59,772 nucleotides of DNA from Candidatus Acidulodesulfobacterium acidiphilum (GTDB taxonomy: Bacteria; SZUA-79; Acidulodesulfobacterales; Acidulodesulfobacteraceae). Under the pieces are notes generated by a model. The model was not told the origin of the DNA. It did not search any database and worked only from the letters and a program-made list of their open reading frames with translations. Positions 1-59,772 of the stretch are shown one piece after another. A program made the translations under genes and the position numbers. The stretch spans positions 1 to 59,772 of the forward strand of contig SHMQ01000014.1 in the NCBI GenBank assembly GCA_008534395.1. The letters run 5' to 3'. The first letter of the stretch is position 1; every line of letters starts with the position of its first letter.

Positions 1-2
1 TC

Positions 3-623
3 GACGAAAGCGCTTTGCAAAGGGTAAGAAGGGTTAAAAACCTAACCGGCACAAATAAAATCCTAAGGTATCTGACCAAAGAAGAAATAGAAGTCTTAAT
101 CTCAAACTGTCCGCCGCATTTAAAACCGATAGTTTTAGTGGCTTTAAATACCGGTATGCGTAAATCGGAAATCCTGCACTTGACATGGGACAGGGTGGAT
201 TTAAAAAACAGATTAATTTTACTCGACAGGACAAAAAACGGCGAAAGGCGGGAAATACCGATGAATAATTTAACGGTTAAACTATTTAGCTCTTTGCCGA
301 GGCATCTGCGCGTTCCTTACGTATTTTATAATAATAAACAAAAGCCTTACAAGAACGTTACGGAAGGGTTTCAAAGCGCGTTAAAAAAGTCCGGCATAAA
401 GAATTTCAGGTTCCACGATTTGAGGCATACGTTTGCTTCGATACTCGTTATGGCGGGAGTCGATATTAGCTCGGTTTCGGAACTGCTCGGGCATACGAGC
501 ATTAAGATGACGCAAAGATATGCCCACCTGTCGCCTGCGCACCTGAGAAAAGCCGTAGATATTTTTGAAAATGTCACATTTTTGTCACAGTTTGAGGAAA
601 AGGGAAAAGTTGAAGATTTATAA
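3..623 (+). CDS. Tyrosine recombinase / phage-type integrase, 5'-truncated at window edge
   Basis: This is the catalytic domain of a site-specific tyrosine recombinase, which breaks and rejoins DNA through a covalent phosphotyrosine. The frame is open to the window edge, so the N-terminal core-binding domain lies outside. Counting from the TTG at 15, all catalytic residues are visible: R49 (in TGMRKSEIL), K74, H134 and R137 (in HDLRHTF), H160 (in LLGHTS) and Y169 (in QRYAHL). The catalytic set is intact, so the gene may be functional. It lies directly beside a truncated membrane-protein gene, which fits an integration or rearrangement boundary. XerC/D-like and phage or island integrases cannot be told apart from this part alone. 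No att site was identified. Confidence 0.88.
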   Translation, partial: DESALQRVRRVKNLTGTNKILRYLTKEEIEVLISNCPPHLKPIVLVALNTGMRKSEILHLTWDRVDLKNRLILLDRTKNGERREIPMNNLTVKLFSSLPRHLRVPYVFYNNKQKPYKNVTEGFQSALKKSGIKNFRFHDLRHTFASILVMAGVDISSVSELLGHTSIKMTQRYAHLSPAHLRKAVDIFENVTFLSQFEEKGKVEDL

Positions 624-644
624 GTTGCTGATTTTATTTATTAA

Positions 645-2147
645 AACGGAAGGAAATTAGGCTGCCCTATTGACGTAGCTTATTCCATAGATATGTTTGT
701 TAATGCTGTATTCGTTAAACTGCTTGGTTTTAGACCGCTGATAATGCACGCGGTTCCGGTCTTTTTATATGCCGTTTTTATTTTAACCGCTTATTTTTAT
801 ATTCCGCGTGAAAAAGACGAAGTAAACGGCAACGCCGGCTTAATATTTTAAACCGGCTTATTTTTATTCATAATTTTTTTGGTATTTCCTTCAAGAGGTT
901 TGGCATTCTGGGCGCTTCAGGAAGGTACGCATCTTTCCGCCGTTATCGTTTCTCTTTTAGTTTTCCTATTAATTAATAAATTTTTAAAAACGGCTTCGCG
1001 TTTATCTTATTTATTTTTAGCAGCGGCTTTTATAGTTTTAACCGCCGGTTTTGCAAACGATAACGTAAACGTCGTAATTTGCGGAGTTCCGCTTGTCGTT
1101 TTAAGCATTGTTTTTATCGTTAAAGAGATTAGCAAAATTGAAAAAAGTCGAAATTATAATTATCATAATATACGCAGATATATGTTTATAATTTTATCGG
1201 TAATGGCGGCTTATCTGCTTAAAGAATTAATTTTTTTCGCAATTAAATCCGCAGGCGGATTTACGACGGTTCCTTCGGGACTTGCCATAGCTTTCGTCCG
1301 TTTAAAATTTTTCCCAAAAAACTTTTATTTTTATATAAACGGAATGTTAAATCTTTTAGGAATAAAAGTATTCGGCAGATATCTTTTTTCTTTAAAAACA
1401 TTTATAGAAATTTTTAAAATTACCGGTTTGATTATATTGATTTACGGAATTAAAAGCGCCGTTAAAAAAGCAAAAAAATTAAACGAAGAATATTTTTTAG
1501 ATTTATTGCTTTTAGGCGGAATGCTATTTATGTCTTTAGGTTTTTTAATGAGTCAAATTCCTATACATAAGGCTTCTTCACGATATTTAACGCCGGTAGC
1601 CGTTTTTGGATTTATTCTCGCCGTAAGAAACTTTAGATACGTAATAAACGGCTTTATGAAAAATAAAACCGTAAAACCTCTTCTTTTAAAAATTTCGGCA
1701 GCCTTCGTTTTTACGATTTACGCCGCTTCTTTTACGTTAAATTCATTAGCCGTTATTCCTAAAAGCCCCGTAAGACCTTTGGGAAAGTGGCTGATAAGCC
1801 ATAATTTGACATACGGTTACGGAAGTTATTGGGATAGTTCTATAATTACGCTTGAAACAAGAAATAAAGTAAAAGTCAGGCAGTTAATAGAGCGCAGCAA
1901 CGGAATAGTTCCTTACAGATGGCTGTGCAATAAGAATTGGTATAAGAAGAAAGGATTTTTTGTAATTTATACGGAACATTTTATATGGTTTAACAGGCAG
2001 TCCGTAATAAAAGCATTCGGCAAACCTTCAAAAATTTATATAGAAGATTTTCAAGGGACGCTCGGCAAAGCTTACGGAAGGTCAAGCGGAAGCGGAACGC
2101 TCGCTCCGTACGTAATAATGGTTTATAAAAACGGGATTATGCCGTAA
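645..2147 (+). pseudogene. Broken multi-span membrane protein gene, possibly glycosyltransferase-like
   Basis: Reading one frame from 645 gives a membrane protein lacking a start (stop at 642-644) and interrupted by an in-frame TAA at 849-851. The same frame then stays open to 2147. The segment before the stop (beginning PIDVAYSIDMFVNAVF) and the one after it read as one continuous hydrophobic protein with many transmembrane helices and a soluble C-terminal part of about 120 residues. The only starts after the stop are weak, such as TTG at 879. The topology resembles membrane glycosyltransferases of the GT-C type, but I see no diagnostic motif. I read it as a decayed gene cut at its 5' end near the recombinase. 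Expression of the 422-residue distal part cannot be excluded. Confidence 0.6.
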
Positions 2148-2178
2148 AAGCATCAGATTTATTTTTCCGATTTATCGT

Positions 2179-2778
2179 CTATCGTCCTATAAAATGCAGC
2201 GTTACCAAAACACCGAGTACCGCAGTTAAAACGCCGAGTACCGACAATATTACGGTAAATCCGAAGGTGAGTCTTTTATCCAAAGCATCTATCTTGGCTT
2301 CAAATTTTTCGCTCTGCGCTTTAAATCCTGCGTCCATTTTATCGTTTAGATTTTTAATTTCGTTTTCTTTAAGGCTGATTATTTCAAAGTCTATTTTATT
2401 ATCGAGCTCCTGAAATTTAGTTTCTATTTTATTATCGAGCTCCTGAAATTTAGTTTCTATTTTATTATCGAGCTCCTGAAATTTAGTTTCTATTTTATTA
2501 TCGAGCTCCTGAAATTTAGTTTCTATTTTAGCGTCAAGCCTATCGACTTCAGGTGTTATCTTACTTTCAAGCCTGCTGACTTCTGTTTCTATTTTATCGT
2601 CAAGCCTCGAAATTTCGGAACCTAATCTATCGGATAAAGTCTCTATTTGGGTCTGGAGGGAATTAAACTTTTCGGTGAAAAGCTTCTCCTGACCGTCGAA
2701 CCTGCTGTCAAAATATTTTTCGGGAGATATAGCCATGCTCATATTCATATAATCTTCGCTTTTTTTAATTTCTTCCAT
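2179..2778 (-). CDS. Coiled-coil protein with C-terminal membrane anchor
   Basis: A 199-residue protein of unknown function. After a short N-terminus, residues ~25-165 are almost entirely coiled coil, with repeated patterns such as LDAKIETKFQ. The C-terminus (from about TFGFTVILSVLG) is one transmembrane helix ending in LHFIGR, so the coil would project from the membrane. Four near-identical 11-residue repeats (FQELDNKIETK) sit in the middle. A plausible Shine-Dalgarno sequence (GGAG on the minus strand) precedes the ATG. It resembles DUF1640-like or tail-fibre-like coils only in general character. It stands alone, facing the decayed membrane gene. Confidence 0.7.
   Translation of the reverse strand: MEEIKKSEDYMNMSMAISPEKYFDSRFDGQEKLFTEKFNSLQTQIETLSDRLGSEISRLDDKIETEVSRLESKITPEVDRLDAKIETKFQELDNKIETKFQELDNKIETKFQELDNKIETKFQELDNKIDFEIISLKENEIKNLNDKMDAGFKAQSEKFEAKIDALDKRLTFGFTVILSVLGVLTAVLGVLVTLHFIGR
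2400..2531 (-). repeat. Four tandem 33-bp units inside the coiled-coil gene
   Basis: Four almost perfect copies of a 33-bp unit begin near 2401, 2434, 2467 and 2500. Each encodes the 11-residue unit FQELDNKIETK. Identity at the DNA level, including synonymous positions, indicates recent slippage or unequal crossover. The repeats are in frame with the gene, so this is a coding repeat and not a CRISPR array. Confidence 0.9.
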
Positions 2779-3049
2779 CGTTTATTTCTCCTTTTATTAT
2801 AACACCTAAACTAAATTTTTCAATATTTATAAAATATATAATCATAAATATAATAACACGGCTATTGTTACAGGATTATGACAAATTAGTTACAAATATA
2901 TTAAATTTATGTTACATTTAGGTTAAAAAAAGCAAAAAAGGTGCCAGTTTTATTCACTCCGGCTGACATAAAAGCTTCGCTAAAGTAAATTAAAAAATTA
3001 AAGGCGTTTATTTATTCCCTGTTTTTTGTCGAGATATAATTAATTAAAT

Positions 3050-3856
3050 TTAAAATTTTACTTTAATATTTGCGCTTGAAATTGTATTGAACGGTTTAAA
3101 TCCATATGTGGTTATCGTCTGATAATCGATTTCATACTCTAACACGAGGTATAAATTTCTTTCTATTCTGGTGGATAATTCGCTGAAAGAACTATAAGAA
3201 TCGCCTCCCTTGTTTGCTATATACGCGGTTAGTTTTTCTTTAAATTTTAAATTTTTATTTATTTTATAATAATATTTGGCGTCGAAAATCGACGAGAAGC
3301 TTCCGTAGTATTGTCCGTCTATAATTTTTTCTTGTCTTAGTCCGGGTCCTAATTCTAAAAAAATATTTGAATTATCAGATATTTTATATTTTACGCCGGC
3401 GCCTATATTTTCGTTAATTACATATTCAAAGCCGGTAGATATGTTTCTGTCGTATCTTTCCTTGCCAAAAAAATAAAGCCAATTATTAAATTTATATTTT
3501 GAATATTCCTGTAAAACCAATCTTAAATAGCTAAGTTCGCTGTACGCCTCTATATAGGTATAATTAAATCTGAATACATGCCGCCATTTAGATTTTTTGT
3601 CAATATATTTTATATAATTTCTAGTATTTAAACTTATCGACGGAATCGTCCCCGTAGTGTTAGACAGACCTAAACTAAGACCTATTTTAATATTTTTGAA
3701 TGAATTTATAGCGAAAACATTTTTAACGGGTATTAAATTAAACAACGAAAAATTAAATATAGTCAGAATTACCGTGAATATAGCCAGAATTCGCCCATAT
3801 TTATTATGCAAACATATATATTTAATTTTTAAACTTATTTTTCTTAATAAATGCAA
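3050..3856 (-). CDS. Predicted outer-membrane beta-barrel protein (DUF481/YdiY-like)
   Basis: A 268-residue exported protein. Residues ~20-50 form a long signal sequence with a hydrophobic core (ILAIFTVILTIFNF) and an AFA-like processing region before INSF. The rest consists of alternating amphipathic beta strands with many aromatic residues and ends in ...SANIKVKF, a terminal Phe typical of outer-membrane barrels recognised by BamA. The pattern and length resemble the DUF481 (salt-induced outer-membrane protein) family; that assignment is by eye. The gene is isolated, with the helical 3894-4259 gene upstream on the same strand and AT-rich DNA downstream. Confidence 0.6.
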   Translation of the reverse strand: MHLLRKISLKIKYICLHNKYGRILAIFTVILTIFNFSLFNLIPVKNVFAINSFKNIKIGLSLGLSNTTGTIPSISLNTRNYIKYIDKKSKWRHVFRFNYTYIEAYSELSYLRLVLQEYSKYKFNNWLYFFGKERYDRNISTGFEYVINENIGAGVKYKISDNSNIFLELGPGLRQEKIIDGQYYGSFSSIFDAKYYYKINKNLKFKEKLTAYIANKGGDSYSSFSELSTRIERNLYLVLEYEIDYQTITTYGFKPFNTISSANIKVKF

Positions 3857-3893
3857 TAAAAAATTTTTGAAGTTTTATAATTTAATTATTTTT

Positions 3894-4259
3894 TTATTGT
3901 AAAAATTTGCTTATTTTTGCCCTCGTATTTTCGTCGGCCTTTCCTAATCCTTCTTTTATAAATTTCATGTCGCGCTCCGCTAAATCTTTAGGAAGCGATG
4001 AAGAAACGCTCATCCTTAGTTTTAAAAAAGCTTTTAAAGTTTCGTCGTCTAAACTTGAGGCAAGTTTTAAATTGGTTATGCATAGATTTAAATATTGGGA
4101 ATCGGATGCTTTTTCCGCCATTTCTTTTACGAGCTCTTTTAGTACGGCCGTTTTTTCGGCATCGGACATTGAAAGCATCGTTTTGAATAATTCCTGCATA
4201 GTCTTTTCCCTATCAGAATCGTTTAGAGAAGCTATTTTTAAAATATCAATTTTTTCCAT
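3894..4259 (-). CDS. Small helical hypothetical protein
   Basis: A 121-residue, Leu/Lys/Glu-rich, predicted all-helical soluble protein with no signal peptide. I do not recognise a family. The start codon (ATG, minus strand at 4259) is preceded by GGAGG within about 10 bases (plus-strand cctcc at 4268-4272), supporting translation. It ends about 40 bp before the beta-barrel gene on the same strand, so the two may be co-transcribed. The long open frame on the opposite strand (3907-4266) has no comparable ribosome site and is probably a shadow. Confidence 0.55.
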   Translation of the reverse strand: MEKIDILKIASLNDSDREKTMQELFKTMLSMSDAEKTAVLKELVKEMAEKASDSQYLNLCITNLKLASSLDDETLKAFLKLRMSVSSSLPKDLAERDMKFIKEGLGKADENTRAKISKFLQ

Positions 4260-4392
4260 AAATTAAACCTCCAATTTTTTTAAAATTTTTTGATAAATCA
4301 TTTTTAAATTTAATAAATATATTATATCATATTTAACTTATGTTAGCGACATTTTAGACGAATTATATTTTAATTGCAGGTAGATAAAGAGA

Positions 4393-4617
4393 AAAAAGGT
4401 GTCAGATTTATTTATTCTCTTACTCCCGACTGCGTTTGACGCGATCGGGAGTTTTTGTTTTAACTATTATTTTAAATTTTTCAATAAAGAAGCCGCTAAT
4501 TGATGAATTAAAGGATTTTATAAAAAAGGAAGCTATAATATCCGACAATAGAAAGATTAAATACCTTGAACCGTTTTAAATTTTATCAGAAGGAATAAAT
4601 AAATCTTATACCTTTTT
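4393..4617. mobile_element. 225-bp element with 21-bp imperfect terminal inverted repeats
   Basis: The left end (4393-4413, reading AAAAAGGTGTCAGATTTATT) and the right end (4597-4617) are inverted copies matching at about 19 of 21 positions. Between them lie a strong hairpin followed by T residues (4422-4461) and a short open stretch ending at 4579 that reads as the C-terminus of a lost protein (KPLIDELKDFIKKE...YLEPF). The ends belong to the GGTGTCAG repeat family found elsewhere in the window. It looks like a non-autonomous or decayed transposable element; the former protein cannot be identified. Confidence 0.5.
4422..4461 (+). terminator. Hairpin plus T-tract, terminator-like, repeated in the window
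   Basis: ACTCCCGA (4422-4429) pairs with TCGGGAGT (4445-4452), and a short inner stem (GCG/CGC) continues it. TTTTTGTTTT follows. This is a textbook intrinsic terminator shape. The same sequence recurs at 5412 and 6322, so it is part of a dispersed repeat rather than a terminator dedicated to one gene. Confidence 0.6.
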
Positions 4618-4652
4618 TATTTTTTATTTTTTGTTTTTGCCTTTTTTGAAAT

Positions 4653-4681
4653 TTGATTATTTCGTTAAACAGTGATATAAA
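4653..4681 (+). promoter_or_regulatory. Sigma-70-type promoter of the TumE-like module
   Basis: TTGATT (4653-4658), a 17-bp spacer, then TATAAA (4676-4681) with an extended -10 TGA just before it. It lies 46 bp upstream of the first gene of the module. Confidence 0.5.
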
Positions 4682-4727
4682 TGTAATATTAAAAGTTTAA
4701 TGATGTATTAAGTAAAAGAGGTATTCA

Positions 4728-4994
4728 ATGCTTACTATAACTAAAGAAGATATAAAAAATATATTTTATGCCAATTTATTTTACGAGATTCATAAAACAG
4801 AAGAAATCATTTCTCTTTTCAAAAAAAAATACGGGAAAAATTTTGAAGAATTTGAGAAGGACGCAAAAAACGGCAAAGAAAATTTTGAGATATGGGATGA
4901 CTATATAGAATGGAAGGCATATAAAAAAACATTGGAAAAACTTAAAAAAGATGAAAAGGATTTATCGAGTGGAAATATTAGATTGCCTCAATAA
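4728..4994 (+). CDS. Putative antitoxin partner of TumE-like protein
   Basis: An 88-residue, highly charged helical protein (many Lys/Glu, central EIWDDYIEWKAYKK). It immediately precedes and overlaps the TumE-like gene, which is the usual position for the antitoxin of such a pair. I do not recognise a DNA-binding fold with confidence. The AAGAGG at 4714-4719 precedes ATG 4728 at suitable spacing. The antitoxin role is inferred from size, order and overlap only. Confidence 0.6.
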   Translation: MLTITKEDIKNIFYANLFYEIHKTEEIISLFKKKYGKNFEEFEKDAKNGKENFEIWDDYIEWKAYKKTLEKLKKDEKDLSSGNIRLPQ

Positions 4995-5304
4995 ATCAAA
5001 ATCGATAAAAAGTTATGAAATTTTAGATTTCAAATCATTTGAAAACGGTTTTTATATAAAAATTAAAGCTATTATCATCAATAATACTGAACTATTTATC
5101 AGGGAATATACGGACGAAAAGGAAAGAAGCTATTCTTATCACTGGCAGGACGAAAATAAAAACTTGATATTAAGATGGGATAATGCGCCGCATCATAGTC
5201 GCATCGTAACTTTTCCTCATCACAAACACGTAAAGGAAAAAGTCAAAGAAAATTTTAATATAGATTGTTTTTCCATTATAAAAGAAATCTCCTCTCTAAT
5301 TTAG
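4969..5304 (+). CDS. TumE-like (DUF6516) toxin-antitoxin family protein
   Basis: The protein matches the TumE/DUF6516 pattern by recognition: an N-terminal strand region, a central IREYTDEKERSYSYHWQ, then LILRWDNAPHH and FPHHKHV, whose His-rich core is characteristic. I chose GTG 4969 (111 residues) because AAAAGGA lies about 8 bases upstream; ATG 4951 would add six residues but has poorer ribosome-site spacing. The gene overlaps the preceding gene by 26 bp, indicating coupled translation. Family members occur as the toxin half of small modules; the biochemical target is not evident from the sequence. Confidence 0.72.
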   Translation: MEILDCLNKSKSIKSYEILDFKSFENGFYIKIKAIIINNTELFIREYTDEKERSYSYHWQDENKNLILRWDNAPHHSRIVTFPHHKHVKEKVKENFNIDCFSIIKEISSLI

Positions 5305-5314
5305 AATTAAGTAC

Positions 5315-5470
5315 AAAAAGGTGTCAGGTACAAAACAAAAAAGGTGTAAGATTTATTTCACTCCGGCGGGCATAAAAGCTTCGCTTTCATAAGCGCCCGC
5401 CTCCGTATCTTACTCCCGACTGTGTTTGCTGTGGTCGGGAGTTTTATCTTTATAAAAAAAGGTGTCAAAT
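5315..5470. repeat. Cluster of GGTGTCAG half-sites with two hairpins
   Basis: Three variants of the AAAAAGGTGTCAG motif (near 5315, 5339 and 5456) surround two inverted repeats: GGCGGGC/GCCCGCC (5365-5371 with 5395-5401) and the ACTCCCGA/TCGGGAGT hairpin (5412-5442). A related stretch, including the motif CATAAAAGCTTCGCT, recurs at about 2939-2983. The block separates the TumE-like module from the AbrB/PIN module. Confidence 0.55.
5412..5446 (+). terminator. Second copy of the terminator-like hairpin
   Basis: ACTCCCGA (5412-5419) pairs with TCGGGAGT (5435-5442), followed by TTTTATCTT. It is nearly the same as the hairpins at 4422 and 6322 and could end the transcript of the TumE-like module. 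Confidence 0.5.
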
Positions 5471-5517
5471 TTATTTATTCCCGCGTTCTTGGAAAAATAA
5501 TAATGAGAGGGAATTAT

Positions 5518-5546
5518 TTGTCTTGCAAAAAATCCGTTTATATTAT
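5518..5546 (+). promoter_or_regulatory. Sigma-70-type promoter of the AbrB/PIN module
   Basis: TTGTCT (5518-5523), a 17-bp spacer, TATTAT (5541-5546), about 28 bp before the AbrB-type gene. The elements are not full consensus, but the spacing is ideal. Confidence 0.4.
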
Positions 5547-5573
5547 ATCCTTATAACAAGGAGATAAGAAATT

Positions 5574-5810
5574 ATGCTTGCAAAAAAAACATCTAAAAAT
5601 CAGATTACTCTGCCTAAAGAAATAGCTTTAAAATTTCAAGGTGTGGATTATTTTGATATTAAAAAAGACGATAATAAAATTATTTTGATTCCCGTAAAAA
5701 TTTCTCCCGCCGATACAACCCTTAACGGTATTAGAGATAAAATGGAAAAACTTGGAATTACCGAAAATGATATAAAAGGCGGGATAAAATGGGCAAGAAG
5801 CGGAAAGTAA
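5574..5810 (+). CDS. AbrB/MazE-type antitoxin (SpoVT-AbrB swapped-hairpin domain)
   Basis: A 78-residue protein. Residues ~3-45 form the AbrB/MazE DNA-binding fold (KNQITLPKEI...FDIKKDDNKIILIPV). The C-terminal part (ADTTLNGIRDKMEKLGITENDIKGGIKWAR) would be the toxin-binding tail. AAGGAG ends about 8 bases before ATG 5574. It overlaps the PIN gene by 22 bp, the standard antitoxin-first order. By analogy it would neutralise the PIN toxin and repress its own promoter. Confidence 0.85.
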   Translation: MLAKKTSKNQITLPKEIALKFQGVDYFDIKKDDNKIILIPVKISPADTTLNGIRDKMEKLGITENDIKGGIKWARSGK

Positions 5811-6217
5811 AAAAGGTTGTTTTAGATACCAACGTAATACTATCCGCTCTGCTTTTTAAGGGCAAATTGTCTAAAATCGTCGAATTATGGGAAAACGGAT
5901 CATTTATTCCATTAATTTCAAAAGAAATTTTCAAAGAATTGCAAAGAACATTAGAATACCCGAAATTTCACCTTACAAAAAACGAAACATTTCTAGTTAT
6001 CAATGATTATATTTTACCGTATTTTGAAGTTGTAGATGTTGCCGAACCGCTTAATAATGTTTGCCGCGACGAAGACGACGATAAGTTTCTTTCCTGCGCT
6101 ATTTCGGGAGACTCCGATTTAATAGTTAGCGGAGATATGGATTTACTCTCTTTAAAATCTTATAAAGACGTAAAAATTATTACCCCCTCTGAGTTTTTGA
6201 GCATATGTAAAATTTAA
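5789..6217 (+). CDS. PIN-domain toxin (COG1569-like ribonuclease)
   Basis: A 142-residue PIN-fold protein. Acidic residues expected at the metal site are visible: Asp in VVLDTNVILSALL near the N-terminus, Glu in SKEIFKELQR, and Asp residues in CRDEDDDKFLSCAI and GDSDLIVSGDMDLL. Such proteins are Mg2+-dependent RNases that cut tRNA, rRNA or mRNA; the target here is unknown. It pairs with the AbrB-type gene upstream and ends next to a short inverted repeat (6220-6245). Confidence 0.85.
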   Translation: MGKKRKVKKVVLDTNVILSALLFKGKLSKIVELWENGSFIPLISKEIFKELQRTLEYPKFHLTKNETFLVINDYILPYFEVVDVAEPLNNVCRDEDDDKFLSCAISGDSDLIVSGDMDLLSLKSYKDVKIITPSEFLSICKI

Positions 6218-6219
6218 CT

Positions 6220-6245
6220 AATTTGTTGATAGTAGTCAACAAATT
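6220..6245. other. 10-bp perfect inverted repeat after the PIN toxin
   Basis: AATTTGTTGA (6220-6229) and TCAACAAATT (6236-6245) are exact inverted copies around a 6-base loop, 2 bp after the toxin stop codon. There is no T-run, so a Rho-independent terminator is uncertain; an RNA-stabilising hairpin is equally possible. Confidence 0.4.
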
Positions 6246-6321
6246 TAATACTATCTTTTATATGTTGCATAATAATGGCGTCATAATAATGGTGAATAAA
6301 GGCGTCTGATTTTATTTTTTT

Positions 6322-6360
6322 ACTCCCGACTGCGTTTGTTGTGGTCGGGAGTTTTTGTTT
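6322..6360 (+). terminator. Third copy of the terminator-like hairpin
   Basis: ACTCCCGA (6322-6329) pairs with TCGGGAGT (6345-6352) and is followed by TTTTTGTTTT. It is preceded by the diverged family motif AAAGGCGTCTGATTTTA and lies between the PIN and DUF4160 modules. Confidence 0.55.
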
Positions 6361-6401
6361 TATTTAATAGTGGCATACTTTATATCTCCTTGCTTTACTT
6401 T

Positions 6402-6430
6402 TTGACAGATATATTATTAAATAATATAAT
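6402..6430 (+). promoter_or_regulatory. Full-consensus sigma-70 promoter of the DUF4160/DUF2442 pair
   Basis: TTGACA (6402-6407), exactly 17 bp, then TATAAT (6425-6430). Both hexamers are perfect consensus. Transcription would start near 6437, giving a leader of about 25 nt before ATG 6463, with no clear Shine-Dalgarno sequence. Confidence 0.8.
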
Positions 6431-6462
6431 AAAAATATATATATTAAAATCAAATTATAAAA

Positions 6463-6723
6463 ATGCCCGAGATTAGTAGATTTTTTGGAATTATTATATC
6501 TATATTCTACGACGACCATAATCCGCCGCATTTTCATGCAAGATACGGCGATTATGACGCTCTTATAAAAATAGAAGATTTTGCGGTTATAAAAGGACAT
6601 TTGCCTCCAAGGGCGTTAGGGCTTGTTGTTGAATGGGCGAATATTCATAAAAATGAACTTATGGAAAATTGGAAAATGGCAGTAGAAAATAAAAGTCTTT
6701 TTCAGATAGAACCCTTAAAATAA
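6463..6723 (+). CDS. DUF4160 family protein
   Basis: An 86-residue protein with the DUF4160 signature by eye: MPEISRFFGIIISIFYDDHN, PPHFHARYGDYDALI and a C-terminal helix WANIHKNELMENW. The conserved PPHFHARYG block with two His residues is the family hallmark. Family members are frequently paired with DUF2442 proteins, as here (19 bp apart), and the arrangement resembles a toxin-antitoxin module; no activity can be read from the sequence. The -10 to ATG distance is short and no strong ribosome site is visible. Confidence 0.85.
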   Translation: MPEISRFFGIIISIFYDDHNPPHFHARYGDYDALIKIEDFAVIKGHLPPRALGLVVEWANIHKNELMENWKMAVENKSLFQIEPLK

Positions 6724-6742
6724 CTAAAACGAGGGATTAATT

Positions 6743-7003
6743 ATGTATTACGATATTAAGGAAGCTAAACATATCGATAGATATAAATTGGAAATAACAT
6801 TCGCAGACGGAAAACGAGGCATTGTGGATCTGGAAGATTATATAAAAAAAGGCGGAGTATTTAAGAGGTTTTCCGATTTTAATTATTTTTTAAAATTTTA
6901 TATAGATAAAGAACTTTTTGTTTTATCATGGCCTGACGGATTGGACATTGCACCGGAATCAGTTTATGATAAGATATCGGAGCATGTCGGGTCTTCCGTA
7001 TAA
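6743..7003 (+). CDS. DUF2442 family protein
   Basis: An 86-residue protein with the DUF2442 pattern: a beta-rich N-terminus (YKLEITFADGKRGIVDLEDY), then GVFKRFSDFNYFLKFYIDKE, and the typical SWPDGLDIAPESVYDKI near the end. GAGGG precedes ATG 6743. It follows the DUF4160 gene in the same transcript. Where characterised members are discussed, DUF2442 proteins are small, often DNA-binding-like partners in mobile or toxin-antitoxin-like loci. I infer a paired function with DUF4160. Confidence 0.85.
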   Translation: MYYDIKEAKHIDRYKLEITFADGKRGIVDLEDYIKKGGVFKRFSDFNYFLKFYIDKELFVLSWPDGLDIAPESVYDKISEHVGSSV

Positions 7004-7050
7004 ACGAAAAATAAATAAAAAATAAAAGGGAAATAAAAGGCAATAATAGA

Positions 7051-7095
7051 ATTAAAGGCGTCGGATTTATTTAAAATTAAAGGCGTCGGATTTAA
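7051..7095. repeat. Two direct copies of a diverged family motif
   Basis: ATTAAAGGCGTCGGATTTA occurs at 7051-7069 and again at 7076-7094. It is a variant of the AAAGGTGTCAGATTTA motif found throughout the window, here directly repeated between the DUF2442 and EAL-HDOD genes. Confidence 0.6.
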
Positions 7096-7102
7096 GCTTA
7101 TT

Positions 7103-8341
7103 TTAAACTAACCCTGATCTTTTTACTTCTTCGAGATACATCAAGGCGCTGGTATTCATTTCGAGGACGTCGGAAAACAAAGCGGAAGGATTTATTTTTT
7201 TAAGCAGGGTTTCCGCCGAATTATAATCGGCCGCGTTATACGCGTCCATAAATTCCGCCAGTTCGCCAACCTTTCCCTTATGTTCTACCAACGCTTCATA
7301 AATAACAGGATCGATAGTAATTTTATCGAACAGTTCTTTAATTGAAATCCCAAGAGCGACGTTTACCAAAGAAAGCATTCCCGCCAAAAACGCTTTATCG
7401 GCAAGCGCTTTGTTTATATATTTTTTACATATGTCTTCCATCATCCTGCCTTTTATCACGGCGCTTTCCAATAAAGGGTCAGACCTGAAATCGCTTTTCT
7501 TGGAAGCAAGAACAATCGTAAGTATCCATCTCGATACGTTATCGTATCCCAAAAGAGCTATAGCCTGTTTTACCGAAGATATTTTTGCCATAAATTCATA
7601 AGCTACCGAATTTATAAGCGCAAGCAGGCGGTATATAAGGTCGGGAGCCATTTTAAAAAGGGATTCTATTTCTTCTATATCGGCATTAGCCTGAAAAGAA
7701 TTAAATATATTAAGAAGTATTACATAATCCGGGTCTAAAGTTACCGAAGAAACTATAGACGGTTTTTGAAAAAAATAGCCCTGAAAAAGGTCGAAGCCGA
7801 GACCTTTGTAAAAATGAAAATCTTCGTCTGTTTCAACTTTCGACGAAATTAATTTCGCACCGTAGCCTTTAAGGAGCATTAGCATTTCTTTTACTTCGGA
7901 CTTCGAGTATTGCTTTGAATCCAGCTTAATGTAATCCGCCGTTTCAAGAAGCGGCTCCCATGCTTCGTCGTACGTGAAATTGTTTAAAGATATTCTAAAA
8001 CCCTTGCTTTTAAATTCTTTTATTACGGAAACGGCATTGCCGTCAATAGTGCTTGTTTCCAGAATTTCAAGCACGATTTTATCTTTCGGCAAAAGTCCTA
8101 TCATGTCTTTTTGTAAAATATCTGGGGTTAAGTTTATAAATGCCGGATTTTCTCCCATAAGCGCTTTTAACCCCATATCGTAAATATTTTCAAGGACGTT
8201 AGCGGTAGCGCTTAAATTATCCGACACCGATACGCCGGACAAATTTTCTTCGGCGGCGCTTCTGAACAGTATTTCGTAACCGAATATGCTTTTGTCGGCG
8301 GTTATGATAGGCTGTCTGCCTATAAAAATAGCTTTATCCAC
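7103..8341 (-). CDS. EAL-like / HDOD signalling protein (YuxH type), EAL probably inactive
   Basis: A 412-residue two-domain protein. Residues ~1-200 are an EAL-like TIM barrel (IGRQPIITADKSIFGYEILFR); residues ~200-400 are an HDOD domain (NSVAYEFMAKISSVKQAIALLGYDNVSRW). In active c-di-GMP phosphodiesterases the motif is E-A-L; here it is E23-I-L. Where an acidic DDFG-type motif is expected the sequence reads LNNFTYDE, so metal-binding residues are missing. The protein is most likely a non-catalytic binding or scaffolding module. It is transcribed alone, divergently from gcvT. Confidence 0.85.
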   Translation of the reverse strand: MDKAIFIGRQPIITADKSIFGYEILFRSAAEENLSGVSVSDNLSATANVLENIYDMGLKALMGENPAFINLTPDILQKDMIGLLPKDKIVLEILETSTIDGNAVSVIKEFKSKGFRISLNNFTYDEAWEPLLETADYIKLDSKQYSKSEVKEMLMLLKGYGAKLISSKVETDEDFHFYKGLGFDLFQGYFFQKPSIVSSVTLDPDYVILLNIFNSFQANADIEEIESLFKMAPDLIYRLLALINSVAYEFMAKISSVKQAIALLGYDNVSRWILTIVLASKKSDFRSDPLLESAVIKGRMMEDICKKYINKALADKAFLAGMLSLVNVALGISIKELFDKITIDPVIYEALVEHKGKVGELAEFMDAYNAADYNSAETLLKKINPSALFSDVLEMNTSALMYLEEVKRSGLV

Positions 8342-8699
8342 TTTTTCTCGACCACGGATTTATTTATATATTTATGATTTAATTTAAGTTAATCTATCGT
8401 AATTTATTCATTTATATAATACTGTTAAGTATAAGTCAATAAAAATATCTATAAATTTATAAAGAATTTTATAAAAACCTTATATCCGCGTTAATCTATT
8501 TCTAAAATTAAACATATTAAAACATGCTTAAATCGAGAGATTTATGTTTTGGATATTTTGCGGTAAATGCGGCAAAGCGGTAAAATAAACTTGATTTTTT
8601 TTGTTTAATTTATAATAATTATAAAATGGACTAGGCGGCCGCCGGATAAAAATCCGGATAAAAAAGCAAGATAAATTTAGAGGTGCAATAATTATAATT
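8342..8699. other. Divergent intergenic region between EAL-HDOD gene and gcvT, with two adjacent palindromes
   Basis: This 358-bp AT-rich stretch holds no convincing gene. Near gcvT are GGCGGCCGCC (8634-8643) and, immediately after, the hairpin CCGGAT-AAAA-ATCCGG (8642-8657), standing out in otherwise AT-rich DNA. They lie in the probable gcvT leader, so they could be an operator or an RNA hairpin. A weak -35/-10 (TTGATT 8591, TAATAA 8613) is possible. I looked for a glycine riboswitch core and did not find one. Confidence 0.4.
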
Positions 8700-9890
8700 A
8701 TGAATAATTCAGAAATCAAGAAGACGCCGTTATACAGCGAACATGCTAAAATGGGAGCAAAAATAGTCGAATTTGCGGGCTTTTACATGCCTCTTTATTA
8801 TAAAAGCATAATCGAAGAGCATTTAAACGTCCGAAAAAATTCGGGTATTTTCGATATAAGCCATATGGGAGAAATAACTATAAAAGGCAAAGACGCTTCC
8901 TCTTTCGTCGATTACGTCTTCACGGCAGACGTTTCAAAAATAGGGAGCGGAGAGATAGTATATTCGTTAATTCTTAACGAAAAAGGCGGAATTATCGACG
9001 ACGTTACCGTTTTTAAGTTTTCCGACGACGAATATACGGCGGTAGTGAATGCGTCAAATACGCAGAAGGATTTTGCATGGATTCGTCACGTGCAGAACGA
9101 ATTTCAAAAAAAAGGCAAGGACGTCGCAGTGCAAAATATAAGCGACGAGATAGGACTTCTTTCCGTTCAGGGACCAAAATCCAGGGATTTGATATATCCT
9201 CTTATAAGCGAAGTCGTTAAAATTGGAAAATGCGGATTATTCGATTTTAAGTTCCAGCCTAAGAATATCAAAGATTTAAAACATTTTGAATTCGGCTGTG
9301 CGATATTTAAAGACGTAAACGTTGAAGCGATGATATCCAGAAGCGGCTATACCGGCGAGTTCGGGTTTGAAATATTCATACCTGCCGAAAAAACGGTTGT
9401 TTTATGGAATTATCTTCTGCAAAACTCCAATCTGTCCAATCTTCTTCCAGTCGGTCTCGGAGCAAGAGATACTTTAAGGTTTGAAGCGGCGCTTCCCCTT
9501 TACGGACACGAACTCGACGAAACTATAAACCCTTATGACGCAGGTCTTGAAAAGTATCTTTCGGACGCAAAAGATTTTATAGGAAAAGAGGCTCTAAAAA
9601 ATATTAAAAACAAAGAAAAAAGATTGATTTTCTTTAAACTTTCCGGCAAACAGATTCCAAGACATTCGCAGAGAATACTCGACGAAAATCTTAAGCCTAT
9701 CGGCTGTATCGCAAGCGGAACATACAGTCCTTCAAACAAATTTCCAATAGGAAGCGCTTATATTTCCGATGCCGGAGTAAATCTTTCATACCTGAAAAAT
9801 TTTTTCATAGATATCAGGGGAAATTTTGAAAAAGCCGAAGTCGTGTCTCCGCCTTTCCATAAAAATCTCAAAACCGGCAATTCAAAATAA
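8700..9890 (+). CDS. gcvT: Aminomethyltransferase, glycine cleavage T protein
   Basis: GcvT transfers the methylene group from the aminomethyl-lipoyl arm of GcvH to tetrahydrofolate, releasing ammonia. The 396-residue protein has the family landmarks: TPLYSEHAKMGAKIVEFAGF at the N-terminus, GIFDISHMGE, SGYTGEFGFEIF and GLGARDTLRFEAALPLYGHEL with the catalytic-site Asp. It is slightly longer than the usual ~365 residues, with extra sequence around residues 180-200. It is the first gene of gcvT-gcvH-gcvPA-gcvPB. GAGG lies about 15 bases before ATG 8700, so the start is reasonable but the spacing is loose. Confidence 0.96.
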   Translation: MNNSEIKKTPLYSEHAKMGAKIVEFAGFYMPLYYKSIIEEHLNVRKNSGIFDISHMGEITIKGKDASSFVDYVFTADVSKIGSGEIVYSLILNEKGGIIDDVTVFKFSDDEYTAVVNASNTQKDFAWIRHVQNEFQKKGKDVAVQNISDEIGLLSVQGPKSRDLIYPLISEVVKIGKCGLFDFKFQPKNIKDLKHFEFGCAIFKDVNVEAMISRSGYTGEFGFEIFIPAEKTVVLWNYLLQNSNLSNLLPVGLGARDTLRFEAALPLYGHELDETINPYDAGLEKYLSDAKDFIGKEALKNIKNKEKRLIFFKLSGKQIPRHSQRILDENLKPIGCIASGTYSPSNKFPIGSAYISDAGVNLSYLKNFFIDIRGNFEKAEVVSPPFHKNLKTGNSK

Positions 9891-9985
9891 AAGCAATTAG
9901 AAATAAAAAAGCAAGAGCAAGATTATAATAATATAATAATACATAATAATGCTATAAAATATCATATTAAACTAAGGGGTTAAAA

Positions 9986-10381
9986 ATGATTAAAAGCGGG
10001 TCGTTTTATTTCTCTAAATCGCACGAATGGGTAAGCAAAGGTTCCAATAATAAATATCGCATAGGTATTTCCGATTTTGCGCAGTCGGAACTCGGCGACG
10101 TAGTTTACGTTTCTCTTCCGGAGGTTGGAAAAACTTATAAAAAAGACGCAAAAATAGGAGAAATAGAATCCGTTAAGTCGGTTTCGGAAATTTACGCTCC
10201 TGTTGACCTTAAAATAATTTCCGTAAATTCTAAATTAAACGATACTCCCGAACTTATAAATCAGGATCCTAAAGGAGACGGCTTTATAGCTGAAGTCGAG
10301 ATATCTAACGACTCGGATGCAGAAGGGTTAATGGACGAAGGTAAATATAAGACGTTTGCGGAATCTTCACATCATGAATAA
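9986..10381 (+). CDS. gcvH: Glycine cleavage H protein (lipoyl carrier)
   Basis: GcvH carries the lipoyl arm that shuttles the aminomethyl group between the P, T and L proteins. The 131-residue protein begins with SHEWVSKGSNNKYRIGISDFAQSELGD-type sequence, and the lipoylation motif IESVKSVSEIYAP places the modified Lys at residue 64. The C-terminal DEGKYKTFAE fits the family. AAGGGG lies 6-12 bases before the ATG. A 95-bp AT-rich gap separates it from gcvT; it overlaps gcvPA by 8 bp. Confidence 0.96.
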   Translation: MIKSGSFYFSKSHEWVSKGSNNKYRIGISDFAQSELGDVVYVSLPEVGKTYKKDAKIGEIESVKSVSEIYAPVDLKIISVNSKLNDTPELINQDPKGDGFIAEVEISNDSDAEGLMDEGKYKTFAESSHHE

Positions 10382-11831
10382 TTTCCGCTACTTTCCTAAT
10401 TCAAAAAAAGATATTGCAAAATTATACCGTTTTTTAGGCATTAAAGATAAAAAAGAGCTTTTCAAAAAAATACTGGGAGATATTCCTTTAATCAGCGACG
10501 GCGATTTGTCGGATATTCTTAATGACGGTATAGATGAAAATGCTTTATGGAGGATATTTTCGGATATCGACGGCGTTATTCCGTCAAAAAATAAAACCGC
10601 CGTTTTTTCCGGCGGAGGAATTTACAATCATTTTGTTCCGTCGGTTATAGACAGTCTTATATCGAGGTCGGAATTTTATACCCCTTATACTCCGTATCAG
10701 CCGGAAGTAAGCCAGGGCACGCTTTTTGCTCTTTTTGAATTTCAGTCGTTCATTGCAGAAATACTCGGTATGGACGTGGTAAACGCATCTATGTACGACG
10801 GAGCGGAAAGCCTTGCTGAAGCGGTATTGACTTCCTTAAGGCTGTCGTCGGCAAACCGCGATATACCGGCAAACCATAACGACGACGCGGTATTCGTTTC
10901 CGAAGGAGTAAACCCGGATTATTATTCCGTTATTAAAACTTTTACGGGCGGAACCGGCGTAAAAATAGAAAAAATAAAGTTAAACGCCGAAACCGGACGG
11001 ACGGAAATATCGGACTTAAAACAAAAGCTTTCGAACGGAAGCGGCAGAGTGCCGGCAGTAGTTATTCAACAGCCGAATTATTACGGAGTAATAGAAGATT
11101 TAGAATCTCTCGAAAAAATTATACATTCGACTGCCGAATCAAATTCGGAACATACTCCGTATTTTATAGTCTCATCCACGGAGCCGTACAGTTTCGGCAT
11201 AATTAATCCCCCCGGATTCTATAACGCCGATATTTTTGCCGGAGAAGGGAATTCATTCGGTAACTATATGAATTTCGGCGGACCGCTTTTAGGTCTTTTT
11301 GCGGCAAAAAAAGAATACGTCAGACAGATGCCGGGAAGAATCGTCGGTAAAACTAAAGACGGTAATAATAGAGACGCTTACGCCTTTATTCTTTCGACGA
11401 GGGAACAGCATATAAGAAGGGGCGCCGCAACGTCCAATATTTGCACCAACAGTTCTTTAAACGCCGTCAGGGCGGCAATATATCTTTCTTTATGTTCTAA
11501 AAGCGGATTTAAAGATATAGCATTATTAAATCTTAAACTTGCTCATATATTGAGAGATGAATTATTAAAGACGGGTTTATTTAAACCGCTTTACGACGGA
11601 GATTTTTTTAACGAATTTTCCCTGAAATTAAAGGCTAATAAAAATGAACATAATAAAAAACTTGATAATAAAACTACCGCGTCGGAATTTATAGAAAAAA
11701 TGGCGGCAAGAGATATTATAGCCGGTATAGCCCTTTCGGAGAACGCCGTTTTAATATCCGCCACCGAAAATATCCGTTTAAGCGATATCGAAAAATACGC
11801 AAAAAATGCAAAAGAGGTTTTAAATGGCTAA
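10374..11831 (+). CDS. gcvPA: Glycine dehydrogenase (decarboxylating) subunit 1
   Basis: This is the non-PLP-lysine half of the two-subunit P protein, which decarboxylates glycine and passes the aminomethyl group to GcvH. It is recognised by RYFPNSKKDIAKLYRFLGI, YTPYTPYQPEVSQGTLFALFEFQ and MYDGAESLAEA. I chose ATG 10374 (485 residues), which overlaps the gcvH stop (ATGAATAA); the frame also stays open to a TTG at 10356, which adds only six residues. The protein is somewhat longer than the usual ~445 residues. It overlaps gcvPB by 8 bp. Confidence 0.95.
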   Translation: MNNFRYFPNSKKDIAKLYRFLGIKDKKELFKKILGDIPLISDGDLSDILNDGIDENALWRIFSDIDGVIPSKNKTAVFSGGGIYNHFVPSVIDSLISRSEFYTPYTPYQPEVSQGTLFALFEFQSFIAEILGMDVVNASMYDGAESLAEAVLTSLRLSSANRDIPANHNDDAVFVSEGVNPDYYSVIKTFTGGTGVKIEKIKLNAETGRTEISDLKQKLSNGSGRVPAVVIQQPNYYGVIEDLESLEKIIHSTAESNSEHTPYFIVSSTEPYSFGIINPPGFYNADIFAGEGNSFGNYMNFGGPLLGLFAAKKEYVRQMPGRIVGKTKDGNNRDAYAFILSTREQHIRRGAATSNICTNSSLNAVRAAIYLSLCSKSGFKDIALLNLKLAHILRDELLKTGLFKPLYDGDFFNEFSLKLKANKNEHNKKLDNKTTASEFIEKMAARDIIAGIALSENAVLISATENIRLSDIEKYAKNAKEVLNG

Positions 11832-13371
11832 ATTTCCCGGAATAAAAGGTATTTTTTTTGACGAAGACCCTCTGATAGAGCAAAGTTCTAAAGGGGTAAA
11901 CGGTATCGGAATACCCGATTGCGGCTTAAAAAAATCCGATTTAAGAAAAGACGGAAGCGCATATATAGATTCTAAATATATCAGAAAAAATACCCCCGGA
12001 CTTCCCGAAGTATCGGAACCCTCGGTAGTAAGGCATTTTACCAGACTGTCGGCATGGAATATGTGCGTAGATACAGTTTTTTACCCGCTTGGTTCCTGCA
12101 CCATGAAGTATAATCCAAAAATAAACGAAAAAATAGCGTCCCTTGAAAATATTAAAAACCTTCATCCTTTAACTCCGGCAAATTTAATTCAGCCGATTTT
12201 AAAAATAGTTTACGATTTTAACGATATTTTATGCGGGCTTACCGGACTTGCGGAATTCAGTTTCGCTCCTCAGGCAGGTGCGGCGGGCGAGTTTGCGGGA
12301 CTTAAAGTTATCAAAAAATATTTTGAGTTAAAAGGCGAAAACAGAAAAACCATATTGATTCCGGACAGTTCTCACGGCACTAATCCTGCAAGTTCGGTTC
12401 TTGCGGGATTCACTCCCGTAGAAATTAAAACAGGAAAAGCGGGAACGCTCGACGCCGAAGAATTAAAAAAGTTTATCTCAAAAGACGTCGCCGGAATTAT
12501 GATAACCAATCCGAACACTTTCGGCGTTTTTGAAAAAGACATAAAAAAAATTGCCGAAATTATGCATAAAAACGGCTCTTTTGTTTATATGGACGGCGCA
12601 AACTTTAACGCTTTTCTTGGAAATGTAAAAGTTTCCGATATGGGAATAGACCTGATACAGCTTAATCTTCATAAAACTTTTTCTACTCCTCACGGAGGAG
12701 GCGGACCCGGAAGCGGTGCGCTCGGCGTCGTAGAATCTTTAAGGGAATTCCTTCCCGTTCCTTATATTAAGAAAACCGCCGCCGTTACGAATAACGGAAA
12801 AAAAACATCGAATTACGATAAAAATTTTGACGCCGAAAATCAGCTTTACGAGCTGTCCGAAGACAGGAAGAATTCTATAGGTAAAATGACGCCTTTTTTA
12901 TGCAATTTTGCCGTGTTAATAAGGGCATACGCCTATCTTCTTTCATTAGGGCGGGATAATATAGGTTCCGTTAGCGAAATTGCCGTGCTTAACGCGAATT
13001 ACGTCAAGAAAAAACTCGGCAAAATACTATCCGGTTCGGACCCTTTTGAAGAAGGGTTGTGCATGCACGAATGCGTTTTTAGCGATAAATCGATTGAAGA
13101 AAGCGGAATATCCACTATAGAACTTGCTAAGATTTTAATAGATTACGGTTTTCATCCTCCAACGGTTTATTTTCCGAAAAATATACACGGAGCTATTATG
13201 ATAGAGCCTACCGAAACCGAATCGATAAGAACTTTGGATAATTTTATAAAAGCGGTAAAAGAGATAAAACTTAAGACTAAAAAGTCTAAAGCGTCTAAGT
13301 CGCCGCAAAAAACTAAGGTCGGCAGGGTTAATGAAGTCCTCGCAAATAAACAGCCTATATTTAAGTATTGA
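11824..13371 (+). CDS. gcvPB: Glycine dehydrogenase (decarboxylating) subunit 2, PLP-binding
   Basis: The PLP-binding half of the P protein. The Schiff-base lysine is K284 within LNLHKTFSTPHGGGGPG, and DSSHGTNPASSVLAGF, TNPNTFGVFE and YMDGANFNAFLG are characteristic. The 515 residues end in a Lys-rich tail (about 40 residues) beyond the usual C-terminus. The start overlaps the gcvPA stop (ATGGCTAA), so translation is coupled. With T and H proteins encoded upstream, the operon lacks only the shared L protein (dihydrolipoyl dehydrogenase), which is not in the window. Confidence 0.96.
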   Translation: MAKFPGIKGIFFDEDPLIEQSSKGVNGIGIPDCGLKKSDLRKDGSAYIDSKYIRKNTPGLPEVSEPSVVRHFTRLSAWNMCVDTVFYPLGSCTMKYNPKINEKIASLENIKNLHPLTPANLIQPILKIVYDFNDILCGLTGLAEFSFAPQAGAAGEFAGLKVIKKYFELKGENRKTILIPDSSHGTNPASSVLAGFTPVEIKTGKAGTLDAEELKKFISKDVAGIMITNPNTFGVFEKDIKKIAEIMHKNGSFVYMDGANFNAFLGNVKVSDMGIDLIQLNLHKTFSTPHGGGGPGSGALGVVESLREFLPVPYIKKTAAVTNNGKKTSNYDKNFDAENQLYELSEDRKNSIGKMTPFLCNFAVLIRAYAYLLSLGRDNIGSVSEIAVLNANYVKKKLGKILSGSDPFEEGLCMHECVFSDKSIEESGISTIELAKILIDYGFHPPTVYFPKNIHGAIMIEPTETESIRTLDNFIKAVKEIKLKTKKSKASKSPQKTKVGRVNEVLANKQPIFKY

Positions 13372-13415
13372 TAAAATTTCGCTTCTATTAATAAATTATG
13401 TTATCGTATTTATGG

Positions 13416-13421
13416 TATAAT
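13416..13421 (+). promoter_or_regulatory. Possible extended -10 promoter upstream of the hydrolase
   Basis: TATAAT at 13416-13421 is preceded by TGG (extended -10). No good -35 is present. The palindromic element at 13494 lies between it and the hydrolase gene. Confidence 0.3.
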
Positions 13422-13493
13422 TAATATAAATATATGCCGCCTTTTAAATATTTTATAATGATTATAAACATGCGTAAACAATAATTTAATTAG

Positions 13494-13580
13494 AAAAAGG
13501 TGTCAGATTAATTTTACGCAACTTCTTTTATCGTTAATTGTTTCTTTTCGTATGCGTAAAATAAAATCTGACACCTTTTT
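13494..13580. repeat. 87-bp palindromic element (MITE/REPIN-like), copy 1
   Basis: AAAAAGGTGTCAGATT (13494-13509) and its exact reverse complement (13565-13580) bound the element; a second inner pair (TTTTACGCA / TGCGTAAAA) continues the stem around a loop of about 35 bases. The element at 23537-23625 is nearly the same sequence in the opposite orientation (about three substitutions and a 2-bp indel). It lies between gcvPB and a hydrolase gene. Confidence 0.8.
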
Positions 13581-13616
13581 CAGAAAAATAGTTTAATTTC
13601 GTCGAGGTAAAATTAT

Positions 13617-14246
13617 ATGAACGTGAATTTTAAAGAAGTTAATTTTGAAGCCGCCGACGGCGGCGATATATACGGTTCTTTATTCGGTTCCTATCCGGAT
13701 ACGGTAATTCTTGCCCACGGCAGAGTTTTTAATAAAGAAAGTTATTACGACCTCTGCGACGTGTTGTTAAAGAACAAAATATCTTCCCTGACGTTTGATT
13801 TCAGGGGATACGGAAATTCAAAAGAAGGAAGTGCCGGATTAAATGCATACGGCGAAGACATTATAGGAGCGATTAAATTTATGCAGGGATTAGATTTCGT
13901 GAAAAATATTTCTTTGTTGGGTTCGAGCATGGGAGGAGCGGCGATTTTAAACGCGTCTAAACTTTATAAGCCTTCGGAAATAAAATCTGTAATAGCTTTA
14001 TCGCCGGTATATACCGAGGGAATAGATTTTATAGACGTTCCAATCCACTATATAGGCTCGAAAGAAGAAAAGTTTGCCGACGGCATTAAAAAAATGTATG
14101 CAATGACTAAATCTTCCAAAACCGTTCATTTTTTCAACGGTTCGGCGCATGCGCAGAATATTTTTGCGACTGAAGCCAAAGAGGAGCTAATTTCTTTAAT
14201 TATTTCCTACGTTAAAGAGGGAAATTCAAGCGCGGTAAAAGCGTAA
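13617..14246 (+). CDS. Alpha/beta hydrolase
   Basis: A 209-residue alpha/beta-hydrolase fold protein without a signal peptide. Visible elements are an oxyanion-hole region ILAHGRVFN near residue 30, FDFRGYGNSKEG, the nucleophile elbow GSSMGGAA with Ser near residue 104, and a C-terminal His in GSAHAQNIF near residue 178. It belongs with small esterase or dienelactone-hydrolase-like proteins; the substrate cannot be deduced. The start (ATG 13617) follows GAGG by about 10 bases. It is followed after 27 bp by an MFS transporter and may form an operon with it. Confidence 0.85.
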   Translation: MNVNFKEVNFEAADGGDIYGSLFGSYPDTVILAHGRVFNKESYYDLCDVLLKNKISSLTFDFRGYGNSKEGSAGLNAYGEDIIGAIKFMQGLDFVKNISLLGSSMGGAAILNASKLYKPSEIKSVIALSPVYTEGIDFIDVPIHYIGSKEEKFADGIKKMYAMTKSSKTVHFFNGSAHAQNIFATEAKEELISLIISYVKEGNSSAVKA

Positions 14247-14273
14247 ACGGCAAACTAAGCAAACCGATAAATT

Positions 14274-15470
14274 ATGCCCGCTATTATTTTCGTTTTTTTG
14301 GTTATATTGTTGCAGAGGGCCAATACCAACCTTATACAGTCTATTAATCCGCTGTTTGTAAGATACGTTCTCGATAAAAATCTTTTTTACGTCGGAATTA
14401 CCACGGCTGTTTATGCATTAAGCACTCTTTCCGTAAGGTATCTTGTAAGCATACGGATCAAGCCGCAGGCAGTTTCAAAGTTCGTAATAGCCGGACTTAT
14501 ATTGTTTTCGGCTGCGATACTCGGATATTTTTTTTCGACGGATTATGCCGAATTTTTAATATTCGTAGTAATATCCGGTTTTGCTACGGCGATAATAATG
14601 CCTTTTCTTTTGTCTTTAGTCCATTTAGTTTCGGATAAATCCGAAATAGAAAAAAATCTTACCATATATTCTTTAATGCTAAGTCTTGCGCTTGTTTTCG
14701 GACCGCTTTTAAGTTCCGCCCTGCTTACCGTTCTGCCTATACGATGGATTTATATCATGCTTAGCATTTTCGGGATAACCGCATTTTTATTTGCGCTGAA
14801 AATTCATTTAAAGAGCAAAAGCGTAATCAAAGAGAAACTTGGTGAAAAACCCGATGTTCAAGATTTAAATAAAAATTCCCAAAAATCTGCTAAAAGCGGT
14901 TCTATCTCTTCATTATTTAAAAACCGTGGATTTCTGGAAGTAATTTTCTATAATACTTCTTTTAGTATAGCCTTTGCTTCGGTAGTAGCCCTCGGCGGGG
15001 TATTCGCAAGAAATAATTTTCATCTTAAATATTTTGAAATAACTCTTTTATTTTCCCTTTTTTTTATTTCGTCTCTTATAACCAGATTAATTCTGCTTTA
15101 TTTTACTAAAAAAGCCAATATAAAAAATAAAACTAAAATTTTAAATATATCAATACTTATATCTGTTCTGTCTTTTGCCTTGATGGTATTTTCAAAAAAT
15201 ATCGGTTTTTACGCATTCGCGCTAATAATATTCGGAATACCGCATGCGCTTATTTTCCCCATAGGAACTATGAGGATATCCGAAACCGTCGATATGAAAG
15301 ATATGGTGGCCGCCAATACCATATATCAGTCAAATTTCGACTTGGGCGGCATAATAGGACCGTTTTTTCTTTCCTATATAGCGGGCATTTATTCTATAAG
15401 GTTTGTTTTCGGTATAATAACCGTTTTCCTTATAGCGGTTTTTGCGGCGGGTAAATATATTAAACAATAA
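14274..15470 (+). CDS. Major facilitator superfamily transporter
   Basis: A 398-residue integral membrane protein with about 12 predicted helices arranged as 6+6, separated by a Lys/Ser-rich cytoplasmic loop around residues 180-220. The N-terminus starts directly with helix 1 (IIFVFLVILLQRA). It is 27 bp downstream of the hydrolase. It is most like drug/metabolite efflux-type MFS proteins, but the substrate is unknown. The ATG has no clear ribosome site. Confidence 0.85.
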   Translation: MPAIIFVFLVILLQRANTNLIQSINPLFVRYVLDKNLFYVGITTAVYALSTLSVRYLVSIRIKPQAVSKFVIAGLILFSAAILGYFFSTDYAEFLIFVVISGFATAIIMPFLLSLVHLVSDKSEIEKNLTIYSLMLSLALVFGPLLSSALLTVLPIRWIYIMLSIFGITAFLFALKIHLKSKSVIKEKLGEKPDVQDLNKNSQKSAKSGSISSLFKNRGFLEVIFYNTSFSIAFASVVALGGVFARNNFHLKYFEITLLFSLFFISSLITRLILLYFTKKANIKNKTKILNISILISVLSFALMVFSKNIGFYAFALIIFGIPHALIFPIGTMRISETVDMKDMVAANTIYQSNFDLGGIIGPFFLSYIAGIYSIRFVFGIITVFLIAVFAAGKYIKQ

Positions 15471-15557
15471 ATTATTTTGCATTTTTTACAAAAATTGTAT
15501 AAAATAACTTAATTTTTCGACATTCAAATTACAAATTAAATTATAAAATTATTTAAA

Positions 15558-16637
15558 ATGGAAGAACTGAAAAAATTAAGAAAAGAGATAGACGATATCG
15601 ACAGAAATTTAGTCGAACTTCTTAACAAAAGAGGAAAAATTGCCCTGAAAGTCGGGCATATTAAATCGTCGAACAACAAGGCATACTACAATCCGTCAAG
15701 AGAAGGAGAGGTTTACAGGAACGTAATAAGCTATAACGAAGGGCCGTTAAAAGACGAACACCTTCAGAGTATTTTCAGGGAAATAATCTCAGCGTGCATT
15801 TCGGTTGAAGCGGGTATAAGAATAAGCTATTTCGGTCCCGAAGGAACGTTTACGCACCTTGCGGCGATAAAAAGGTTCGGCACTTCAAGGATGTTAATGC
15901 CCGTAAAAACCATCCCGGAGGTTTTTAATTCCGTTTCCAAAGGTCTTTCCGAATACGGCGTCGTTCCGGTGGAAAACACTATCGAGGGAATGGTGAACGC
16001 TACGTTCGATATGTTCGTAAACTCCGACGTGACGATAATAGGCGAAGAAGTTATTCCCATAAGCCATTTTCTTTTTTCGAAAGAAAACGATATTAAAAAT
16101 ATTAAAAAAATATATTCCCATCCTCAGGCTTTCGGGCAGTGCAGGAATTTTCTGGAAGAAAATTTTAAAAACGCAGAGCTTATAGATGCTTTTTCGACGG
16201 CAGACGCCTGTATTATGGCGTTTAACGAAAAAGGCGCTGCGGCTATAGCTTCGGAAGCGGCGGGCAGAATTTACGGTTTAAACGTTCTTTTGCCGCATAT
16301 AGAAGATTTCAGCAATAATTTTACAAGATTTTTAATCATTTCAAACGGCGAGAAAACCCATAAAACCGGCAACGATAAAACTTCTATTTTATTTTCTATA
16401 AAAAATTCGGTCGGAGCTCTTTTTAAAATATTGAAGCCTTTCTATGAAAACGAAATCAACATTACGAAAATAGAATCCAGACCGTCTAAAAAGTATAACT
16501 GGGATTATCTGTTTTTTATAGACGTAACATGCCACGAATCCGACGAAAAATTGAAAAAAGCTTTAAAATCCATCGAGGAATATACTATATTCGTTAAAAT
16601 TCTCGGTTCGTACGAATCTGCCGCAAAAAATATATAA
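15558..16637 (+). CDS. pheA: Bifunctional chorismate mutase / prephenate dehydratase (P-protein)
   Basis: It converts chorismate to prephenate and then to phenylpyruvate, the committed steps to phenylalanine. Order in the 359 residues: AroQ-type chorismate mutase (~1-85, LRKEIDDIDRNLVELLNKRG), prephenate dehydratase (~90-270, ISYFGPEGTFTHLAA, VVPVENTIEGMVNATFD, NNFTRFLII), and a C-terminal ACT domain (~275-355) with GALFKIL and KIESRPSK, the sites of Phe feedback inhibition in the family. It heads a run that continues with metF 20 bp downstream. Confidence 0.96.
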   Translation: MEELKKLRKEIDDIDRNLVELLNKRGKIALKVGHIKSSNNKAYYNPSREGEVYRNVISYNEGPLKDEHLQSIFREIISACISVEAGIRISYFGPEGTFTHLAAIKRFGTSRMLMPVKTIPEVFNSVSKGLSEYGVVPVENTIEGMVNATFDMFVNSDVTIIGEEVIPISHFLFSKENDIKNIKKIYSHPQAFGQCRNFLEENFKNAELIDAFSTADACIMAFNEKGAAAIASEAAGRIYGLNVLLPHIEDFSNNFTRFLIISNGEKTHKTGNDKTSILFSIKNSVGALFKILKPFYENEINITKIESRPSKKYNWDYLFFIDVTCHESDEKLKKALKSIEEYTIFVKILGSYESAAKNI

Positions 16638-16657
16638 GCAATAAAAAAAATAAAAAT

Positions 16658-17536
16658 ATGCCGAATAAACTAAAAGAAAATTTAGAAAATAACGTTTTCG
16701 TCTATACCTCTGAATTATCGCCGGAAAGAGGCGCAGACCTTTCAAAAATGAAAGATAATTACGGTTTGCTTAAAGACATAATTACGGCTTTCAATATTAC
16801 CGACAATCAGGGAGCAAATATGAAAATGTCGTCTCTTGCCGGTTCTATTTATATAAAACAGAACGGAGGAGAGCCTATTTTTCAGCAGACGTGCAGGGAC
16901 AGAAACCGCATGGCTTTAGAATCCGACCTGCTTGGCGCCGCGGCATTCGGAGTGCAGAACGTTCTTGCCTTAACGGGCGACTATATTTCGTTCGGCGACC
17001 ATAAACATGCAAAAGCCGTTTACGATATCGACTCCGTTAATTTAATAGAAATAATAAAAGGGCTTAATGCCGGAACGGACATGAACGGCAATAAGCTTAA
17101 CGGCCGTACTAATTTCTATATAGGAGCCGCCGTTAACCCTGAGTCGGAGCCGTTAGAACCTCAGCTTATAAAATTTGAAAAAAAAATTAGCGCAGGATGC
17201 GATTTTTTTCAGACTCAGGCCGTTTTCGACGTAAACAAGTATGCAAAATTTTACGATTTTTATAAAAGTTTTAAAGAAATAAAAATTATCGCCGGAATTT
17301 ATATACTCAAATCGGCTAAAACCGCACGCTATATGAATAAATTTATTCCCGGAATTTACATTACCGACGAGATTATAAACGAACTCGAAAACGCCTCCGA
17401 CCCTCTGAAGAAAGGTATCGAAATTGCCGCAAGAACCGCAAAAGAACTTAAACCTTTGGTTCACGGAATACACGTTATGGCTTTCGGTATCGAAGATAAA
17501 ATACCGCTTTTTTTACGGAATATGCTTGACATTTAG
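16658..17536 (+). CDS. metF: Methylenetetrahydrofolate reductase, MetF-type
   Basis: It reduces methylene-THF to methyl-THF, feeding methionine synthesis or the methyl branch of the Wood-Ljungdahl pathway. The 292-residue TIM-barrel protein shows CRDRNRMALESDLLGAAAFG, NVLALTGDY and the FFQTQAVFD strand. The related gene metV lies 4 kb downstream, past porGDAB and folD, so the FAD-binding MetF may work in a MetVF-type complex with ferredoxin or other donors rather than with NAD(P)H alone. It follows pheA by 20 bp; the por promoter overlaps its last codons. Confidence 0.92.
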   Translation: MPNKLKENLENNVFVYTSELSPERGADLSKMKDNYGLLKDIITAFNITDNQGANMKMSSLAGSIYIKQNGGEPIFQQTCRDRNRMALESDLLGAAAFGVQNVLALTGDYISFGDHKHAKAVYDIDSVNLIEIIKGLNAGTDMNGNKLNGRTNFYIGAAVNPESEPLEPQLIKFEKKISAGCDFFQTQAVFDVNKYAKFYDFYKSFKEIKIIAGIYILKSAKTARYMNKFIPGIYITDEIINELENASDPLKKGIEIAARTAKELKPLVHGIHVMAFGIEDKIPLFLRNMLDI

Positions 17537-17555
17537 GGTTTAAAAAGTGTATAAT
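17526..17555 (+). promoter_or_regulatory. Near-consensus sigma-70 promoter of the por operon
   Basis: TTGACA (17526-17531), an 18-bp spacer, and TATAAT (17550-17555). It starts within the last codons of metF and lies 46 bp before the first por gene, allowing por expression independent of pheA-metF. Confidence 0.72.
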
Positions 17556-17601
17556 TTTTAAAACACCGATATAAAAATTTTAAAAAAGGAAAAAATATAT
17601 T

Positions 17602-18171
17602 ATGATGAAAGAAATCAGAATACACGGCAGAGGCGGACAGGGTTCTGTTACTATGGCATCCATACTCGCCCTCAGTTTTTTCGACGACGGAAATTACTGT
17701 CAGGCATTTCCTTCTTTCGGTTCCGAAAGAACCGGCGCTCCCGTTCAGGCTTTTGCCAGATTTTCGGATAAACCTATCAGGACGAGGCATCAGATATACG
17801 AACCTGATTTCGTTATAGTTCAGGATATAACCCTTCTTAAATCGGTTCCGGTTTACAAAGGCATTAAAGACAGCGGCAAAATTCTTATAAATTCGGAAGC
17901 GCCCGTAAAAGACGTAATAAACGAACTCGGCGGAATTAAAGAAGATACGGTAGTAATGTTTCCGGCTTTAAAAATAGCTATGAAGATTTTAAACAAGCCT
18001 ATAGTAAATACGACTTTGCTCGGCGCATTTTCCGCATTAAGCGGCGTCGTTTCCATAGATTCGGTAAAAAAAGAAATAGAAAACAGATTCGGTTCAAAAT
18101 TGGGCAAGTTAAATGCCGAAGCGGCGCAGACAGCTTATAACTATATAAAAGGAGATAAAAGTGGATTTTAA
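17602..18171 (+). CDS. porG: Pyruvate:ferredoxin oxidoreductase gamma subunit
   Basis: The gamma subunit of four-subunit 2-oxoacid:ferredoxin oxidoreductases, which interconvert pyruvate + CoA and acetyl-CoA + CO2 with ferredoxin. The 189-residue protein shows the family start EIRIHGRGGQGSVTMASILA, followed by FPSFGSERTGAPVQAFARFS. AAGGA precedes the start (ATGATG). Gene order gamma-delta-alpha-beta matches the archaeal/acetogen-type enzyme. It overlaps the delta subunit by 11 bp. Confidence 0.93.
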   Translation: MMKEIRIHGRGGQGSVTMASILALSFFDDGNYCQAFPSFGSERTGAPVQAFARFSDKPIRTRHQIYEPDFVIVQDITLLKSVPVYKGIKDSGKILINSEAPVKDVINELGGIKEDTVVMFPALKIAMKILNKPIVNTTLLGAFSALSGVVSIDSVKKEIENRFGSKLGKLNAEAAQTAYNYIKGDKSGF

Positions 18172-18424
18172 GGTCGGAATAATTTCTATGCCGGGCGCGG
18201 CGCTTTCCAACAAAACAGGTTCCTTTGCCAACGAAACTCCGGTATTTAAGCATAAAACATGTACGGGATGCAATCTCTGTATATATTTCTGTCCGGAAGG
18301 CGTTATTTACGGCGATAAAAAAACTAAAATTTACGATTTCGATCCGGATTACTGCAAAGGATGCGGAATTTGCGCCGAAGAATGTCCGGTCGACGATATA
18401 GAAATGGTGCTTGTCGAAAAATAA
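18161..18424 (+). CDS. porD: Pyruvate:ferredoxin oxidoreductase delta subunit (2x[4Fe-4S] ferredoxin)
   Basis: An 87-residue ferredoxin-like electron-transfer subunit. Two CxxCxxCxxxCP-type cluster motifs are visible: CTGCNLCIYFCPEG and CKGCGICAEECPVD. It starts at GTG 18161, inside the end of the gamma gene and preceded by GGAG, giving an 11-bp overlap and coupled translation. It passes electrons from the TPP site to external ferredoxin. Confidence 0.94.
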   Translation: MDFKVGIISMPGAALSNKTGSFANETPVFKHKTCTGCNLCIYFCPEGVIYGDKKTKIYDFDPDYCKGCGICAEECPVDDIEMVLVEK

Positions 18425-18470
18425 TTTTAAAAGTGGACGTTAATAAATAAACTTAAACGGTGGATATAAT

Positions 18471-19643
18471 ATGAAACAAGTTTTGGAAGGTTCAATGGCT
18501 ATAGCGGACGGGGTCAGAATGGCGGAACCGCATGTTATCTCGGCTTATCCGATTACTCCGCAGACGCACATAGTCGAACATCTCTCTCAAATGGTTGCCG
18601 ACGGCGACTTAAAAGCGGAATTTATCATGGTTGAAAGCGAACATTCCGCCGCTTCCGTAGTTCTCGGCGCCAGCGCTTGCGGAGTAAGGACATATACCGC
18701 AACGGCGGCGCAGGGCTTGCTGTATATGGAAGAAGTAATTTATAATATTGCGGGTATGAGGCTTCCCGTCGTTATGACGTTAGCCAACAGGGCGATTTCG
18801 GCGCCGATAAATATATGGAACGATATGCAGGACGCTATGGCTATAAGAGATACGGGTGCAATTATGCTCGTAGCCGAGAATAACCAGGAAGCCTACGACA
18901 TGCATATACAGGCTTTTAAAATAGCCGAAAACAGGGACGTTATGCTTCCGGTAATAGTAAACGTGGACGGTTTTGTATTAACCCATACTTTTGAAGTAGT
19001 AGAAACCATAGACGGCATCGATAAAGTAAAAGAATACCTTCCTCCTATTAATATGGAATACAAATTAGACGTCGAAAATCCTTATTCTTTCGGTACGCTC
19101 GGAGAGCCTTCGGTTTATATGGAATCGAGATACAATATGTATAACGCGATGAAATATTCCGCCGGCGTAATCACAGACGCCGCAAAAGAATTTAAGGATA
19201 TGTTCGGCAGATTTTACGGAGGATTGACGGACGCTTACAAAATGGACGACGCTCAGACCGTAATAGTCGCCATGGGTTCGGTTCTAGGCACTATAAAAGA
19301 CGTAGTGGACGAGTTAAGGGAATCCGGAAAAAAAATCGGCGTTCTTAAAGTCCGTTCATTCAGGCCGTTTCCCGAAGAAGAAATCGTCAATGCCCTGAAA
19401 AACGTTAAAAACGTTATAGTAATAGAAAAGGCTACTTGTCCGGGAAAAGGCGGAATTCTTTCCGTAGAAATAAGAGATTCGCTGTTCAAGCATAAAATCA
19501 ATACGGTAAACGTAAACGGCTATACTATAGGTCTCGGCGGCAGGGATATTACGCCTAAAAATATAAAAGACCTGGTCGAAAGAGCCGAAAAAGAAGAAAA
19601 CGTCGACGGCGAATTTATAGGGCTGTCGCAGCAGTATCTATAA
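18471..19643 (+). CDS. porA: Pyruvate:ferredoxin oxidoreductase alpha subunit
   Basis: A 390-residue alpha subunit. The characteristic VLEGSMAIADGVRMAEPHVI, SAYPITPQTHIVE, ATAAQGLLYMEEV and RAISAPINIWNDMQDAMA are visible; the last matches pyruvate-type rather than 2-oxoglutarate-type enzymes in my judgement. With the other subunits it forms the pyruvate synthase/POR that links glycolysis and acetyl-CoA-based carbon fixation. Confidence 0.92.
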   Translation: MKQVLEGSMAIADGVRMAEPHVISAYPITPQTHIVEHLSQMVADGDLKAEFIMVESEHSAASVVLGASACGVRTYTATAAQGLLYMEEVIYNIAGMRLPVVMTLANRAISAPINIWNDMQDAMAIRDTGAIMLVAENNQEAYDMHIQAFKIAENRDVMLPVIVNVDGFVLTHTFEVVETIDGIDKVKEYLPPINMEYKLDVENPYSFGTLGEPSVYMESRYNMYNAMKYSAGVITDAAKEFKDMFGRFYGGLTDAYKMDDAQTVIVAMGSVLGTIKDVVDELRESGKKIGVLKVRSFRPFPEEEIVNALKNVKNVIVIEKATCPGKGGILSVEIRDSLFKHKINTVNVNGYTIGLGGRDITPKNIKDLVERAEKEENVDGEFIGLSQQYL

Positions 19644-19773
19644 GAAGAAACATCAAGAATTATTAAAGTACCTAATAAATCGGTTTGCGGCAGCGTCGGT
19701 TGAGGCTAAAAGCAAAAGCAGACAGAATAAAAATATCAATAAAACAATAAATTAAAAAATAGGAATATAAACC

Positions 19774-20670
19774 ATGCTGACGAAAGAAGAAACTCATAAC
19801 GAACTTTTTACCATGGGTCATACGGGCTGTTCGGGATGCGCCCAGTCTATGAGCGTAAAGCTTATAATGGAAATTCTCGGCAAGAACACGATAGCGACTA
19901 GCGCTACGGGATGCCTTGAGGTCTTTTCGACCCGCTGGCCGGAATCTTCGTGGAAAATTCCGTGGATACATTCCTTATTTGAAAATTCTGCTGCGGTGGC
20001 ATCGGGAATAGAAGCCGCGCTTAAATATATGGGTAAAAAAGACGAAATTACGGTTATTGCCCAGGGCGGAGACGGCGGAACGGCAGATATAGGACTTCAG
20101 GCTTTAAGCGGAATGTTTGAAAGAAATCATGACGTTTTATACATATGCTACGATAACGGCGCATACATGAATACCGGTTATCAGAGAAGCGGTTTAACGC
20201 CTTTAGATGCATATACTACGACCAGTCCTTCGGGAAAGCAGTCGTTCGGAAATAACAGGCCTAAAAAATATATGCCGGAAATTGCGATGGCGCACAGAAT
20301 TCCGTACACGGCAGTTTCGTCTGCCGGTTACCCTATGGACCTTCAGAAAAAGGTTAAAAAAGCTATGGCTATAAAGGGCACAAAATATTTACAGGTCGAC
20401 GTTCCGTGCGTTCCGGGATGGAAATACGAGCCGAAATATTCGGTAAAACTTGCTCAGCTTGCGGTTCAGACCGGACTTTATCCGTTGTTCGAAGCGGAAT
20501 ACGATAAAATAATTTCGGTAAAAAAAATAAGCAAGAAAGTTCCCGTAGAGGAATATCTTAAATTGCAGGGAAGATTTAAACACTTGTTTAAAGACGAAGC
20601 CGGCAGGGCAGAAATTGAAAAAATTCAAAAAATAGCTGACGATAATATCGAGCGTTTTGGATTAATGTAA
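19774..20670 (+). CDS. porB: Pyruvate:ferredoxin oxidoreductase beta subunit (TPP-binding)
   Basis: A 298-residue TPP-binding subunit. It has GHTGCSGCAQSMSVKLIMEI with cluster-ligand Cys residues near the N-terminus, the TPP motif GDGGTADIGLQALSG, and YDNGAYMNTGYQRSG-type sequence. The 130-bp gap before it holds a short AT-rich spacer and GGAA-type ribosome site. It ends TAATG, sharing one base with the folD start. Confidence 0.94.
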   Translation: MLTKEETHNELFTMGHTGCSGCAQSMSVKLIMEILGKNTIATSATGCLEVFSTRWPESSWKIPWIHSLFENSAAVASGIEAALKYMGKKDEITVIAQGGDGGTADIGLQALSGMFERNHDVLYICYDNGAYMNTGYQRSGLTPLDAYTTTSPSGKQSFGNNRPKKYMPEIAMAHRIPYTAVSSAGYPMDLQKKVKKAMAIKGTKYLQVDVPCVPGWKYEPKYSVKLAQLAVQTGLYPLFEAEYDKIISVKKISKKVPVEEYLKLQGRFKHLFKDEAGRAEIEKIQKIADDNIERFGLM

Positions 20671-21545
20671 TGATTTCCGATAATTCCGATATCCAAAAAA
20701 AGATAATCGACGGAAGGCTTATTGCAAAAAATATAGAATCTTCCATATCGGAAAAAGTAATCAAGTTAAAGAAAAACGGTATAGTTCCGGCTATCGCAGT
20801 AATATTAGTAGGCGATAATCCGGCTTCCGAAGTTTACGTCCGAAATAAAGATATTGCGGCGAAAAGATGCGGAATATTATCTAAAAAAGATATTTACCCC
20901 GCATCTTTAACCGAAAAAGAGCTTTTGAACAAAATCGACGAATTAAACAACGATCCATTAATTCACGGTATTCTGGTACAACTTCCGCTTCCCCCTCACA
21001 TAGACGAAAAAAAAATAATGGAAGCCATTAATCCTTCCAAAGACGTGGACGGATTTCATCCTTTAAACGTCGGTAAAATTTTCACCGAAAACGCCGCTTT
21101 TTATCCCTGCACCCCGTACGGTATATTAAAAATGCTGGATTTTTACGATATTTCCGTTAAAGGAAAAAACTGCGTCATTATAGGACAGAGCAACATTGTC
21201 GGCAAGCCTCTTGCCATTATGCTTATGAACAGGTATGCAACCGTTTCTTCTTTAAATATTTTTACCAAAGACGTAAAATCTATAGCTTCTAAAGCCGACG
21301 TTTTAATATCGGCTACCGGAAAGGCGCATCTTGTTGACGATGAATACGTAAAAGATGGTGCCGTAGTGATAGACGTAGGCATTTCAAATATAAACGGAAA
21401 ACTTTGCGGAGACGTAAATTTTGAAAAAGTCGTAAATAAAGTTTCAAAAATAACGCCGGTACCGGGCGGCGTAGGACCGCTGACGGTCGCCGTTTTAATG
21501 GAAAATACAGTAAAATCGGCTTCGGTGAAATCCGATATTAAATGA
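20670..21545 (+). CDS. folD: Bifunctional methylene-THF dehydrogenase / methenyl-THF cyclohydrolase
   Basis: FolD interconverts methylene-THF, methenyl-THF and formyl-THF with NAD(P)+. The 291 residues contain the catalytic Tyr/Lys pair in YVRNKDIAAKRCG, the signature LPLPPHIDEKKI, PSKDVDGFHPLNVGK and IGQSNIVGKPLA for nucleotide binding. Its TAATG overlap with porB shows coupled translation of pyruvate oxidoreductase and one-carbon genes. It provides the methylene-THF used by MetF and by the glycine cleavage T protein. Confidence 0.96.
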   Translation: MISDNSDIQKKIIDGRLIAKNIESSISEKVIKLKKNGIVPAIAVILVGDNPASEVYVRNKDIAAKRCGILSKKDIYPASLTEKELLNKIDELNNDPLIHGILVQLPLPPHIDEKKIMEAINPSKDVDGFHPLNVGKIFTENAAFYPCTPYGILKMLDFYDISVKGKNCVIIGQSNIVGKPLAIMLMNRYATVSSLNIFTKDVKSIASKADVLISATGKAHLVDDEYVKDGAVVIDVGISNINGKLCGDVNFEKVVNKVSKITPVPGGVGPLTVAVLMENTVKSASVKSDIK

Positions 21546-21606
21546 AAAAAAAATAATAAAAAAATTAATAAAAAAGACCTGCAAATATAAACAGAAATTA
21601 ATAATA

Positions 21607-21634
21607 TATAAATTATAAATTATAAATTATAAAT
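21607..21634. repeat. 7-bp tandem repeat, TATAAAT x4
   Basis: Four consecutive TATAAAT units precede metV, ending 8 bp before its start codon. The copies are identical, so the array is prone to slippage and could alter leader length or act as an AT-rich translation enhancer. Confidence 0.65.
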
Positions 21635-21642
21635 CATAGATT

Positions 21643-22299
21643 ATGATAGTATCTAAACAAAAAGATTTAGACGATATATTAAAAAAAATCAGAGGCTCGG
21701 TTTTTATTTTCGGCTGCGGTATATGTTCCGATACTTCCAGAACCGGAGGACCGAAAGAAGTTGAAGCAATGTCGAAAATTTTAACCGACCGGAATATTAC
21801 AGTCGAAGGAACATACGTTATAGACGCAATGTGCCATATCCAGAAAGTAAGAAAAGCGGTAAGAGATAATAAAGACGTTTTATTTAAAGCGCAGTCCGTT
21901 CTGGTTCTTTCATGCGGCAGCGGAGTGCAGTCCGCCGTATCTGCTCTGCCTGAAAATATAAAAGTCGTTTCCGGCGTTGACACAATGTTTCTGGGAAATA
22001 TCGAAAATCTTTCGTCGCTTAAAGAGATGTGTTCTTTATGCGGCAGCTGCGTGCTAAACGAAACAGGCGGAATATGCCCCGTAACCCTCTGCCCTAAAGG
22101 CCTGCTGAACGGACCTTGCGGCGGCATGAAAAATTATAAATGCGAAATAGACGAAAGCATGGATTGCGCTTGGGTAAGAATATACGAAAGGTCGATAGTC
22201 CAAAACACGCTCGAAGATATCAAAAAAACGGCAAAGCCTAAAGACTATTCGGTTAAAAAACCCGCCGCTACGCTTAAATTTACCGGTTCGCATAAATAA
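21643..22299 (+). CDS. metV: MetV-type methylene-THF reductase partner (MTHFR C-terminal domain)
   Basis: A 218-residue Cys-rich protein. The C-terminal half (CSLCGSCVLNETGGICPVTLC...GLLNGPCGG) matches the MTHFR_C/MetV zinc- or cluster-binding domain known from the acetogen MetVF reductase. The N-terminal half has FGCGICSDTSRTGGPKEVE and LSCGSGVQSAV. It probably binds MetF and passes electrons to its FAD. Unlike the usual adjacent metVF, here metV is 4.1 kb from metF, with porGDAB and folD between them. Confidence 0.85.
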   Translation: MIVSKQKDLDDILKKIRGSVFIFGCGICSDTSRTGGPKEVEAMSKILTDRNITVEGTYVIDAMCHIQKVRKAVRDNKDVLFKAQSVLVLSCGSGVQSAVSALPENIKVVSGVDTMFLGNIENLSSLKEMCSLCGSCVLNETGGICPVTLCPKGLLNGPCGGMKNYKCEIDESMDCAWVRIYERSIVQNTLEDIKKTAKPKDYSVKKPAATLKFTGSHK

Positions 22300-22358
22300 A
22301 ATATAACTAATCTCGCTTTAATATTAATAATATAAAAATAAAAGGGACGGAATTTTTT

Positions 22359-23453
22359 ATGAAAAGTTTTAACGTAAAAGCGCCGGATTATATTTATAAA
22401 ATAAATCCTTACATTCCGGGAAAACCCATAGAAGAAGTCGAAAGAGAAAAAGGGATTAAAAATATAGTCAAACTTGCGTCGAACGAAAACCCGCTCGGTC
22501 CTTCTCCTTTGGCTTTAAAAGCAATTAAGTCCGCGCTTAAAAACTTAAACAGATATCCCGACGGTTCCGGTTTTTATTTAAAACAGGAATTAGTTAAATT
22601 TTTTTCTAACTGCGGCAAGCTTGCTTCCGAAAATTTTATACTGGGAAACGGTTCAAACGAACTTATAGATATCGCGGTCAGGACGTTTTGCGAAAGAGAC
22701 GAAAATATAGTATCGCCTTTTCCGTCTTTCGTGGCGTATTATCTTGCCGGCGAACAGCTTGGAATAAAATTAAAAATAAGCAAACTAAAAGATTACGCTC
22801 TCGATTTAGACGATATGTATAAACTTATCGACGCAAAAACAAAAGTAGTTTTTATATCTAACCCTAATAATCCTACCGGAACGTTTTATTCTAACGATAA
22901 AATTATAAATTTTATAAAAAAGATTAAAGACGACGTTTTAATCATAGTCGATGAAGCGTACATAGAATATATAGGCAGGTCTCTTGCCGAAGACGTAAGC
23001 GTATCCGATTTTCCCAACGTTTTGATTCTTCGCACTTTTTCCAAGGTTTACGGACTTGCCGGACTAAGGATAGGCTACGGAATAGGGCATAAAGATTTAA
23101 TTTCGCTAATGGACAGGGTAAGAGAGCCTTTTAACGTAAATTCTCTTTCTTTGGCCGCAGCCGCGGCGGCTTTAAACGATGCAGAATATCTAAAAAAAGT
23201 TATAACGACCAACGAAACCGAAAAGAAATATCTTTACGGCGAATTTAAAAAAGCCGGATTAGAGTTCATCGAAACCGGAGCGAATTTTATACTCGTGAAA
23301 TTAAAAGGGCGAAAAGCAGCCGAAACGGCGGAAAAATTTTTGGAAGCGGGCGTTATAATAAGACCTATGGACAGATTCGGCTATGCCGATATGGTTAGAA
23401 TTACCATAGGGACGCACAAAGAAAACGTTAAATTCGTTAAAGCATTGCTTTAA
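22359..23453 (+). CDS. hisC: Histidinol-phosphate / aromatic aminotransferase
   Basis: A 364-residue class I/II PLP aminotransferase. Landmarks are KLASNENPLGPSPLA, the PLP lysine K229 in RTFSKVYGLAGLRIGYGIG, and SNPNNPTGT. By sequence it is HisC-like, but its position between pheA-side and aroF-tyrA-aroA genes, with no other his genes in view, suggests it acts on phenylpyruvate and 4-hydroxyphenylpyruvate or on prephenate. AAGGGA lies 10-16 bases before ATG 22359. Confidence 0.85.
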   Translation: MKSFNVKAPDYIYKINPYIPGKPIEEVEREKGIKNIVKLASNENPLGPSPLALKAIKSALKNLNRYPDGSGFYLKQELVKFFSNCGKLASENFILGNGSNELIDIAVRTFCERDENIVSPFPSFVAYYLAGEQLGIKLKISKLKDYALDLDDMYKLIDAKTKVVFISNPNNPTGTFYSNDKIINFIKKIKDDVLIIVDEAYIEYIGRSLAEDVSVSDFPNVLILRTFSKVYGLAGLRIGYGIGHKDLISLMDRVREPFNVNSLSLAAAAAALNDAEYLKKVITTNETEKKYLYGEFKKAGLEFIETGANFILVKLKGRKAAETAEKFLEAGVIIRPMDRFGYADMVRITIGTHKENVKFVKALL

Positions 23454-23536
23454 TCCAGCATAAAACAAAAAACATTTTGGATATATTATAATGATTAGAA
23501 AAAAACTTGCAATAAAAATGAAGAAAAAGGTGTCAG

Positions 23537-23625
23537 AAAAAGGTGTCAGATTTTATTTTACGCATACGAAAAGCAACAATTATAACGATAAAAGATTTTG
23601 CGTAAAATTAATCTGACACCTTTTT
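23537..23625. repeat. 89-bp palindromic element (MITE/REPIN-like), copy 2
   Basis: Nearly the same sequence as 13494-13580 but inverted: ends AAAAAGGTGTCAGATT and AATCTGACACCTTTTT, with inner complementary TTTTACGCA/TGCGTAAAA. An extra half-motif (AAAAAGGTGTCAG) is joined at its left, 23524-23536. It sits between hisC and hicB, so it marks the place where the aromatic operon is interrupted. Confidence 0.8.
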
Positions 23626-23636
23626 CGGATTAAAGC

Positions 23637-23665
23637 ATTGAAATAAATTTTACAATTATTTCAAT
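23637..23665. promoter_or_regulatory. 10-bp dyad over the hicBA promoter, probable operator
   Basis: ATTGAAATAA (23637-23646) and TTATTTCAAT (23656-23665) are exact inverted copies. The predicted -35 lies in the centre of the dyad and the right arm in the spacer, the expected place for an autorepressor site of a HicB-type antitoxin. Confidence 0.55.
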
Positions 23666-23677
23666 ATAAGATAAAAT
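23649..23677 (+). promoter_or_regulatory. Sigma-70-type promoter of hicBA
   Basis: TTTACA (23649-23654), 17 bp, TAAAAT (23672-23677); each hexamer matches consensus at five of six positions. The hicB start is 24 bp beyond the -10. Confidence 0.5.
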
Positions 23678-23700
23678 ATATGCTATCGGAGGTTGTCTGT

Positions 23701-23892
23701 ATGGATAAAGTAAAATTTGTTTATTGGCAGGATGAAAATTTTTGGCTCGGTTATCTATATGAATATCCGGATTATATTACGCAGGGAGAATCTTTCGATG
23801 AATTAAAGGAAAATCTTAAGGATATTTATAACGATATAATATCAAATGCCGTTCCTTATGTAAGAAAAATTGCCGAAATGGAAGTTGCATGA
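23701..23892 (+). CDS. hicB: HicB-type antitoxin
   Basis: A 63-residue HicB-like fold: KVKFVYWQDENFWLGYLYEYPDY is the partial RNase H-like strand set typical of HicB, followed by TQGESFDELKENLKDIYND. ATG 23701 is chosen because GGAGG (23689-23693) stands at ideal distance; ATG 23680 lies upstream of that ribosome site. There is no long C-terminal DNA-binding domain, so repression would rely on the short form or on the toxin complex. It overlaps hicA by 4 bp (ATGA). Confidence 0.85.
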   Translation: MDKVKFVYWQDENFWLGYLYEYPDYITQGESFDELKENLKDIYNDIISNAVPYVRKIAEMEVA

Positions 23893-24071
23893 AAAGAAAA
23901 GAGTTAATAAAGCAACTTGAAGATGCAGGTTGCACTTTAATTAGGCATGGAGGAAAACACGATTGGTTTCAAAATATAAACACAAAAGTAGTTCAACCGG
24001 TACCAAGGCATAATGAAATAAAAGAAAATTTGGCGAAACATATTTTAAAATTAATGGTTGATAAAAATTAG
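23889..24071 (+). CDS. hicA: HicA-type mRNA interferase toxin
   Basis: A 60-residue HicA toxin of the dsRBD-like fold: KRKELIKQLEDAGCTLIRHGGKHDWF with the active His in RHGGKHDWF, then VVQPVPRHNEIKENLAKHILK. Family members cleave mRNA and tmRNA. The order antitoxin-toxin (hicBA) is one of the two known arrangements. It sits 21 bp before aroF, so the module lies inside the aromatic amino-acid gene run and its transcript may read into aroF. Confidence 0.9.
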   Translation: MKRKELIKQLEDAGCTLIRHGGKHDWFQNINTKVVQPVPRHNEIKENLAKHILKLMVDKN

Positions 24072-24092
24072 TTCGATAAGGAGGAGAAATAG

Positions 24093-25112
24093 ATGATTTT
24101 AGTTTTAAAAAAAGGAGCGACTAAGGATGAAATCGATTACATTCTTAGTAAAATAGAGCAGGCGGGATTAAAACCGCATATTTCTGAGGGAGCCGACGTA
24201 ACTATTATAGGATGCATAGGACACGAAGACGCGGTAAAGGCTTTTTTTGAAGAGGCGGAAGCGCTTGCGGGAGTCGATAAAGCGATAAGAATATCGAAAC
24301 CTTATAAACTTGCTTCAAAGGAGATGGGCAAAGAAAGGAGCGTATTTAAAATAGGAAATATAGAAATAGGCGGCGACGATATAGCGGTTATAGCAGGACC
24401 GTGCGCCGTAGAAAACCTTGAAAACCTTACCGAAATCGCCGAAAATATAAAAAAATCCGGCGCCAAGATATTAAGGGGCGGGGCGTTTAAGCCGAGGACG
24501 AGCCCTTATACTTTTCAGGGACTCGGCGAAGAAGGGCTTAAATATTTAAGCGAGGCGAGAAAGAAAACCGGACTTTTAGTCGCTACTGAGGTAATGGACC
24601 CAAGAGATTTAGACCTTATATGTTCTTATGCCGATATTATACAGATAGGCGCAAGAAATATGCAGAATTTCAGACTGCTTCAGGAAGTAGGAAAAGTAAA
24701 CAAGCCTGTAATTCTCAAAAGAGGCTTGTGTTCCACGATACAGGAATTTTTAATGTCCGCCGAATATATTATGTCTAACGGCAATGAACAGGTTATATTA
24801 TGCGAAAGGGGAATCAGAACGTATGAAACTTCTACGAGGAACACTCTCGATTTGAGCGCGGTACCCGTGCTGAAAAGGCTTTCTCATCTTCCTGTCATCG
24901 TTGATCCTTCCCACGCCGCAGGAGTCTGGTATTACGTCGAAGCGCTTTCTCTTGCCGCCGTGGCTGTAGGAACCGACGGACTTATGATAGAAGTGCATCC
25001 CGTACCGGAAAAAGCTTTCTCCGACGGAGCGCAGTCTTTAAAATACGATACTTTCGACGAACTCGTAAAAAAAGCTAGAGCGGTAGCAAAAGCTATAAAC
25101 AGAAATATATAA
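24093..25112 (+). CDS. aroF: DAHP synthase, type I-beta
   Basis: The first enzyme of the shikimate pathway, condensing PEP and erythrose 4-phosphate. The 339 residues include an N-terminal ferredoxin-like regulatory domain (~1-70, [20 protein letters not shown]), as in Thermotoga-type enzymes, then the catalytic barrel with AGPCAVEN (metal-ligand Cys), [27 protein letters not shown] and VDPSHAAG (metal-ligand His). AAGGAGGAG precedes the ATG. tyrA follows 25 bp later. Confidence 0.96.
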
Positions 25113-25137
25113 AAGAACTCTTATAATATATATATTT

Positions 25138-26019
25138 ATGTTTAAAGAGATTAAAATAATAGGTCTTGGTTTTATGGGCGCTTCTTTAGCCGGCGCCGTA
25201 AAGAGTAAATTAACGGGAACGGCCGTTAAAGGATACGATATAGTAAAAAACAATATAGATTACTGCATTGCTAAAGGAATAATAGACGAACCTTTAAGTT
25301 TGGATTCAGGATATGATAATGCGGCTTCCGAAAATTCGCTTGTAATAATGTGCGTTCCTCCGTCGTCTATAGTATCGTTTTTTGACGAATATGCGGATTT
25401 TTTCGGCGGCAGGGCTTTAATTACCGATATAGGAAGCGTAAAAGCGTTAATAGGAGCCAGGGCAAAAAAAAATAATTTAACTAATTTCGTAGGTTCGCAT
25501 CCTATGTGCGGTTCCGATAAATCCGGACCGGAAAACTCCGATTTTTCTCTATTTAACGCTAAAAAATGCATAGTGATAAAAGAAAAAGAAGATTATGCCG
25601 ACAAAGAGCGGAGTTTTAAGATAGATAAAATAGCGGGATTTTGGAAGTCGTTAAATATGGAAGTTATTTTTAGCGAGGCTGAAACGCACGACGAAATAAC
25701 CGCTTATACGAGCCATTTACCGCATCTCGCCGCTTTTTTATTATCCGATACCGTGCTTTCCCATGTAAAAAATAAAAAATTTTCTTCATACGCAAGTTTT
25801 ATAGGCGGCGGTTTTAAAGACTCTACCAGAATAGCTTCTTCTTCGCCGGACTTATGGACGGATATATTTCTTATGAACGACGAAAAAATCATTTTTTCTT
25901 TAGATAATTTTATAGCTTCCGCAAATTCCATTAAGGGTCTTATAGAAACGGGCGACAGAAACGGGTTGGTTTCATATCTTAAAAAAATATACGAGGACAG
26001 AAAAGAGGCTGGAATTTGA
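25138..26019 (+). CDS. tyrA: Prephenate dehydrogenase
   Basis: It oxidises prephenate (or arogenate) to the tyrosine precursor. The 293-residue protein starts with a Rossmann motif IIGLGFMGASLAGAVK; the catalytic-site residues fall in VGSHPMCGSDKSGPENS (His) and HDEITAYTSHLPHL. No ACT domain follows. The stop TGA overlaps the aroA TTG start. Confidence 0.93.
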   Translation: MFKEIKIIGLGFMGASLAGAVKSKLTGTAVKGYDIVKNNIDYCIAKGIIDEPLSLDSGYDNAASENSLVIMCVPPSSIVSFFDEYADFFGGRALITDIGSVKALIGARAKKNNLTNFVGSHPMCGSDKSGPENSDFSLFNAKKCIVIKEKEDYADKERSFKIDKIAGFWKSLNMEVIFSEAETHDEITAYTSHLPHLAAFLLSDTVLSHVKNKKFSSYASFIGGGFKDSTRIASSSPDLWTDIFLMNDEKIIFSLDNFIASANSIKGLIETGDRNGLVSYLKKIYEDRKEAGI

Positions 26020-27389
26020 CGCAGGATTTATTAAAATTTAATCACGATAAAGTTTTAGTAGAGGGTCTTTCAAAAGAATTCAGCGCAGAAATAGAAGTTC
26101 CGGGCGATAAATCTATATCGCACAGGACGGTTATGCTAGGAAGCATAGCCGGCGGGAAATCACGCGTTTACAATTTGTCCGTCTCCGGCGATAATCTTGC
26201 TACGGTAGCCGCATTCAGAAAACTCGGCGTAAATATCAAAAAGCAAAATTCGGGCGGTTCAAAAAAAGACTTTATAATCGAAGGCGTAGGTTTTTACGGT
26301 TTAAAAGAGCCGAAATCCGTCATTAATACTTCAAATTCCGGAACGCTGACGAGGCTTATAGCCGGAATGCTTGCCGGAAACGATTTTTTTTCGGTGCTGT
26401 CCGGAGACAAATATCTTAATTCGCGTCCAATGCAGCGTATTATCGAGCCTTTAAGACTTATGGGCGCAAAAATATCGGGCAGGGGCGGCGATTCTTATCC
26501 CCCGCTTGCTATTTCAGGCGGCGGGTTGCACTCCGTCTTTTACGAAGTTCCGGTTCCTAGCGCTCAGGTTAAATCCTGTCTTATGCTTGCCGCCCTTTAC
26601 GCCGAAGGCGATACCGTAATATACGAAAGGAAAGCTACGAGGGACCATACCGAAAATCTTCTTAAATTTCAGGGTTATCCCGTCAACACGGAGGATTCTC
26701 CCTCAGGAGGCGGTTTTATTACCGTTAAAGGCAGGCATGCCGGAGGTTTAAACCCTTTTGAATTCAGGATACCCGGAGATTTCAGCAGCGCCGCATTTTT
26801 TATAGCTCTCGGCATATTAAATAAAAATTCTGAAATTACCGTCAAAAATATCATAATAAACGAAAAAAGGACCGGACTTCTCAAGGCTTTAAAAATGATG
26901 GGCGCGGACGTAGATACGGTTATTAAAGATATATCTCCCGAAACGGCAGGCGATATAAAAGTAAAATATTCGGATAATATAAAAGGAATAACGCTTCCTC
27001 CCGAAATAGTTCCCGATATGATAGACGAATTTCCTATATTTGCGGTAATAGCTTCCTTTGCGGAGGGCAAGACGGCGGTTACCGGAGCAAAAGAATTAAG
27101 GGTTAAGGAAAGCGACAGGATTAAGGCTATAGTTTATAACTTAAACGCTATAGGTATAGATATTAAAGAACTGGAAGACGGATTTGAAATAAACGGAAAT
27201 CCGGACTTAAAATGCGCCGGAAAAGGTTTGCTAAAGAAGTTAAATTCTTTCGGCGACCACAGGATAGCAATGTCTATGGTAATCGCCGGACTTATTTTAA
27301 AAAACGCTAAACTGGAAATAAAGGATATAAACTGCATAAATACTTCGTTCCCCGAATTTTTCGATACCGTAAATTCGATAATAAAATAA
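26016..27389 (+). CDS. aroA: 5-enolpyruvylshikimate-3-phosphate synthase
   Basis: It transfers enolpyruvyl from PEP to shikimate 3-phosphate. In the 457 residues PGDKSISHRTVMLG, NTSNSGTLTRLIAG, SRPMQRIIEPL and LRVKESDRIKA identify the family. I chose TTG 26016 because it overlaps the tyrA stop as TTGA and no ATG lies before the conserved PGDKSISHR block. In many relatives cmk follows; here ispH follows directly, 38 bp downstream. Confidence 0.95.
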   Translation: MTQDLLKFNHDKVLVEGLSKEFSAEIEVPGDKSISHRTVMLGSIAGGKSRVYNLSVSGDNLATVAAFRKLGVNIKKQNSGGSKKDFIIEGVGFYGLKEPKSVINTSNSGTLTRLIAGMLAGNDFFSVLSGDKYLNSRPMQRIIEPLRLMGAKISGRGGDSYPPLAISGGGLHSVFYEVPVPSAQVKSCLMLAALYAEGDTVIYERKATRDHTENLLKFQGYPVNTEDSPSGGGFITVKGRHAGGLNPFEFRIPGDFSSAAFFIALGILNKNSEITVKNIIINEKRTGLLKALKMMGADVDTVIKDISPETAGDIKVKYSDNIKGITLPPEIVPDMIDEFPIFAVIASFAEGKTAVTGAKELRVKESDRIKAIVYNLNAIGIDIKELEDGFEINGNPDLKCAGKGLLKKLNSFGDHRIAMSMVIAGLILKNAKLEIKDINCINTSFPEFFDTVNSIIK

Positions 27390-27427
27390 TAAAACTGCAG
27401 AGAAATTAAAATTATAATGGATTAATT

Positions 27428-28294
27428 ATGAAAATTATAGTAGCGCCTTCGGCAGGATTCTGTTTCGGAGTTAAAAGAGCGGTAAATATGGCGTTAGAGG
27501 CTGCGGAACAGTGTAAACCGTCAGAAATACTAAATACCCTTGGGCCTATTATACACAATCCCCAAGTCGTTAAATCTTTAGAAGATAAAGGCGTATTTTC
27601 GATAGACGACATAGAAAACGGGCGTTTAGAAACGATATTGATACGCTCTCACGGAGTCAAAGCCGAAACGATGGAAACATTGAAATCTAAGGGGGTAAAA
27701 ATAATAGACGCTACCTGTCCTTTTGTTAAAAAAGCGCAAAATTATATAAATACGGCTGCTTTAAAAGGTTATTTTGTAATAATGGTGGGGGATAAAAACC
27801 ATCCTGAAGTGCAGAGCGTAATAAGTTTTGCCCAAAAAGACAGATTTCTCGTAATTAATAAAGTCGAAGACTTAAAAAACGTTCCGCTGTCGGAAAAAAT
27901 AGCGGTAATTTCACAGACTACCCAGGATGTAAATTTTTATAAAAATATAGTCGGAGAAATCAAAAAAATAGCCGAAGAAGACGTGGTGGTTTTTGAAACA
28001 ATCTGCGACGCGACCATAGACAAACAGGAAGAATCAAAGGTTTTAGCTTCAAACGTGGACGTTATGATAGTAGTAGGCGGTTATAACAGCGCAAATACGA
28101 ATAAGCTTCAAAATATATGCAAGGAAATTCAGCCTAATACTTATCACGTAGAAACAGAAAACGAGATTAGAACCGAATGGTTCGTTAACGCAAAAAGCGT
28201 AGGGATAACAGCCGGAGCTTCCACTCCGGACTGGATAATCGAAAAAGTTTTAAAAAAAATTCAGATAATCGATGAAAATTTGTCTGAGTCGTGA
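27428..28294 (+). CDS. ispH: 4-hydroxy-3-methylbut-2-enyl diphosphate reductase
   Basis: Last step of the MEP isoprenoid pathway, yielding IPP and DMAPP. The 288 residues carry the three cluster-ligand cysteines C12 (GFCFGVKRAV), C97 (DATCPFV) and C193 (ETICDAT), with SHGVKAETMETL and TAGASTPDWIIE typical of the family. ispD and ispF of the same pathway lie at 53.6-54.9 kb. The gene follows aroA and precedes rpsA. Confidence 0.97.
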   Translation: MKIIVAPSAGFCFGVKRAVNMALEAAEQCKPSEILNTLGPIIHNPQVVKSLEDKGVFSIDDIENGRLETILIRSHGVKAETMETLKSKGVKIIDATCPFVKKAQNYINTAALKGYFVIMVGDKNHPEVQSVISFAQKDRFLVINKVEDLKNVPLSEKIAVISQTTQDVNFYKNIVGEIKKIAEEDVVVFETICDATIDKQEESKVLASNVDVMIVVGGYNSANTNKLQNICKEIQPNTYHVETENEIRTEWFVNAKSVGITAGASTPDWIIEKVLKKIQIIDENLSES

Positions 28295-28318
28295 CGTTAA
28301 GGAAATGTACAATTAGTG

Positions 28319-28347
28319 ACGGCGACAGAATTAAATTCTGTCGCCGT
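28319..28347. other. 13-bp perfect hairpin between ispH and rpsA
   Basis: ACGGCGACAGAAT (28319-28331) and ATTCTGTCGCCGT (28335-28347) pair perfectly around a 3-base loop. No T-run follows on either strand, so it is not a classic intrinsic terminator. It might be a Rho-type or attenuating structure, or a processing hairpin in the rpsA leader. Confidence 0.6.
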
Positions 28348-28421
28348 AATAAAAAATTTGCTTAATTTGCTTAAATGTGTTAGATTAGTCTTATAAAATT
28401 TAGGAGGTAGTAATTAATATT

Positions 28422-30038
28422 ATGGCAAAGAAAAATTTCAATCAGTTTGAAAGCAAAGAAAATCCCACGGAATTCGAGATATTGCTCGGGTCTTACGAAA
28501 ACATGAACAGCAGGGGGCTTGTAAGACAGGGCAGAATTTTGGATATCGACGAGAATTATGTTTATGTCGATATAGGCGACAAATCTGACGGAATAATTAC
28601 TATCCAGGAAATCTCGTCGGGCGGAAATATAGATATTACCGGTATAAGCGTTGGAGATTCCATAGAAGTTTTCGTCGGAAGCTACGACGATAAATTAGGC
28701 TATCTTATATGTTCGCGCGAGAAGGCTAAAAACGTATACGCTTTAGACGATATAGAAAAAGTTTGCAGCGACAACGAAACTATAAAAGGAGTCGTAACGG
28801 CAAAAACCAAAGGCGGACTTATAATAGATTTAAACGGCATAACCGCGTTTCTTCCGGGCTCTCAGATAGACGTTAAGCTCACCAGAGATTTCGACGTATT
28901 TCTCGGCAAAACGTTGGATTTAAAAGTTATAAGCGTCGATAAAAAGAACTGCAACGTCATAGTGTCCAGAAGAAAGGTCATCGAAGACGAAATAAAGAAA
29001 TTAAAAGAAAATGTTTTAACGGATATAAAAGAGGGCGACGTTCTGGAGGGAATAGTTAAAAATATTACCGATTACGGCGTTTTTATCGACCTTGGCGGAA
29101 TGGACGGACTCATTTATATTACCGATATTTCATGGAAAAGAATATCGCATCCGAGCGAAGTTTTAAGCCTTGGACAAAAAATCAACGTAAAGGTAATTAA
29201 GTTCGACGAAGAGAAACGCAGGGTATCGCTTGGATATAAACAGCTTTTCGACGATCCGTGGCAGAATATTACGGAAAGACATAAGCCGGGAGATATTATC
29301 GAAGGAGTTATAATAAATATCACCGATTACGGCGCATTCGTCGAGCTGGACGACGACGTAGAGGGGCTTATACATTTATCCGAAATGTCCTGGGACAAAA
29401 AACAGACCGACCCGAAAACTTTCCTGACGAAAGGACAGAGAGTTAATGCTTATATATTAAGCATAGAGCCTGATACGAGAAAATTGTCTTTAAGCTTAAA
29501 AAGGCTGACCGAAAGCCCGTGGAATTTATTGAAAGAAAAATATACGGTAGGCACCGTAGTCGACGGTACGGTTAAAAATATTTACGAATTCGGGGTTTCA
29601 GTCGAATTAGAGCCGAATTTAGAGGGATATATAAAACAGAACGATTTTTCGTGGACGAAAAGAACGAAGCATCCTCACGAACTTTTTAAGCAGGGCGACC
29701 CGGTTAAAGCCGTCGTTTTAAGCATAGACGAAGACAAACAGAGGATTTATCTCGGAATAAAACAGCTTACCGAAAGTCCCTGGTCGCAAATTAAGGAAAA
29801 ATATTCCGTAGGTTCCGTAATAACGGGAACCGTTTCCAATATAACGGAATTCGGTATATTCGTCCAAATAGAAGACGGCATAGAAGGGCTTATACACAAT
29901 TCAAAAATTCCGGAAAATTTTATAACGGAGAATAATATAGCTAAAGGCTCTAAAATCAACGCAGAGATAATTATGCTGGACGTCAACGAACAAAAAATAG
30001 GTTTGTCTCTTATTAACGTAGCGCAGGATAATAAATAA
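28422..30038 (+). CDS. rpsA: 30S ribosomal protein S1
   Basis: RNA-binding protein that unwinds and anchors mRNA on the 30S subunit. The 538 residues contain about six S1/OB repeats; the later ones are clear from recurring GVVxxITDYGVFIDLGG-like sequences and SEMSWDKK/DISWKRISHP motifs. It is close to the 557 residues of the E. coli protein. AGGAGG lies 12-17 bases before ATG 28422. A possible promoter (TTGCTT 28367, TATAAA 28392) precedes it. Flanked by ispH and sppA, a common order. Confidence 0.93.
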   Translation: MAKKNFNQFESKENPTEFEILLGSYENMNSRGLVRQGRILDIDENYVYVDIGDKSDGIITIQEISSGGNIDITGISVGDSIEVFVGSYDDKLGYLICSREKAKNVYALDDIEKVCSDNETIKGVVTAKTKGGLIIDLNGITAFLPGSQIDVKLTRDFDVFLGKTLDLKVISVDKKNCNVIVSRRKVIEDEIKKLKENVLTDIKEGDVLEGIVKNITDYGVFIDLGGMDGLIYITDISWKRISHPSEVLSLGQKINVKVIKFDEEKRRVSLGYKQLFDDPWQNITERHKPGDIIEGVIINITDYGAFVELDDDVEGLIHLSEMSWDKKQTDPKTFLTKGQRVNAYILSIEPDTRKLSLSLKRLTESPWNLLKEKYTVGTVVDGTVKNIYEFGVSVELEPNLEGYIKQNDFSWTKRTKHPHELFKQGDPVKAVVLSIDEDKQRIYLGIKQLTESPWSQIKEKYSVGSVITGTVSNITEFGIFVQIEDGIEGLIHNSKIPENFITENNIAKGSKINAEIIMLDVNEQKIGLSLINVAQDNK

Positions 30039-30040
30039 CT

Positions 30041-30967
30041 ATGGGTATAAATAAACATCCTTTTTTAAGCGGATTATTTTTCTTGGCAGTATTCGTGGGA
30101 ATATTCGCTATTTTTATTTATTTAATACTTTTTAAGTTTAACGCTAAATCGAACTATAATGTAGTCAGGGGTTCCTCAAATAATGCCATAGGCATAATCG
30201 ATTTAACCGGCACTATTACAAGCTCTTCCGGTTTTATCAGACTGCTGGAGCATTATAAACACGACCCGGACGTTAAAGCCGTTATAATAAGAGTCAATTC
30301 TCCGGGCGGAGAGGTCGCTCCGTCGCAGGCTATTTACGAACAGCTTATGAAATTCAGAAAGCAAAAAAAAGTCGTAGTGTCTATGGATTCCGTAGCGGCT
30401 TCCGGAGCTTACTATATTTCTTCGGCCGCCGACGAAATAATTGCCGAACCGGGAACGCTAACGGGTTCGATAGGCGTTATCATGGAAATGCCGAATTTTT
30501 ATAAACTGATGAGAAAAGTGGGCGTGTCTTATAACTACATAGTAAGCGGACCTTACAAAGATATAGGAACGCCTTTTAAAGAGATGACCCCTATGCAGAG
30601 GAAAAAATTGCAAGGCGTAGTTATGAACGTTTACGGACAGTTCGTATCGGCGGTTGCAAAAGGCAGAAATCTTAAAGTATCTTACGTTAAAAAATTAGCG
30701 AACGGCATGGTTTATTCGGGACAGCAGGCTCTTAAATATCATCTTGTAGACAAACTCGGGGATTTTCAGGATGCCGTTAAGGCCGCGCAGAAATTAGCCG
30801 GAATAAAAGGCAGTGCGACGTTGATATATCCGGTCAAGAAACAGCCGGATTTATTTCAATCTTTTATAAAAAGAGCCGTAAAGTCTTTTGTAAGCAGTAT
30901 AGGCGGTTCTTCTTTTTTTAAGAATCCCGCTTTTGTATCATACGGCGACATGAAGTTAGATTTTTAA
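30041..30967 (+). CDS. sppA: Signal peptide peptidase SppA (short form)
   Basis: A membrane serine protease that degrades leftover signal peptides. The 308-residue protein has one N-terminal transmembrane helix (~8-32), then IRVNSPGGEVAPSQAIYEQL, catalytic Ser region DSVAASGAYYISSAADEI, and GSIGVIMEMPNF; a Lys in GPYKDIGTPF is the likely base. It starts 2 bp after rpsA, so it belongs to the same operon. Confidence 0.93.
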   Translation: MGINKHPFLSGLFFLAVFVGIFAIFIYLILFKFNAKSNYNVVRGSSNNAIGIIDLTGTITSSSGFIRLLEHYKHDPDVKAVIIRVNSPGGEVAPSQAIYEQLMKFRKQKKVVVSMDSVAASGAYYISSAADEIIAEPGTLTGSIGVIMEMPNFYKLMRKVGVSYNYIVSGPYKDIGTPFKEMTPMQRKKLQGVVMNVYGQFVSAVAKGRNLKVSYVKKLANGMVYSGQQALKYHLVDKLGDFQDAVKAAQKLAGIKGSATLIYPVKKQPDLFQSFIKRAVKSFVSSIGGSSFFKNPAFVSYGDMKLDF

Positions 30968-30991
30968 TATAAAATAATATTTTTATATTTT

Positions 30992-31477
30992 ATGGAAATT
31001 ATTTATGCCCCATGGCGAATGGATTATTTAGTTAAAGATAAATCTAAAGACGAATGCGTTTTCTGTATAGACAGCAAATATTTCGACGATAAATACGTTC
31101 TATTTAAAGGTAGCCATTCCTACGTAAAACTTAACACTTTCCCTTATAACTGCGGTCATCTTCTGGTTATTCCCTATACTCACACAAAAGAGCTAAACGG
31201 ACTTTCTTTCGAAGCGGGGGCGGAAATAATGAAGATTTTGTCCTTAAGCTGCGATATACTTAAAAAAGTTTACAGATGCGATGCTATAAACGTCGGTTTA
31301 AATATAGGCAAAGCTGCCGGAGCCGGCATAGAACAGCATCTTCATTTTCATATTATTCCTAGATGGGAAGGAGACGTCAGCTTTTATACCGTCTGTTCGG
31401 AACTGAGGGTGGTTTCGGAAATATTAGACGATACTTATAATAAACTTATCGGCGATTTCAAGAGCATTAAACTCTAA
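30992..31477 (+). CDS. HIT family nucleotide hydrolase
   Basis: A 161-residue histidine-triad protein: CVFCIDSKYF with a probable Zn-binding Cys pair at the N-terminus, FPYNCGHLLVIPYTH, and the triad motif EQHLHFHIIPRW. Members hydrolyse or phosphorolyse dinucleoside polyphosphates and AMP-linked substrates (Ap4A phosphorylase-like). The substrate here is unknown. Located 24 bp after sppA. Confidence 0.9.
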   Translation: MEIIYAPWRMDYLVKDKSKDECVFCIDSKYFDDKYVLFKGSHSYVKLNTFPYNCGHLLVIPYTHTKELNGLSFEAGAEIMKILSLSCDILKKVYRCDAINVGLNIGKAAGAGIEQHLHFHIIPRWEGDVSFYTVCSELRVVSEILDDTYNKLIGDFKSIKL

Positions 31478-31496
31478 ACGGAGGTATCTATTTCAA

Positions 31497-31742
31497 ATGG
31501 CAAAAATTATAAATATCGTTCTATTGCTCGTTTTTGTAATATTAGTTCTTGATTTTACCATACAGAACCATATACGCGTCAGCGTAAAACTTTTCGGATT
31601 TCAATCTATTAAACTTCCTATTTCCGTTATAGTTTATATCGCAATATTAATAGGCATTTTAATAGCGCTAATATATCATTTTTATTCGGTATATAAAATA
31701 AAAAAAGATTTTAAAAAAATGAATAAAAATGAACAATTATGA
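31497..31742 (+). CDS. LapA-like small membrane protein (DUF1049)
   Basis: An 81-residue protein with two transmembrane helices (residues ~4-22 and ~42-62) joined by FTIQNHIRVSVKLFGFQSIKLPISV, and a basic C-terminal tail, as in the LapA/DUF1049 family, which in E. coli helps control LPS synthesis together with LapB. No lapB is adjacent. The ATGACG overlap links it to the next gene by 4 bp. Confidence 0.75.
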   Translation: MAKIINIVLLLVFVILVLDFTIQNHIRVSVKLFGFQSIKLPISVIVYIAILIGILIALIYHFYSVYKIKKDFKKMNKNEQL

Positions 31743-33229
31743 CGGTACCGGATTTTTTTGGAAAATATAGCTTAGAAAAGTCTATAAAGAAAATTTTTTA
31801 TGATTATGCATACGGAGTTTCGGCGCTTAATTTAATTGAAAGCATTGGAGCGGTATCCGAAAAATTAGGATTTAAATCATTTCTTATCGGCGGTTTTCCA
31901 AGAGACGTTTTAATCTATATATTAAAGTCGAATGTCGAAACCGCCGGGCATTATAAATCTTCCAAAGTTTTTAACGATTATTCCGGATTTTTAGATTTAG
32001 ACGTTGCCGTAGAAGGCAGTTCGGAAAAGTTCGTATCGTTCTTTAAAAACGATAGAAATTTAAAATTCCTCCTTAATTCTTTAAATATACACGAAAGGTT
32101 TGGAACGACGCTTGCGGAATTTTACGTAAGGGGGAAACCTTTAAAAATAGATTTTGCTTCTTTAAGGACGGAAATTTATGTAAAATCGGGAATGCTTCCT
32201 AAAGTAGATACTTCGGCAACCCTTGAAGAAGATATCCTTAGAAGAGATTTTACCGTTAATACCGTTGCTTTTTCGATTAATCCGTCTAACTTTCTTGAAT
32301 TAACAAGTTATTCATCCGGAATAGAAGATATTTTAAATAAAAAAATTAAAATCCTCCATGAATTTAGTTTTATAGACGACCCTACGAGAATTTTCAGAGC
32401 AGTCAGATTTGAAAAAAGACTCGGGTTTCAAATAGACCGCATAACGTTAAAACTTTTAAAAAATGCTTTATCGCAAAAAGTTTTAGACAATATTTCCGGC
32501 AAAAGAATAACTGCTGAATTATATATTTTGTTTAAAGAAAAAAATCCGGAAATATATTTTGAAAGATTAAATGAACTGTCGGTTTTAAGTTCTGTCAATC
32601 AAAATTTAAGATTTATAAAAAGAAATAAAATTATTATTAAAAGAATAAGCCGTTATTTTGGCGAAGCAAAAAATTTTAAAATTTTAAACGAAATCTTTAA
32701 AAATATAGACGAAGGCAAAAAATTATTTTATCTTGCCGGAATTTTTTACGGTTTGAACGAAAAAGAATCGGCGGAAATTTCGGAAAGATTAAAATTAGGA
32801 AATACAGTCTGGAAATCTTTGAAAAAGTTATTATTTACGGACAGGAATGAGATAGATAATTTAAAAAATAATTATAAAGTAGATAACGTCGTCGAACTCT
32901 ATAAAAATTTAAATAAGATAGAAAGTAAAAGCATTCTGTTTTATTTATTTCAACACGAAGACGAAAAAAAAGCCGATTTGATTTTTAAAAAAATTGTAGT
33001 AAGATATTTAGAAAAATCCGTTTTAGAAAAACCGTTTTTAAAAGGCGGCGACATTAAAGCTATGGGTATTTGCGAAGGGCCGGTTTGCGGAATAATTCTT
33101 AACGAAATAAAATCTTTAAAAGCCGCCGGCAAAATTAAGAATAAAGCCGACGAAATTAAGTACGTCGAATCGCAATATTTAAAAAACATAAAAAAAATTA
33201 ATAAATCTAAAAATGGAGGCCAAAAATGA
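31739..33229 (+). CDS. CCA-adding enzyme / poly(A) polymerase family nucleotidyltransferase
   Basis: A 496-residue class II nucleotidyltransferase. FLIGGFPRDVLI and FLDLDVAVEG give the GG/RD and DxD catalytic motifs; LEEDILRRDFTVNTVAF and DPTRIFRAVRFEKRLGF are the ribose- and base-recognition motifs. Residues beyond ~270 are helical and poorly conserved. It probably adds or repairs tRNA 3' CCA. The nearby tRNA-Leu encodes CCA, so a repair role, or poly(A) polymerase activity, is possible. It overlaps pgi by 4 bp. Confidence 0.88.
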   Translation: MTVPDFFGKYSLEKSIKKIFYDYAYGVSALNLIESIGAVSEKLGFKSFLIGGFPRDVLIYILKSNVETAGHYKSSKVFNDYSGFLDLDVAVEGSSEKFVSFFKNDRNLKFLLNSLNIHERFGTTLAEFYVRGKPLKIDFASLRTEIYVKSGMLPKVDTSATLEEDILRRDFTVNTVAFSINPSNFLELTSYSSGIEDILNKKIKILHEFSFIDDPTRIFRAVRFEKRLGFQIDRITLKLLKNALSQKVLDNISGKRITAELYILFKEKNPEIYFERLNELSVLSSVNQNLRFIKRNKIIIKRISRYFGEAKNFKILNEIFKNIDEGKKLFYLAGIFYGLNEKESAEISERLKLGNTVWKSLKKLLFTDRNEIDNLKNNYKVDNVVELYKNLNKIESKSILFYLFQHEDEKKADLIFKKIVVRYLEKSVLEKPFLKGGDIKAMGICEGPVCGIILNEIKSLKAAGKIKNKADEIKYVESQYLKNIKKINKSKNGGQK

Positions 33230-34581
33230 TTGAATTTAATTTTAAAAATGTTTTAAGTTCGGTAATAGAAGAAAACGGCATAGAAGAATCCGCAGTAAGG
33301 TCGCTTGAGAATGAAATCGTCGAAGCGAGAAGAAGCCTTAACGAACTTAGGCGCAACGGCGAAATAGGATTTTACGACGAAATATCTAATATGGGGATGG
33401 TAAATGAAATTAAAACCAAAGCCGAAAGTTTTTTTTCTAAAAATTTTAAAACTTTATACGTATTCGGCATGGGCGGTTCATCCCTCGGAGCTATATTTTT
33501 AAAAGAAGCAATGTCCGGAATGTTTAAAAAAAGAAAAGACGGCGCCGCCGAAGTTATTTTTTCGGAAAATATAGACCCTTCTTATTTAAAAAACAATTTA
33601 GATTCTATTGAATTTAAAAAAACTTTATTCTGCTTCGTTTCTAAATCCGCGGATACTATAGAAGTAGTTTCCCAGTTTTTTATAGTAAAAGAAATATTGG
33701 AAAAAACCGTAGAAAATTATAAGGAAAATTTAATTTTTATTACCGATAAAAAGAGCGGTTTTTTAAGAAAATATGCCGATGAAAACGGGATTGCGGTTTT
33801 AGATATCGCTAAAAACGTCGGCGGAAGATATTCTATAGTCACCGCAGGCACTTTATTTCCGGCATACGTCATGGGGTTAGATATAGAAAAATTTTTGCAC
33901 GGTTCTTTGACATACAGAGACAATATTCTAAATAAAGGCGTTTTTGAAAATAACCCTGTATATACCATGGCGGCGGTTATATATCTTTTTTATGTAAAAA
34001 AGAAAAGAAACATATTCGTTCCTTTTGTTTACGGCGACTATTTGAGAGAGTTTTCAAGATGGTTCAGACAGCTTTTTGCCGAAAGCCTTGGAAAAGATTT
34101 GACGTCTCCTACTCCGGTACCGGCGGTCGGGGCTACAGACCAGCATTCGCAGCTTCAGCTTTATATGCAGGGTCCGCAAGATAAATTGGTAGGATTTTTC
34201 TGCCTTAAAGATTTCGGCGCGGATTATAAAATAAATTCTTCTGGATTCAATGAATTTGATTATTTAAACGGCAAAAAACTTTCCGAAGTTTTAATGAATG
34301 AATTAAAAGGAGTCGAACTGGCTTTTGCTATGAATAAAAGACCTTCGTTCAGGGTTACTTTAGATAAAATCGACGAATTTAATCTCGGCGAACTTTCTTT
34401 TATGTCTATGGAAGCCGTTGCAGTTCTTGGAATGCTATTAAAAATAAATCCTTTCGATCAGCCGGGCGTCGAAAAAGGAAAGAAATTCGCCTATCTTCTT
34501 ATGGGAAAAAAGGACGATTCGCTGTCGAAAGAATCGGAAGAATTAAAAAGACTAAACGCAGTTCCGGATATGCTTTATTAA
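33226..34581 (+). CDS. pgi: Glucose-6-phosphate isomerase
   Basis: It interconverts glucose 6-phosphate and fructose 6-phosphate. The 451-residue protein (short bacterial form) shows VFGMGGSSLGAIFLKEAM, CFVSKSADTIEV, NVGGRYSIVTAGTLFPAYVM, VPAVGATDQHSQLQLYMQGP and a C-terminal QPGVEKGKKFAYLLM with the conserved Lys. Translation overlaps the previous gene by 4 bp, GGAGG preceding the ATG. Confidence 0.93.
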   Translation: MIEFNFKNVLSSVIEENGIEESAVRSLENEIVEARRSLNELRRNGEIGFYDEISNMGMVNEIKTKAESFFSKNFKTLYVFGMGGSSLGAIFLKEAMSGMFKKRKDGAAEVIFSENIDPSYLKNNLDSIEFKKTLFCFVSKSADTIEVVSQFFIVKEILEKTVENYKENLIFITDKKSGFLRKYADENGIAVLDIAKNVGGRYSIVTAGTLFPAYVMGLDIEKFLHGSLTYRDNILNKGVFENNPVYTMAAVIYLFYVKKKRNIFVPFVYGDYLREFSRWFRQLFAESLGKDLTSPTPVPAVGATDQHSQLQLYMQGPQDKLVGFFCLKDFGADYKINSSGFNEFDYLNGKKLSEVLMNELKGVELAFAMNKRPSFRVTLDKIDEFNLGELSFMSMEAVAVLGMLLKINPFDQPGVEKGKKFAYLLMGKKDDSLSKESEELKRLNAVPDMLY

Positions 34582-34607
34582 ATGGTTAATATACTTTTAA
34601 CGGATTT

Positions 34608-35537
34608 ATGCTTAAAAAAATAATAGTAATAGGAGGTCCGACATGTTCGGGAAAAACGGAATTTTCTATAGAACTTGCTGAACGTTTCGGCGGCGAGATA
34701 ATAAATTTCGATTCGATGTGCTTTTATAAATATTTCGATATAGGAACGGCAAAGCCGGACTACGAGGCAAGAAGCAGGGTAAAGCATCATCTTATAGATA
34801 TAAAATATCCGGACGAAGAATATAACGCGCGGATGTTTTCCTATGACGCCGAAAAATTAATAGAAGATATGGCTTCACGCGGAAAAATTCCCGTTTTTAC
34901 GGGCGGGACCGGTCTTTATATTAAAGCTTTAATATACGGACTTTCGCCTATTCCTGAAATAGATAAAACGGTTTACCGCAAAAAAGCTTCGGAATTAATA
35001 AAAGAAAAAGGACTTCCGTATTTATACGAAACGGTTAAACAAATAGACCCCGGATATGCTTCTAAAATATCGTCTTCGGATACGCAGAGAATTACCAGAG
35101 CTTATGAAGTTTATTTCGCTACCGGCAAACCTTTATCCTTTTATCTCGGCAAAAATCCTTTCGGACGGCAGAGGTACGATTTTTTATGTTTTAACTTATA
35201 TCCTCCGAAAGATTATTTAAAATCGTGTATAATGGAAAGGACTTCGGCTATTATTAAAAAAGGTCTGCTCGAAGAAACGAAAAAAATATTGAATATGGGA
35301 TATAAAACCGATTTAAAGCCTTTTAAAGGAATAGGCTACATGGAGTCGCTAATGTATTTAAACAAAGAACTGCCTGCGGAAAAAGATTTATACGATAAAA
35401 TAGTTTCTTCTACTTTAAAATACGCAAAAAGGCAGTTTACTTTTTTTAAAAAATTTGAAAACGTTTTGCCGGTTTATTTTACCGACTTAAATGCAAAGAT
35501 AGAATTTTCGTCAAAATATATCGAAAGGTTTTTATAA
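34608..35537 (+). CDS. miaA: tRNA dimethylallyltransferase
   Basis: It isopentenylates A37 of tRNAs that read UNN codons, using DMAPP from the ispH pathway. The 309 residues start with IVIGGPTCSGKTEFSIELAE (P-loop), followed by INFDSMCFYKYFDIGTAKPD, FTGGTGLYIKALIYGLSP and QRITRAYEVYFATGKPL. It shares one base with hflX (TAATG), giving a coupled miaA-hflX pair, an order also common in proteobacteria but usually with hfq between. Confidence 0.95.
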   Translation: MLKKIIVIGGPTCSGKTEFSIELAERFGGEIINFDSMCFYKYFDIGTAKPDYEARSRVKHHLIDIKYPDEEYNARMFSYDAEKLIEDMASRGKIPVFTGGTGLYIKALIYGLSPIPEIDKTVYRKKASELIKEKGLPYLYETVKQIDPGYASKISSSDTQRITRAYEVYFATGKPLSFYLGKNPFGRQRYDFLCFNLYPPKDYLKSCIMERTSAIIKKGLLEETKKILNMGYKTDLKPFKGIGYMESLMYLNKELPAEKDLYDKIVSSTLKYAKRQFTFFKKFENVLPVYFTDLNAKIEFSSKYIERFL

Positions 35538-36646
35538 TGACCCAGAGAGCTTTGCTTATCGGAATAAATACAGACTCGGATATCGAAAAAAGCAGAGATT
35601 CGTTGGAAGAACTTAAAATGCTTTCGGAAACCGCGGGCGCGGAAAATGTTTTCAGCGTTTTAAAAAACATAAAAAAAATAGACCCGGCTTATTATCTTTC
35701 AAAGGGTATGCTTGAAGATATAAAAGACAAAACGGTTTCGGAAAATGCAGATATAGTAATAATCGACGCCTCTTTAAGTCCTGCTCAGGAGCGCAATCTT
35801 TCGGAATATTTCGATTTAAACGTAATAGACAGGACGAGGCTTATTCTTGACATATTTGCCGTTAACGCAAGGACGGCGGAAAGCAGATATCAGGTAGAAC
35901 TTGCCATGATGAATTATATACTGCCAAGGCTTAAAGGCGCAGGAATAATGCTTTCCAGGACCGGCGCCGGCATAGGAACGAGGGGACCGGGCGAAACTAA
36001 ATTGGAAACGGACAGAAGAAAAATAAGGCTTAAAATTACGCATATAAAGGAAAAGCTGAAACTTTCCGAAAAAACAAGAACGCTTCACAGGTCTAAGAGA
36101 AGCCGTCATGGTTTTTTAACCGCGGCCATCGTAGGATATACCAATTCAGGCAAAACGACGCTTATGAAAAGCTTGACGGGCAAAGGAGAAAAAGGCGAGA
36201 ATAAGCTTTTTGCGACGCTTGGGACAAAAACGGCTTCAATTTACGACGATGCAAAAAAGAAAAAAGTTTTAATATCGGATACCGTAGGTTTTATTCAAAA
36301 TCTTCCGCTTTTTTTAGTCGATTCTTTTAAAGCTACGCTTGAGGAAACGGTCCATGCGGATTTATTGCTGCATGTAATAGACCCCTTACAAAATTCCGTA
36401 ATAGACAAGTCGGGAGAGGTTATTAAAATATTAGACGAAATAGGAGTAAAAGATAAAACGATTCTTACGGTTATAAATAAAACAGACCTTATAGGCGAAG
36501 AACAGGCTGATTTTTTGAAAAATAAGTTTGAAACTGTTACCGGCGGCTCCGTTATAGCCGTTTCCGCTAAAACCGGAAAAAATATAGATTTATTAAAAGA
36601 AAAAATATTCGATTTATTAAATATGGAGCAATATAATGGTAAATAA
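35537..36646 (+). CDS. hflX: GTPase HflX
   Basis: A ribosome-associated GTPase that can split stalled ribosomes under stress. The 369 residues have the HflX N-terminal domain (SLSPAQERNLSEYF, RTRLILDIFAVNARTAES), the linker GTRGPGETKLETDRR, and a G domain with VGYTNSGKTTLMKSL, DTVGFIQNLP and NKTDLIG. It overlaps the following exported-protein gene by 11 bp. Confidence 0.95.
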   Translation: MTQRALLIGINTDSDIEKSRDSLEELKMLSETAGAENVFSVLKNIKKIDPAYYLSKGMLEDIKDKTVSENADIVIIDASLSPAQERNLSEYFDLNVIDRTRLILDIFAVNARTAESRYQVELAMMNYILPRLKGAGIMLSRTGAGIGTRGPGETKLETDRRKIRLKITHIKEKLKLSEKTRTLHRSKRSRHGFLTAAIVGYTNSGKTTLMKSLTGKGEKGENKLFATLGTKTASIYDDAKKKKVLISDTVGFIQNLPLFLVDSFKATLEETVHADLLLHVIDPLQNSVIDKSGEVIKILDEIGVKDKTILTVINKTDLIGEEQADFLKNKFETVTGGSVIAVSAKTGKNIDLLKEKIFDLLNMEQYNGK

Positions 36647-37370
36647 GTTTATGAGCGTTATATTTTTTTTAACGGTTTTATGCATTTCATTCCTCATTTT
36701 TTCTGCCGACGTTTTCGGCATGAGCGTTAAAGTCAAAACTTACGTCGTAATTCCTAAAAGCGAAGCGGCATCCGGACATTCCGCAGACCTTCAGCAAACT
36801 GCAATAAAACGTGCGATAATGCTGTCGGTGAAAACTGCCGTAAAACGTTTTATAGGCAAGAAAATTTTTTTAAAAAAACAAACCGGTATTATTCTTAAAA
36901 AAAATATCTACCCTAACGGACAAAAATATATATACTCGTTTAAGGTTTTAAAGTCGGGAGAATATCTTAATCTTTATTATATAAGCATAAAGACTCATAT
37001 AAGAGCCGGAAGTTTGACAAATGCCCTTAAAACGCTCGGATTTCGTATACTTAAAACGGAGCATCCGGGCGAAAAAGCCGTTTACGGCGTTTATTACGTA
37101 AAATTTACCGGCAGATTTAATAACGGCGATTCAAACCTGTTCCAGAAACTAATGATTAAATATTCGCGTCACCTTAAAAATCTATATATATCTTCGTTTT
37201 CGGAAGATTACGACGAAATAAAAGTTCTTTACTACGGAAGTATCGTCAGGCTGTTAAAGAGGGTAAATTTCATAATAAATTCTTATCTTAACGCAAAAAT
37301 AACTACCGCAGACGATAATACCGTAACGATAAACGTAATCGCTCATAAAGCGGAGAAAAAAACGCATTAA
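36636..37370 (+). CDS. Exported hypothetical protein
   Basis: A 244-residue protein with a clear N-terminal signal sequence (VIFFLTVLCISFLIFSADVFG, processed after FG-M or nearby) and no other membrane segment. The mature part has a long helix (AIKRAIMLSVKTAVKRFIG) and alternating strands. The helix-then-strand start is faintly like assembly proteins of the FlgT-N/LPP20 type, but I cannot support a family. It overlaps hflX by 11 bp, so it is part of the operon. Confidence 0.6.
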   Translation: MVNKFMSVIFFLTVLCISFLIFSADVFGMSVKVKTYVVIPKSEAASGHSADLQQTAIKRAIMLSVKTAVKRFIGKKIFLKKQTGIILKKNIYPNGQKYIYSFKVLKSGEYLNLYYISIKTHIRAGSLTNALKTLGFRILKTEHPGEKAVYGVYYVKFTGRFNNGDSNLFQKLMIKYSRHLKNLYISSFSEDYDEIKVLYYGSIVRLLKRVNFIINSYLNAKITTADDNTVTINVIAHKAEKKTH

Positions 37371-37373
37371 ACG

Positions 37374-37844
37374 TCAGAATAATCCGAATATATTTTTCAA
37401 AGAAGTTATAGCCATAGAGTTCAGATAAAAGTTGAAAATTGCATAAAAGAAGATGCTGAGGAACATAGGTATAAAGAAATAATAGTAAATATTTTTATTT
37501 TTTTCGTATAAAACGCCGAGAGCAAGCGATATAGGCGGAGCCCCGATGAACATCTGCCCTATAAATAGCCCTATTATAGGTCCGTATTTTTCAATGTAAT
37601 TATGTGCTTTTCTGCCTTTTTTAGAAGAAATCATTCTGTCTATAAATTTAATGGATTTCAACTTTAAACCGGCGTAAAACAGCACCGAACATAAAACGGT
37701 TTCGGAAAGGGTTATTAAAAAGATGCTTGCGTAAGGGTTTAATTTATAATAAACGGCGTATGCCGTCGATACGTATTTTCCGCCTATTAACGGAGTCATA
37801 TTAATAGCGGTCATTATAATATATTTTAAATATAAAGGTTTCAT
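37374..37844 (-). CDS. Small integral membrane protein
   Basis: A 156-residue protein with about four transmembrane helices, including an amphipathic region with a GPIIGLFIGQMFIGAPPISLALGVLYEK stretch (residues ~88-115), reminiscent of small multi-drug export or DedA-like proteins. I cannot assign a substrate. It is convergent with the hflX operon, 4 bp away, and divergent from hsp20. Confidence 0.6.
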   Translation of the reverse strand: MKPLYLKYIIMTAINMTPLIGGKYVSTAYAVYYKLNPYASIFLITLSETVLCSVLFYAGLKLKSIKFIDRMISSKKGRKAHNYIEKYGPIIGLFIGQMFIGAPPISLALGVLYEKNKNIYYYFFIPMFLSIFFYAIFNFYLNSMAITSLKNIFGLF

Positions 37845-37879
37845 ACAGATTCTATAAAGGTTTTAAACATACCGTATTT

Positions 37880-37908
37880 TTGTTTTTTTAGCATTAATCT
37901 GGTATAAT
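37880..37908 (+). promoter_or_regulatory. Sigma-70-type promoter of the hsp20-clp operon
   Basis: TTGTTT (37880-37885), a 17-bp spacer, TATAAT (37903-37908) with an extended -10 TGG. The hsp20 start is 52 bp downstream. No inverted repeat of the CIRCE type is visible around it. Confidence 0.6.
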
Positions 37909-37960
37909 TATAACTATAAATAATATAATTATAAAGTATAAAATTTGTCGGAATAAAAAA

Positions 37961-38302
37961 ATGTACTATTTTGCACCGGTATCGGATATGTTTGAAACTG
38001 CCGATTATATAGCGGTATACGTAGAATTAGCCGGAGTCGGAAAAGAAGACATAAATATAGAAATAGATGGAGGAGTGCTTGAAGTCAGCGGTATTAAACG
38101 CCGTTTTGGAACTAATGAAGAATGTAATTTTCAAAGAATGGAGAGACCTTTCGGCTTATTCAAAAGAAGATTTAGTCTGCCTTCTTCCGCAAACTATGAA
38201 GGCGTAAAGGCTTCATTCGAGGAAGGTCTGCTTGAAATAATTATTCCCAAAAAAAAGAGAAGCGGAGGATTTAAAATTTCCTGCATTGAAATTAACGATT
38301 GA
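37961..38302 (+). CDS. Hsp20/alpha-crystallin small heat-shock protein
   Basis: A 113-residue sHsp that holds unfolding proteins in a refoldable state. The alpha-crystallin domain runs from ADYIAVYVELAGVGKEDINIEI to FSLPSSANYEGVKASFEEGLLEIIIPKK, including the characteristic Gly-Leu (A-x-x-x-G-x-L) motif; the N-terminal arm is very short. It is the first gene of hsp20-clpC-like-DUF1844-clpB, so chaperone holding and disaggregation are co-encoded. Confidence 0.92.
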   Translation: MYYFAPVSDMFETADYIAVYVELAGVGKEDINIEIDGGVLEVSGIKRRFGTNEECNFQRMERPFGLFKRRFSLPSSANYEGVKASFEEGLLEIIIPKKKRSGGFKISCIEIND

Positions 38303-38347
38303 AAGACAAATAATGTAAAAATACTATTAAGGACGGTAAACAAACTT

Positions 38348-40681
38348 ATGTTTAATTTAGATTATTACGAGGATAAGCTTTCAGAAAGCGGATATAGGGT
38401 TCTAACGATTTCTATAGAAGAATCGAAAAGAAGAAAACATTTTTATCTTGGACCGGAGCATATTTTTTATGCCCTGACTTTGGTTGACGAGGATCTTTTA
38501 AATGAAATTTTTTTGGAGTTAAGAATCGACAAAAGAAAGATAATGAAACTTTTGAACGATTATATGATGTCTTCCGACCAGTATGTCGGAGAAGGAATGA
38601 AAATTCCGCTTCAAACAAGAAATTTATTTAAAAGCGCTTACGATTACGCTCAGAGCGCGGGCAGAAACCTTATAGAATCTTCGGATTTTTTAATGGTAAT
38701 GTTTCAGGAGCCGAGTTCCGCTCCAAACAAAGTTTTTAAAGCGCTCGGCGTGGATTCCGTGGTGCTTGCCGATAAGATTTTTCAAAAAATGAGGGAAAGG
38801 AGGAGCAGAAGCGACGAAAACAGAAGAAAATACGACCTGCCTTATACCCTAAGACAGCATGCCGTAAATTTAAGCAAGCTTGCAATTATGGATAAACTGC
38901 CTTTAGTATTCGGAAGGGAAGAAGAAATTACCAGACTGATGGAAATACTCTGCCATATAGACAGACCTAATTCCGCTATAATAGTCGGCGAACCCGGCGT
39001 TGGAAAGACGGCGGTAGTAGAAGGCCTTGCTAGAAAAATAGAACTCGAACCCTACAGCGTTCCGGCAAGGCTCAGAAATAAAATTATAGTAAATCTTCAG
39101 ATGAATTCCTTAGTGGCAGGAACGGTTTTCAGGGGCATGTTCGAAGACAGGATGGAAAAGATAATAAACGAACTGAAGTCCAGAAAAAATATAATTTTAT
39201 TCGTCGACGAAGTGCATACCATTATCGGTGCCGGTTCTGCGATAGCCGTTCCGAGCGATGCGGCAAATATATTAAAATCTTCCCTAGCAAGAGGCGAAGT
39301 GCAGATGATTGGAGCTACGACCCTTTCGGAATACAAGGAGTTTATTTCCGAAGACGAAGCCCTTGCCCGCCGATTCAGATTAGTAAACATAAACGAGCCT
39401 AATGTAGAGGATACGAAAAGAATACTCTACGGGCTTAAAAGAAGATTCGAAGATACTTACGGCGTTGAAATAGAAGATTCCGCTCTTGACGAGTCGCTTA
39501 AACTGTCGTCCCGCTATTCCAAGTCTTTAAGGCTTCCGGACAAAGCTATCGGATGGGTAGATTCAGGATGCGTAAAAGCCGAAATATACAACGACGATAA
39601 AATAGTTAAAAAGGAGAATATCTATCAGGTAATCGCGCAGGAAACCGGCATGCCTATAGATTTGATTAAAAGAGACGTTTTAGAAAGGTTTCAGGATATG
39701 GAGGAATTTTTCTCAAAAAGGATAGTCGGACAGAAAGACGCCGTTAATTCTTTAGCAAAGCATTTAAGGCTTAATAAAGGTCCTTTGAAAGGAAATTTTA
39801 ACAGGCCGGATGCCGTGCTTCTTTTTTTAGGCCCCACGGGAGTCGGAAAAACGGAAACTGCAAAGGCAATGGCGGAGTACCTGTTCGGTTCCGAAAGAAA
39901 TATAATCAGGATAGATATGTCGGAATATAAAGACGGCTCGATAGCGGTCGATAAATTAATAGGTATGCCGAGAGGCATAGTCGGTTCTTCGAGAGGCGGA
40001 ACTTTAACCAATCAGGTAAAAGATAACCCCTATTCCGTAATTCTTTTGGATGAAATCGAAAAAGCCAGCGATCTCGTATTTAATCTTTTCCTTCAGGTTT
40101 TCGACGAAGGTTTTTTAACCGACGGAAGAGGCAAAAGAGTTTATTTTTCGGATTCCGTAATTATTATGACGTCGAATCTGGGTTCGCATGAATTTTCAAA
40201 ATTTACGAAACCGCTCGGTTTTATAGAATCAAACGATATAGTAAAGTCTATTAAGGGAACGATAAATAAAGAAATCGAAAACTTTTTTTCTCCGGAATTT
40301 ATCAACAGGATAGACGATATCGTTATTTTTTCGCCGCTTACTAAAGAAGAAGTTAAAAAAATCGCATTAATGCATATAGAAACTATAAATAAAACTATGT
40401 CGGAACACCACAAAGAAATTATAGTTACCGACGCCGCTTTGGAAAAATTAGTAGAGACCGGCTACAGTTCTAAATTCGGAGCGAGATTTTTAAAGCGTAC
40501 CGTCGACGACCTCATCAAGGTACCGCTGACGCTTAAATGGAAAGATGGAGATATATTTACCGCCGAACTTAAAGACGGCGAGATATCTATCTCATACGAT
40601 AAAAATCCTGAAGACGGCGATATTGCAAAAAAAGTTAAAAACGGAAAAGAAAAATACAAGGAGGAACCTGATTATGCCTGA
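38348..40681 (+). CDS. ClpC/ClpA-like double AAA+ unfoldase with altered pore loop
   Basis: A 777-residue Hsp100 protein: N-domain (~1-140), AAA1 with GEPGVGKT (~214-221) and IILFVDEVHT, and AAA2 with GPTGVGKTE (~495) and VILLDEIEKA. There is no ClpB-type coiled-coil middle domain. An LGF loop (KPLGFIES, ~621) sits where ClpC/ClpA carry the ClpP-docking tripeptide, so it may feed ClpP. In AAA2 the pore loop reads GIVG instead of the usual GYVG, losing the substrate-gripping aromatic; in AAA1 it is VFRG rather than KYRG. It is coupled to DUF1844 by an 8-bp overlap. An alternative is an atypical disaggregase. Confidence 0.85.
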   Translation: MFNLDYYEDKLSESGYRVLTISIEESKRRKHFYLGPEHIFYALTLVDEDLLNEIFLELRIDKRKIMKLLNDYMMSSDQYVGEGMKIPLQTRNLFKSAYDYAQSAGRNLIESSDFLMVMFQEPSSAPNKVFKALGVDSVVLADKIFQKMRERRSRSDENRRKYDLPYTLRQHAVNLSKLAIMDKLPLVFGREEEITRLMEILCHIDRPNSAIIVGEPGVGKTAVVEGLARKIELEPYSVPARLRNKIIVNLQMNSLVAGTVFRGMFEDRMEKIINELKSRKNIILFVDEVHTIIGAGSAIAVPSDAANILKSSLARGEVQMIGATTLSEYKEFISEDEALARRFRLVNINEPNVEDTKRILYGLKRRFEDTYGVEIEDSALDESLKLSSRYSKSLRLPDKAIGWVDSGCVKAEIYNDDKIVKKENIYQVIAQETGMPIDLIKRDVLERFQDMEEFFSKRIVGQKDAVNSLAKHLRLNKGPLKGNFNRPDAVLLFLGPTGVGKTETAKAMAEYLFGSERNIIRIDMSEYKDGSIAVDKLIGMPRGIVGSSRGGTLTNQVKDNPYSVILLDEIEKASDLVFNLFLQVFDEGFLTDGRGKRVYFSDSVIIMTSNLGSHEFSKFTKPLGFIESNDIVKSIKGTINKEIENFFSPEFINRIDDIVIFSPLTKEEVKKIALMHIETINKTMSEHHKEIIVTDAALEKLVETGYSSKFGARFLKRTVDDLIKVPLTLKWKDGDIFTAELKDGEISISYDKNPEDGDIAKKVKNGKEKYKEEPDYA

Positions 40682-41108
40682 TAAGGAAGCCGAAAAATCT
40701 TTTAAAGTAGTAGATAAAAGGAAGATTTCGGAAACCGAAGAAATAAAAGAAACACAGAATACCGAAGAAGCGAAACCGGCGGAAAAAGCCGATGAAAATA
40801 CGGCGGGAACCGCTGCCGGTTCCGAAAAAAAAGCCGCAGACGAAACTGCCGCCGATATGCCTGATTTTGAAGCAGATTTTGCAACGTTCATCTATTCGCT
40901 TAATACGCAGGCGCTTCTTTTTATGGGTAAGATACCGAATCCTATATCCAAGAAATACGAGAAAGACTTAGGAACGGCTAAATACTTGATAGATACTATA
41001 GACATGCTTTCTAAAAAGACCAAAGGAAATCTTGACGAAAATGAAGCCAAACTTATAGAAAATATTTTATACGATCTTAGAATGGCTTATATTTCGGAAA
41101 AAAAATAA
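40674..41108 (+). CDS. DUF1844 family protein
   Basis: A 144-residue protein. Residues ~1-60 are acidic, Glu/Ala/Lys-rich and probably disordered; residues ~65-140 match DUF1844 (FATFIYSLNTQALLFMGKIP, then LGTAKYLIDTIDMLSKKTKGNL). ATG 40674 is chosen because AAGGAGGA ends about 8 bases before it and it overlaps the clp stop by 8 bp; the frame is open to 40545 but that lies inside clp. Function unknown; its fixed place between two Hsp100 genes suggests a role in protein quality control. Confidence 0.85.
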   Translation: MPDKEAEKSFKVVDKRKISETEEIKETQNTEEAKPAEKADENTAGTAAGSEKKAADETAADMPDFEADFATFIYSLNTQALLFMGKIPNPISKKYEKDLGTAKYLIDTIDMLSKKTKGNLDENEAKLIENILYDLRMAYISEKK

Positions 41109-41128
41109 ACCGGAGGCGATATATTTTT

Positions 41129-43741
41129 ATGAATCTTAATAATTTTACCATAAAATCTCAGGAATTAATAGAACTTACGATAAATACGGCTAAAGAGTCT
41201 AAAAATCCGGAAATATCGGATTTGCATTTATTATATGCCCTGCTTAATTACGACGAAAACAGTATAGCATTATCTATTTTTAAAAAAATAGGCATAGACC
41301 TAAAATCTTTTACCGAACAATTAGAAACGGCGCTGTCTAAACTTGCCGTTGTAGAAGGAGGAATGGAGCCGGCTTTTTCTTCGTCGATGAAGCGTATTTT
41401 AGACGCCGCGGAAAAGAATAAAAATTTCATGAAAGACGATTTTGTGTCCGTCGAACATTTCGTTCTTGCAATGTTTGACGTCAAAGATACAAAATCATAC
41501 GAGTTATTAACTAAATTTGGATTAACTAAAGACAACGTCCTTAAAGTTCTTACCGATATCAGAGGCAATACGAAAGTTACCGACCAAAATCCCGAAGATA
41601 AATATCAGGCTTTGGAAAAATATACCGTAAACTTAACACAGCTTGCAAAATCCGGAAAAATAGATCCGGTTATAGGCAGAGACGGCGAAATAAGAAGAAT
41701 TATGGAAGTACTGTCCAGAAGGACTAAAAATAATCCCGTACTGATAGGAGATCCGGGCGTCGGCAAGACGGCGATAGTCGAAGGACTTGCTAAAAGAATC
41801 GCCGACGGCGACGTTCCGGAAATCCTTAAAGAAAAAGCAGTTCTTTCGTTAGACCTTGGCTCTTTAATTGCGGGGGCTAAATACAGGGGCGAATTTGAAG
41901 ACAGGCTTAAAGCGGTCGTAAAAGAGATAAAGTCTTCCGAAGGCAGGATAATAATATTTATAGACGAACTGCACAATCTCGTAGGCGCGGGAAAATCCGA
42001 AGGAGCGATGGATGCATCCAATCTTCTGAAACCGGCTCTTGCAAGAGGGGAGTTAAGGGCTATAGGAGCGACTACGCTTGACGAATACAGAAAATACATA
42101 GAAAAAGACGCCGCTCTGGAAAGAAGATTTCAGCCTATTTTCGTAGACGAACCGTCCGTAGAAGATACTATTTCTATACTCAGGGGACTGAAAGAAAGAT
42201 ACGAAGCATATCACGGCATAAGAATAAAAGATTCAGCCTTAATTGCGGCGGCTACGCTGTCGCACAGATATATTACCGACAGATTTTTGCCGGATAAGGC
42301 TATAGACCTTATAGATGAAGCTTCGGCAAAATTAAGAATAGAAATCGATTCTCTTCCCGCCGCTCTCGACGAAGTCCAAAGAAATATAATCAGAATTAAA
42401 ATAGAGCAGGAAGCGCTAAAAAAAGAAAAAGACGAACAATCTAAAAAAAGATTAAAAGAGCTTGACGAAGAGCTTGCAAATCTGGAAGAAGATTTCAATC
42501 AGAAGAAAGCAAAGTGGCATAACGAAAAAGAATATATCCAAAAAATAGGCGAAATTAAAAAAGAAATAGATTCTCAGAGAATTGAGGAACAGAGATACGA
42601 AAGAGAAGGCAAATACGATAAAGTGGCGGAAATAAGATACGGCAAATTAAACGAACTTGAAAAGAAACTTGAAGACTTAAATAAATCTCTCATTGCAATG
42701 CAGAAAAACGGAAGCTTTTTAAAAGAAGAAGTAGATTCCGAAGACATTGCAAGAGTAGTTGCTAAATGGACCGGAATACCCGTTTCTAAACTTATGGAAG
42801 GAGAAAAAGAGAAACTTCTTCAAATAGAAGAGCACCTTCACGACAGGGTGATATCGCAAGATGAAGCAATCAACAGCGTGGCTAATACCATCAGGCGTTC
42901 CCGCGCCGGTTTATCTGACGCAAATAAACCGATAGGTTCATTTATGTTTCTAGGACCGACCGGCGTCGGAAAGACGGAACTGGCAAAAGCCCTCGCCGAG
43001 TTTTTATTCGACGACGAAAACAATATAGTAAGAATAGATATGTCGGAGTATATGGAAAAGCATGCGGTATCGAGACTTATAGGCGCTCCTCCGGGCTACG
43101 TCGGGTACGAAGAGGGCGGACAGCTTACGGAAGCGGTAAGAAGGCGTCCTTACAGCGTAGTTTTATTCGACGAAGTAGAGAAAGCTCATCAGGACGTGTT
43201 TAACGTAATGCTTCAGCTTCTCGACGACGGAAGGCTTACCGACGGACAGGGAAGAACGGTCGATTTTAAAAATACGATTGTCATTATGACATCCAACATA
43301 GGTTCCGATATTATACAAAGTTACAGCGGCAAGCAGTATGAAGAAATGAAAAACAGCGTGAACGGGATTTTAAAAAATTATTTCAGGCCCGAGTTTTTAA
43401 ACAGATTAGACGATATAATAATATTCCACGCTTTAAGCGAAAACGATATAATGAAAATCGTCGAAATACAGCTCAAAAAACTTATTAACGTACTTAAGGA
43501 AAGAGGCATAGACGCCGAATATACGGATTCTTTGCTTAAGTTTATAGCAATGGAAGGTTACGATCCGATTTATGGAGCAAGACCCTTAAAGAGAGCGGTT
43601 AAGTCTTTCATACAGGATAAAATTGCCGTCGATTTATTGTCCGGCGCAATCGTTTCCGGCGATTCGATAGTTATAGACTATAAGGAAGAATCGGGGGTAA
43701 TCGTCGAAAAGGTTACTGTAGTTACCCCCGAACCTGCCTAA
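41129..43741 (+). CDS. clpB: Chaperone ClpB, protein disaggregase
   Basis: An 870-residue Hsp100 disaggregase working with DnaK to resolve aggregates. Order: Clp N-domain, AAA1 with GDPGVGKT (~207) and FIDELHNLVG, the long coiled-coil middle domain (~400-525, ALKKEKDEQSKKRLKELDEE), AAA2 with GPTGVGKTE (~609), canonical pore loops KYRGEFEDR and GYVGYEEGG, and arginine-finger EFLNRLDD. There is no LGF docking loop, as expected for ClpB. It is 20 bp after DUF1844 and ends before a strong hairpin. Confidence 0.97.
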   Translation: MNLNNFTIKSQELIELTINTAKESKNPEISDLHLLYALLNYDENSIALSIFKKIGIDLKSFTEQLETALSKLAVVEGGMEPAFSSSMKRILDAAEKNKNFMKDDFVSVEHFVLAMFDVKDTKSYELLTKFGLTKDNVLKVLTDIRGNTKVTDQNPEDKYQALEKYTVNLTQLAKSGKIDPVIGRDGEIRRIMEVLSRRTKNNPVLIGDPGVGKTAIVEGLAKRIADGDVPEILKEKAVLSLDLGSLIAGAKYRGEFEDRLKAVVKEIKSSEGRIIIFIDELHNLVGAGKSEGAMDASNLLKPALARGELRAIGATTLDEYRKYIEKDAALERRFQPIFVDEPSVEDTISILRGLKERYEAYHGIRIKDSALIAAATLSHRYITDRFLPDKAIDLIDEASAKLRIEIDSLPAALDEVQRNIIRIKIEQEALKKEKDEQSKKRLKELDEELANLEEDFNQKKAKWHNEKEYIQKIGEIKKEIDSQRIEEQRYEREGKYDKVAEIRYGKLNELEKKLEDLNKSLIAMQKNGSFLKEEVDSEDIARVVAKWTGIPVSKLMEGEKEKLLQIEEHLHDRVISQDEAINSVANTIRRSRAGLSDANKPIGSFMFLGPTGVGKTELAKALAEFLFDDENNIVRIDMSEYMEKHAVSRLIGAPPGYVGYEEGGQLTEAVRRRPYSVVLFDEVEKAHQDVFNVMLQLLDDGRLTDGQGRTVDFKNTIVIMTSNIGSDIIQSYSGKQYEEMKNSVNGILKNYFRPEFLNRLDDIIIFHALSENDIMKIVEIQLKKLINVLKERGIDAEYTDSLLKFIAMEGYDPIYGARPLKRAVKSFIQDKIAVDLLSGAIVSGDSIVIDYKEESGVIVEKVTVVTPEPA

Positions 43742-43747
43742 AACTCA

Positions 43748-43788
43748 TTTTGCCGTTTTGACAATTTATATTTGTCAAAACGGCAAAA
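43748..43788. promoter_or_regulatory. 17-bp perfect palindrome upstream of the htrA sigma-54 promoter
   Basis: TTTTGCCGTTTTGACAA (43748-43764) and its exact reverse complement (43772-43788) flank a 7-base centre. The centre lies 109 bp upstream of the GG of the htrA -24 element, the usual distance for an enhancer-binding-protein site. It could alternatively be the clpB terminator, but no T-tract follows the second arm. Confidence 0.55.
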
Positions 43789-43875
43789 AATTTAAATTTT
43801 TTAAAGGTGTCAGATTTATTTATTTGCTTACTGACGACAGGGTTTACAGGTAATTAAATACTTTAACTTTTAATA

Positions 43876-43891
43876 TGGCACGGTTTTTGCA
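43876..43891 (+). promoter_or_regulatory. Consensus sigma-54 (-24/-12) promoter of htrA
   Basis: TGGCACGGTTTTTGCA matches the TGGCAC-N5-TTGCA consensus exactly, with GG and GC ten bases apart. Transcription would begin near 43902, 28 bp before the htrA start. Confidence 0.82.
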
Positions 43892-43929
43892 TTAATAAAT
43901 AATAAAAATTAAGCGAGGGTTTTTAGACT

Positions 43930-45423
43930 ATGAAATTGAAATTTAAGTCAGATTCAAAAATTATAGGCGCAGGAGTAGCCGTTCTTATCGGTATAATAGC
44001 GGGGGTTATAATAACCGCCAATTTGCATCTTTTTAAAAAATCTATGGCGGAAGGAACCGCTCCTGTAATTTACTCTACTACGAACTCTACGGTACCCGCG
44101 CAGAATGGACCAAGCAATTTCATTGCATTAATAAAAAAAGATAAACCTTTCGTCGTAAATATAAGGACGACTCAAAAAGTTAAGAGCGGTCCTTTTCAGA
44201 TGTATGAAAGTCCATTCGGCACACAGCCCAACCCTTTCGGTAATTTTTTTAAAAATTTTTTTAATAATGCTCCGCAGTCGACATATACAGAAGAAAGTTT
44301 AGGTTCTGGAGTAATTATAAGTAAAAACGGTTACATAATTACTAATAACCATGTCATAAAAGGAGCGACTAAAATATACGTAAAACTTTCTACAGGCAAA
44401 ACGTTTAGAGCAACGGTTATAGGCAAAGACCCGCAGGTAGATCTTGCCCTGCTTAAAATAAACGACGGCAATAATCTTCCGGCGGCGGTACTAGGTGATT
44501 CCGCGAAATCTCAAATAGGCGAATGGGTTCTTGCAATAGGAAATCCATTTGGTTTAGGCTGGACGGTAACGAATGGAATTATAAGCGCAAAAGGCAGAGC
44601 TATAGGAGGACCTTACGAGGACTTTATTCAAACAAATGCCGCAATTAATCCGGGAAACAGCGGCGGCCCGCTGATAAACATGAAAGGTCAGGTAATAGGC
44701 ATTAATACGGCAATTATAAAAGGAGCTCAGGGAATAGGCTTTTCTATACCGGTAAACGTGGTAAAAGAAGTTCTTCCGGAGCTTGAAACAGGCAAAATAA
44801 CGAGAGGCTGGCTCGGAATAGAAATTCAGGAGATCACTCCGTCTCTTAAAAAAGCGTTTAATCTTCAAACTACTCGCGGAGCGCTTGTTTCCTCTGTAGT
44901 TCCAGGAGGACCGGCGGCAAAAGCAGGCTTAAGAAGCGGAGACGTCATAATAAAATACAACGGTATAAAAGTAAAAGAAATGTCTCAACTTCCGTGGTTA
45001 GTCGGCAATACTAAACCGGGAGCGACGGTTCCGATAGAAGTAATAAGGAACGGGAAAAAGATAGCTTTATCTATAACGGTGGGCAACTGGAACAGCAAAA
45101 GCAATATTTTTAACCAAAAAGCCCAGAAAATTTCGGCAAAAAAATTAGGAATAACGGTTATCCCTCTTACTCCTCAAAATATGCAGAGTTACGGGATACA
45201 AAACGTTCATCACGGAGTTATAGTTTCAAAAGTTATACCCGGCGGCGCAGGCCAAAGAATGGGTATAATGCCTGGGGACGTTATTGAGTCGATTAATCAT
45301 CATATCGTTAATAATATTTCGGAGTATGTAGGCGATATAGACAGGGCGGAAAAATCAAAACAGTTCCTGTTTTATATAAGACGCGGCAATATGAAGCTTT
45401 ATCTGGCATATTCTATAAAATAA
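43930..45423 (+). CDS. degP: Periplasmic serine protease/chaperone HtrA (DegP/DegQ)
   Basis: An envelope protease that degrades or refolds misfolded periplasmic proteins. The 497 residues have an N-terminal membrane/signal helix (~9-31), a trypsin-like domain with triad H141 (ITNNHVIKG), D171 (VDLALLKI) and S244 (NPGNSGGPLIN), then two PDZ domains (~270-365 and ~390-495). A Pro/Phe/Asn-rich loop (GTQPNPFGNFFKNFFNNAP) follows the mature N-terminus. It is downstream of clpB but has its own sigma-54 promoter. Confidence 0.96.
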   Translation: MKLKFKSDSKIIGAGVAVLIGIIAGVIITANLHLFKKSMAEGTAPVIYSTTNSTVPAQNGPSNFIALIKKDKPFVVNIRTTQKVKSGPFQMYESPFGTQPNPFGNFFKNFFNNAPQSTYTEESLGSGVIISKNGYIITNNHVIKGATKIYVKLSTGKTFRATVIGKDPQVDLALLKINDGNNLPAAVLGDSAKSQIGEWVLAIGNPFGLGWTVTNGIISAKGRAIGGPYEDFIQTNAAINPGNSGGPLINMKGQVIGINTAIIKGAQGIGFSIPVNVVKEVLPELETGKITRGWLGIEIQEITPSLKKAFNLQTTRGALVSSVVPGGPAAKAGLRSGDVIIKYNGIKVKEMSQLPWLVGNTKPGATVPIEVIRNGKKIALSITVGNWNSKSNIFNQKAQKISAKKLGITVIPLTPQNMQSYGIQNVHHGVIVSKVIPGGAGQRMGIMPGDVIESINHHIVNNISEYVGDIDRAEKSKQFLFYIRRGNMKLYLAYSIK

Positions 45424-45505
45424 ATTATATATATCGGCAACATAATAAAAAGTTTTCTCGAAACCAAGACAAACTGTAAGCTTTCCATCACTCCTCCTAA
45501 AGGTG

Positions 45506-45540
45506 GCCCGGTTCCGTAAAAAGAGCCGGGCTATTTTTTT
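45506..45540 (+). terminator. Intrinsic terminator between htrA and selB
   Basis: GCCCGGT (45506-45512) pairs with GCCGGGC (45525-45531), including one G-T pair, around a 12-base loop, followed by TATTTTTTTT. It ends the htrA transcript 30 bp before selB. The DNA just before it (45424-45505) holds nothing I recognise. Confidence 0.8.
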
Positions 45541-45569
45541 ATACTCCCGTATGATAAAATATTACTCCA

Positions 45570-47528
45570 ATGAATAATAATTTTATACTTGGAACCGCCG
45601 GTCATATAGACCACGGAAAATCTTCCCTTATTAAAGTTTTAACCGGCATAGAGACCGACAGATTAGAAGAAGAAAAAAAGCGGGGTATAAGTATCGTTTT
45701 GGGTTATGCCGATATGCGGTTCCCTTCCGGTATTTCCGCAGGCATAGTCGATGTTCCGGGTCACGCAAAATTTATAAAGACTATGGTTTCCGGTTCAACC
45801 GGCATGGACGGGGTTTTGCTTGTAATTGCGGCAGACGACGGAATAATGGCGCAGACTAAAGAACATATGCTTATTTTAAAACTTCTGGGAATAAGGCTTG
45901 TAATTCCGGTAATAACGAAAACAGATGCAGTTTCATCAGAAATCCTCGCAAAAAGAGAATCCGAAGTAAAGCAATTTTTAAAAGCATACGGTTATGAAAA
46001 ATATTCGTCGAATATCTTTAAAGTATCGACAAAATCAGGCAAAGGAATCGAAGAATTAAAAGAAAATATAGAAAAAATTATTCAGGAATATAATTCCCTG
46101 CCGCAATATAATAAAATTTACAACCCCACCAAAGTTTTTCTGCCTATAGACAGAATTATTTCTTCAAAAGGTTTCGGGACTATATTGGCAGGAACGTTAA
46201 AGTACGGAACTTTTAAGGTAAACGACGAAATTCAGATAATGCCGCAGGGTATAACTGCAAGGGTAAAAAGTATAGAATCTCATAATAAGCCGGTAGATAA
46301 GGCTTTTAAATCCATGAGAATATCGCTTAACGTGCCTTCGGTTAAAAAAGAAAACGTAAAATTTGGATACGTTATATCCGAAAAAAATTCTTTAATTGCG
46401 TCAGATACCGTTTTAACCAAAGTGTTTTACGACTTTGAAAACAAAAAAGACCTTAAAAGCCATATTAACTTAATGTTTATGACGGGAACGTTGTCCGTTG
46501 CGGGTAAAATAATAGTTTTTAATCATGAAAAGAAGATTAAACCCGGAGAATATTCGTATGCTTTGTTTAAATTAAACGGAGAAATAGCTTCGGTAACCGG
46601 CGAAAAATTTATTATAAGGGATATAGGAGCCGGAAAAACTATCGGCGGCGGTACCATTATAGATTCTTCGGCTGATTACGAATACTCGGAAATTTTTAAC
46701 GAATCATACGAAAAAATTATTTCCGATAATGCAAATGACGCTGTTTACGGTTTTATAGAAATATTCCAACCCGTTAATTTAGAAAGTATTTATAAAAAAT
46801 TTAATTTAAATTTATCCGATTTTTTTGACGTTATAGAGCGGTTAAAAAAAGACGGAAAAATAATAACCGATAAGAAAAACAGACATGCATTTACTTCGGA
46901 TTTTTATAATAAAGGAAAAAAAATATTAACCGGTATCATAGAAAAAGATAAAAAAATTTACGGCAAAACAGAGCTTTTTAATGTTTTTACCGAAAGCATA
47001 AACGCGGAAAATATTTATAAAGAGGCTTATAAAACGGCGGATATTGTTTTCGATATTTTGATAAACGACTTGTTAAGCGAAAAGTATTTATCTTACGACA
47101 GCACGGGAAATATAATTCCTAAAGGATTTGAAGCAGTTAAAGAAGCCGGTGCGGATATTCCTCCTGAATACGCAGACGCGGCAAAAAAAATAGAAGATTT
47201 ATTGATTTCCAACGGAAACAGCGTTCCTGATTACGGCGAAATAGAAAGAAAATTAGCCATGCCCAGAAAAACATTAAATTATATATTGAGTTTAATGCTT
47301 AAATCGTCCAAAATCGTAAAAGTCAAACATGATATGTATTATTTAAGAGAACAGATAGACTTCATAAAATTAAAATTAGACGCTTTTTTCGATAAAAATG
47401 AAAAATTGGAGCCTAAGGATATAAAAGAAATTGCCGAAGTTTCCAGAAAATATGCGATACCCCTTCTGGAATATTTCGACGGTATCGGATACACGGTAAA
47501 AAAAGGAGAATACAGAATTAAAAAATAA
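45570..47528 (+). CDS. selB: Selenocysteine-specific elongation factor
   Basis: SelB delivers Sec-tRNA to UGA codons marked by a SECIS element. The 652 residues include a G domain (GTAGHIDHGKSSLIKVLTG, RGISIVLGYADM, DVPGHAKFIK), EF-Tu-like domains 2-3, and C-terminal winged helices (~450-650) that bind SECIS RNA, ending in FDGIGYTVKKGEYRIKK. The length matches the E. coli protein (~614). selA, selC and selD are not in the window, and I found no Sec-type in-frame UGA here. Confidence 0.96.
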   Translation: MNNNFILGTAGHIDHGKSSLIKVLTGIETDRLEEEKKRGISIVLGYADMRFPSGISAGIVDVPGHAKFIKTMVSGSTGMDGVLLVIAADDGIMAQTKEHMLILKLLGIRLVIPVITKTDAVSSEILAKRESEVKQFLKAYGYEKYSSNIFKVSTKSGKGIEELKENIEKIIQEYNSLPQYNKIYNPTKVFLPIDRIISSKGFGTILAGTLKYGTFKVNDEIQIMPQGITARVKSIESHNKPVDKAFKSMRISLNVPSVKKENVKFGYVISEKNSLIASDTVLTKVFYDFENKKDLKSHINLMFMTGTLSVAGKIIVFNHEKKIKPGEYSYALFKLNGEIASVTGEKFIIRDIGAGKTIGGGTIIDSSADYEYSEIFNESYEKIISDNANDAVYGFIEIFQPVNLESIYKKFNLNLSDFFDVIERLKKDGKIITDKKNRHAFTSDFYNKGKKILTGIIEKDKKIYGKTELFNVFTESINAENIYKEAYKTADIVFDILINDLLSEKYLSYDSTGNIIPKGFEAVKEAGADIPPEYADAAKKIEDLLISNGNSVPDYGEIERKLAMPRKTLNYILSLMLKSSKIVKVKHDMYYLREQIDFIKLKLDAFFDKNEKLEPKDIKEIAEVSRKYAIPLLEYFDGIGYTVKKGEYRIKK

Positions 47529-47555
47529 AACATCCCATTTTTTTCGTTTTTTTGC

Positions 47556-47561
47556 TATAAT
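47556..47561 (+). promoter_or_regulatory. Extended -10 promoter of the menaquinone cluster
   Basis: TATAAT at 47556-47561 with TGC before it (extended -10), 66 bp before the ubiD-like gene. No convincing -35 among the upstream T-rich bases. Confidence 0.45.
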
Positions 47562-47626
47562 AGAAGACGGAATAAACTTTAACCTGATTTCCTAAAATTT
47601 AATTTATAATATTTATAACAAACTAT

Positions 47627-49078
47627 ATGCCATATAAAGACCTGCACGAATTTATCGGAGTTTTAGAAAAAAACGGCGACTTAAAAAGAGTCGGCGCTCC
47701 AGTCGACAGGATTTTGGAAATAGCCGAGATTGCAGACAGAACGGTAAAAAAAGAGGGTCCGGCTCTTTTATTCGAAAACGTTAAAGGATATAATTTTCCC
47801 GTTTTAATAAATATGTTCGGTTCCAACAAGAGAATATTGAAAGCTTTTGAAGTCGAAAACTTAGACGACGTCGCCAAAAGAATAGAGGAAATTATCGACC
47901 CCGACATTCCGACAAATTTTTTTGAAAAGATAAAATCCCTTTCAAAGCTTAAAAAACTTGCCGACTATATGCCCAAGATAGTAAAAAACGCAAAATGCAA
48001 AGAGGTTATAATAGATAAACCGCCACTTTTAGACATTCTGCCCGTTTTAAAAACATGGCCGGAAGACGGCGGTCCGTTTATTACCCTTCCGCTTGTTTTT
48101 ACTAAAGATCCGGAAAAAGGTTCTACGAACGTAGGTATGTACAGGATGCAGGTTTACGACGATACGACCTGCGGAATGCACTGGCATATACATAAAGACG
48201 GCGCAAGACATTTCAGGAAATATAAAGAGCTGGGTCAAAAAATACCGGTTTCGGTAGTCATAGGTTCCGATCCGTCCGTTATTTATTCGGCAACGGCTCC
48301 TCTGCCTCCGGATATCGAAGAGATGATGTTCGCCGGTTTTTTAAGAGGCGAAGCCGTCGAATTAGTTAAATGCGAGACTAACGATATATACGTTCCGGCA
48401 AACGCCGAATTCGTACTCGAAGGATATATAGACCCAGGCGAAGATTTAAGGGTGGAAGGCCCTTTCGGCGACCATACGGGATATTATTCTTTGGAAGATT
48501 TTTATCCGGTTTTTCACGTAACTTTGATAACGCATAGGAAAAATGCCGTATATCCGGCTACGATAGTAGGCAAGCCTCCTATGGAAGACTGCTATATAGG
48601 AAAAGCTACCGAAAGATTTTTCCTTCCTGCCATAAAAAAGATTTTTCCGGAAATAGTGGATATGAATCTTCCTTTCGAGGGAATATTTCACGACCTTGCT
48701 TTCGTAAGCATTAAAAAAAGTTATCCGGGGCATGCAAAGAAGATTATGCACGGCATATGGGGACTGGGTTTAATGATGTTTACTAAAATTATAGTAATAC
48801 TTGACGAAGACGTAAACGTTCAGGACAGAAGCGAGGTTATTTGGAGGATTTGCAACAATATAGACCCTAAAAGAGATATAACTTTCGTCGAAGGGCCGAT
48901 AGACGTTTTGGAACATGCTTCAGATATTCCCAATTACGGCTCAAAAATGGGCATCGACGCTACTAAAAAATGGGCATCGGAAGGTTATAAGAGAAAATGG
49001 CCTAACGATATAGTTATGTCCGAAGAAATAAAAAAACTTGTCGATGCAAAATGGAAAGAGTACGGTATCGATGCTTAA
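47627..49078 (+). CDS. UbiD-family decarboxylase (menaquinone, MqnL-like)
   Basis: A prenylated-FMN-dependent decarboxylase. The 483 residues show NMFGSNKRILKAF near residue 65, GMHWHIHKDGARHF, then PVSVVIGSDPSVIYSATAPLPPDIEE and VEGPFGDHTGYYS, including the ERD-type Glu/Arg region of the family. Next to ubiA-, ubiX- and mqnE-like genes it most likely acts in the futalosine menaquinone pathway on the 6-carboxy-naphthol intermediate. The assignment MqnL rests on context. It overlaps the prenyltransferase by 8 bp. Confidence 0.88.
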   Translation: MPYKDLHEFIGVLEKNGDLKRVGAPVDRILEIAEIADRTVKKEGPALLFENVKGYNFPVLINMFGSNKRILKAFEVENLDDVAKRIEEIIDPDIPTNFFEKIKSLSKLKKLADYMPKIVKNAKCKEVIIDKPPLLDILPVLKTWPEDGGPFITLPLVFTKDPEKGSTNVGMYRMQVYDDTTCGMHWHIHKDGARHFRKYKELGQKIPVSVVIGSDPSVIYSATAPLPPDIEEMMFAGFLRGEAVELVKCETNDIYVPANAEFVLEGYIDPGEDLRVEGPFGDHTGYYSLEDFYPVFHVTLITHRKNAVYPATIVGKPPMEDCYIGKATERFFLPAIKKIFPEIVDMNLPFEGIFHDLAFVSIKKSYPGHAKKIMHGIWGLGLMMFTKIIVILDEDVNVQDRSEVIWRICNNIDPKRDITFVEGPIDVLEHASDIPNYGSKMGIDATKKWASEGYKRKWPNDIVMSEEIKKLVDAKWKEYGIDA

Positions 49079-49958
49079 AAAAATTAAAAATACTTTAGAA
49101 TTAGTAAAATTTTCCCATACTATTTTCGTTCTGCCTTTTGCGCTTAGCGCTTTTTTTCTTGCTTTTTACGATAAATATCCGGATTCTTTCGGTACGCCTT
49201 TTTTTTATTATAAAATAATATGGATTATTATCGCAATGGCTTCCGGACGAAGCGGAGCAATGGCGTTCAACAGGATAATCGACAGAAAAATAGACGCTAA
49301 AAACAAAAGGACTATGTCTAGAACGCTTCCAAAGGGCGAACTGTCGGTTTTATACAGCGTTATTTTTGGAATACTGTCTTATGCGGTTCTTATTATTGCG
49401 GCATATGAACTTAATTTTACATGTTTCGTGCTTGCTCCATTTGTGATAGCTTTTGTAACTTTTTATTCTTTTACTAAAAGATTCACTTTTTTTTCCCATC
49501 TCGTTCTTGGAATAAGCATGGCATTAGGACCTCTTGGAACATGGCTTGCCGTAACCGGCAGTTTGGATTTTAAAATTTTAATTATGGGGCTTGCGGTAGT
49601 TTTCTGGGGAGCAGGATTCGATATACTTTATGCCGTAATGGATTACGATTTCGATATTGCAAACGGACTTTTTTCGGTGCCGGCTAAATTCGGAGTAAAA
49701 AATGCCGTAATAACTGCAAGGATACTGCATTTATTTGCCCTGCTCTGCCTGGTTTATTTATATTTTTTATTTAACCTTAATTTTTTATATATTATCGGTA
49801 TAATGCTTGTTACCGGATTTTTTGCATACGAGCATATTCTTGTTTTTAAAAGTTTGGATAATATCGACATGGCGTTTTTTACCATGAACGGTTATATATC
49901 TATTACTTTTTTCGTATTTATGTCGCTAAGCATAGCGTATTATTATAAGTTAATATAA
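49071..49958 (+). CDS. UbiA-family prenyltransferase (MqnP-like)
   Basis: A 295-residue membrane enzyme with about eight transmembrane helices. The first Asp-rich motif region is AFNRIIDRKIDAKNKRT, the second DIANGLF within YAVMDYDFDIANG. It attaches the isoprenoid tail to a naphthoate-type ring in quinone synthesis. I chose ATG 49071, overlapping the ubiD stop (ATGCTTAA), over the TTG at 49038, which lies deeper in the previous gene. Cluster context points to menaquinone. Confidence 0.88.
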   Translation: MLKKIKNTLELVKFSHTIFVLPFALSAFFLAFYDKYPDSFGTPFFYYKIIWIIIAMASGRSGAMAFNRIIDRKIDAKNKRTMSRTLPKGELSVLYSVIFGILSYAVLIIAAYELNFTCFVLAPFVIAFVTFYSFTKRFTFFSHLVLGISMALGPLGTWLAVTGSLDFKILIMGLAVVFWGAGFDILYAVMDYDFDIANGLFSVPAKFGVKNAVITARILHLFALLCLVYLYFLFNLNFLYIIGIMLVTGFFAYEHILVFKSLDNIDMAFFTMNGYISITFFVFMSLSIAYYYKLI

Positions 49959-50025
49959 AAAAAATTATTTACTTAACGGCCTATTCGCTTAATTTTTGCA
50001 ATTTAACATTTTTTTAAATTTTTAA

Positions 50026-50760
50026 ATGACAAAAACAAATTCATACATTCTTGCCATAACAGGCGCATCCGGCGCAATATACGGGCTGAGCCTTCTTAAA
50101 GCTTTAATCGAACATTCTTATTTCGTACATCTTATCGTTTCAGAACCGGGTTTTACCGTAATGAAAGACGAACTTGATATGTTTAAAGAAGGTTATAATT
50201 ATAAAGATAAAGCAAAAATTAGCAATAACGTTAATCCCGAAATTTCTAATTTAGACGCAAAACAAGAAATATTAAACGTTATAAAACTTAATTTAACGTC
50301 AAATTCCAATATTGCCTCGGATGCAGTTTTTAATTCTTATGCCGAAATGTTTGAACTTTTAGACGAAAAATTTTTGGAGTCTAAAATTGCGAGCGGTTCG
50401 GCAAAAGAGGTTAAAGGTATGGCGGTTGTTCCGTGTTCTATGGGTTCGCTTGCAAGAATAGCTTGCGGAATTTCCGGAAATTTGATTGAACGTGCGGCAG
50501 ACGTAGTTTTAAAAGAAAAAAAAAGACTTGTGGTATGCCCCAGAGAAACTCCGCTCAACGATATACATCTTAAAAACATGCTGTCGCTATATTCATCAGG
50601 AGCGGTAATACTTCCGCTGATCCCCGGTTTTTATAATAAGCCTAAAACTATAAGCGATATAGTCGATTTTATAACGGGCAGAATTTTAGACAGCCTTTCT
50701 ATAGAGAACGATATATATGAAAGATGGGAAGGTTATAACGGAAAATATAATGAAAAATAA
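50026..50760 (+). CDS. ubiX: UbiX-family flavin prenyltransferase with an extra ~60-residue insert
   Basis: It makes the prenyl-FMN cofactor required by UbiD enzymes. ITGASGAIYGLSLLKAL, VVPCSMGSLARIACGISGNL, KRLVVCPRETPLNDIHLKNM and IPGFYNKP are diagnostic. At 244 residues it is about 50 longer than the usual ~190-200; residues ~51-111 are an Asn-rich, weakly conserved insert before the LLDEKFLES strand. It lies between the UbiA-like gene and mqnE, overlapping mqnE by 11 bp. Confidence 0.92.
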   Translation: MTKTNSYILAITGASGAIYGLSLLKALIEHSYFVHLIVSEPGFTVMKDELDMFKEGYNYKDKAKISNNVNPEISNLDAKQEILNVIKLNLTSNSNIASDAVFNSYAEMFELLDEKFLESKIASGSAKEVKGMAVVPCSMGSLARIACGISGNLIERAADVVLKEKKRLVVCPRETPLNDIHLKNMLSLYSSGAVILPLIPGFYNKPKTISDIVDFITGRILDSLSIENDIYERWEGYNGKYNEK

Positions 50761-51832
50761 AAGTTTTGATTTAATTAAGGAAAAAGTTTATAATAATATT
50801 AGGCTTACGGTTGAAGACGCCCTGTTTTTATTCGAATCTAAAGACCTGCTTTCCATAGGAGAGCTTGCAAACTATAAAAACAATAAAATTAACGGAAACA
50901 GCGTTTATTATATAGTCAATATTCATGTTAATTATACCAATATATGCATAAACAGGTGCGCATTTTGCGCATTTTACAGGACGGGGAAAGAAAGCGACGC
51001 ATATTCTATGAGTATAGACGAAATAATTGAATATATAAGAAAACATCATAAATTGAATAATTTTAAAGAAGTCCATATAGTCGGAGGTCTTCATCCATCC
51101 TTGCCTTACAAATTTTATTTAGACATGATTCGCAGAATAAAGAAAGAATTCCCTTCCCTTATGATTCAGGCGTTTACCGTCGTAGAAATAGACTATTTGT
51201 CTAAGATTTCCGGTTTATCCGTGGAAGCCGTGCTATACGATTTAAAAGAAAGAGGCTTAAACAGTCTTCCCGGAGGCGGAGCCGAAATTTTTAATCCAGC
51301 CGTAAGAAATAAACTTTGTCCAAATAAAATCAGCGGCGAGAGATGGATATATATTCATAAAGCGGCGCATAAAACGGGAATCGTTTCAAATGCTTCAATG
51401 CTTTATGGAGTAAAAGAAAGCTTCGCAGACAGGGTAAACCACTTAAACGACATTAGAAACGCACAAGACGAATCGGGAGGATTTAAATCTTTCATCCCGT
51501 TTGCATTCCAGCCGAAAAATACAGCGGTCAAAAATTCATCGCTTACTTCCGGGTACGATGACCTTAAAGTTATTGCGACCGCCCGCCTTTTTTTAGATAA
51601 TTTTAAACATATAAAAACTTTTTTCGTAAATCTCGGCATTAATCTTGCACAGGTATCTCTTTCTTTCGGCGCCGACGATTTCGACGGAACTCTTATAGAG
51701 GAAAAAATATCGCATAACGCAGGTTCTTCTCAGCCCTCCGGACTCAGCGTCAAAAATTTAAAAAAAATAATAACCGAAACGGGCAAGATACCCGTAGAAA
51801 GAGACACGGCTTATAATATAGCTTATAATTAA
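50750..51832 (+). CDS. mqnE: Aminofutalosine synthase (radical SAM)
   Basis: A radical-SAM enzyme that joins 3-enolpyruvyl-benzoate to SAM to give aminofutalosine, an early step of the futalosine menaquinone pathway. The 360 residues carry the cluster motif C66-x3-C70-x2-C73 (ICINRCAFCAFYR), HIVGGLHPSLPYKFYLD and PGGGAEIFNPAVRNKLCPNK. I chose ATG 50750 (GGAAA at suitable spacing, overlapping the ubiX stop) over ATG 50717. MqnC is similar, but the IxGG-type sequence and cluster match MqnE better. Confidence 0.86.
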   Translation: MKNKSFDLIKEKVYNNIRLTVEDALFLFESKDLLSIGELANYKNNKINGNSVYYIVNIHVNYTNICINRCAFCAFYRTGKESDAYSMSIDEIIEYIRKHHKLNNFKEVHIVGGLHPSLPYKFYLDMIRRIKKEFPSLMIQAFTVVEIDYLSKISGLSVEAVLYDLKERGLNSLPGGGAEIFNPAVRNKLCPNKISGERWIYIHKAAHKTGIVSNASMLYGVKESFADRVNHLNDIRNAQDESGGFKSFIPFAFQPKNTAVKNSSLTSGYDDLKVIATARLFLDNFKHIKTFFVNLGINLAQVSLSFGADDFDGTLIEEKISHNAGSSQPSGLSVKNLKKIITETGKIPVERDTAYNIAYN

Positions 51833-51886
51833 CGAAATAATTAATAATATTTAAATTAATTTTTTAAAAGTTTAAGGAGGCTAAAA

Positions 51887-52414
51887 ATGTTTAACTTAAA
51901 CGAATTTGTATTTTATCCTGGGTACGGAGTCTGCATCGTAGAATCTATTTCCAAAAAAACGATAGGTTCCGCCGAAATGTCTTTTTACAATATCAGGGTT
52001 TTAGAAAACAACGCTAAAATTATGATACCGGTAAAAAACGAATCCGAAGTCGGTCTTCGTCTTTTAATTAAAGAGAACGAGATACAGAAAGTTTTCGACG
52101 TTCTTGAGGAAAAATCCGAAAAAAAGCCTTTCGCAAAAAAAGAATCCTGGAACAAAAGATTTAACGGATACAATATAAAATTATGCTCCTCATGCCTTTT
52201 TGAAGTTGCCGAAGTTCTAAGGGATTTGTATACTTTAAAATGCCAAAAGGAATTGTCCTTCGCCGAAAAGAAAATGTTTGAAAAAGCAAAACATTTAATA
52301 ACAAAAGAAATTTCTACCGTTATGAACAGGTCTGAAACATACGTAGAAGAAAAAATAAAAAAAATATTTATAAAAAAGACTGAAATATCAGAAAATTTGA
52401 AATTAAATGCATAA
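51887..52414 (+). CDS. CarD/CdnL-type transcription regulator
   Basis: A 175-residue RNA-polymerase-binding regulator. Residues ~1-60 are the CarD_TRCF domain (FNLNEFVFYPGYGVCIVESI...YNIRVLENNAKIMIPV) that binds RNAP beta; the rest is helical (KPFAKKESWNKRF, then LRDLYTLKCQKELSFAEKKM), as in CarD/CdnL, and stabilises the open promoter complex. AAGGAGG precedes ATG 51887. It is followed by a PIN-TRAM gene 35 bp away, the same order as carD-yacL in many genomes. Confidence 0.9.
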   Translation: MFNLNEFVFYPGYGVCIVESISKKTIGSAEMSFYNIRVLENNAKIMIPVKNESEVGLRLLIKENEIQKVFDVLEEKSEKKPFAKKESWNKRFNGYNIKLCSSCLFEVAEVLRDLYTLKCQKELSFAEKKMFEKAKHLITKEISTVMNRSETYVEEKIKKIFIKKTEISENLKLNA

Positions 52415-52449
52415 ATTTAAACGTTTATTATATAAAATTTATAACCCAG

Positions 52450-53556
52450 ATGAAAATTTTTAATAAAAAACCTATTCTTTTTATTAGGATATCGCTTGTT
52501 CTTATCTCTGCCGTTCTTGGTTTTTTAATCGGAAAAGAATATTGGCATAACGATTTTTTATCATATGTTGGTTTATTATTCGGTTTTACTATAGGTTTTA
52601 TTGTTATATCCGTCGAAAAAAGCATGGAATCGATTTCGACCAAAAAAATACTAACCGGAGGAATCGGGCTTTTTATAGGGCTTTTTATAATCAATTATAT
52701 TACATACCAGCTTTTTAAATCTTTTTTTACCGGTTCGGATCTTGGTTATATTACTTATGCTTTCGTAAATTTCGTGGCAGGTTATCTGGGATTAATTATA
52801 GGACTTAGGGTGAGCGACGATTTTTCGGTCGGTATAAGGATGCAGGACGGAACTGCAGCCGTCGGCGGACAGAATCAGTTTCGGCAGGAAACAAACAGAA
52901 ATAATTTTTCGGACATAAAAGCGGAGGAATCGGAACAATGCCGTAATTACAAAGTTATAGATACCAGTTCTTTGATAGACGGAAGAATATTGGACGTATC
53001 CAAGACCGGTTTTATAGACGGAACTTTCGTTATTCCCTCTTTTGTTTTACACGAACTTCAGCATATAGCCGATTCCCAGGATCCGCTAAAAAGAGTTAAA
53101 GGCAGAAGGGGATTGGACATACTTAAGGAACTCAGGGAAGATAAAAATATTAATATAAAGTTTACCGACGTCGATTATCCGAATATAAAGGAAGTCGATG
53201 CAAAATTAATCGCTTTTGCAAAAGAAAATAACGGTAAGATTATTACGACGGATTTTAACCTTAATAAAGTTGCACAGGTCAGGAATATAAGGGTTTTAAA
53301 TATAAACGATTTAGTTAAGGCGCTAAGACCTATTCTTTTGCCTGGCGAAACTATGACTGTCTTGATTACAAAAGAGGGCAGGGAAAAAAATCAGGGCATA
53401 GCATATATGGACGACGGAACTATGGTAGTAGTCGAAGATGCCATGAAATTAGTCGGTTCGGAGTTGGAGGTCGTCGTTACTAGCGTGCTTCAAACTTCAA
53501 GCGGCAGAATGATATTTACTAAAATAAACAGCGAAAAAGAGAATGCAGTTGTATAA
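52450..53556 (+). CDS. Membrane PIN-TRAM protein (YacL type)
   Basis: A 368-residue protein: four transmembrane helices (~8-125), a linker, a PIN RNase domain (~175-300) with IDTSSLIDGRILDVSKTGF and KIITTDFNLNKVAQ, and a C-terminal TRAM domain (~305-365, LLPGETMTVLITKEGREKNQGIAYMDDG) that may bind RNA. YacL-type proteins are chromosomal, not toxin-antitoxin partners. The ispD ortholog, usually next in carD-yacL-ispD, lies here on the opposite strand, converging with 9 bp between. Confidence 0.88.
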   Translation: MKIFNKKPILFIRISLVLISAVLGFLIGKEYWHNDFLSYVGLLFGFTIGFIVISVEKSMESISTKKILTGGIGLFIGLFIINYITYQLFKSFFTGSDLGYITYAFVNFVAGYLGLIIGLRVSDDFSVGIRMQDGTAAVGGQNQFRQETNRNNFSDIKAEESEQCRNYKVIDTSSLIDGRILDVSKTGFIDGTFVIPSFVLHELQHIADSQDPLKRVKGRRGLDILKELREDKNINIKFTDVDYPNIKEVDAKLIAFAKENNGKIITTDFNLNKVAQVRNIRVLNINDLVKALRPILLPGETMTVLITKEGREKNQGIAYMDDGTMVVVEDAMKLVGSELEVVVTSVLQTSSGRMIFTKINSEKENAVV

Positions 53557-53565
53557 TTTCTTTTT

Positions 53566-54369
53566 TTAATTTTCCGAGTGGAATTTTTTTAAAAACAGTT
53601 CGGCTATTTCAAAGTCCAAGGCAGATGTTATTTTTATATTTAAATCCGTAGATTTTACGGGAAACACGTTCAAACCTAAGTTTTCGACTAAAGATACGTC
53701 GTCGGTGGATATAAAATTTTCTTCTGCAGCTTTATAAACGGCTTTTTTTATAATATTAAACTTAAACGTCTGCGGAGTTTTGGCGGATATAAGGCTGTCC
53801 CTCAAAAGAGTTTTAAGTTTAACCGCGTCTGCTTTGTTTTTCAACTTTTCCGCGCTTGCGCCGTTATTTTCTCCGTGAATTTCTTTTATGGTTTCCGTAA
53901 CGCCCGAACATAAGAACGCGGCTCCGTATTCTGCCGTTTTATCTAATAATAAACTTAATTCGTTCTCGGTTACGAAAGGTCTTGCGGAATCGTGGATAAA
54001 TACGGCGGTATTTTCGGCGGTATTCCCTGAATTTTCCCTGGACGCATCTGCTTTTATATAGGTATTTTCTATAAATTTTATAGCATTATATACGGATTCC
54101 TGCCGCGATTTTCCGCCGGTTACTATTTTTAATTTTTCTATTTTTTCTTTCGAAATATTGCTGCCGAAAAAAGCGTCCCAGTTAAAATTAAAAATTTGCG
54201 GCGGAGGAATAGTTATTATAATTGCATCGAAATTAATTTTGGAATTTAAAAAAATATCGAGACTGTGCAGAATAATTTCTTTATTTTTTATTTTTACAAG
54301 CTGTTTAGGAACGGAGAAACCGGTGCGCGAACCTATTCCTGCGGCAAGCAATATCGCGTATATTTTCAT
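53566..54369 (-). CDS. ispD: 2-C-methyl-D-erythritol 4-phosphate cytidylyltransferase
   Basis: It transfers CMP to MEP in isoprenoid synthesis. The 267 residues begin with ILLAAGIGSRTGFSVPKQLV, the P-loop-like signature of cytidylyltransferases, followed by VTGGKSRQESVYNAIKF and FIHDSARPFVTENE. A ~30-residue insert (near AENTAV and GENNGASAEKLKNK) makes it longer than the usual ~230. It overlaps ispF by 4 bp (ATGA), with ispF first, the reverse of the common ispDF order. Confidence 0.94.
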   Translation of the reverse strand: MKIYAILLAAGIGSRTGFSVPKQLVKIKNKEIILHSLDIFLNSKINFDAIIITIPPPQIFNFNWDAFFGSNISKEKIEKLKIVTGGKSRQESVYNAIKFIENTYIKADASRENSGNTAENTAVFIHDSARPFVTENELSLLLDKTAEYGAAFLCSGVTETIKEIHGENNGASAEKLKNKADAVKLKTLLRDSLISAKTPQTFKFNIIKKAVYKAAEENFISTDDVSLVENLGLNVFPVKSTDLNIKITSALDFEIAELFLKKFHSEN

Positions 54370-54881
54370 TTTAATTCCTTAGACAAAAGACAGACGGTGA
54401 AACATTCTATGGCTTTCTGTTTGCCGACGGAATCAAGCCCTTCTTTAGTTTTGCCTTTAATATTTATACGGGATTTGTCTACGTTTAAGGCGGAAGATAC
54501 GGAAGTTATCATCTGTTCTTTATAAGACGAAATTTTAGGGGTTTGCGTGACTATAGTAATATCCGCGTTAACTAAATTGTAGCCTTTTTCTTTAACCAAT
54601 CCGTATGCGTAATTTATTATTTCTACGCTGCTTATTCCTTTTGTTGATTTTAGATTATCCGGATATAAAACGCCGATATCCGGAAGGGATAAAGCTCCAA
54701 GCAGGGCATCGGTAAGCGAATGAAGCACGACGTCGCCGTCCGAATGAGCTTCAACTCCTATATGCCCTTCTATAGTCACTCCGCCGAGATATAATTTTTT
54801 TGCGGCATTTTCAAAAAGCGTAAATTCTAAAAACTTATGTATATCGTAACCGCTTCCTATTCTAAAACTATCATCTATCAT
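54366..54881 (-). CDS. ispF: 2-C-methyl-D-erythritol 2,4-cyclodiphosphate synthase
   Basis: It cyclises CDP-ME-2-phosphate. RIGSGYDIHKF at the N-terminus supplies the zinc-ligand Asp/His, and HIGVEAHSDGDVVLHSLTDALLGAL supplies the conserved His/Asp. I prefer ATG 54881 (172 residues, starting MIDDSFRIG) over ATG 54890, because a TATAAT (-10 with TGC) overlaps 54890 and would start the mRNA at about 54881-54882. That implies a leaderless transcript, an inference from spacing only. Confidence 0.93.
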   Translation of the reverse strand: MIDDSFRIGSGYDIHKFLEFTLFENAAKKLYLGGVTIEGHIGVEAHSDGDVVLHSLTDALLGALSLPDIGVLYPDNLKSTKGISSVEIINYAYGLVKEKGYNLVNADITIVTQTPKISSYKEQMITSVSSALNVDKSRINIKGKTKEGLDSVGKQKAIECFTVCLLSKELK

Positions 54882-54888
54882 AAAAACC

Positions 54889-54894
54889 ATTATA
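54889..54894 (-). promoter_or_regulatory. Extended -10 element overlapping the ispF start
   Basis: TATAAT on the minus strand (plus-strand ATTATA, 54889-54894) with TGC preceding it. The best -35 candidate upstream is poor. The expected start is seven bases downstream, at the second ATG of ispF. Confidence 0.45.
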
Positions 54895-54949
54895 GCACGA
54901 CATCTTATTTAACGGAATATTTTTTTGGCTTTGAGGGCGTTTGATGTGG

Positions 54950-54955
54950 TATAAT
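54950..54955 (+). promoter_or_regulatory. Possible extended -10 promoter toward the OYE gene
   Basis: TATAAT (54950-54955) preceded by TGG, 240 bp before the OYE-like gene. The region 54900-55190 holds no convincing gene; a long leader follows and ends in a GGAGGGGGG ribosome site just before ATG 55191. Confidence 0.35.
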
Positions 54956-55190
54956 ATGAGTAAGAAGAAAAGAATAATATCAATTCACATTTCACGCACA
55001 GCATAGTTATTCCTGCAAAAACGGATATATAAACGCATGACGTTTATCGTTTATACTGATAAAGAAATTTCCAAAAAACGGATTAAGTTAAAATAAAGAT
55101 AAATAAAGATAGCTACAAAATAAATAGAGATAACAGATAATAATAGATAATAATTTAAACAAATAAGATAAGGGAGGGGGGGAAATTATT

Positions 55191-56258
55191 ATGAGAATGC
55201 TTTTTGAACCGATAGAGATAGGCGGAATAAAAATTAAAAACAGAATAATGATGGCGCCAATGTGTATGTACTCGGCGGTTGACGGCGTAATAGGCGCTTT
55301 TCATACCGCTCATTTAGGGGCAAGAGCGATAGGCGGCGTCGGACTTATCATGGTTGAAGCTACCGGCGTCAGCCCTGAAGGAAGAATCAGCCCTTACGAT
55401 GCCGGAATATGGAACGAAAAGCAAGTAGGGGCCTTTAAGCCCGTCGTAGAATTTTGTAAATCTTGCGGATCGGTAATGGGAATACAACTGGCGCATGCCG
55501 GAAGAAAAGCATCGACGAACGCTCCGTGGCTTGGAGAGAACCCCTTGAAACCAGGCGAAGGCGGTTGGCAGGTTCTCGGTCCCAGCCCTATTCCTTTTGA
55601 CGAAGGCTATCCTGTTCCAAAAGAAATGGATGAAAACGATATTAAAAAAGTCGTGAAAGATTTTGCAAACGGTGCAAAAAATGCCGATAAGGCTGGATTC
55701 GACGTTATAGAAATACATGCCGCCCATGGTTATCTGATAAACGAATTTTTGTCGCCGATATCAAATAAAAGAACCGATAAATACGGCGGCAGCCTCGAAA
55801 ACAGGGCAAGACTCCTGCTGGAAATTATAAGCGCAATAAAATCTGAAGGCTGGCCGAAAAACAAGCCAATATTAGTAAGAATTTCCGCCGTTGACTGGAT
55901 AGAAGGAGGTTTTGACCTCGAATCGTCTATAGGTTTGGCAAAAATGTTAAAAGAAGCAGGAGTATCTTTAATAGACTGTTCTTCAGGCGGAACGTCTCCG
56001 AAAGCAAAAATGAATATATATTTTGGCTATCAGCTCGGCTTCGCAAAAGAGATAAGGGAAAAAGCCGGTATAGCCGTTTCGGGAGTAGGACTTATTACGA
56101 AACCGGAATTTGCCGATTTCATACTAAGTTCCGGAACTGCTGATATGGTGGCTCTCGGCAGGGAACTGCTCCGCAATCCTTATTGGCCTCTTACGGCGGC
56201 ACGCAAACTTGGCGTAGATATCGAATGGCCTAAACAATATCTAAGGGCTAAGTTTTGA
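55191..56258 (+). CDS. NADH:flavin oxidoreductase, Old Yellow Enzyme family (NamA/YqjM-like)
   Basis: An FMN-dependent TIM-barrel ene-reductase of 355 residues. MMAPMCMYSAVDGVIGAFHTAHLGARA carries C25, the YqjM-type redox-modulating Cys; EIHAAHGYLINEFLSP gives the His pair of the active site; SGGTSPKAKM and GRELLRNPYWP complete the family pattern. It reduces activated C=C bonds, probably as a detoxification or stress function; the physiological substrate is unknown. It is transcribed alone and converges with the toxin gene 6 bp away. Confidence 0.93.
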   Translation: MRMLFEPIEIGGIKIKNRIMMAPMCMYSAVDGVIGAFHTAHLGARAIGGVGLIMVEATGVSPEGRISPYDAGIWNEKQVGAFKPVVEFCKSCGSVMGIQLAHAGRKASTNAPWLGENPLKPGEGGWQVLGPSPIPFDEGYPVPKEMDENDIKKVVKDFANGAKNADKAGFDVIEIHAAHGYLINEFLSPISNKRTDKYGGSLENRARLLLEIISAIKSEGWPKNKPILVRISAVDWIEGGFDLESSIGLAKMLKEAGVSLIDCSSGGTSPKAKMNIYFGYQLGFAKEIREKAGIAVSGVGLITKPEFADFILSSGTADMVALGRELLRNPYWPLTAARKLGVDIEWPKQYLRAKF

Positions 56259-56264
56259 TTTAAA

Positions 56265-56594
56265 TTAAAAATATCGTCGCCTCTTTTTTTTATCGGTCTT
56301 TTTAGGATAAAGTCTCAGGTTTCTTTTACCGTGGATAATACCAAGTATGACGATGCGGGATTCTTCTATTTTATATATTAGGCGGTATTCTTTTATAAAA
56401 AGTTCGTGGACGGCAGAATTTGAAAATTCAGGAACTATGCGGCCTCTTTCAGGAAATTCTTTAAGAGAAAGGCTTGCATTTATGATTTCACGGACGAAAG
56501 ATTTTGAATAAAAATGAGAATCTCTGGATATATATGTTGCAATAGATTCAAGGTCATCGGCGGCCTCTAACGTCCAGATTATTTTTCGAGCCAT
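56265..56594 (-). CDS. RelE/ParE-family toxin
   Basis: A 109-residue RelE/ParE-fold toxin: IIWTLEAADDLESIATYISRDSHFYSKSFVREI, FPERGRIVPEF, and the C-terminal strand EYRLIYKIEESRIVILGIIHGKRNL. ParE members poison gyrase and RelE members cut mRNA; the family cannot be resolved here. It overlaps the antitoxin gene by 16 bp, so the two are translationally coupled. Confidence 0.85.
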   Translation of the reverse strand: MARKIIWTLEAADDLESIATYISRDSHFYSKSFVREIINASLSLKEFPERGRIVPEFSNSAVHELFIKEYRLIYKIEESRIVILGIIHGKRNLRLYPKKTDKKKRRRYF

Positions 56595-56767
56595 TTGGAC
56601 ATTTTCTCTTCAATTTCTTTTTCTTCGTAAACGCGGCCTTCTTCCTCGTCCTTCAAACCGCATTCGATTTTTTGTATTACATATAAATGATACTGTATAT
56701 CTTCTAAAGTGCAATTATCCGGTAAGCGCTTTAGAAGGTCGGCAACTTCGTTTTTGACCGTCTGCAT
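56579..56767 (-). CDS. Antitoxin of the RelE/ParE-type module
   Basis: A 62-residue, acidic, helical protein (QTVKNEVADLLKRLPDNCTLEDIQYHLYVIQKIECGLKDEEEG). The ATG at 56767 is chosen because GGAG lies 7 bases upstream; an in-frame ATG 27 bases upstream would place that ribosome site inside the coding region. It precedes the toxin, as expected. The N-terminal DNA-binding fold is not recognised, so the antitoxin role rests on context. Confidence 0.72.
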   Translation of the reverse strand: MQTVKNEVADLLKRLPDNCTLEDIQYHLYVIQKIECGLKDEEEGRVYEEKEIEEKMSKWLEK

Positions 56768-56814
56768 TTTTTTCTCCGTTAAATATTTACCCACTTATTT
56801 TTAAACTTATATTT

Positions 56815-56820
56815 ATTATA
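56815..56820 (-). promoter_or_regulatory. Extended -10 promoter of the RelE/ParE module
   Basis: TATAAT on the minus strand (plus-strand ATTATA) preceded by TGG, about 48 bases before the antitoxin ATG. No good -35. Confidence 0.4.
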
Positions 56821-56947
56821 CCATTAATAAAATTATACAGATAGATTTCTTTGTTTTTTTATACCTTACTAAAAAAACCAAGATTTTTATAAATAATCTG
56901 CAAATGCAGACAGGAGTATAAGAATAAATAAATATTATCCGCTTTTT

Positions 56948-57380
56948 TTAATAACCCTTTGGAATTTTTAGAACATTATACGAAAATATAAAAGCAAGAA
57001 AAAAACAGACAGCCGTTACGCCAAAAGCAAAAGAGAAATTACCCGTATAGCCGATAATAGCCCCTAAAACCACGGGTATCGATAAGGCTCCGATAAAACT
57101 GAAAGTATTCATAATACCGTTGGCGGTACCTGCCAACTCTAACGGAAATAATTGCAAAACGATTACATAAGGGAGGGACATTCCGCCGAAAACTAAACCC
57201 ATCGTTAAAGATACGATTATTGTCCATATAATAGAAATTTTAAATATTAATAGGCTAAAAACGGCGATTAATAGAAAACTAAGAAACTGGCTGTATCGAA
57301 AGATTGCAACATGACGATTTAAACGGTCTGCCATAAAACCGGATAGCGGCTATGAAATAATAGTGCCTGTTAGACTTTTT
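56948..57380 (-). pseudogene. Remnant of an MFS transporter (C-terminal part)
   Basis: The minus-strand frame reads SLTGTIIS, an in-frame TAG (57350-57352), then PLSGFMADRLNRH and about 125 residues of MFS C-terminal helices (GGMSLPYVIVLQLFPLELAGTANGIM). The match SLTGTIIS-PLSGFMADR spans the stop, so a CAG-to-TAG type change seems likely. The first half of a normal transporter is absent. The 128-residue open part has no independent ribosome site, so I treat the gene as dead. Confidence 0.75.
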
Positions 57381-57670
57381 TCCGTTTTTTAAATGAATTA
57401 AAATATATGCTATAATTGTATAATTGAATAATAAATAAAAACAGTTCTGGGAAAGATGCGTCTTCAAATCCTTTTTCTTTTCATTTTATGCTCATCGTTA
57501 ATATTAGCAAGGAGCAGTTTACATTAAAGCTGCTATTTTAATTTTTTAATTACAGTCAATTAGGGGATTTTGGAAGAAAAGTAGTTGATAATATTTTCGT
57601 ATGATGCGATAATAGATTTATTTATAATATAAAATGACTCTATTTTGAATCATAAATGGAGGTAATATCG
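57353..57670. other. Non-coding stretch between the MFS remnant and VapBC
   Basis: About 300 bp of AT-rich DNA. It holds a weak hairpin (AGCAG 57513-57517 with CTGCT 57530-57534, then a T-rich run) and the VapBC promoter at 57585-57613. No gene is evident beyond that. Confidence 0.4.
57585..57613 (+). promoter_or_regulatory. Sigma-70-type promoter of the VapBC-like module
   Basis: TTGATA (57585-57590), a 17-bp spacer, GATAAT (57608-57613); each is one base from consensus. The antitoxin ATG is 57 bp beyond. Confidence 0.55.
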
Positions 57671-57943
57671 ATGAAGCAACTTACTATAAGAGGAATACCT
57701 GACGAGCTTGAAAATATTATTAGAAAAGAGGCGGCAGAAAAGGGTGTTAGCCTTAACAAGGCGCTTGTTTCGCTGGCGGTAAAATCTATAGGCACTAATA
57801 AAAATAAAAGCAAAAAAGAAAAGCTATATCACGACTTAGACTGTTTTTCCGGTTTATGGTCGGAAAGCGAAGCCGAAGCGTTTAAAAAAAATCTTTCGGA
57901 TATAAGAAAGATTGATAAAGAGTTATGGACAACAGAAAAATAA
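57671..57943 (+). CDS. Antitoxin of the VapBC-type module (FitA/Arc-like)
   Basis: A 90-residue protein. Residues ~1-45 form a ribbon-helix-helix pattern (KQLTIRGIPDELENIIRKEAAEKGVSLNKALVSLAV), as in FitA/VapB antitoxins; the rest would wrap the toxin. ATG 57671 is used because GGAGG stands 8-12 bases before it, whereas the ATG at 57656 lies before the ribosome site. It overlaps the toxin by 19 bp and probably represses its own promoter. Confidence 0.85.
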   Translation: MKQLTIRGIPDELENIIRKEAAEKGVSLNKALVSLAVKSIGTNKNKSKKEKLYHDLDCFSGLWSESEAEAFKKNLSDIRKIDKELWTTEK

Positions 57944-58326
57944 TGCTTGATACTTCCGCTTACTCTTCTTTCTTGAGAGGACACGATAAGATAAAATTCG
58001 CAATACAAATTTCGGATGAGATATTTATAAATCCGATTGTGATAGGTGAATTATTATCCGGATTCGTTATGGGGAAAAACGAGGAGCGGAACAGGGAAAT
58101 TCTCAGGAAATTCTTAAAATCTTCAAGGGTAAATGTTGCCGCTATCGGCGAAGAAACCTCCGAAAGATATGCGGCTATAATAAATTACCTGCGCAAAAAC
58201 GGTACGCCGATACCATCCAACGATATATGGATAGCCGCCTCGGCTATGGAATACGGGCTTAAAGTCATTACGACCGACAAACACTATCTTAATATCCCGC
58301 TAATTATAACAGAATTTTACGATTGA
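57925..58326 (+). CDS. VapC-type PIN-domain toxin
   Basis: A 133-residue VapC PIN toxin: KIMLDTSAYSSFLRG with the N-terminal acidic residue, INPIVIGELLSGF with the Glu of the second acidic site, and PIPSNDIWIAASAMEYGLKVITTDKHY with the Asp cluster. VapC toxins are RNases that usually cut initiator tRNA or 23S rRNA. It is coupled to the upstream antitoxin and differs from the COG1569-type PIN protein at 5.8-6.2 kb. Confidence 0.9.
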   Translation: MDNRKIMLDTSAYSSFLRGHDKIKFAIQISDEIFINPIVIGELLSGFVMGKNEERNREILRKFLKSSRVNVAAIGEETSERYAAIINYLRKNGTPIPSNDIWIAASAMEYGLKVITTDKHYLNIPLIITEFYD

Positions 58327-58573
58327 TGGCCGTAAAACGCCATGCCTTTTCCCTGATTTCTTCTTTAGAAAATTTTATAGAAAATTTTTTAAAGGTATGC
58401 TAAATACCTTATGCCTTGCTCGGTTTCTTAATTCCGAACTTTTTTGCAGGAAGCTGATATATACAAAACCTATGTGAAAATCTCGCCATAAAAAAGACAA
58501 AAATGGGTAAAAAAATGATATTATTTGATTAAATATGAAAAGGGCTTGAAACAGGAGAACCTTATAAAATCAG

Positions 58574-58660
58574 TGGTGCCGAAGGGGGGAATCGAACCCC
58601 CATGGGATTGCTCCCGCCGGATTTTGAGTCCGGTGCGTCTACCAATTCCACCACTTCGGC
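58574..58660 (-). tRNA. tRNA-Leu (anticodon CAA)
   Basis: On the minus strand the 87-nt gene begins GCCGAAGTGGTGGAATTGG and ends with an encoded CCA. The acceptor stem pairs GCCGAAG with CTTCGGC. The anticodon arm reads CCGGA-CTCAAAA-TCCGG, giving anticodon CAA (UUG codon). A long variable arm (CGGGAGCAATCCCAT) and the GGTTCGATTCC T-loop are typical of tRNA-Leu. Confidence 0.97.
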
Positions 58661-58699
58661 TTATTGCGGCATACTGAAAATAATTTTGTATAGGCATTT

Positions 58700-58726
58700 A
58701 ATATGCGATGTAGCGCATATTTTTTT
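58700..58726 (+). terminator. Hairpin plus T-tract in the tRNA-Leu leader region
   Basis: AATATGCG (58700-58707) pairs with CGCATATT (58714-58721), followed by a run of T residues to 58726. On the plus strand it can terminate transcripts arriving from the VapBC side. It lies between the tRNA promoter and the tRNA gene on the minus strand, where it has no T-run. Confidence 0.5.
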
Positions 58727-58755
58727 ATTATACTAAATTATTAGGACAATAACAA
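58727..58755 (-). promoter_or_regulatory. Sigma-70-type promoter of tRNA-Leu
   Basis: On the minus strand TTGTTA (plus 58750-58755), a 17-bp spacer, and TATAAT (plus 58727-58732), about 65 bp before the tRNA. The hairpin at 58700-58726 lies just downstream of it. Confidence 0.55.
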
Positions 58756-58801
58756 ACTAAAAAACTACCCCAAAATAATATGAAAATATTTAATTTTTAA
58801 A

Positions 58802-59029
58802 GATTTATTTGATGCGCAATATTTGAATTTATTAATTAGTACCAACATAACTATCAAAATGGCAACTGATAAATAATGTAAATTAAATGTCTTAAATAAA
58901 CAGATTAGTACTTTGATGCTTGGATTGGAATGGGATAATAACTTAACTTCGTATGCGGTTGATCCAAGCGCATATTTCCATTCAAACGCGTTTTATATGA
59001 TAGGGATGTATAGTTTTGAAATAAATTAA
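58802..59029 (+). pseudogene. Decayed ORF, possibly the C-terminus of an outer-membrane protein
   Basis: One frame reads DLFDAQYLNLLISTNITIKM, a TAA at 58874-58876, then about 50 residues including STLMLGLEWDNNLTSYAVDP and ending NAFYMIGMYSFEIN at 59029. The last part has a beta-strand, aromatic-rich ending typical of outer-membrane barrels. There is no start or ribosome site. The reading is suggestive, not conclusive. The rest of the 585-bp gap holds only the palindrome and promoter listed separately. Confidence 0.3.
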
Positions 59030-59036
59030 AAAGCGG

Positions 59037-59063
59037 CATATTGCCAACTTTGTTGGCAATATG
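59037..59063. promoter_or_regulatory. 12-bp perfect palindrome upstream of the second sigma-54 promoter
   Basis: CATATTGCCAAC (59037-59048) and GTTGGCAATATG (59052-59063) are exact inverted copies around TTT. The centre lies 112 bp before the GG of the -24 element, nearly the same distance as in the htrA region. It is probably an enhancer-binding-protein site; no T-run follows to suggest a terminator. Confidence 0.55.
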
Positions 59064-59160
59064 ACAACCTTAATTAATAAACGGCGATGTATTAAGGCAA
59101 GGCTTAAAAATATACACAAAATACCACAAATTAAATATGGACTTCATTTAATCTTATCAA

Positions 59161-59176
59161 TGGCATAATAATTGCA
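59161..59176 (+). promoter_or_regulatory. Sigma-54 (-24/-12) promoter before the right-edge sensor gene
   Basis: TGGCATAATAATTGCA retains the invariant GG and GC ten bases apart and matches TGGCAY-N5-TTGCA. The start would fall near 59187, giving a leader of about 60 nt. Confidence 0.72.
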
Positions 59177-59246
59177 TTATATTAATCTAAATACTAAATA
59201 TTTATTTATAAAAATATATAAAAATATTTAAAATGGAGATGCAATC

Positions 59247-59772
59247 ATGGCATTTAAGAAAGTTTCTTACGATATAGCGATAAAGTTCGCCGCCGTATAT
59301 TTGTTTACGGTAATTATATTTGCCGTACCGTTTTTTATTTTTCCTCGTTATTTTTCTATAGAATCAGCATCCGTTTTAATTATGGCGGGCATAATAATAT
59401 CCGCCGTTTTTATATATTATTTTTTGATTAAACCTCTTGAAAGGCTTCAGACTATCGTAGAAAATATCGAAAAAGGGAATTTTTTAAACGAACATGGAAA
59501 AACAGGCGTTTTTACAAATAACGGCATTAACGAAATTATCGGCAAATTATATAAAATATCCGGTGAAATAAATATATTCGTCGGTTCGTTAAATTCATGC
59601 GCGAAATTGATTGCAAGAAGGAATTTAAACTTTGAAGATATAAATAAAGCGGGCCGCTTGGCCGGCGGCGATAAAGCCTTAATAACCGCAGGCCTTTATT
59701 CGGAATCTAATTCCGCACTAACGGAAGCTATGGGAATTGTGGCTCAGGATATAGCCGAAACAAAGAAAGAAC
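59247..59772 (+). CDS. Membrane sensor or chemoreceptor, 3'-truncated by window edge
   Basis: The first 175 codons start at ATG 59247 (GGAG 12-15 bases upstream) and run off the window. Two transmembrane helices are visible (VYLFTVIIFAVPFFIF at ~18-33 and SVLIMAGIIISAVFIYYFLI at ~42-61) with only a tiny loop between, then KPLERLQTIVENIEKGNF, a HAMP-like linker. A helical region follows (AMGIVAQDIAETKKE at the edge). This fits a methyl-accepting chemotaxis-type or histidine-kinase-type protein lacking a large sensing domain. The deciding output domain is outside the window. Confidence 0.7.
   Translation, partial: MAFKKVSYDIAIKFAAVYLFTVIIFAVPFFIFPRYFSIESASVLIMAGIIISAVFIYYFLIKPLERLQTIVENIEKGNFLNEHGKTGVFTNNGINEIIGKLYKISGEINIFVGSLNSCAKLIARRNLNFEDINKAGRLAGGDKALITAGLYSESNSALTEAMGIVAQDIAETKKE

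Follow-up and report, generated by a model that had tools for sequence, protein, structure and literature searches.

An apparently undescribed Hsp100/Clp subfamily with isoleucine in place of the second-ring pore-loop tyrosine

In AAA+ unfoldases, the pore-1 loop is said to have a conserved or invariant aromatic residue (PMC9663308, PMC5741831). For Hsp104, the tyrosine of the second ring has been reported to be essential, and flanking aliphatic residues also matter for substrate contact (PMC5741831). The grip of ClpX is largely a non-specific hydrophobic contact (PMC6677533). A literature search, which was thin on subscription journals, turned up a non-aromatic pore loop only for the eukaryotic Cdc48/p97. 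There, the aromatic residue of the first-ring loop is naturally lost, and restoring it in Cdc48 is lethal, apparently by forced threading and degradation of essential proteins (PMC5511170, PMC9098461). The same search found no description of a lost second-ring aromatic residue for any Hsp100 protein, and no paper with the motif GMPRGIVGS, which is the subject of this analysis.

The motif was met in a Clp protein encoded in a contig of Candidatus Acidulodesulfobacterium acidiphilum, here called the window, which is the whole analysed stretch of 59,772 nucleotides. ClpC of Staphylococcus, Bacillus and Mycobacterium likewise has two AAA+ rings, an N domain and a GF-type ClpP loop. ClpC chains are also the nearest solved structures to the window protein, both by sequence and by the fold of its AlphaFold2 model (mean pLDDT 80.5), and a sequence search of the solved structures found no member of its subfamily. 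In contrast to ClpC, the subfamily has no short coiled-coil middle domain, reads GIVG instead of GYVG and [VMI][FL]RG instead of KYRG, and falls into another clade. E. coli ClpA has the same domain order without a middle domain, a ClpP-type loop and a close length (758 compared to 777 residues), and a similar cellular role may be supposed. However, its Tyr540 and Tyr259 are replaced, the family has no ClpS, and the clade is again a different one. ClpB and Hsp104 have the Hsp100 core in common with the window protein and occur in the same heat-shock clusters, whereas the window protein has a ClpP-type loop and a non-aromatic AAA2 loop, has no middle domain and is adjoined by a true ClpB. Cdc48/p97 resembles the subfamily in the natural and fixed loss of the aromatic residue from the pore-1 loop of one ring, but it belongs to a different AAA+ family and the loss concerns its first ring, compared to the second ring, or in some members both rings, in the subfamily.

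Protein architecture and phylogenetic position

The ORF of this GIVG-type Hsp100/Clp ATPase spans 38348..40681 (+) and encodes 777 amino acids (AA), exactly as given in the earlier note. Pfam matches to AAA, AAA_lid_9, AAA_2 and ClpB_D2-small show two AAA+ modules, which together with the Walker A/B, sensor and arginine residues place the protein in Hsp100/Clp class I. The N domain (residues ~1-146; 38348..38785, +) is Clp_N-like, with one weak repeat recognised (PF02861, 30.5 bits at residues 24-72) and helices in the model. Residues 414-420 align with residues 405-471 of ClpC, so that the middle domain is missing, in line with the earlier statement that the protein has none of the ClpB type. 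None of the NCBIfam equivalogs accepts the protein, since its scores are below the cut-offs for ClpA (TIGR02639, 590.9 bits, cut-off 993.15), ClpB (TIGR03346, 622 bits, cut-off 1232) and ClpV (542 bits, cut-off 885).

In a quick, unrooted maximum-likelihood tree of 27 proteins, built without named ClpE, ClpL and ClpV, all GIVG proteins are on one side of a branch with an SH-aLRT support of 100 and a length of 1.49, and the window protein is outside the ClpA clade, the ClpC clade and the ClpB group. The scores against the window protein show a corresponding gap. Full-length subfamily members reach about 777 bits or more and other Hsp100s at most 485, and five full-length proteins with 439-453 bits are ordinary Hsp100s with GYVG. 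Divergence among the members amounts to about 50% identity. Judged by their sequences, the GIVG proteins form a separate, apparently undescribed Hsp100 subfamily outside ClpA, ClpB and ClpC. The earlier designation as ClpC-like is therefore only partly appropriate, as the best sequence and fold matches are indeed to ClpC, but the domain order is that of ClpA and the tree places the protein in neither clade.

The subfamily was found in Ca. Acidulodesulfobacteriota, Desulfobacterota, Acidobacteriota and smaller groups, with the phylum labels taken from the named loci through which each genome was reached. It is carried by 8 of 9 genomes in one small phylum, by 56 of 395 in the large phylum holding the genomes first met as Deltaproteobacteria records and by about 57 of 396 in the phylum that includes an Acidobacteriota record. 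A domain-wide sample contained 37 carriers among 386 genomes, 27 of which belong to the window's own family. At some loci (L195, L196, L198, L200 and similar), the subfamily match has one stop inside the matched stretch. As the open frames there are near full length, the match probably overruns the C-terminal stop.

Several other origins were considered and rejected. The best 80 viral matches are ordinary Clp proteins with Tyr, which does not fit a phage origin, and among the matches listed, those from plasmids are at most 35% identical. A role as a defence system was discarded because the PADLOC matches are generic AAA proteins.

Channel loops of the two rings

The AAA2 pore-1 loop GMPRGIVGS (residues 539-547; 39962..39988, +) has Ile544 at the site of the conserved tyrosine, as GMPRG-I544-VGS aligns with GAPPG-Y540-VGF of E. 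coli ClpA. Residues 541-547 of the AlphaFold2 model have a pLDDT below 50, as for a mobile loop. Protein similarity, rather than the loop motif, served to gather the subfamily members, using named genomes, phylum searches and re-read hits. For the named genomes, patterns outside the pore loop were used, and the 42 loci found this way are an undercount of the subfamily. The nonapeptide is identical in 112/112 subfamily ORFs reaching the loop in the main protein-similarity set and in 48 further ORFs, a few of which are re-reads of the same genomes. It is invariant over 157 distinct DNA versions (138 distinct protein windows), which is the safer count because the number of unique ORFs is slightly too high, with some genomes entered twice. 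Every ortholog of the window's family with a readable gene has it as well.

Position 544 is Ile in 113/113 aligned subfamily sequences, in which the window protein is counted twice and some genomes are near-identical, compared to Tyr in 125/125 other Hsp100s of the ClpA/B/C type, among which are viral proteins as well as the ClpA and ClpB of E. coli. Neither Phe nor Tyr was seen at this position in any member, and the tyrosine of the AAA2 GYVG loop, a usual but non-defining feature of class I, is absent from all readable members. The earlier note had contrasted GIVG with the GYVG of the family and had suggested aligning orthologs, with Tyr among them or common Ile in ordinary ClpA/ClpC proteins as the observations that would speak against it. 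This alignment agrees with the note: Ile is fixed in every subfamily ORF reaching the loop, and ordinary ClpA, ClpB and ClpC proteins all have Tyr. A strain-specific error, a pseudogene or a misassembly has nothing in its favor beyond the unusual motif. It is refuted, with a probability close to nil, by the identical motif in 157 distinct sequences with uninterrupted ORFs, in which Ile544 is encoded by different codons (ATC, ATA and ATT).

The altered residue is not the only change in the channel. The AAA1 pore-1 loop reads VFRG (residues 260-263; 39125..39136, +) where E. coli ClpA has KYRG, a difference that had already been pointed out correctly. Across the subfamily, KYRG[EQD] is changed to [VMI][FL]RGM, with VFRG in 38, MLRG in 31, IFRG in 22 and MFRG in 21 of the 112 aligned members. 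Due to its VFRG loop, the first ring of the window protein is still aromatic (F261), and Phe is likewise kept in most members. The AAA2 pore-2 loop region YKDGSIAV (residues 527-534; 39926..39949, +) has a one-residue insertion compared to ClpA and ClpB, and position 532 is I, V or L in 107/112 members. In the comparison with the 125 other Hsp100s, 36 positions are fixed in the subfamily yet rare elsewhere. Those in or near the channel include Met540 for Ala/Ser, Arg542 for Pro (Pro in 125/125 others) and Ser547 for Tyr/His/Phe.

Members combining MLRG with GIVG, for example those at the acidobacterial loci L060-L063, L069 and L070, have non-aromatic pore-1 loops in both rings.

The remaining functional sites are conserved. 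The LGF loop (residues 623-625; 40214..40222, +) is in the ClpP-docking position, as the earlier note had proposed, and the pattern [LMF]G[FY] is present in 112/112 members (LGF 88, MGF 21, FGF 2, LGY 1) and not in the ClpB sequences of the same alignment. Both rings retain their Walker A/B, sensor and arginine residues in 112/112 members, the one exception being Thr221, which is Ser in three. Since the catalytic residues are kept and the channel loops are changed, it is the channel and not the motor that has diverged. On this sequence evidence, ClpC-like is too weak a label for what is a separate Hsp100 subfamily with a wholly altered channel rather than a ClpC with one substitution.

In another explanation, the second ring would no longer thread but serve as an ATPase, a gate and the docking ring for ClpP, with the pulling left to the first ring (VFRG or MFRG). 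In its favor, most members have lost the grip residue from the second ring only. Nevertheless, this explanation is very improbable, because Leu takes the place of the first-ring aromatic residue (MLRG) in 31 of 113 members, including acidobacterial ones, which leaves these aromatic in neither ring, and because the loop of the second ring shows complete conservation, as a disused loop would not.

Gene neighbourhood, ClpP and proposed role

The cluster begins with an hsp20 small heat-shock protein gene (37961..38302, +; PF00011, 62 bits). The Clp gene is followed by a DUF1844 gene (40545..41108, +; PF08899, 98 bits), whose probable start at 40674 (ATG, MPDKEAEK...) results in an overlap with the 3' end of the Clp gene. 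Next is an ordinary clpB (41129..43741, +; TIGR03346, 1322 bits, cut-off 1232) with a GYVG loop and a middle domain. A terminator-like scan detected a perfect 17-bp hairpin directly 3' of the clpB stop (43748..43788, +), which is likely the transcription end of the cluster. The association with Hsp20, DUF1844 and ClpB described earlier is thus supported by Pfam and NCBIfam, and the link to heat-shock genes extends far beyond the operon of the window. Within the window's family, the order pgi-miaA-hflX-...-hsp20-clp-DUF1844-clpB-degP-selB is kept. There, hsp20 is upstream of the Clp gene in 22/25 loci (by recognised ORF), and DUF1844 is directly 3' of it in 24/24 readable loci, as it is in many unrelated loci in other phyla. 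Beyond the family, 91 distinct loci were compared, one of which (L066) is a family member, and in 72 of them the Clp gene is preceded within 1.5 kb by a dnaJ, dnaK, grpE, groEL, hsp20 or htpX gene in the same orientation. The order clpB-dnaK-dnaJ-clp is common in Desulfobacterota. With up to 3 mismatches allowed, a scan of the window gave no CIRCE operator (TTAGCACTC-N9-GAGTGCTAA), and for this reason heat regulation is proposed only from the gene order. A scan of the window for sigma-70-like promoters gave too many chance matches to be usable.

The gene order with dnaK, dnaJ, grpE, hsp20 and clpB would also suit a disaggregase or remodeller of the ClpG or ClpL kind, acting without ClpP and together with the adjoining chaperones. 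ClpB and Hsp104 use their middle domain for cooperation with Hsp70, and the window protein has no such domain. In addition, the docking-type loop is kept in all 112 members, and canonical ClpB is already encoded in the carrier genomes checked. A disaggregase role is therefore considered improbable.

Together with the hydrophobic-Gly-hydrophobic docking loop, the distribution of ClpP is as expected for a ClpP partner, as ClpP is present in 26/26 family genomes (one with a weak match only) and in 21/21 other carriers. In the window's genome, clpP is part of tig-clpP-clpX, and this ClpX has a normal GYVG loop. ClpS was found in 0/29 family genomes, so the adaptor typical of ClpA is lacking. True ClpA is present in 1/40 carriers compared to 11/40 non-carriers of one phylum (Fisher p 0.003, a value that ignores kinship), and further ClpA/ClpC-like proteins are frequent in the Acidobacteriota carriers. 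The ORF at 30041-30967 encodes a Peptidase S49 (SppA-type) protease that has a weak ClpP-like match and surfaces in ClpP searches as well.

The rarity of co-occurring ClpA, seen in the one phylum sampled, would be expected if the subfamily were an ordinary equivalent of ClpA or ClpC. In this case, Ile would be a tolerated hydrophobic residue, fixed early along with compensating Arg542, Ser547 and the pore-2 insertion, and stable proteins would be threaded as by ClpA. The agreement in fold, in catalytic residues and in the docking loop, as well as the mostly non-specific hydrophobic grip of ClpX (PMC6677533), are consistent with this. However, if Ile were simply tolerated, the nonapeptide would hardly be invariant among proteins with about 50% identity, which points to a specific requirement, and no member has Phe or Tyr at position 544. 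Ordinary equivalence is therefore unlikely, although it deserves serious consideration.

The earlier note had suggested a different threading mode or a different substrate, which the loop sequences may indeed indicate. The explanation preferred here, for which confidence and doubt are about balanced, is a heat-shock ClpP-partner unfoldase whose second ring grips softly by aliphatic residues and takes up proteins that are destabilised beforehand. Such a protein would be heat-regulated and ClpP-bound, and would hand its substrates to the ClpP encoded by tig-clpP-clpX, in genomes that often have no ClpA. Its second ring, the main motor ring, would hold the substrate by Ile544 and Val545 of the pore-1 loop and by an aliphatic side chain of the longer pore-2 loop, with aliphatic contacts replacing the stacked-tyrosine staircase. 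This hold would be weaker and more slippery, fit for proteins that are already unfolded or loosely bound by Hsp20, DnaK/DnaJ or GroEL. The precedent of Cdc48 suggests that the missing aromatic residue limits forceful threading, and by analogy with Cdc48/p97 stable native proteins might be spared. Against this explanation, the second-ring tyrosine is reported to be essential in Hsp104, so that a second ring lacking it might be unable to unfold proteins. Arg542 could also itself supply grip, and judging by the alignment, an aromatic residue of the F261 type is still present in most first rings.

More generally, and more tentatively, with doubt prevailing to some extent, this multi-phylum subfamily may thread and unfold productively without the second-ring pore-1 aromatic residue, and in acidobacterial members without one in either ring, by an aliphatic pore-1/pore-2 clamp tuned to destabilised substrates delivered by chaperones. 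Since the pore-1 aromatic residue underlies the hand-over-hand grip model, a subfamily with Ile and coordinated channel-loop changes in several phyla is a natural experiment. It allows asking whether aromaticity sets the unfolding force or the substrate range, and it suggests a candidate ClpP partner, so far unannotated, for bacteria in which ClpA is often missing.

Two genes of the neighbourhood deserve mention. DUF1844 is a candidate Clp partner or adaptor. The ORF at 36636-37370 (244 AA) has no Pfam match and is conserved at a similar position in almost every family locus, with reversed orientation in some of them.
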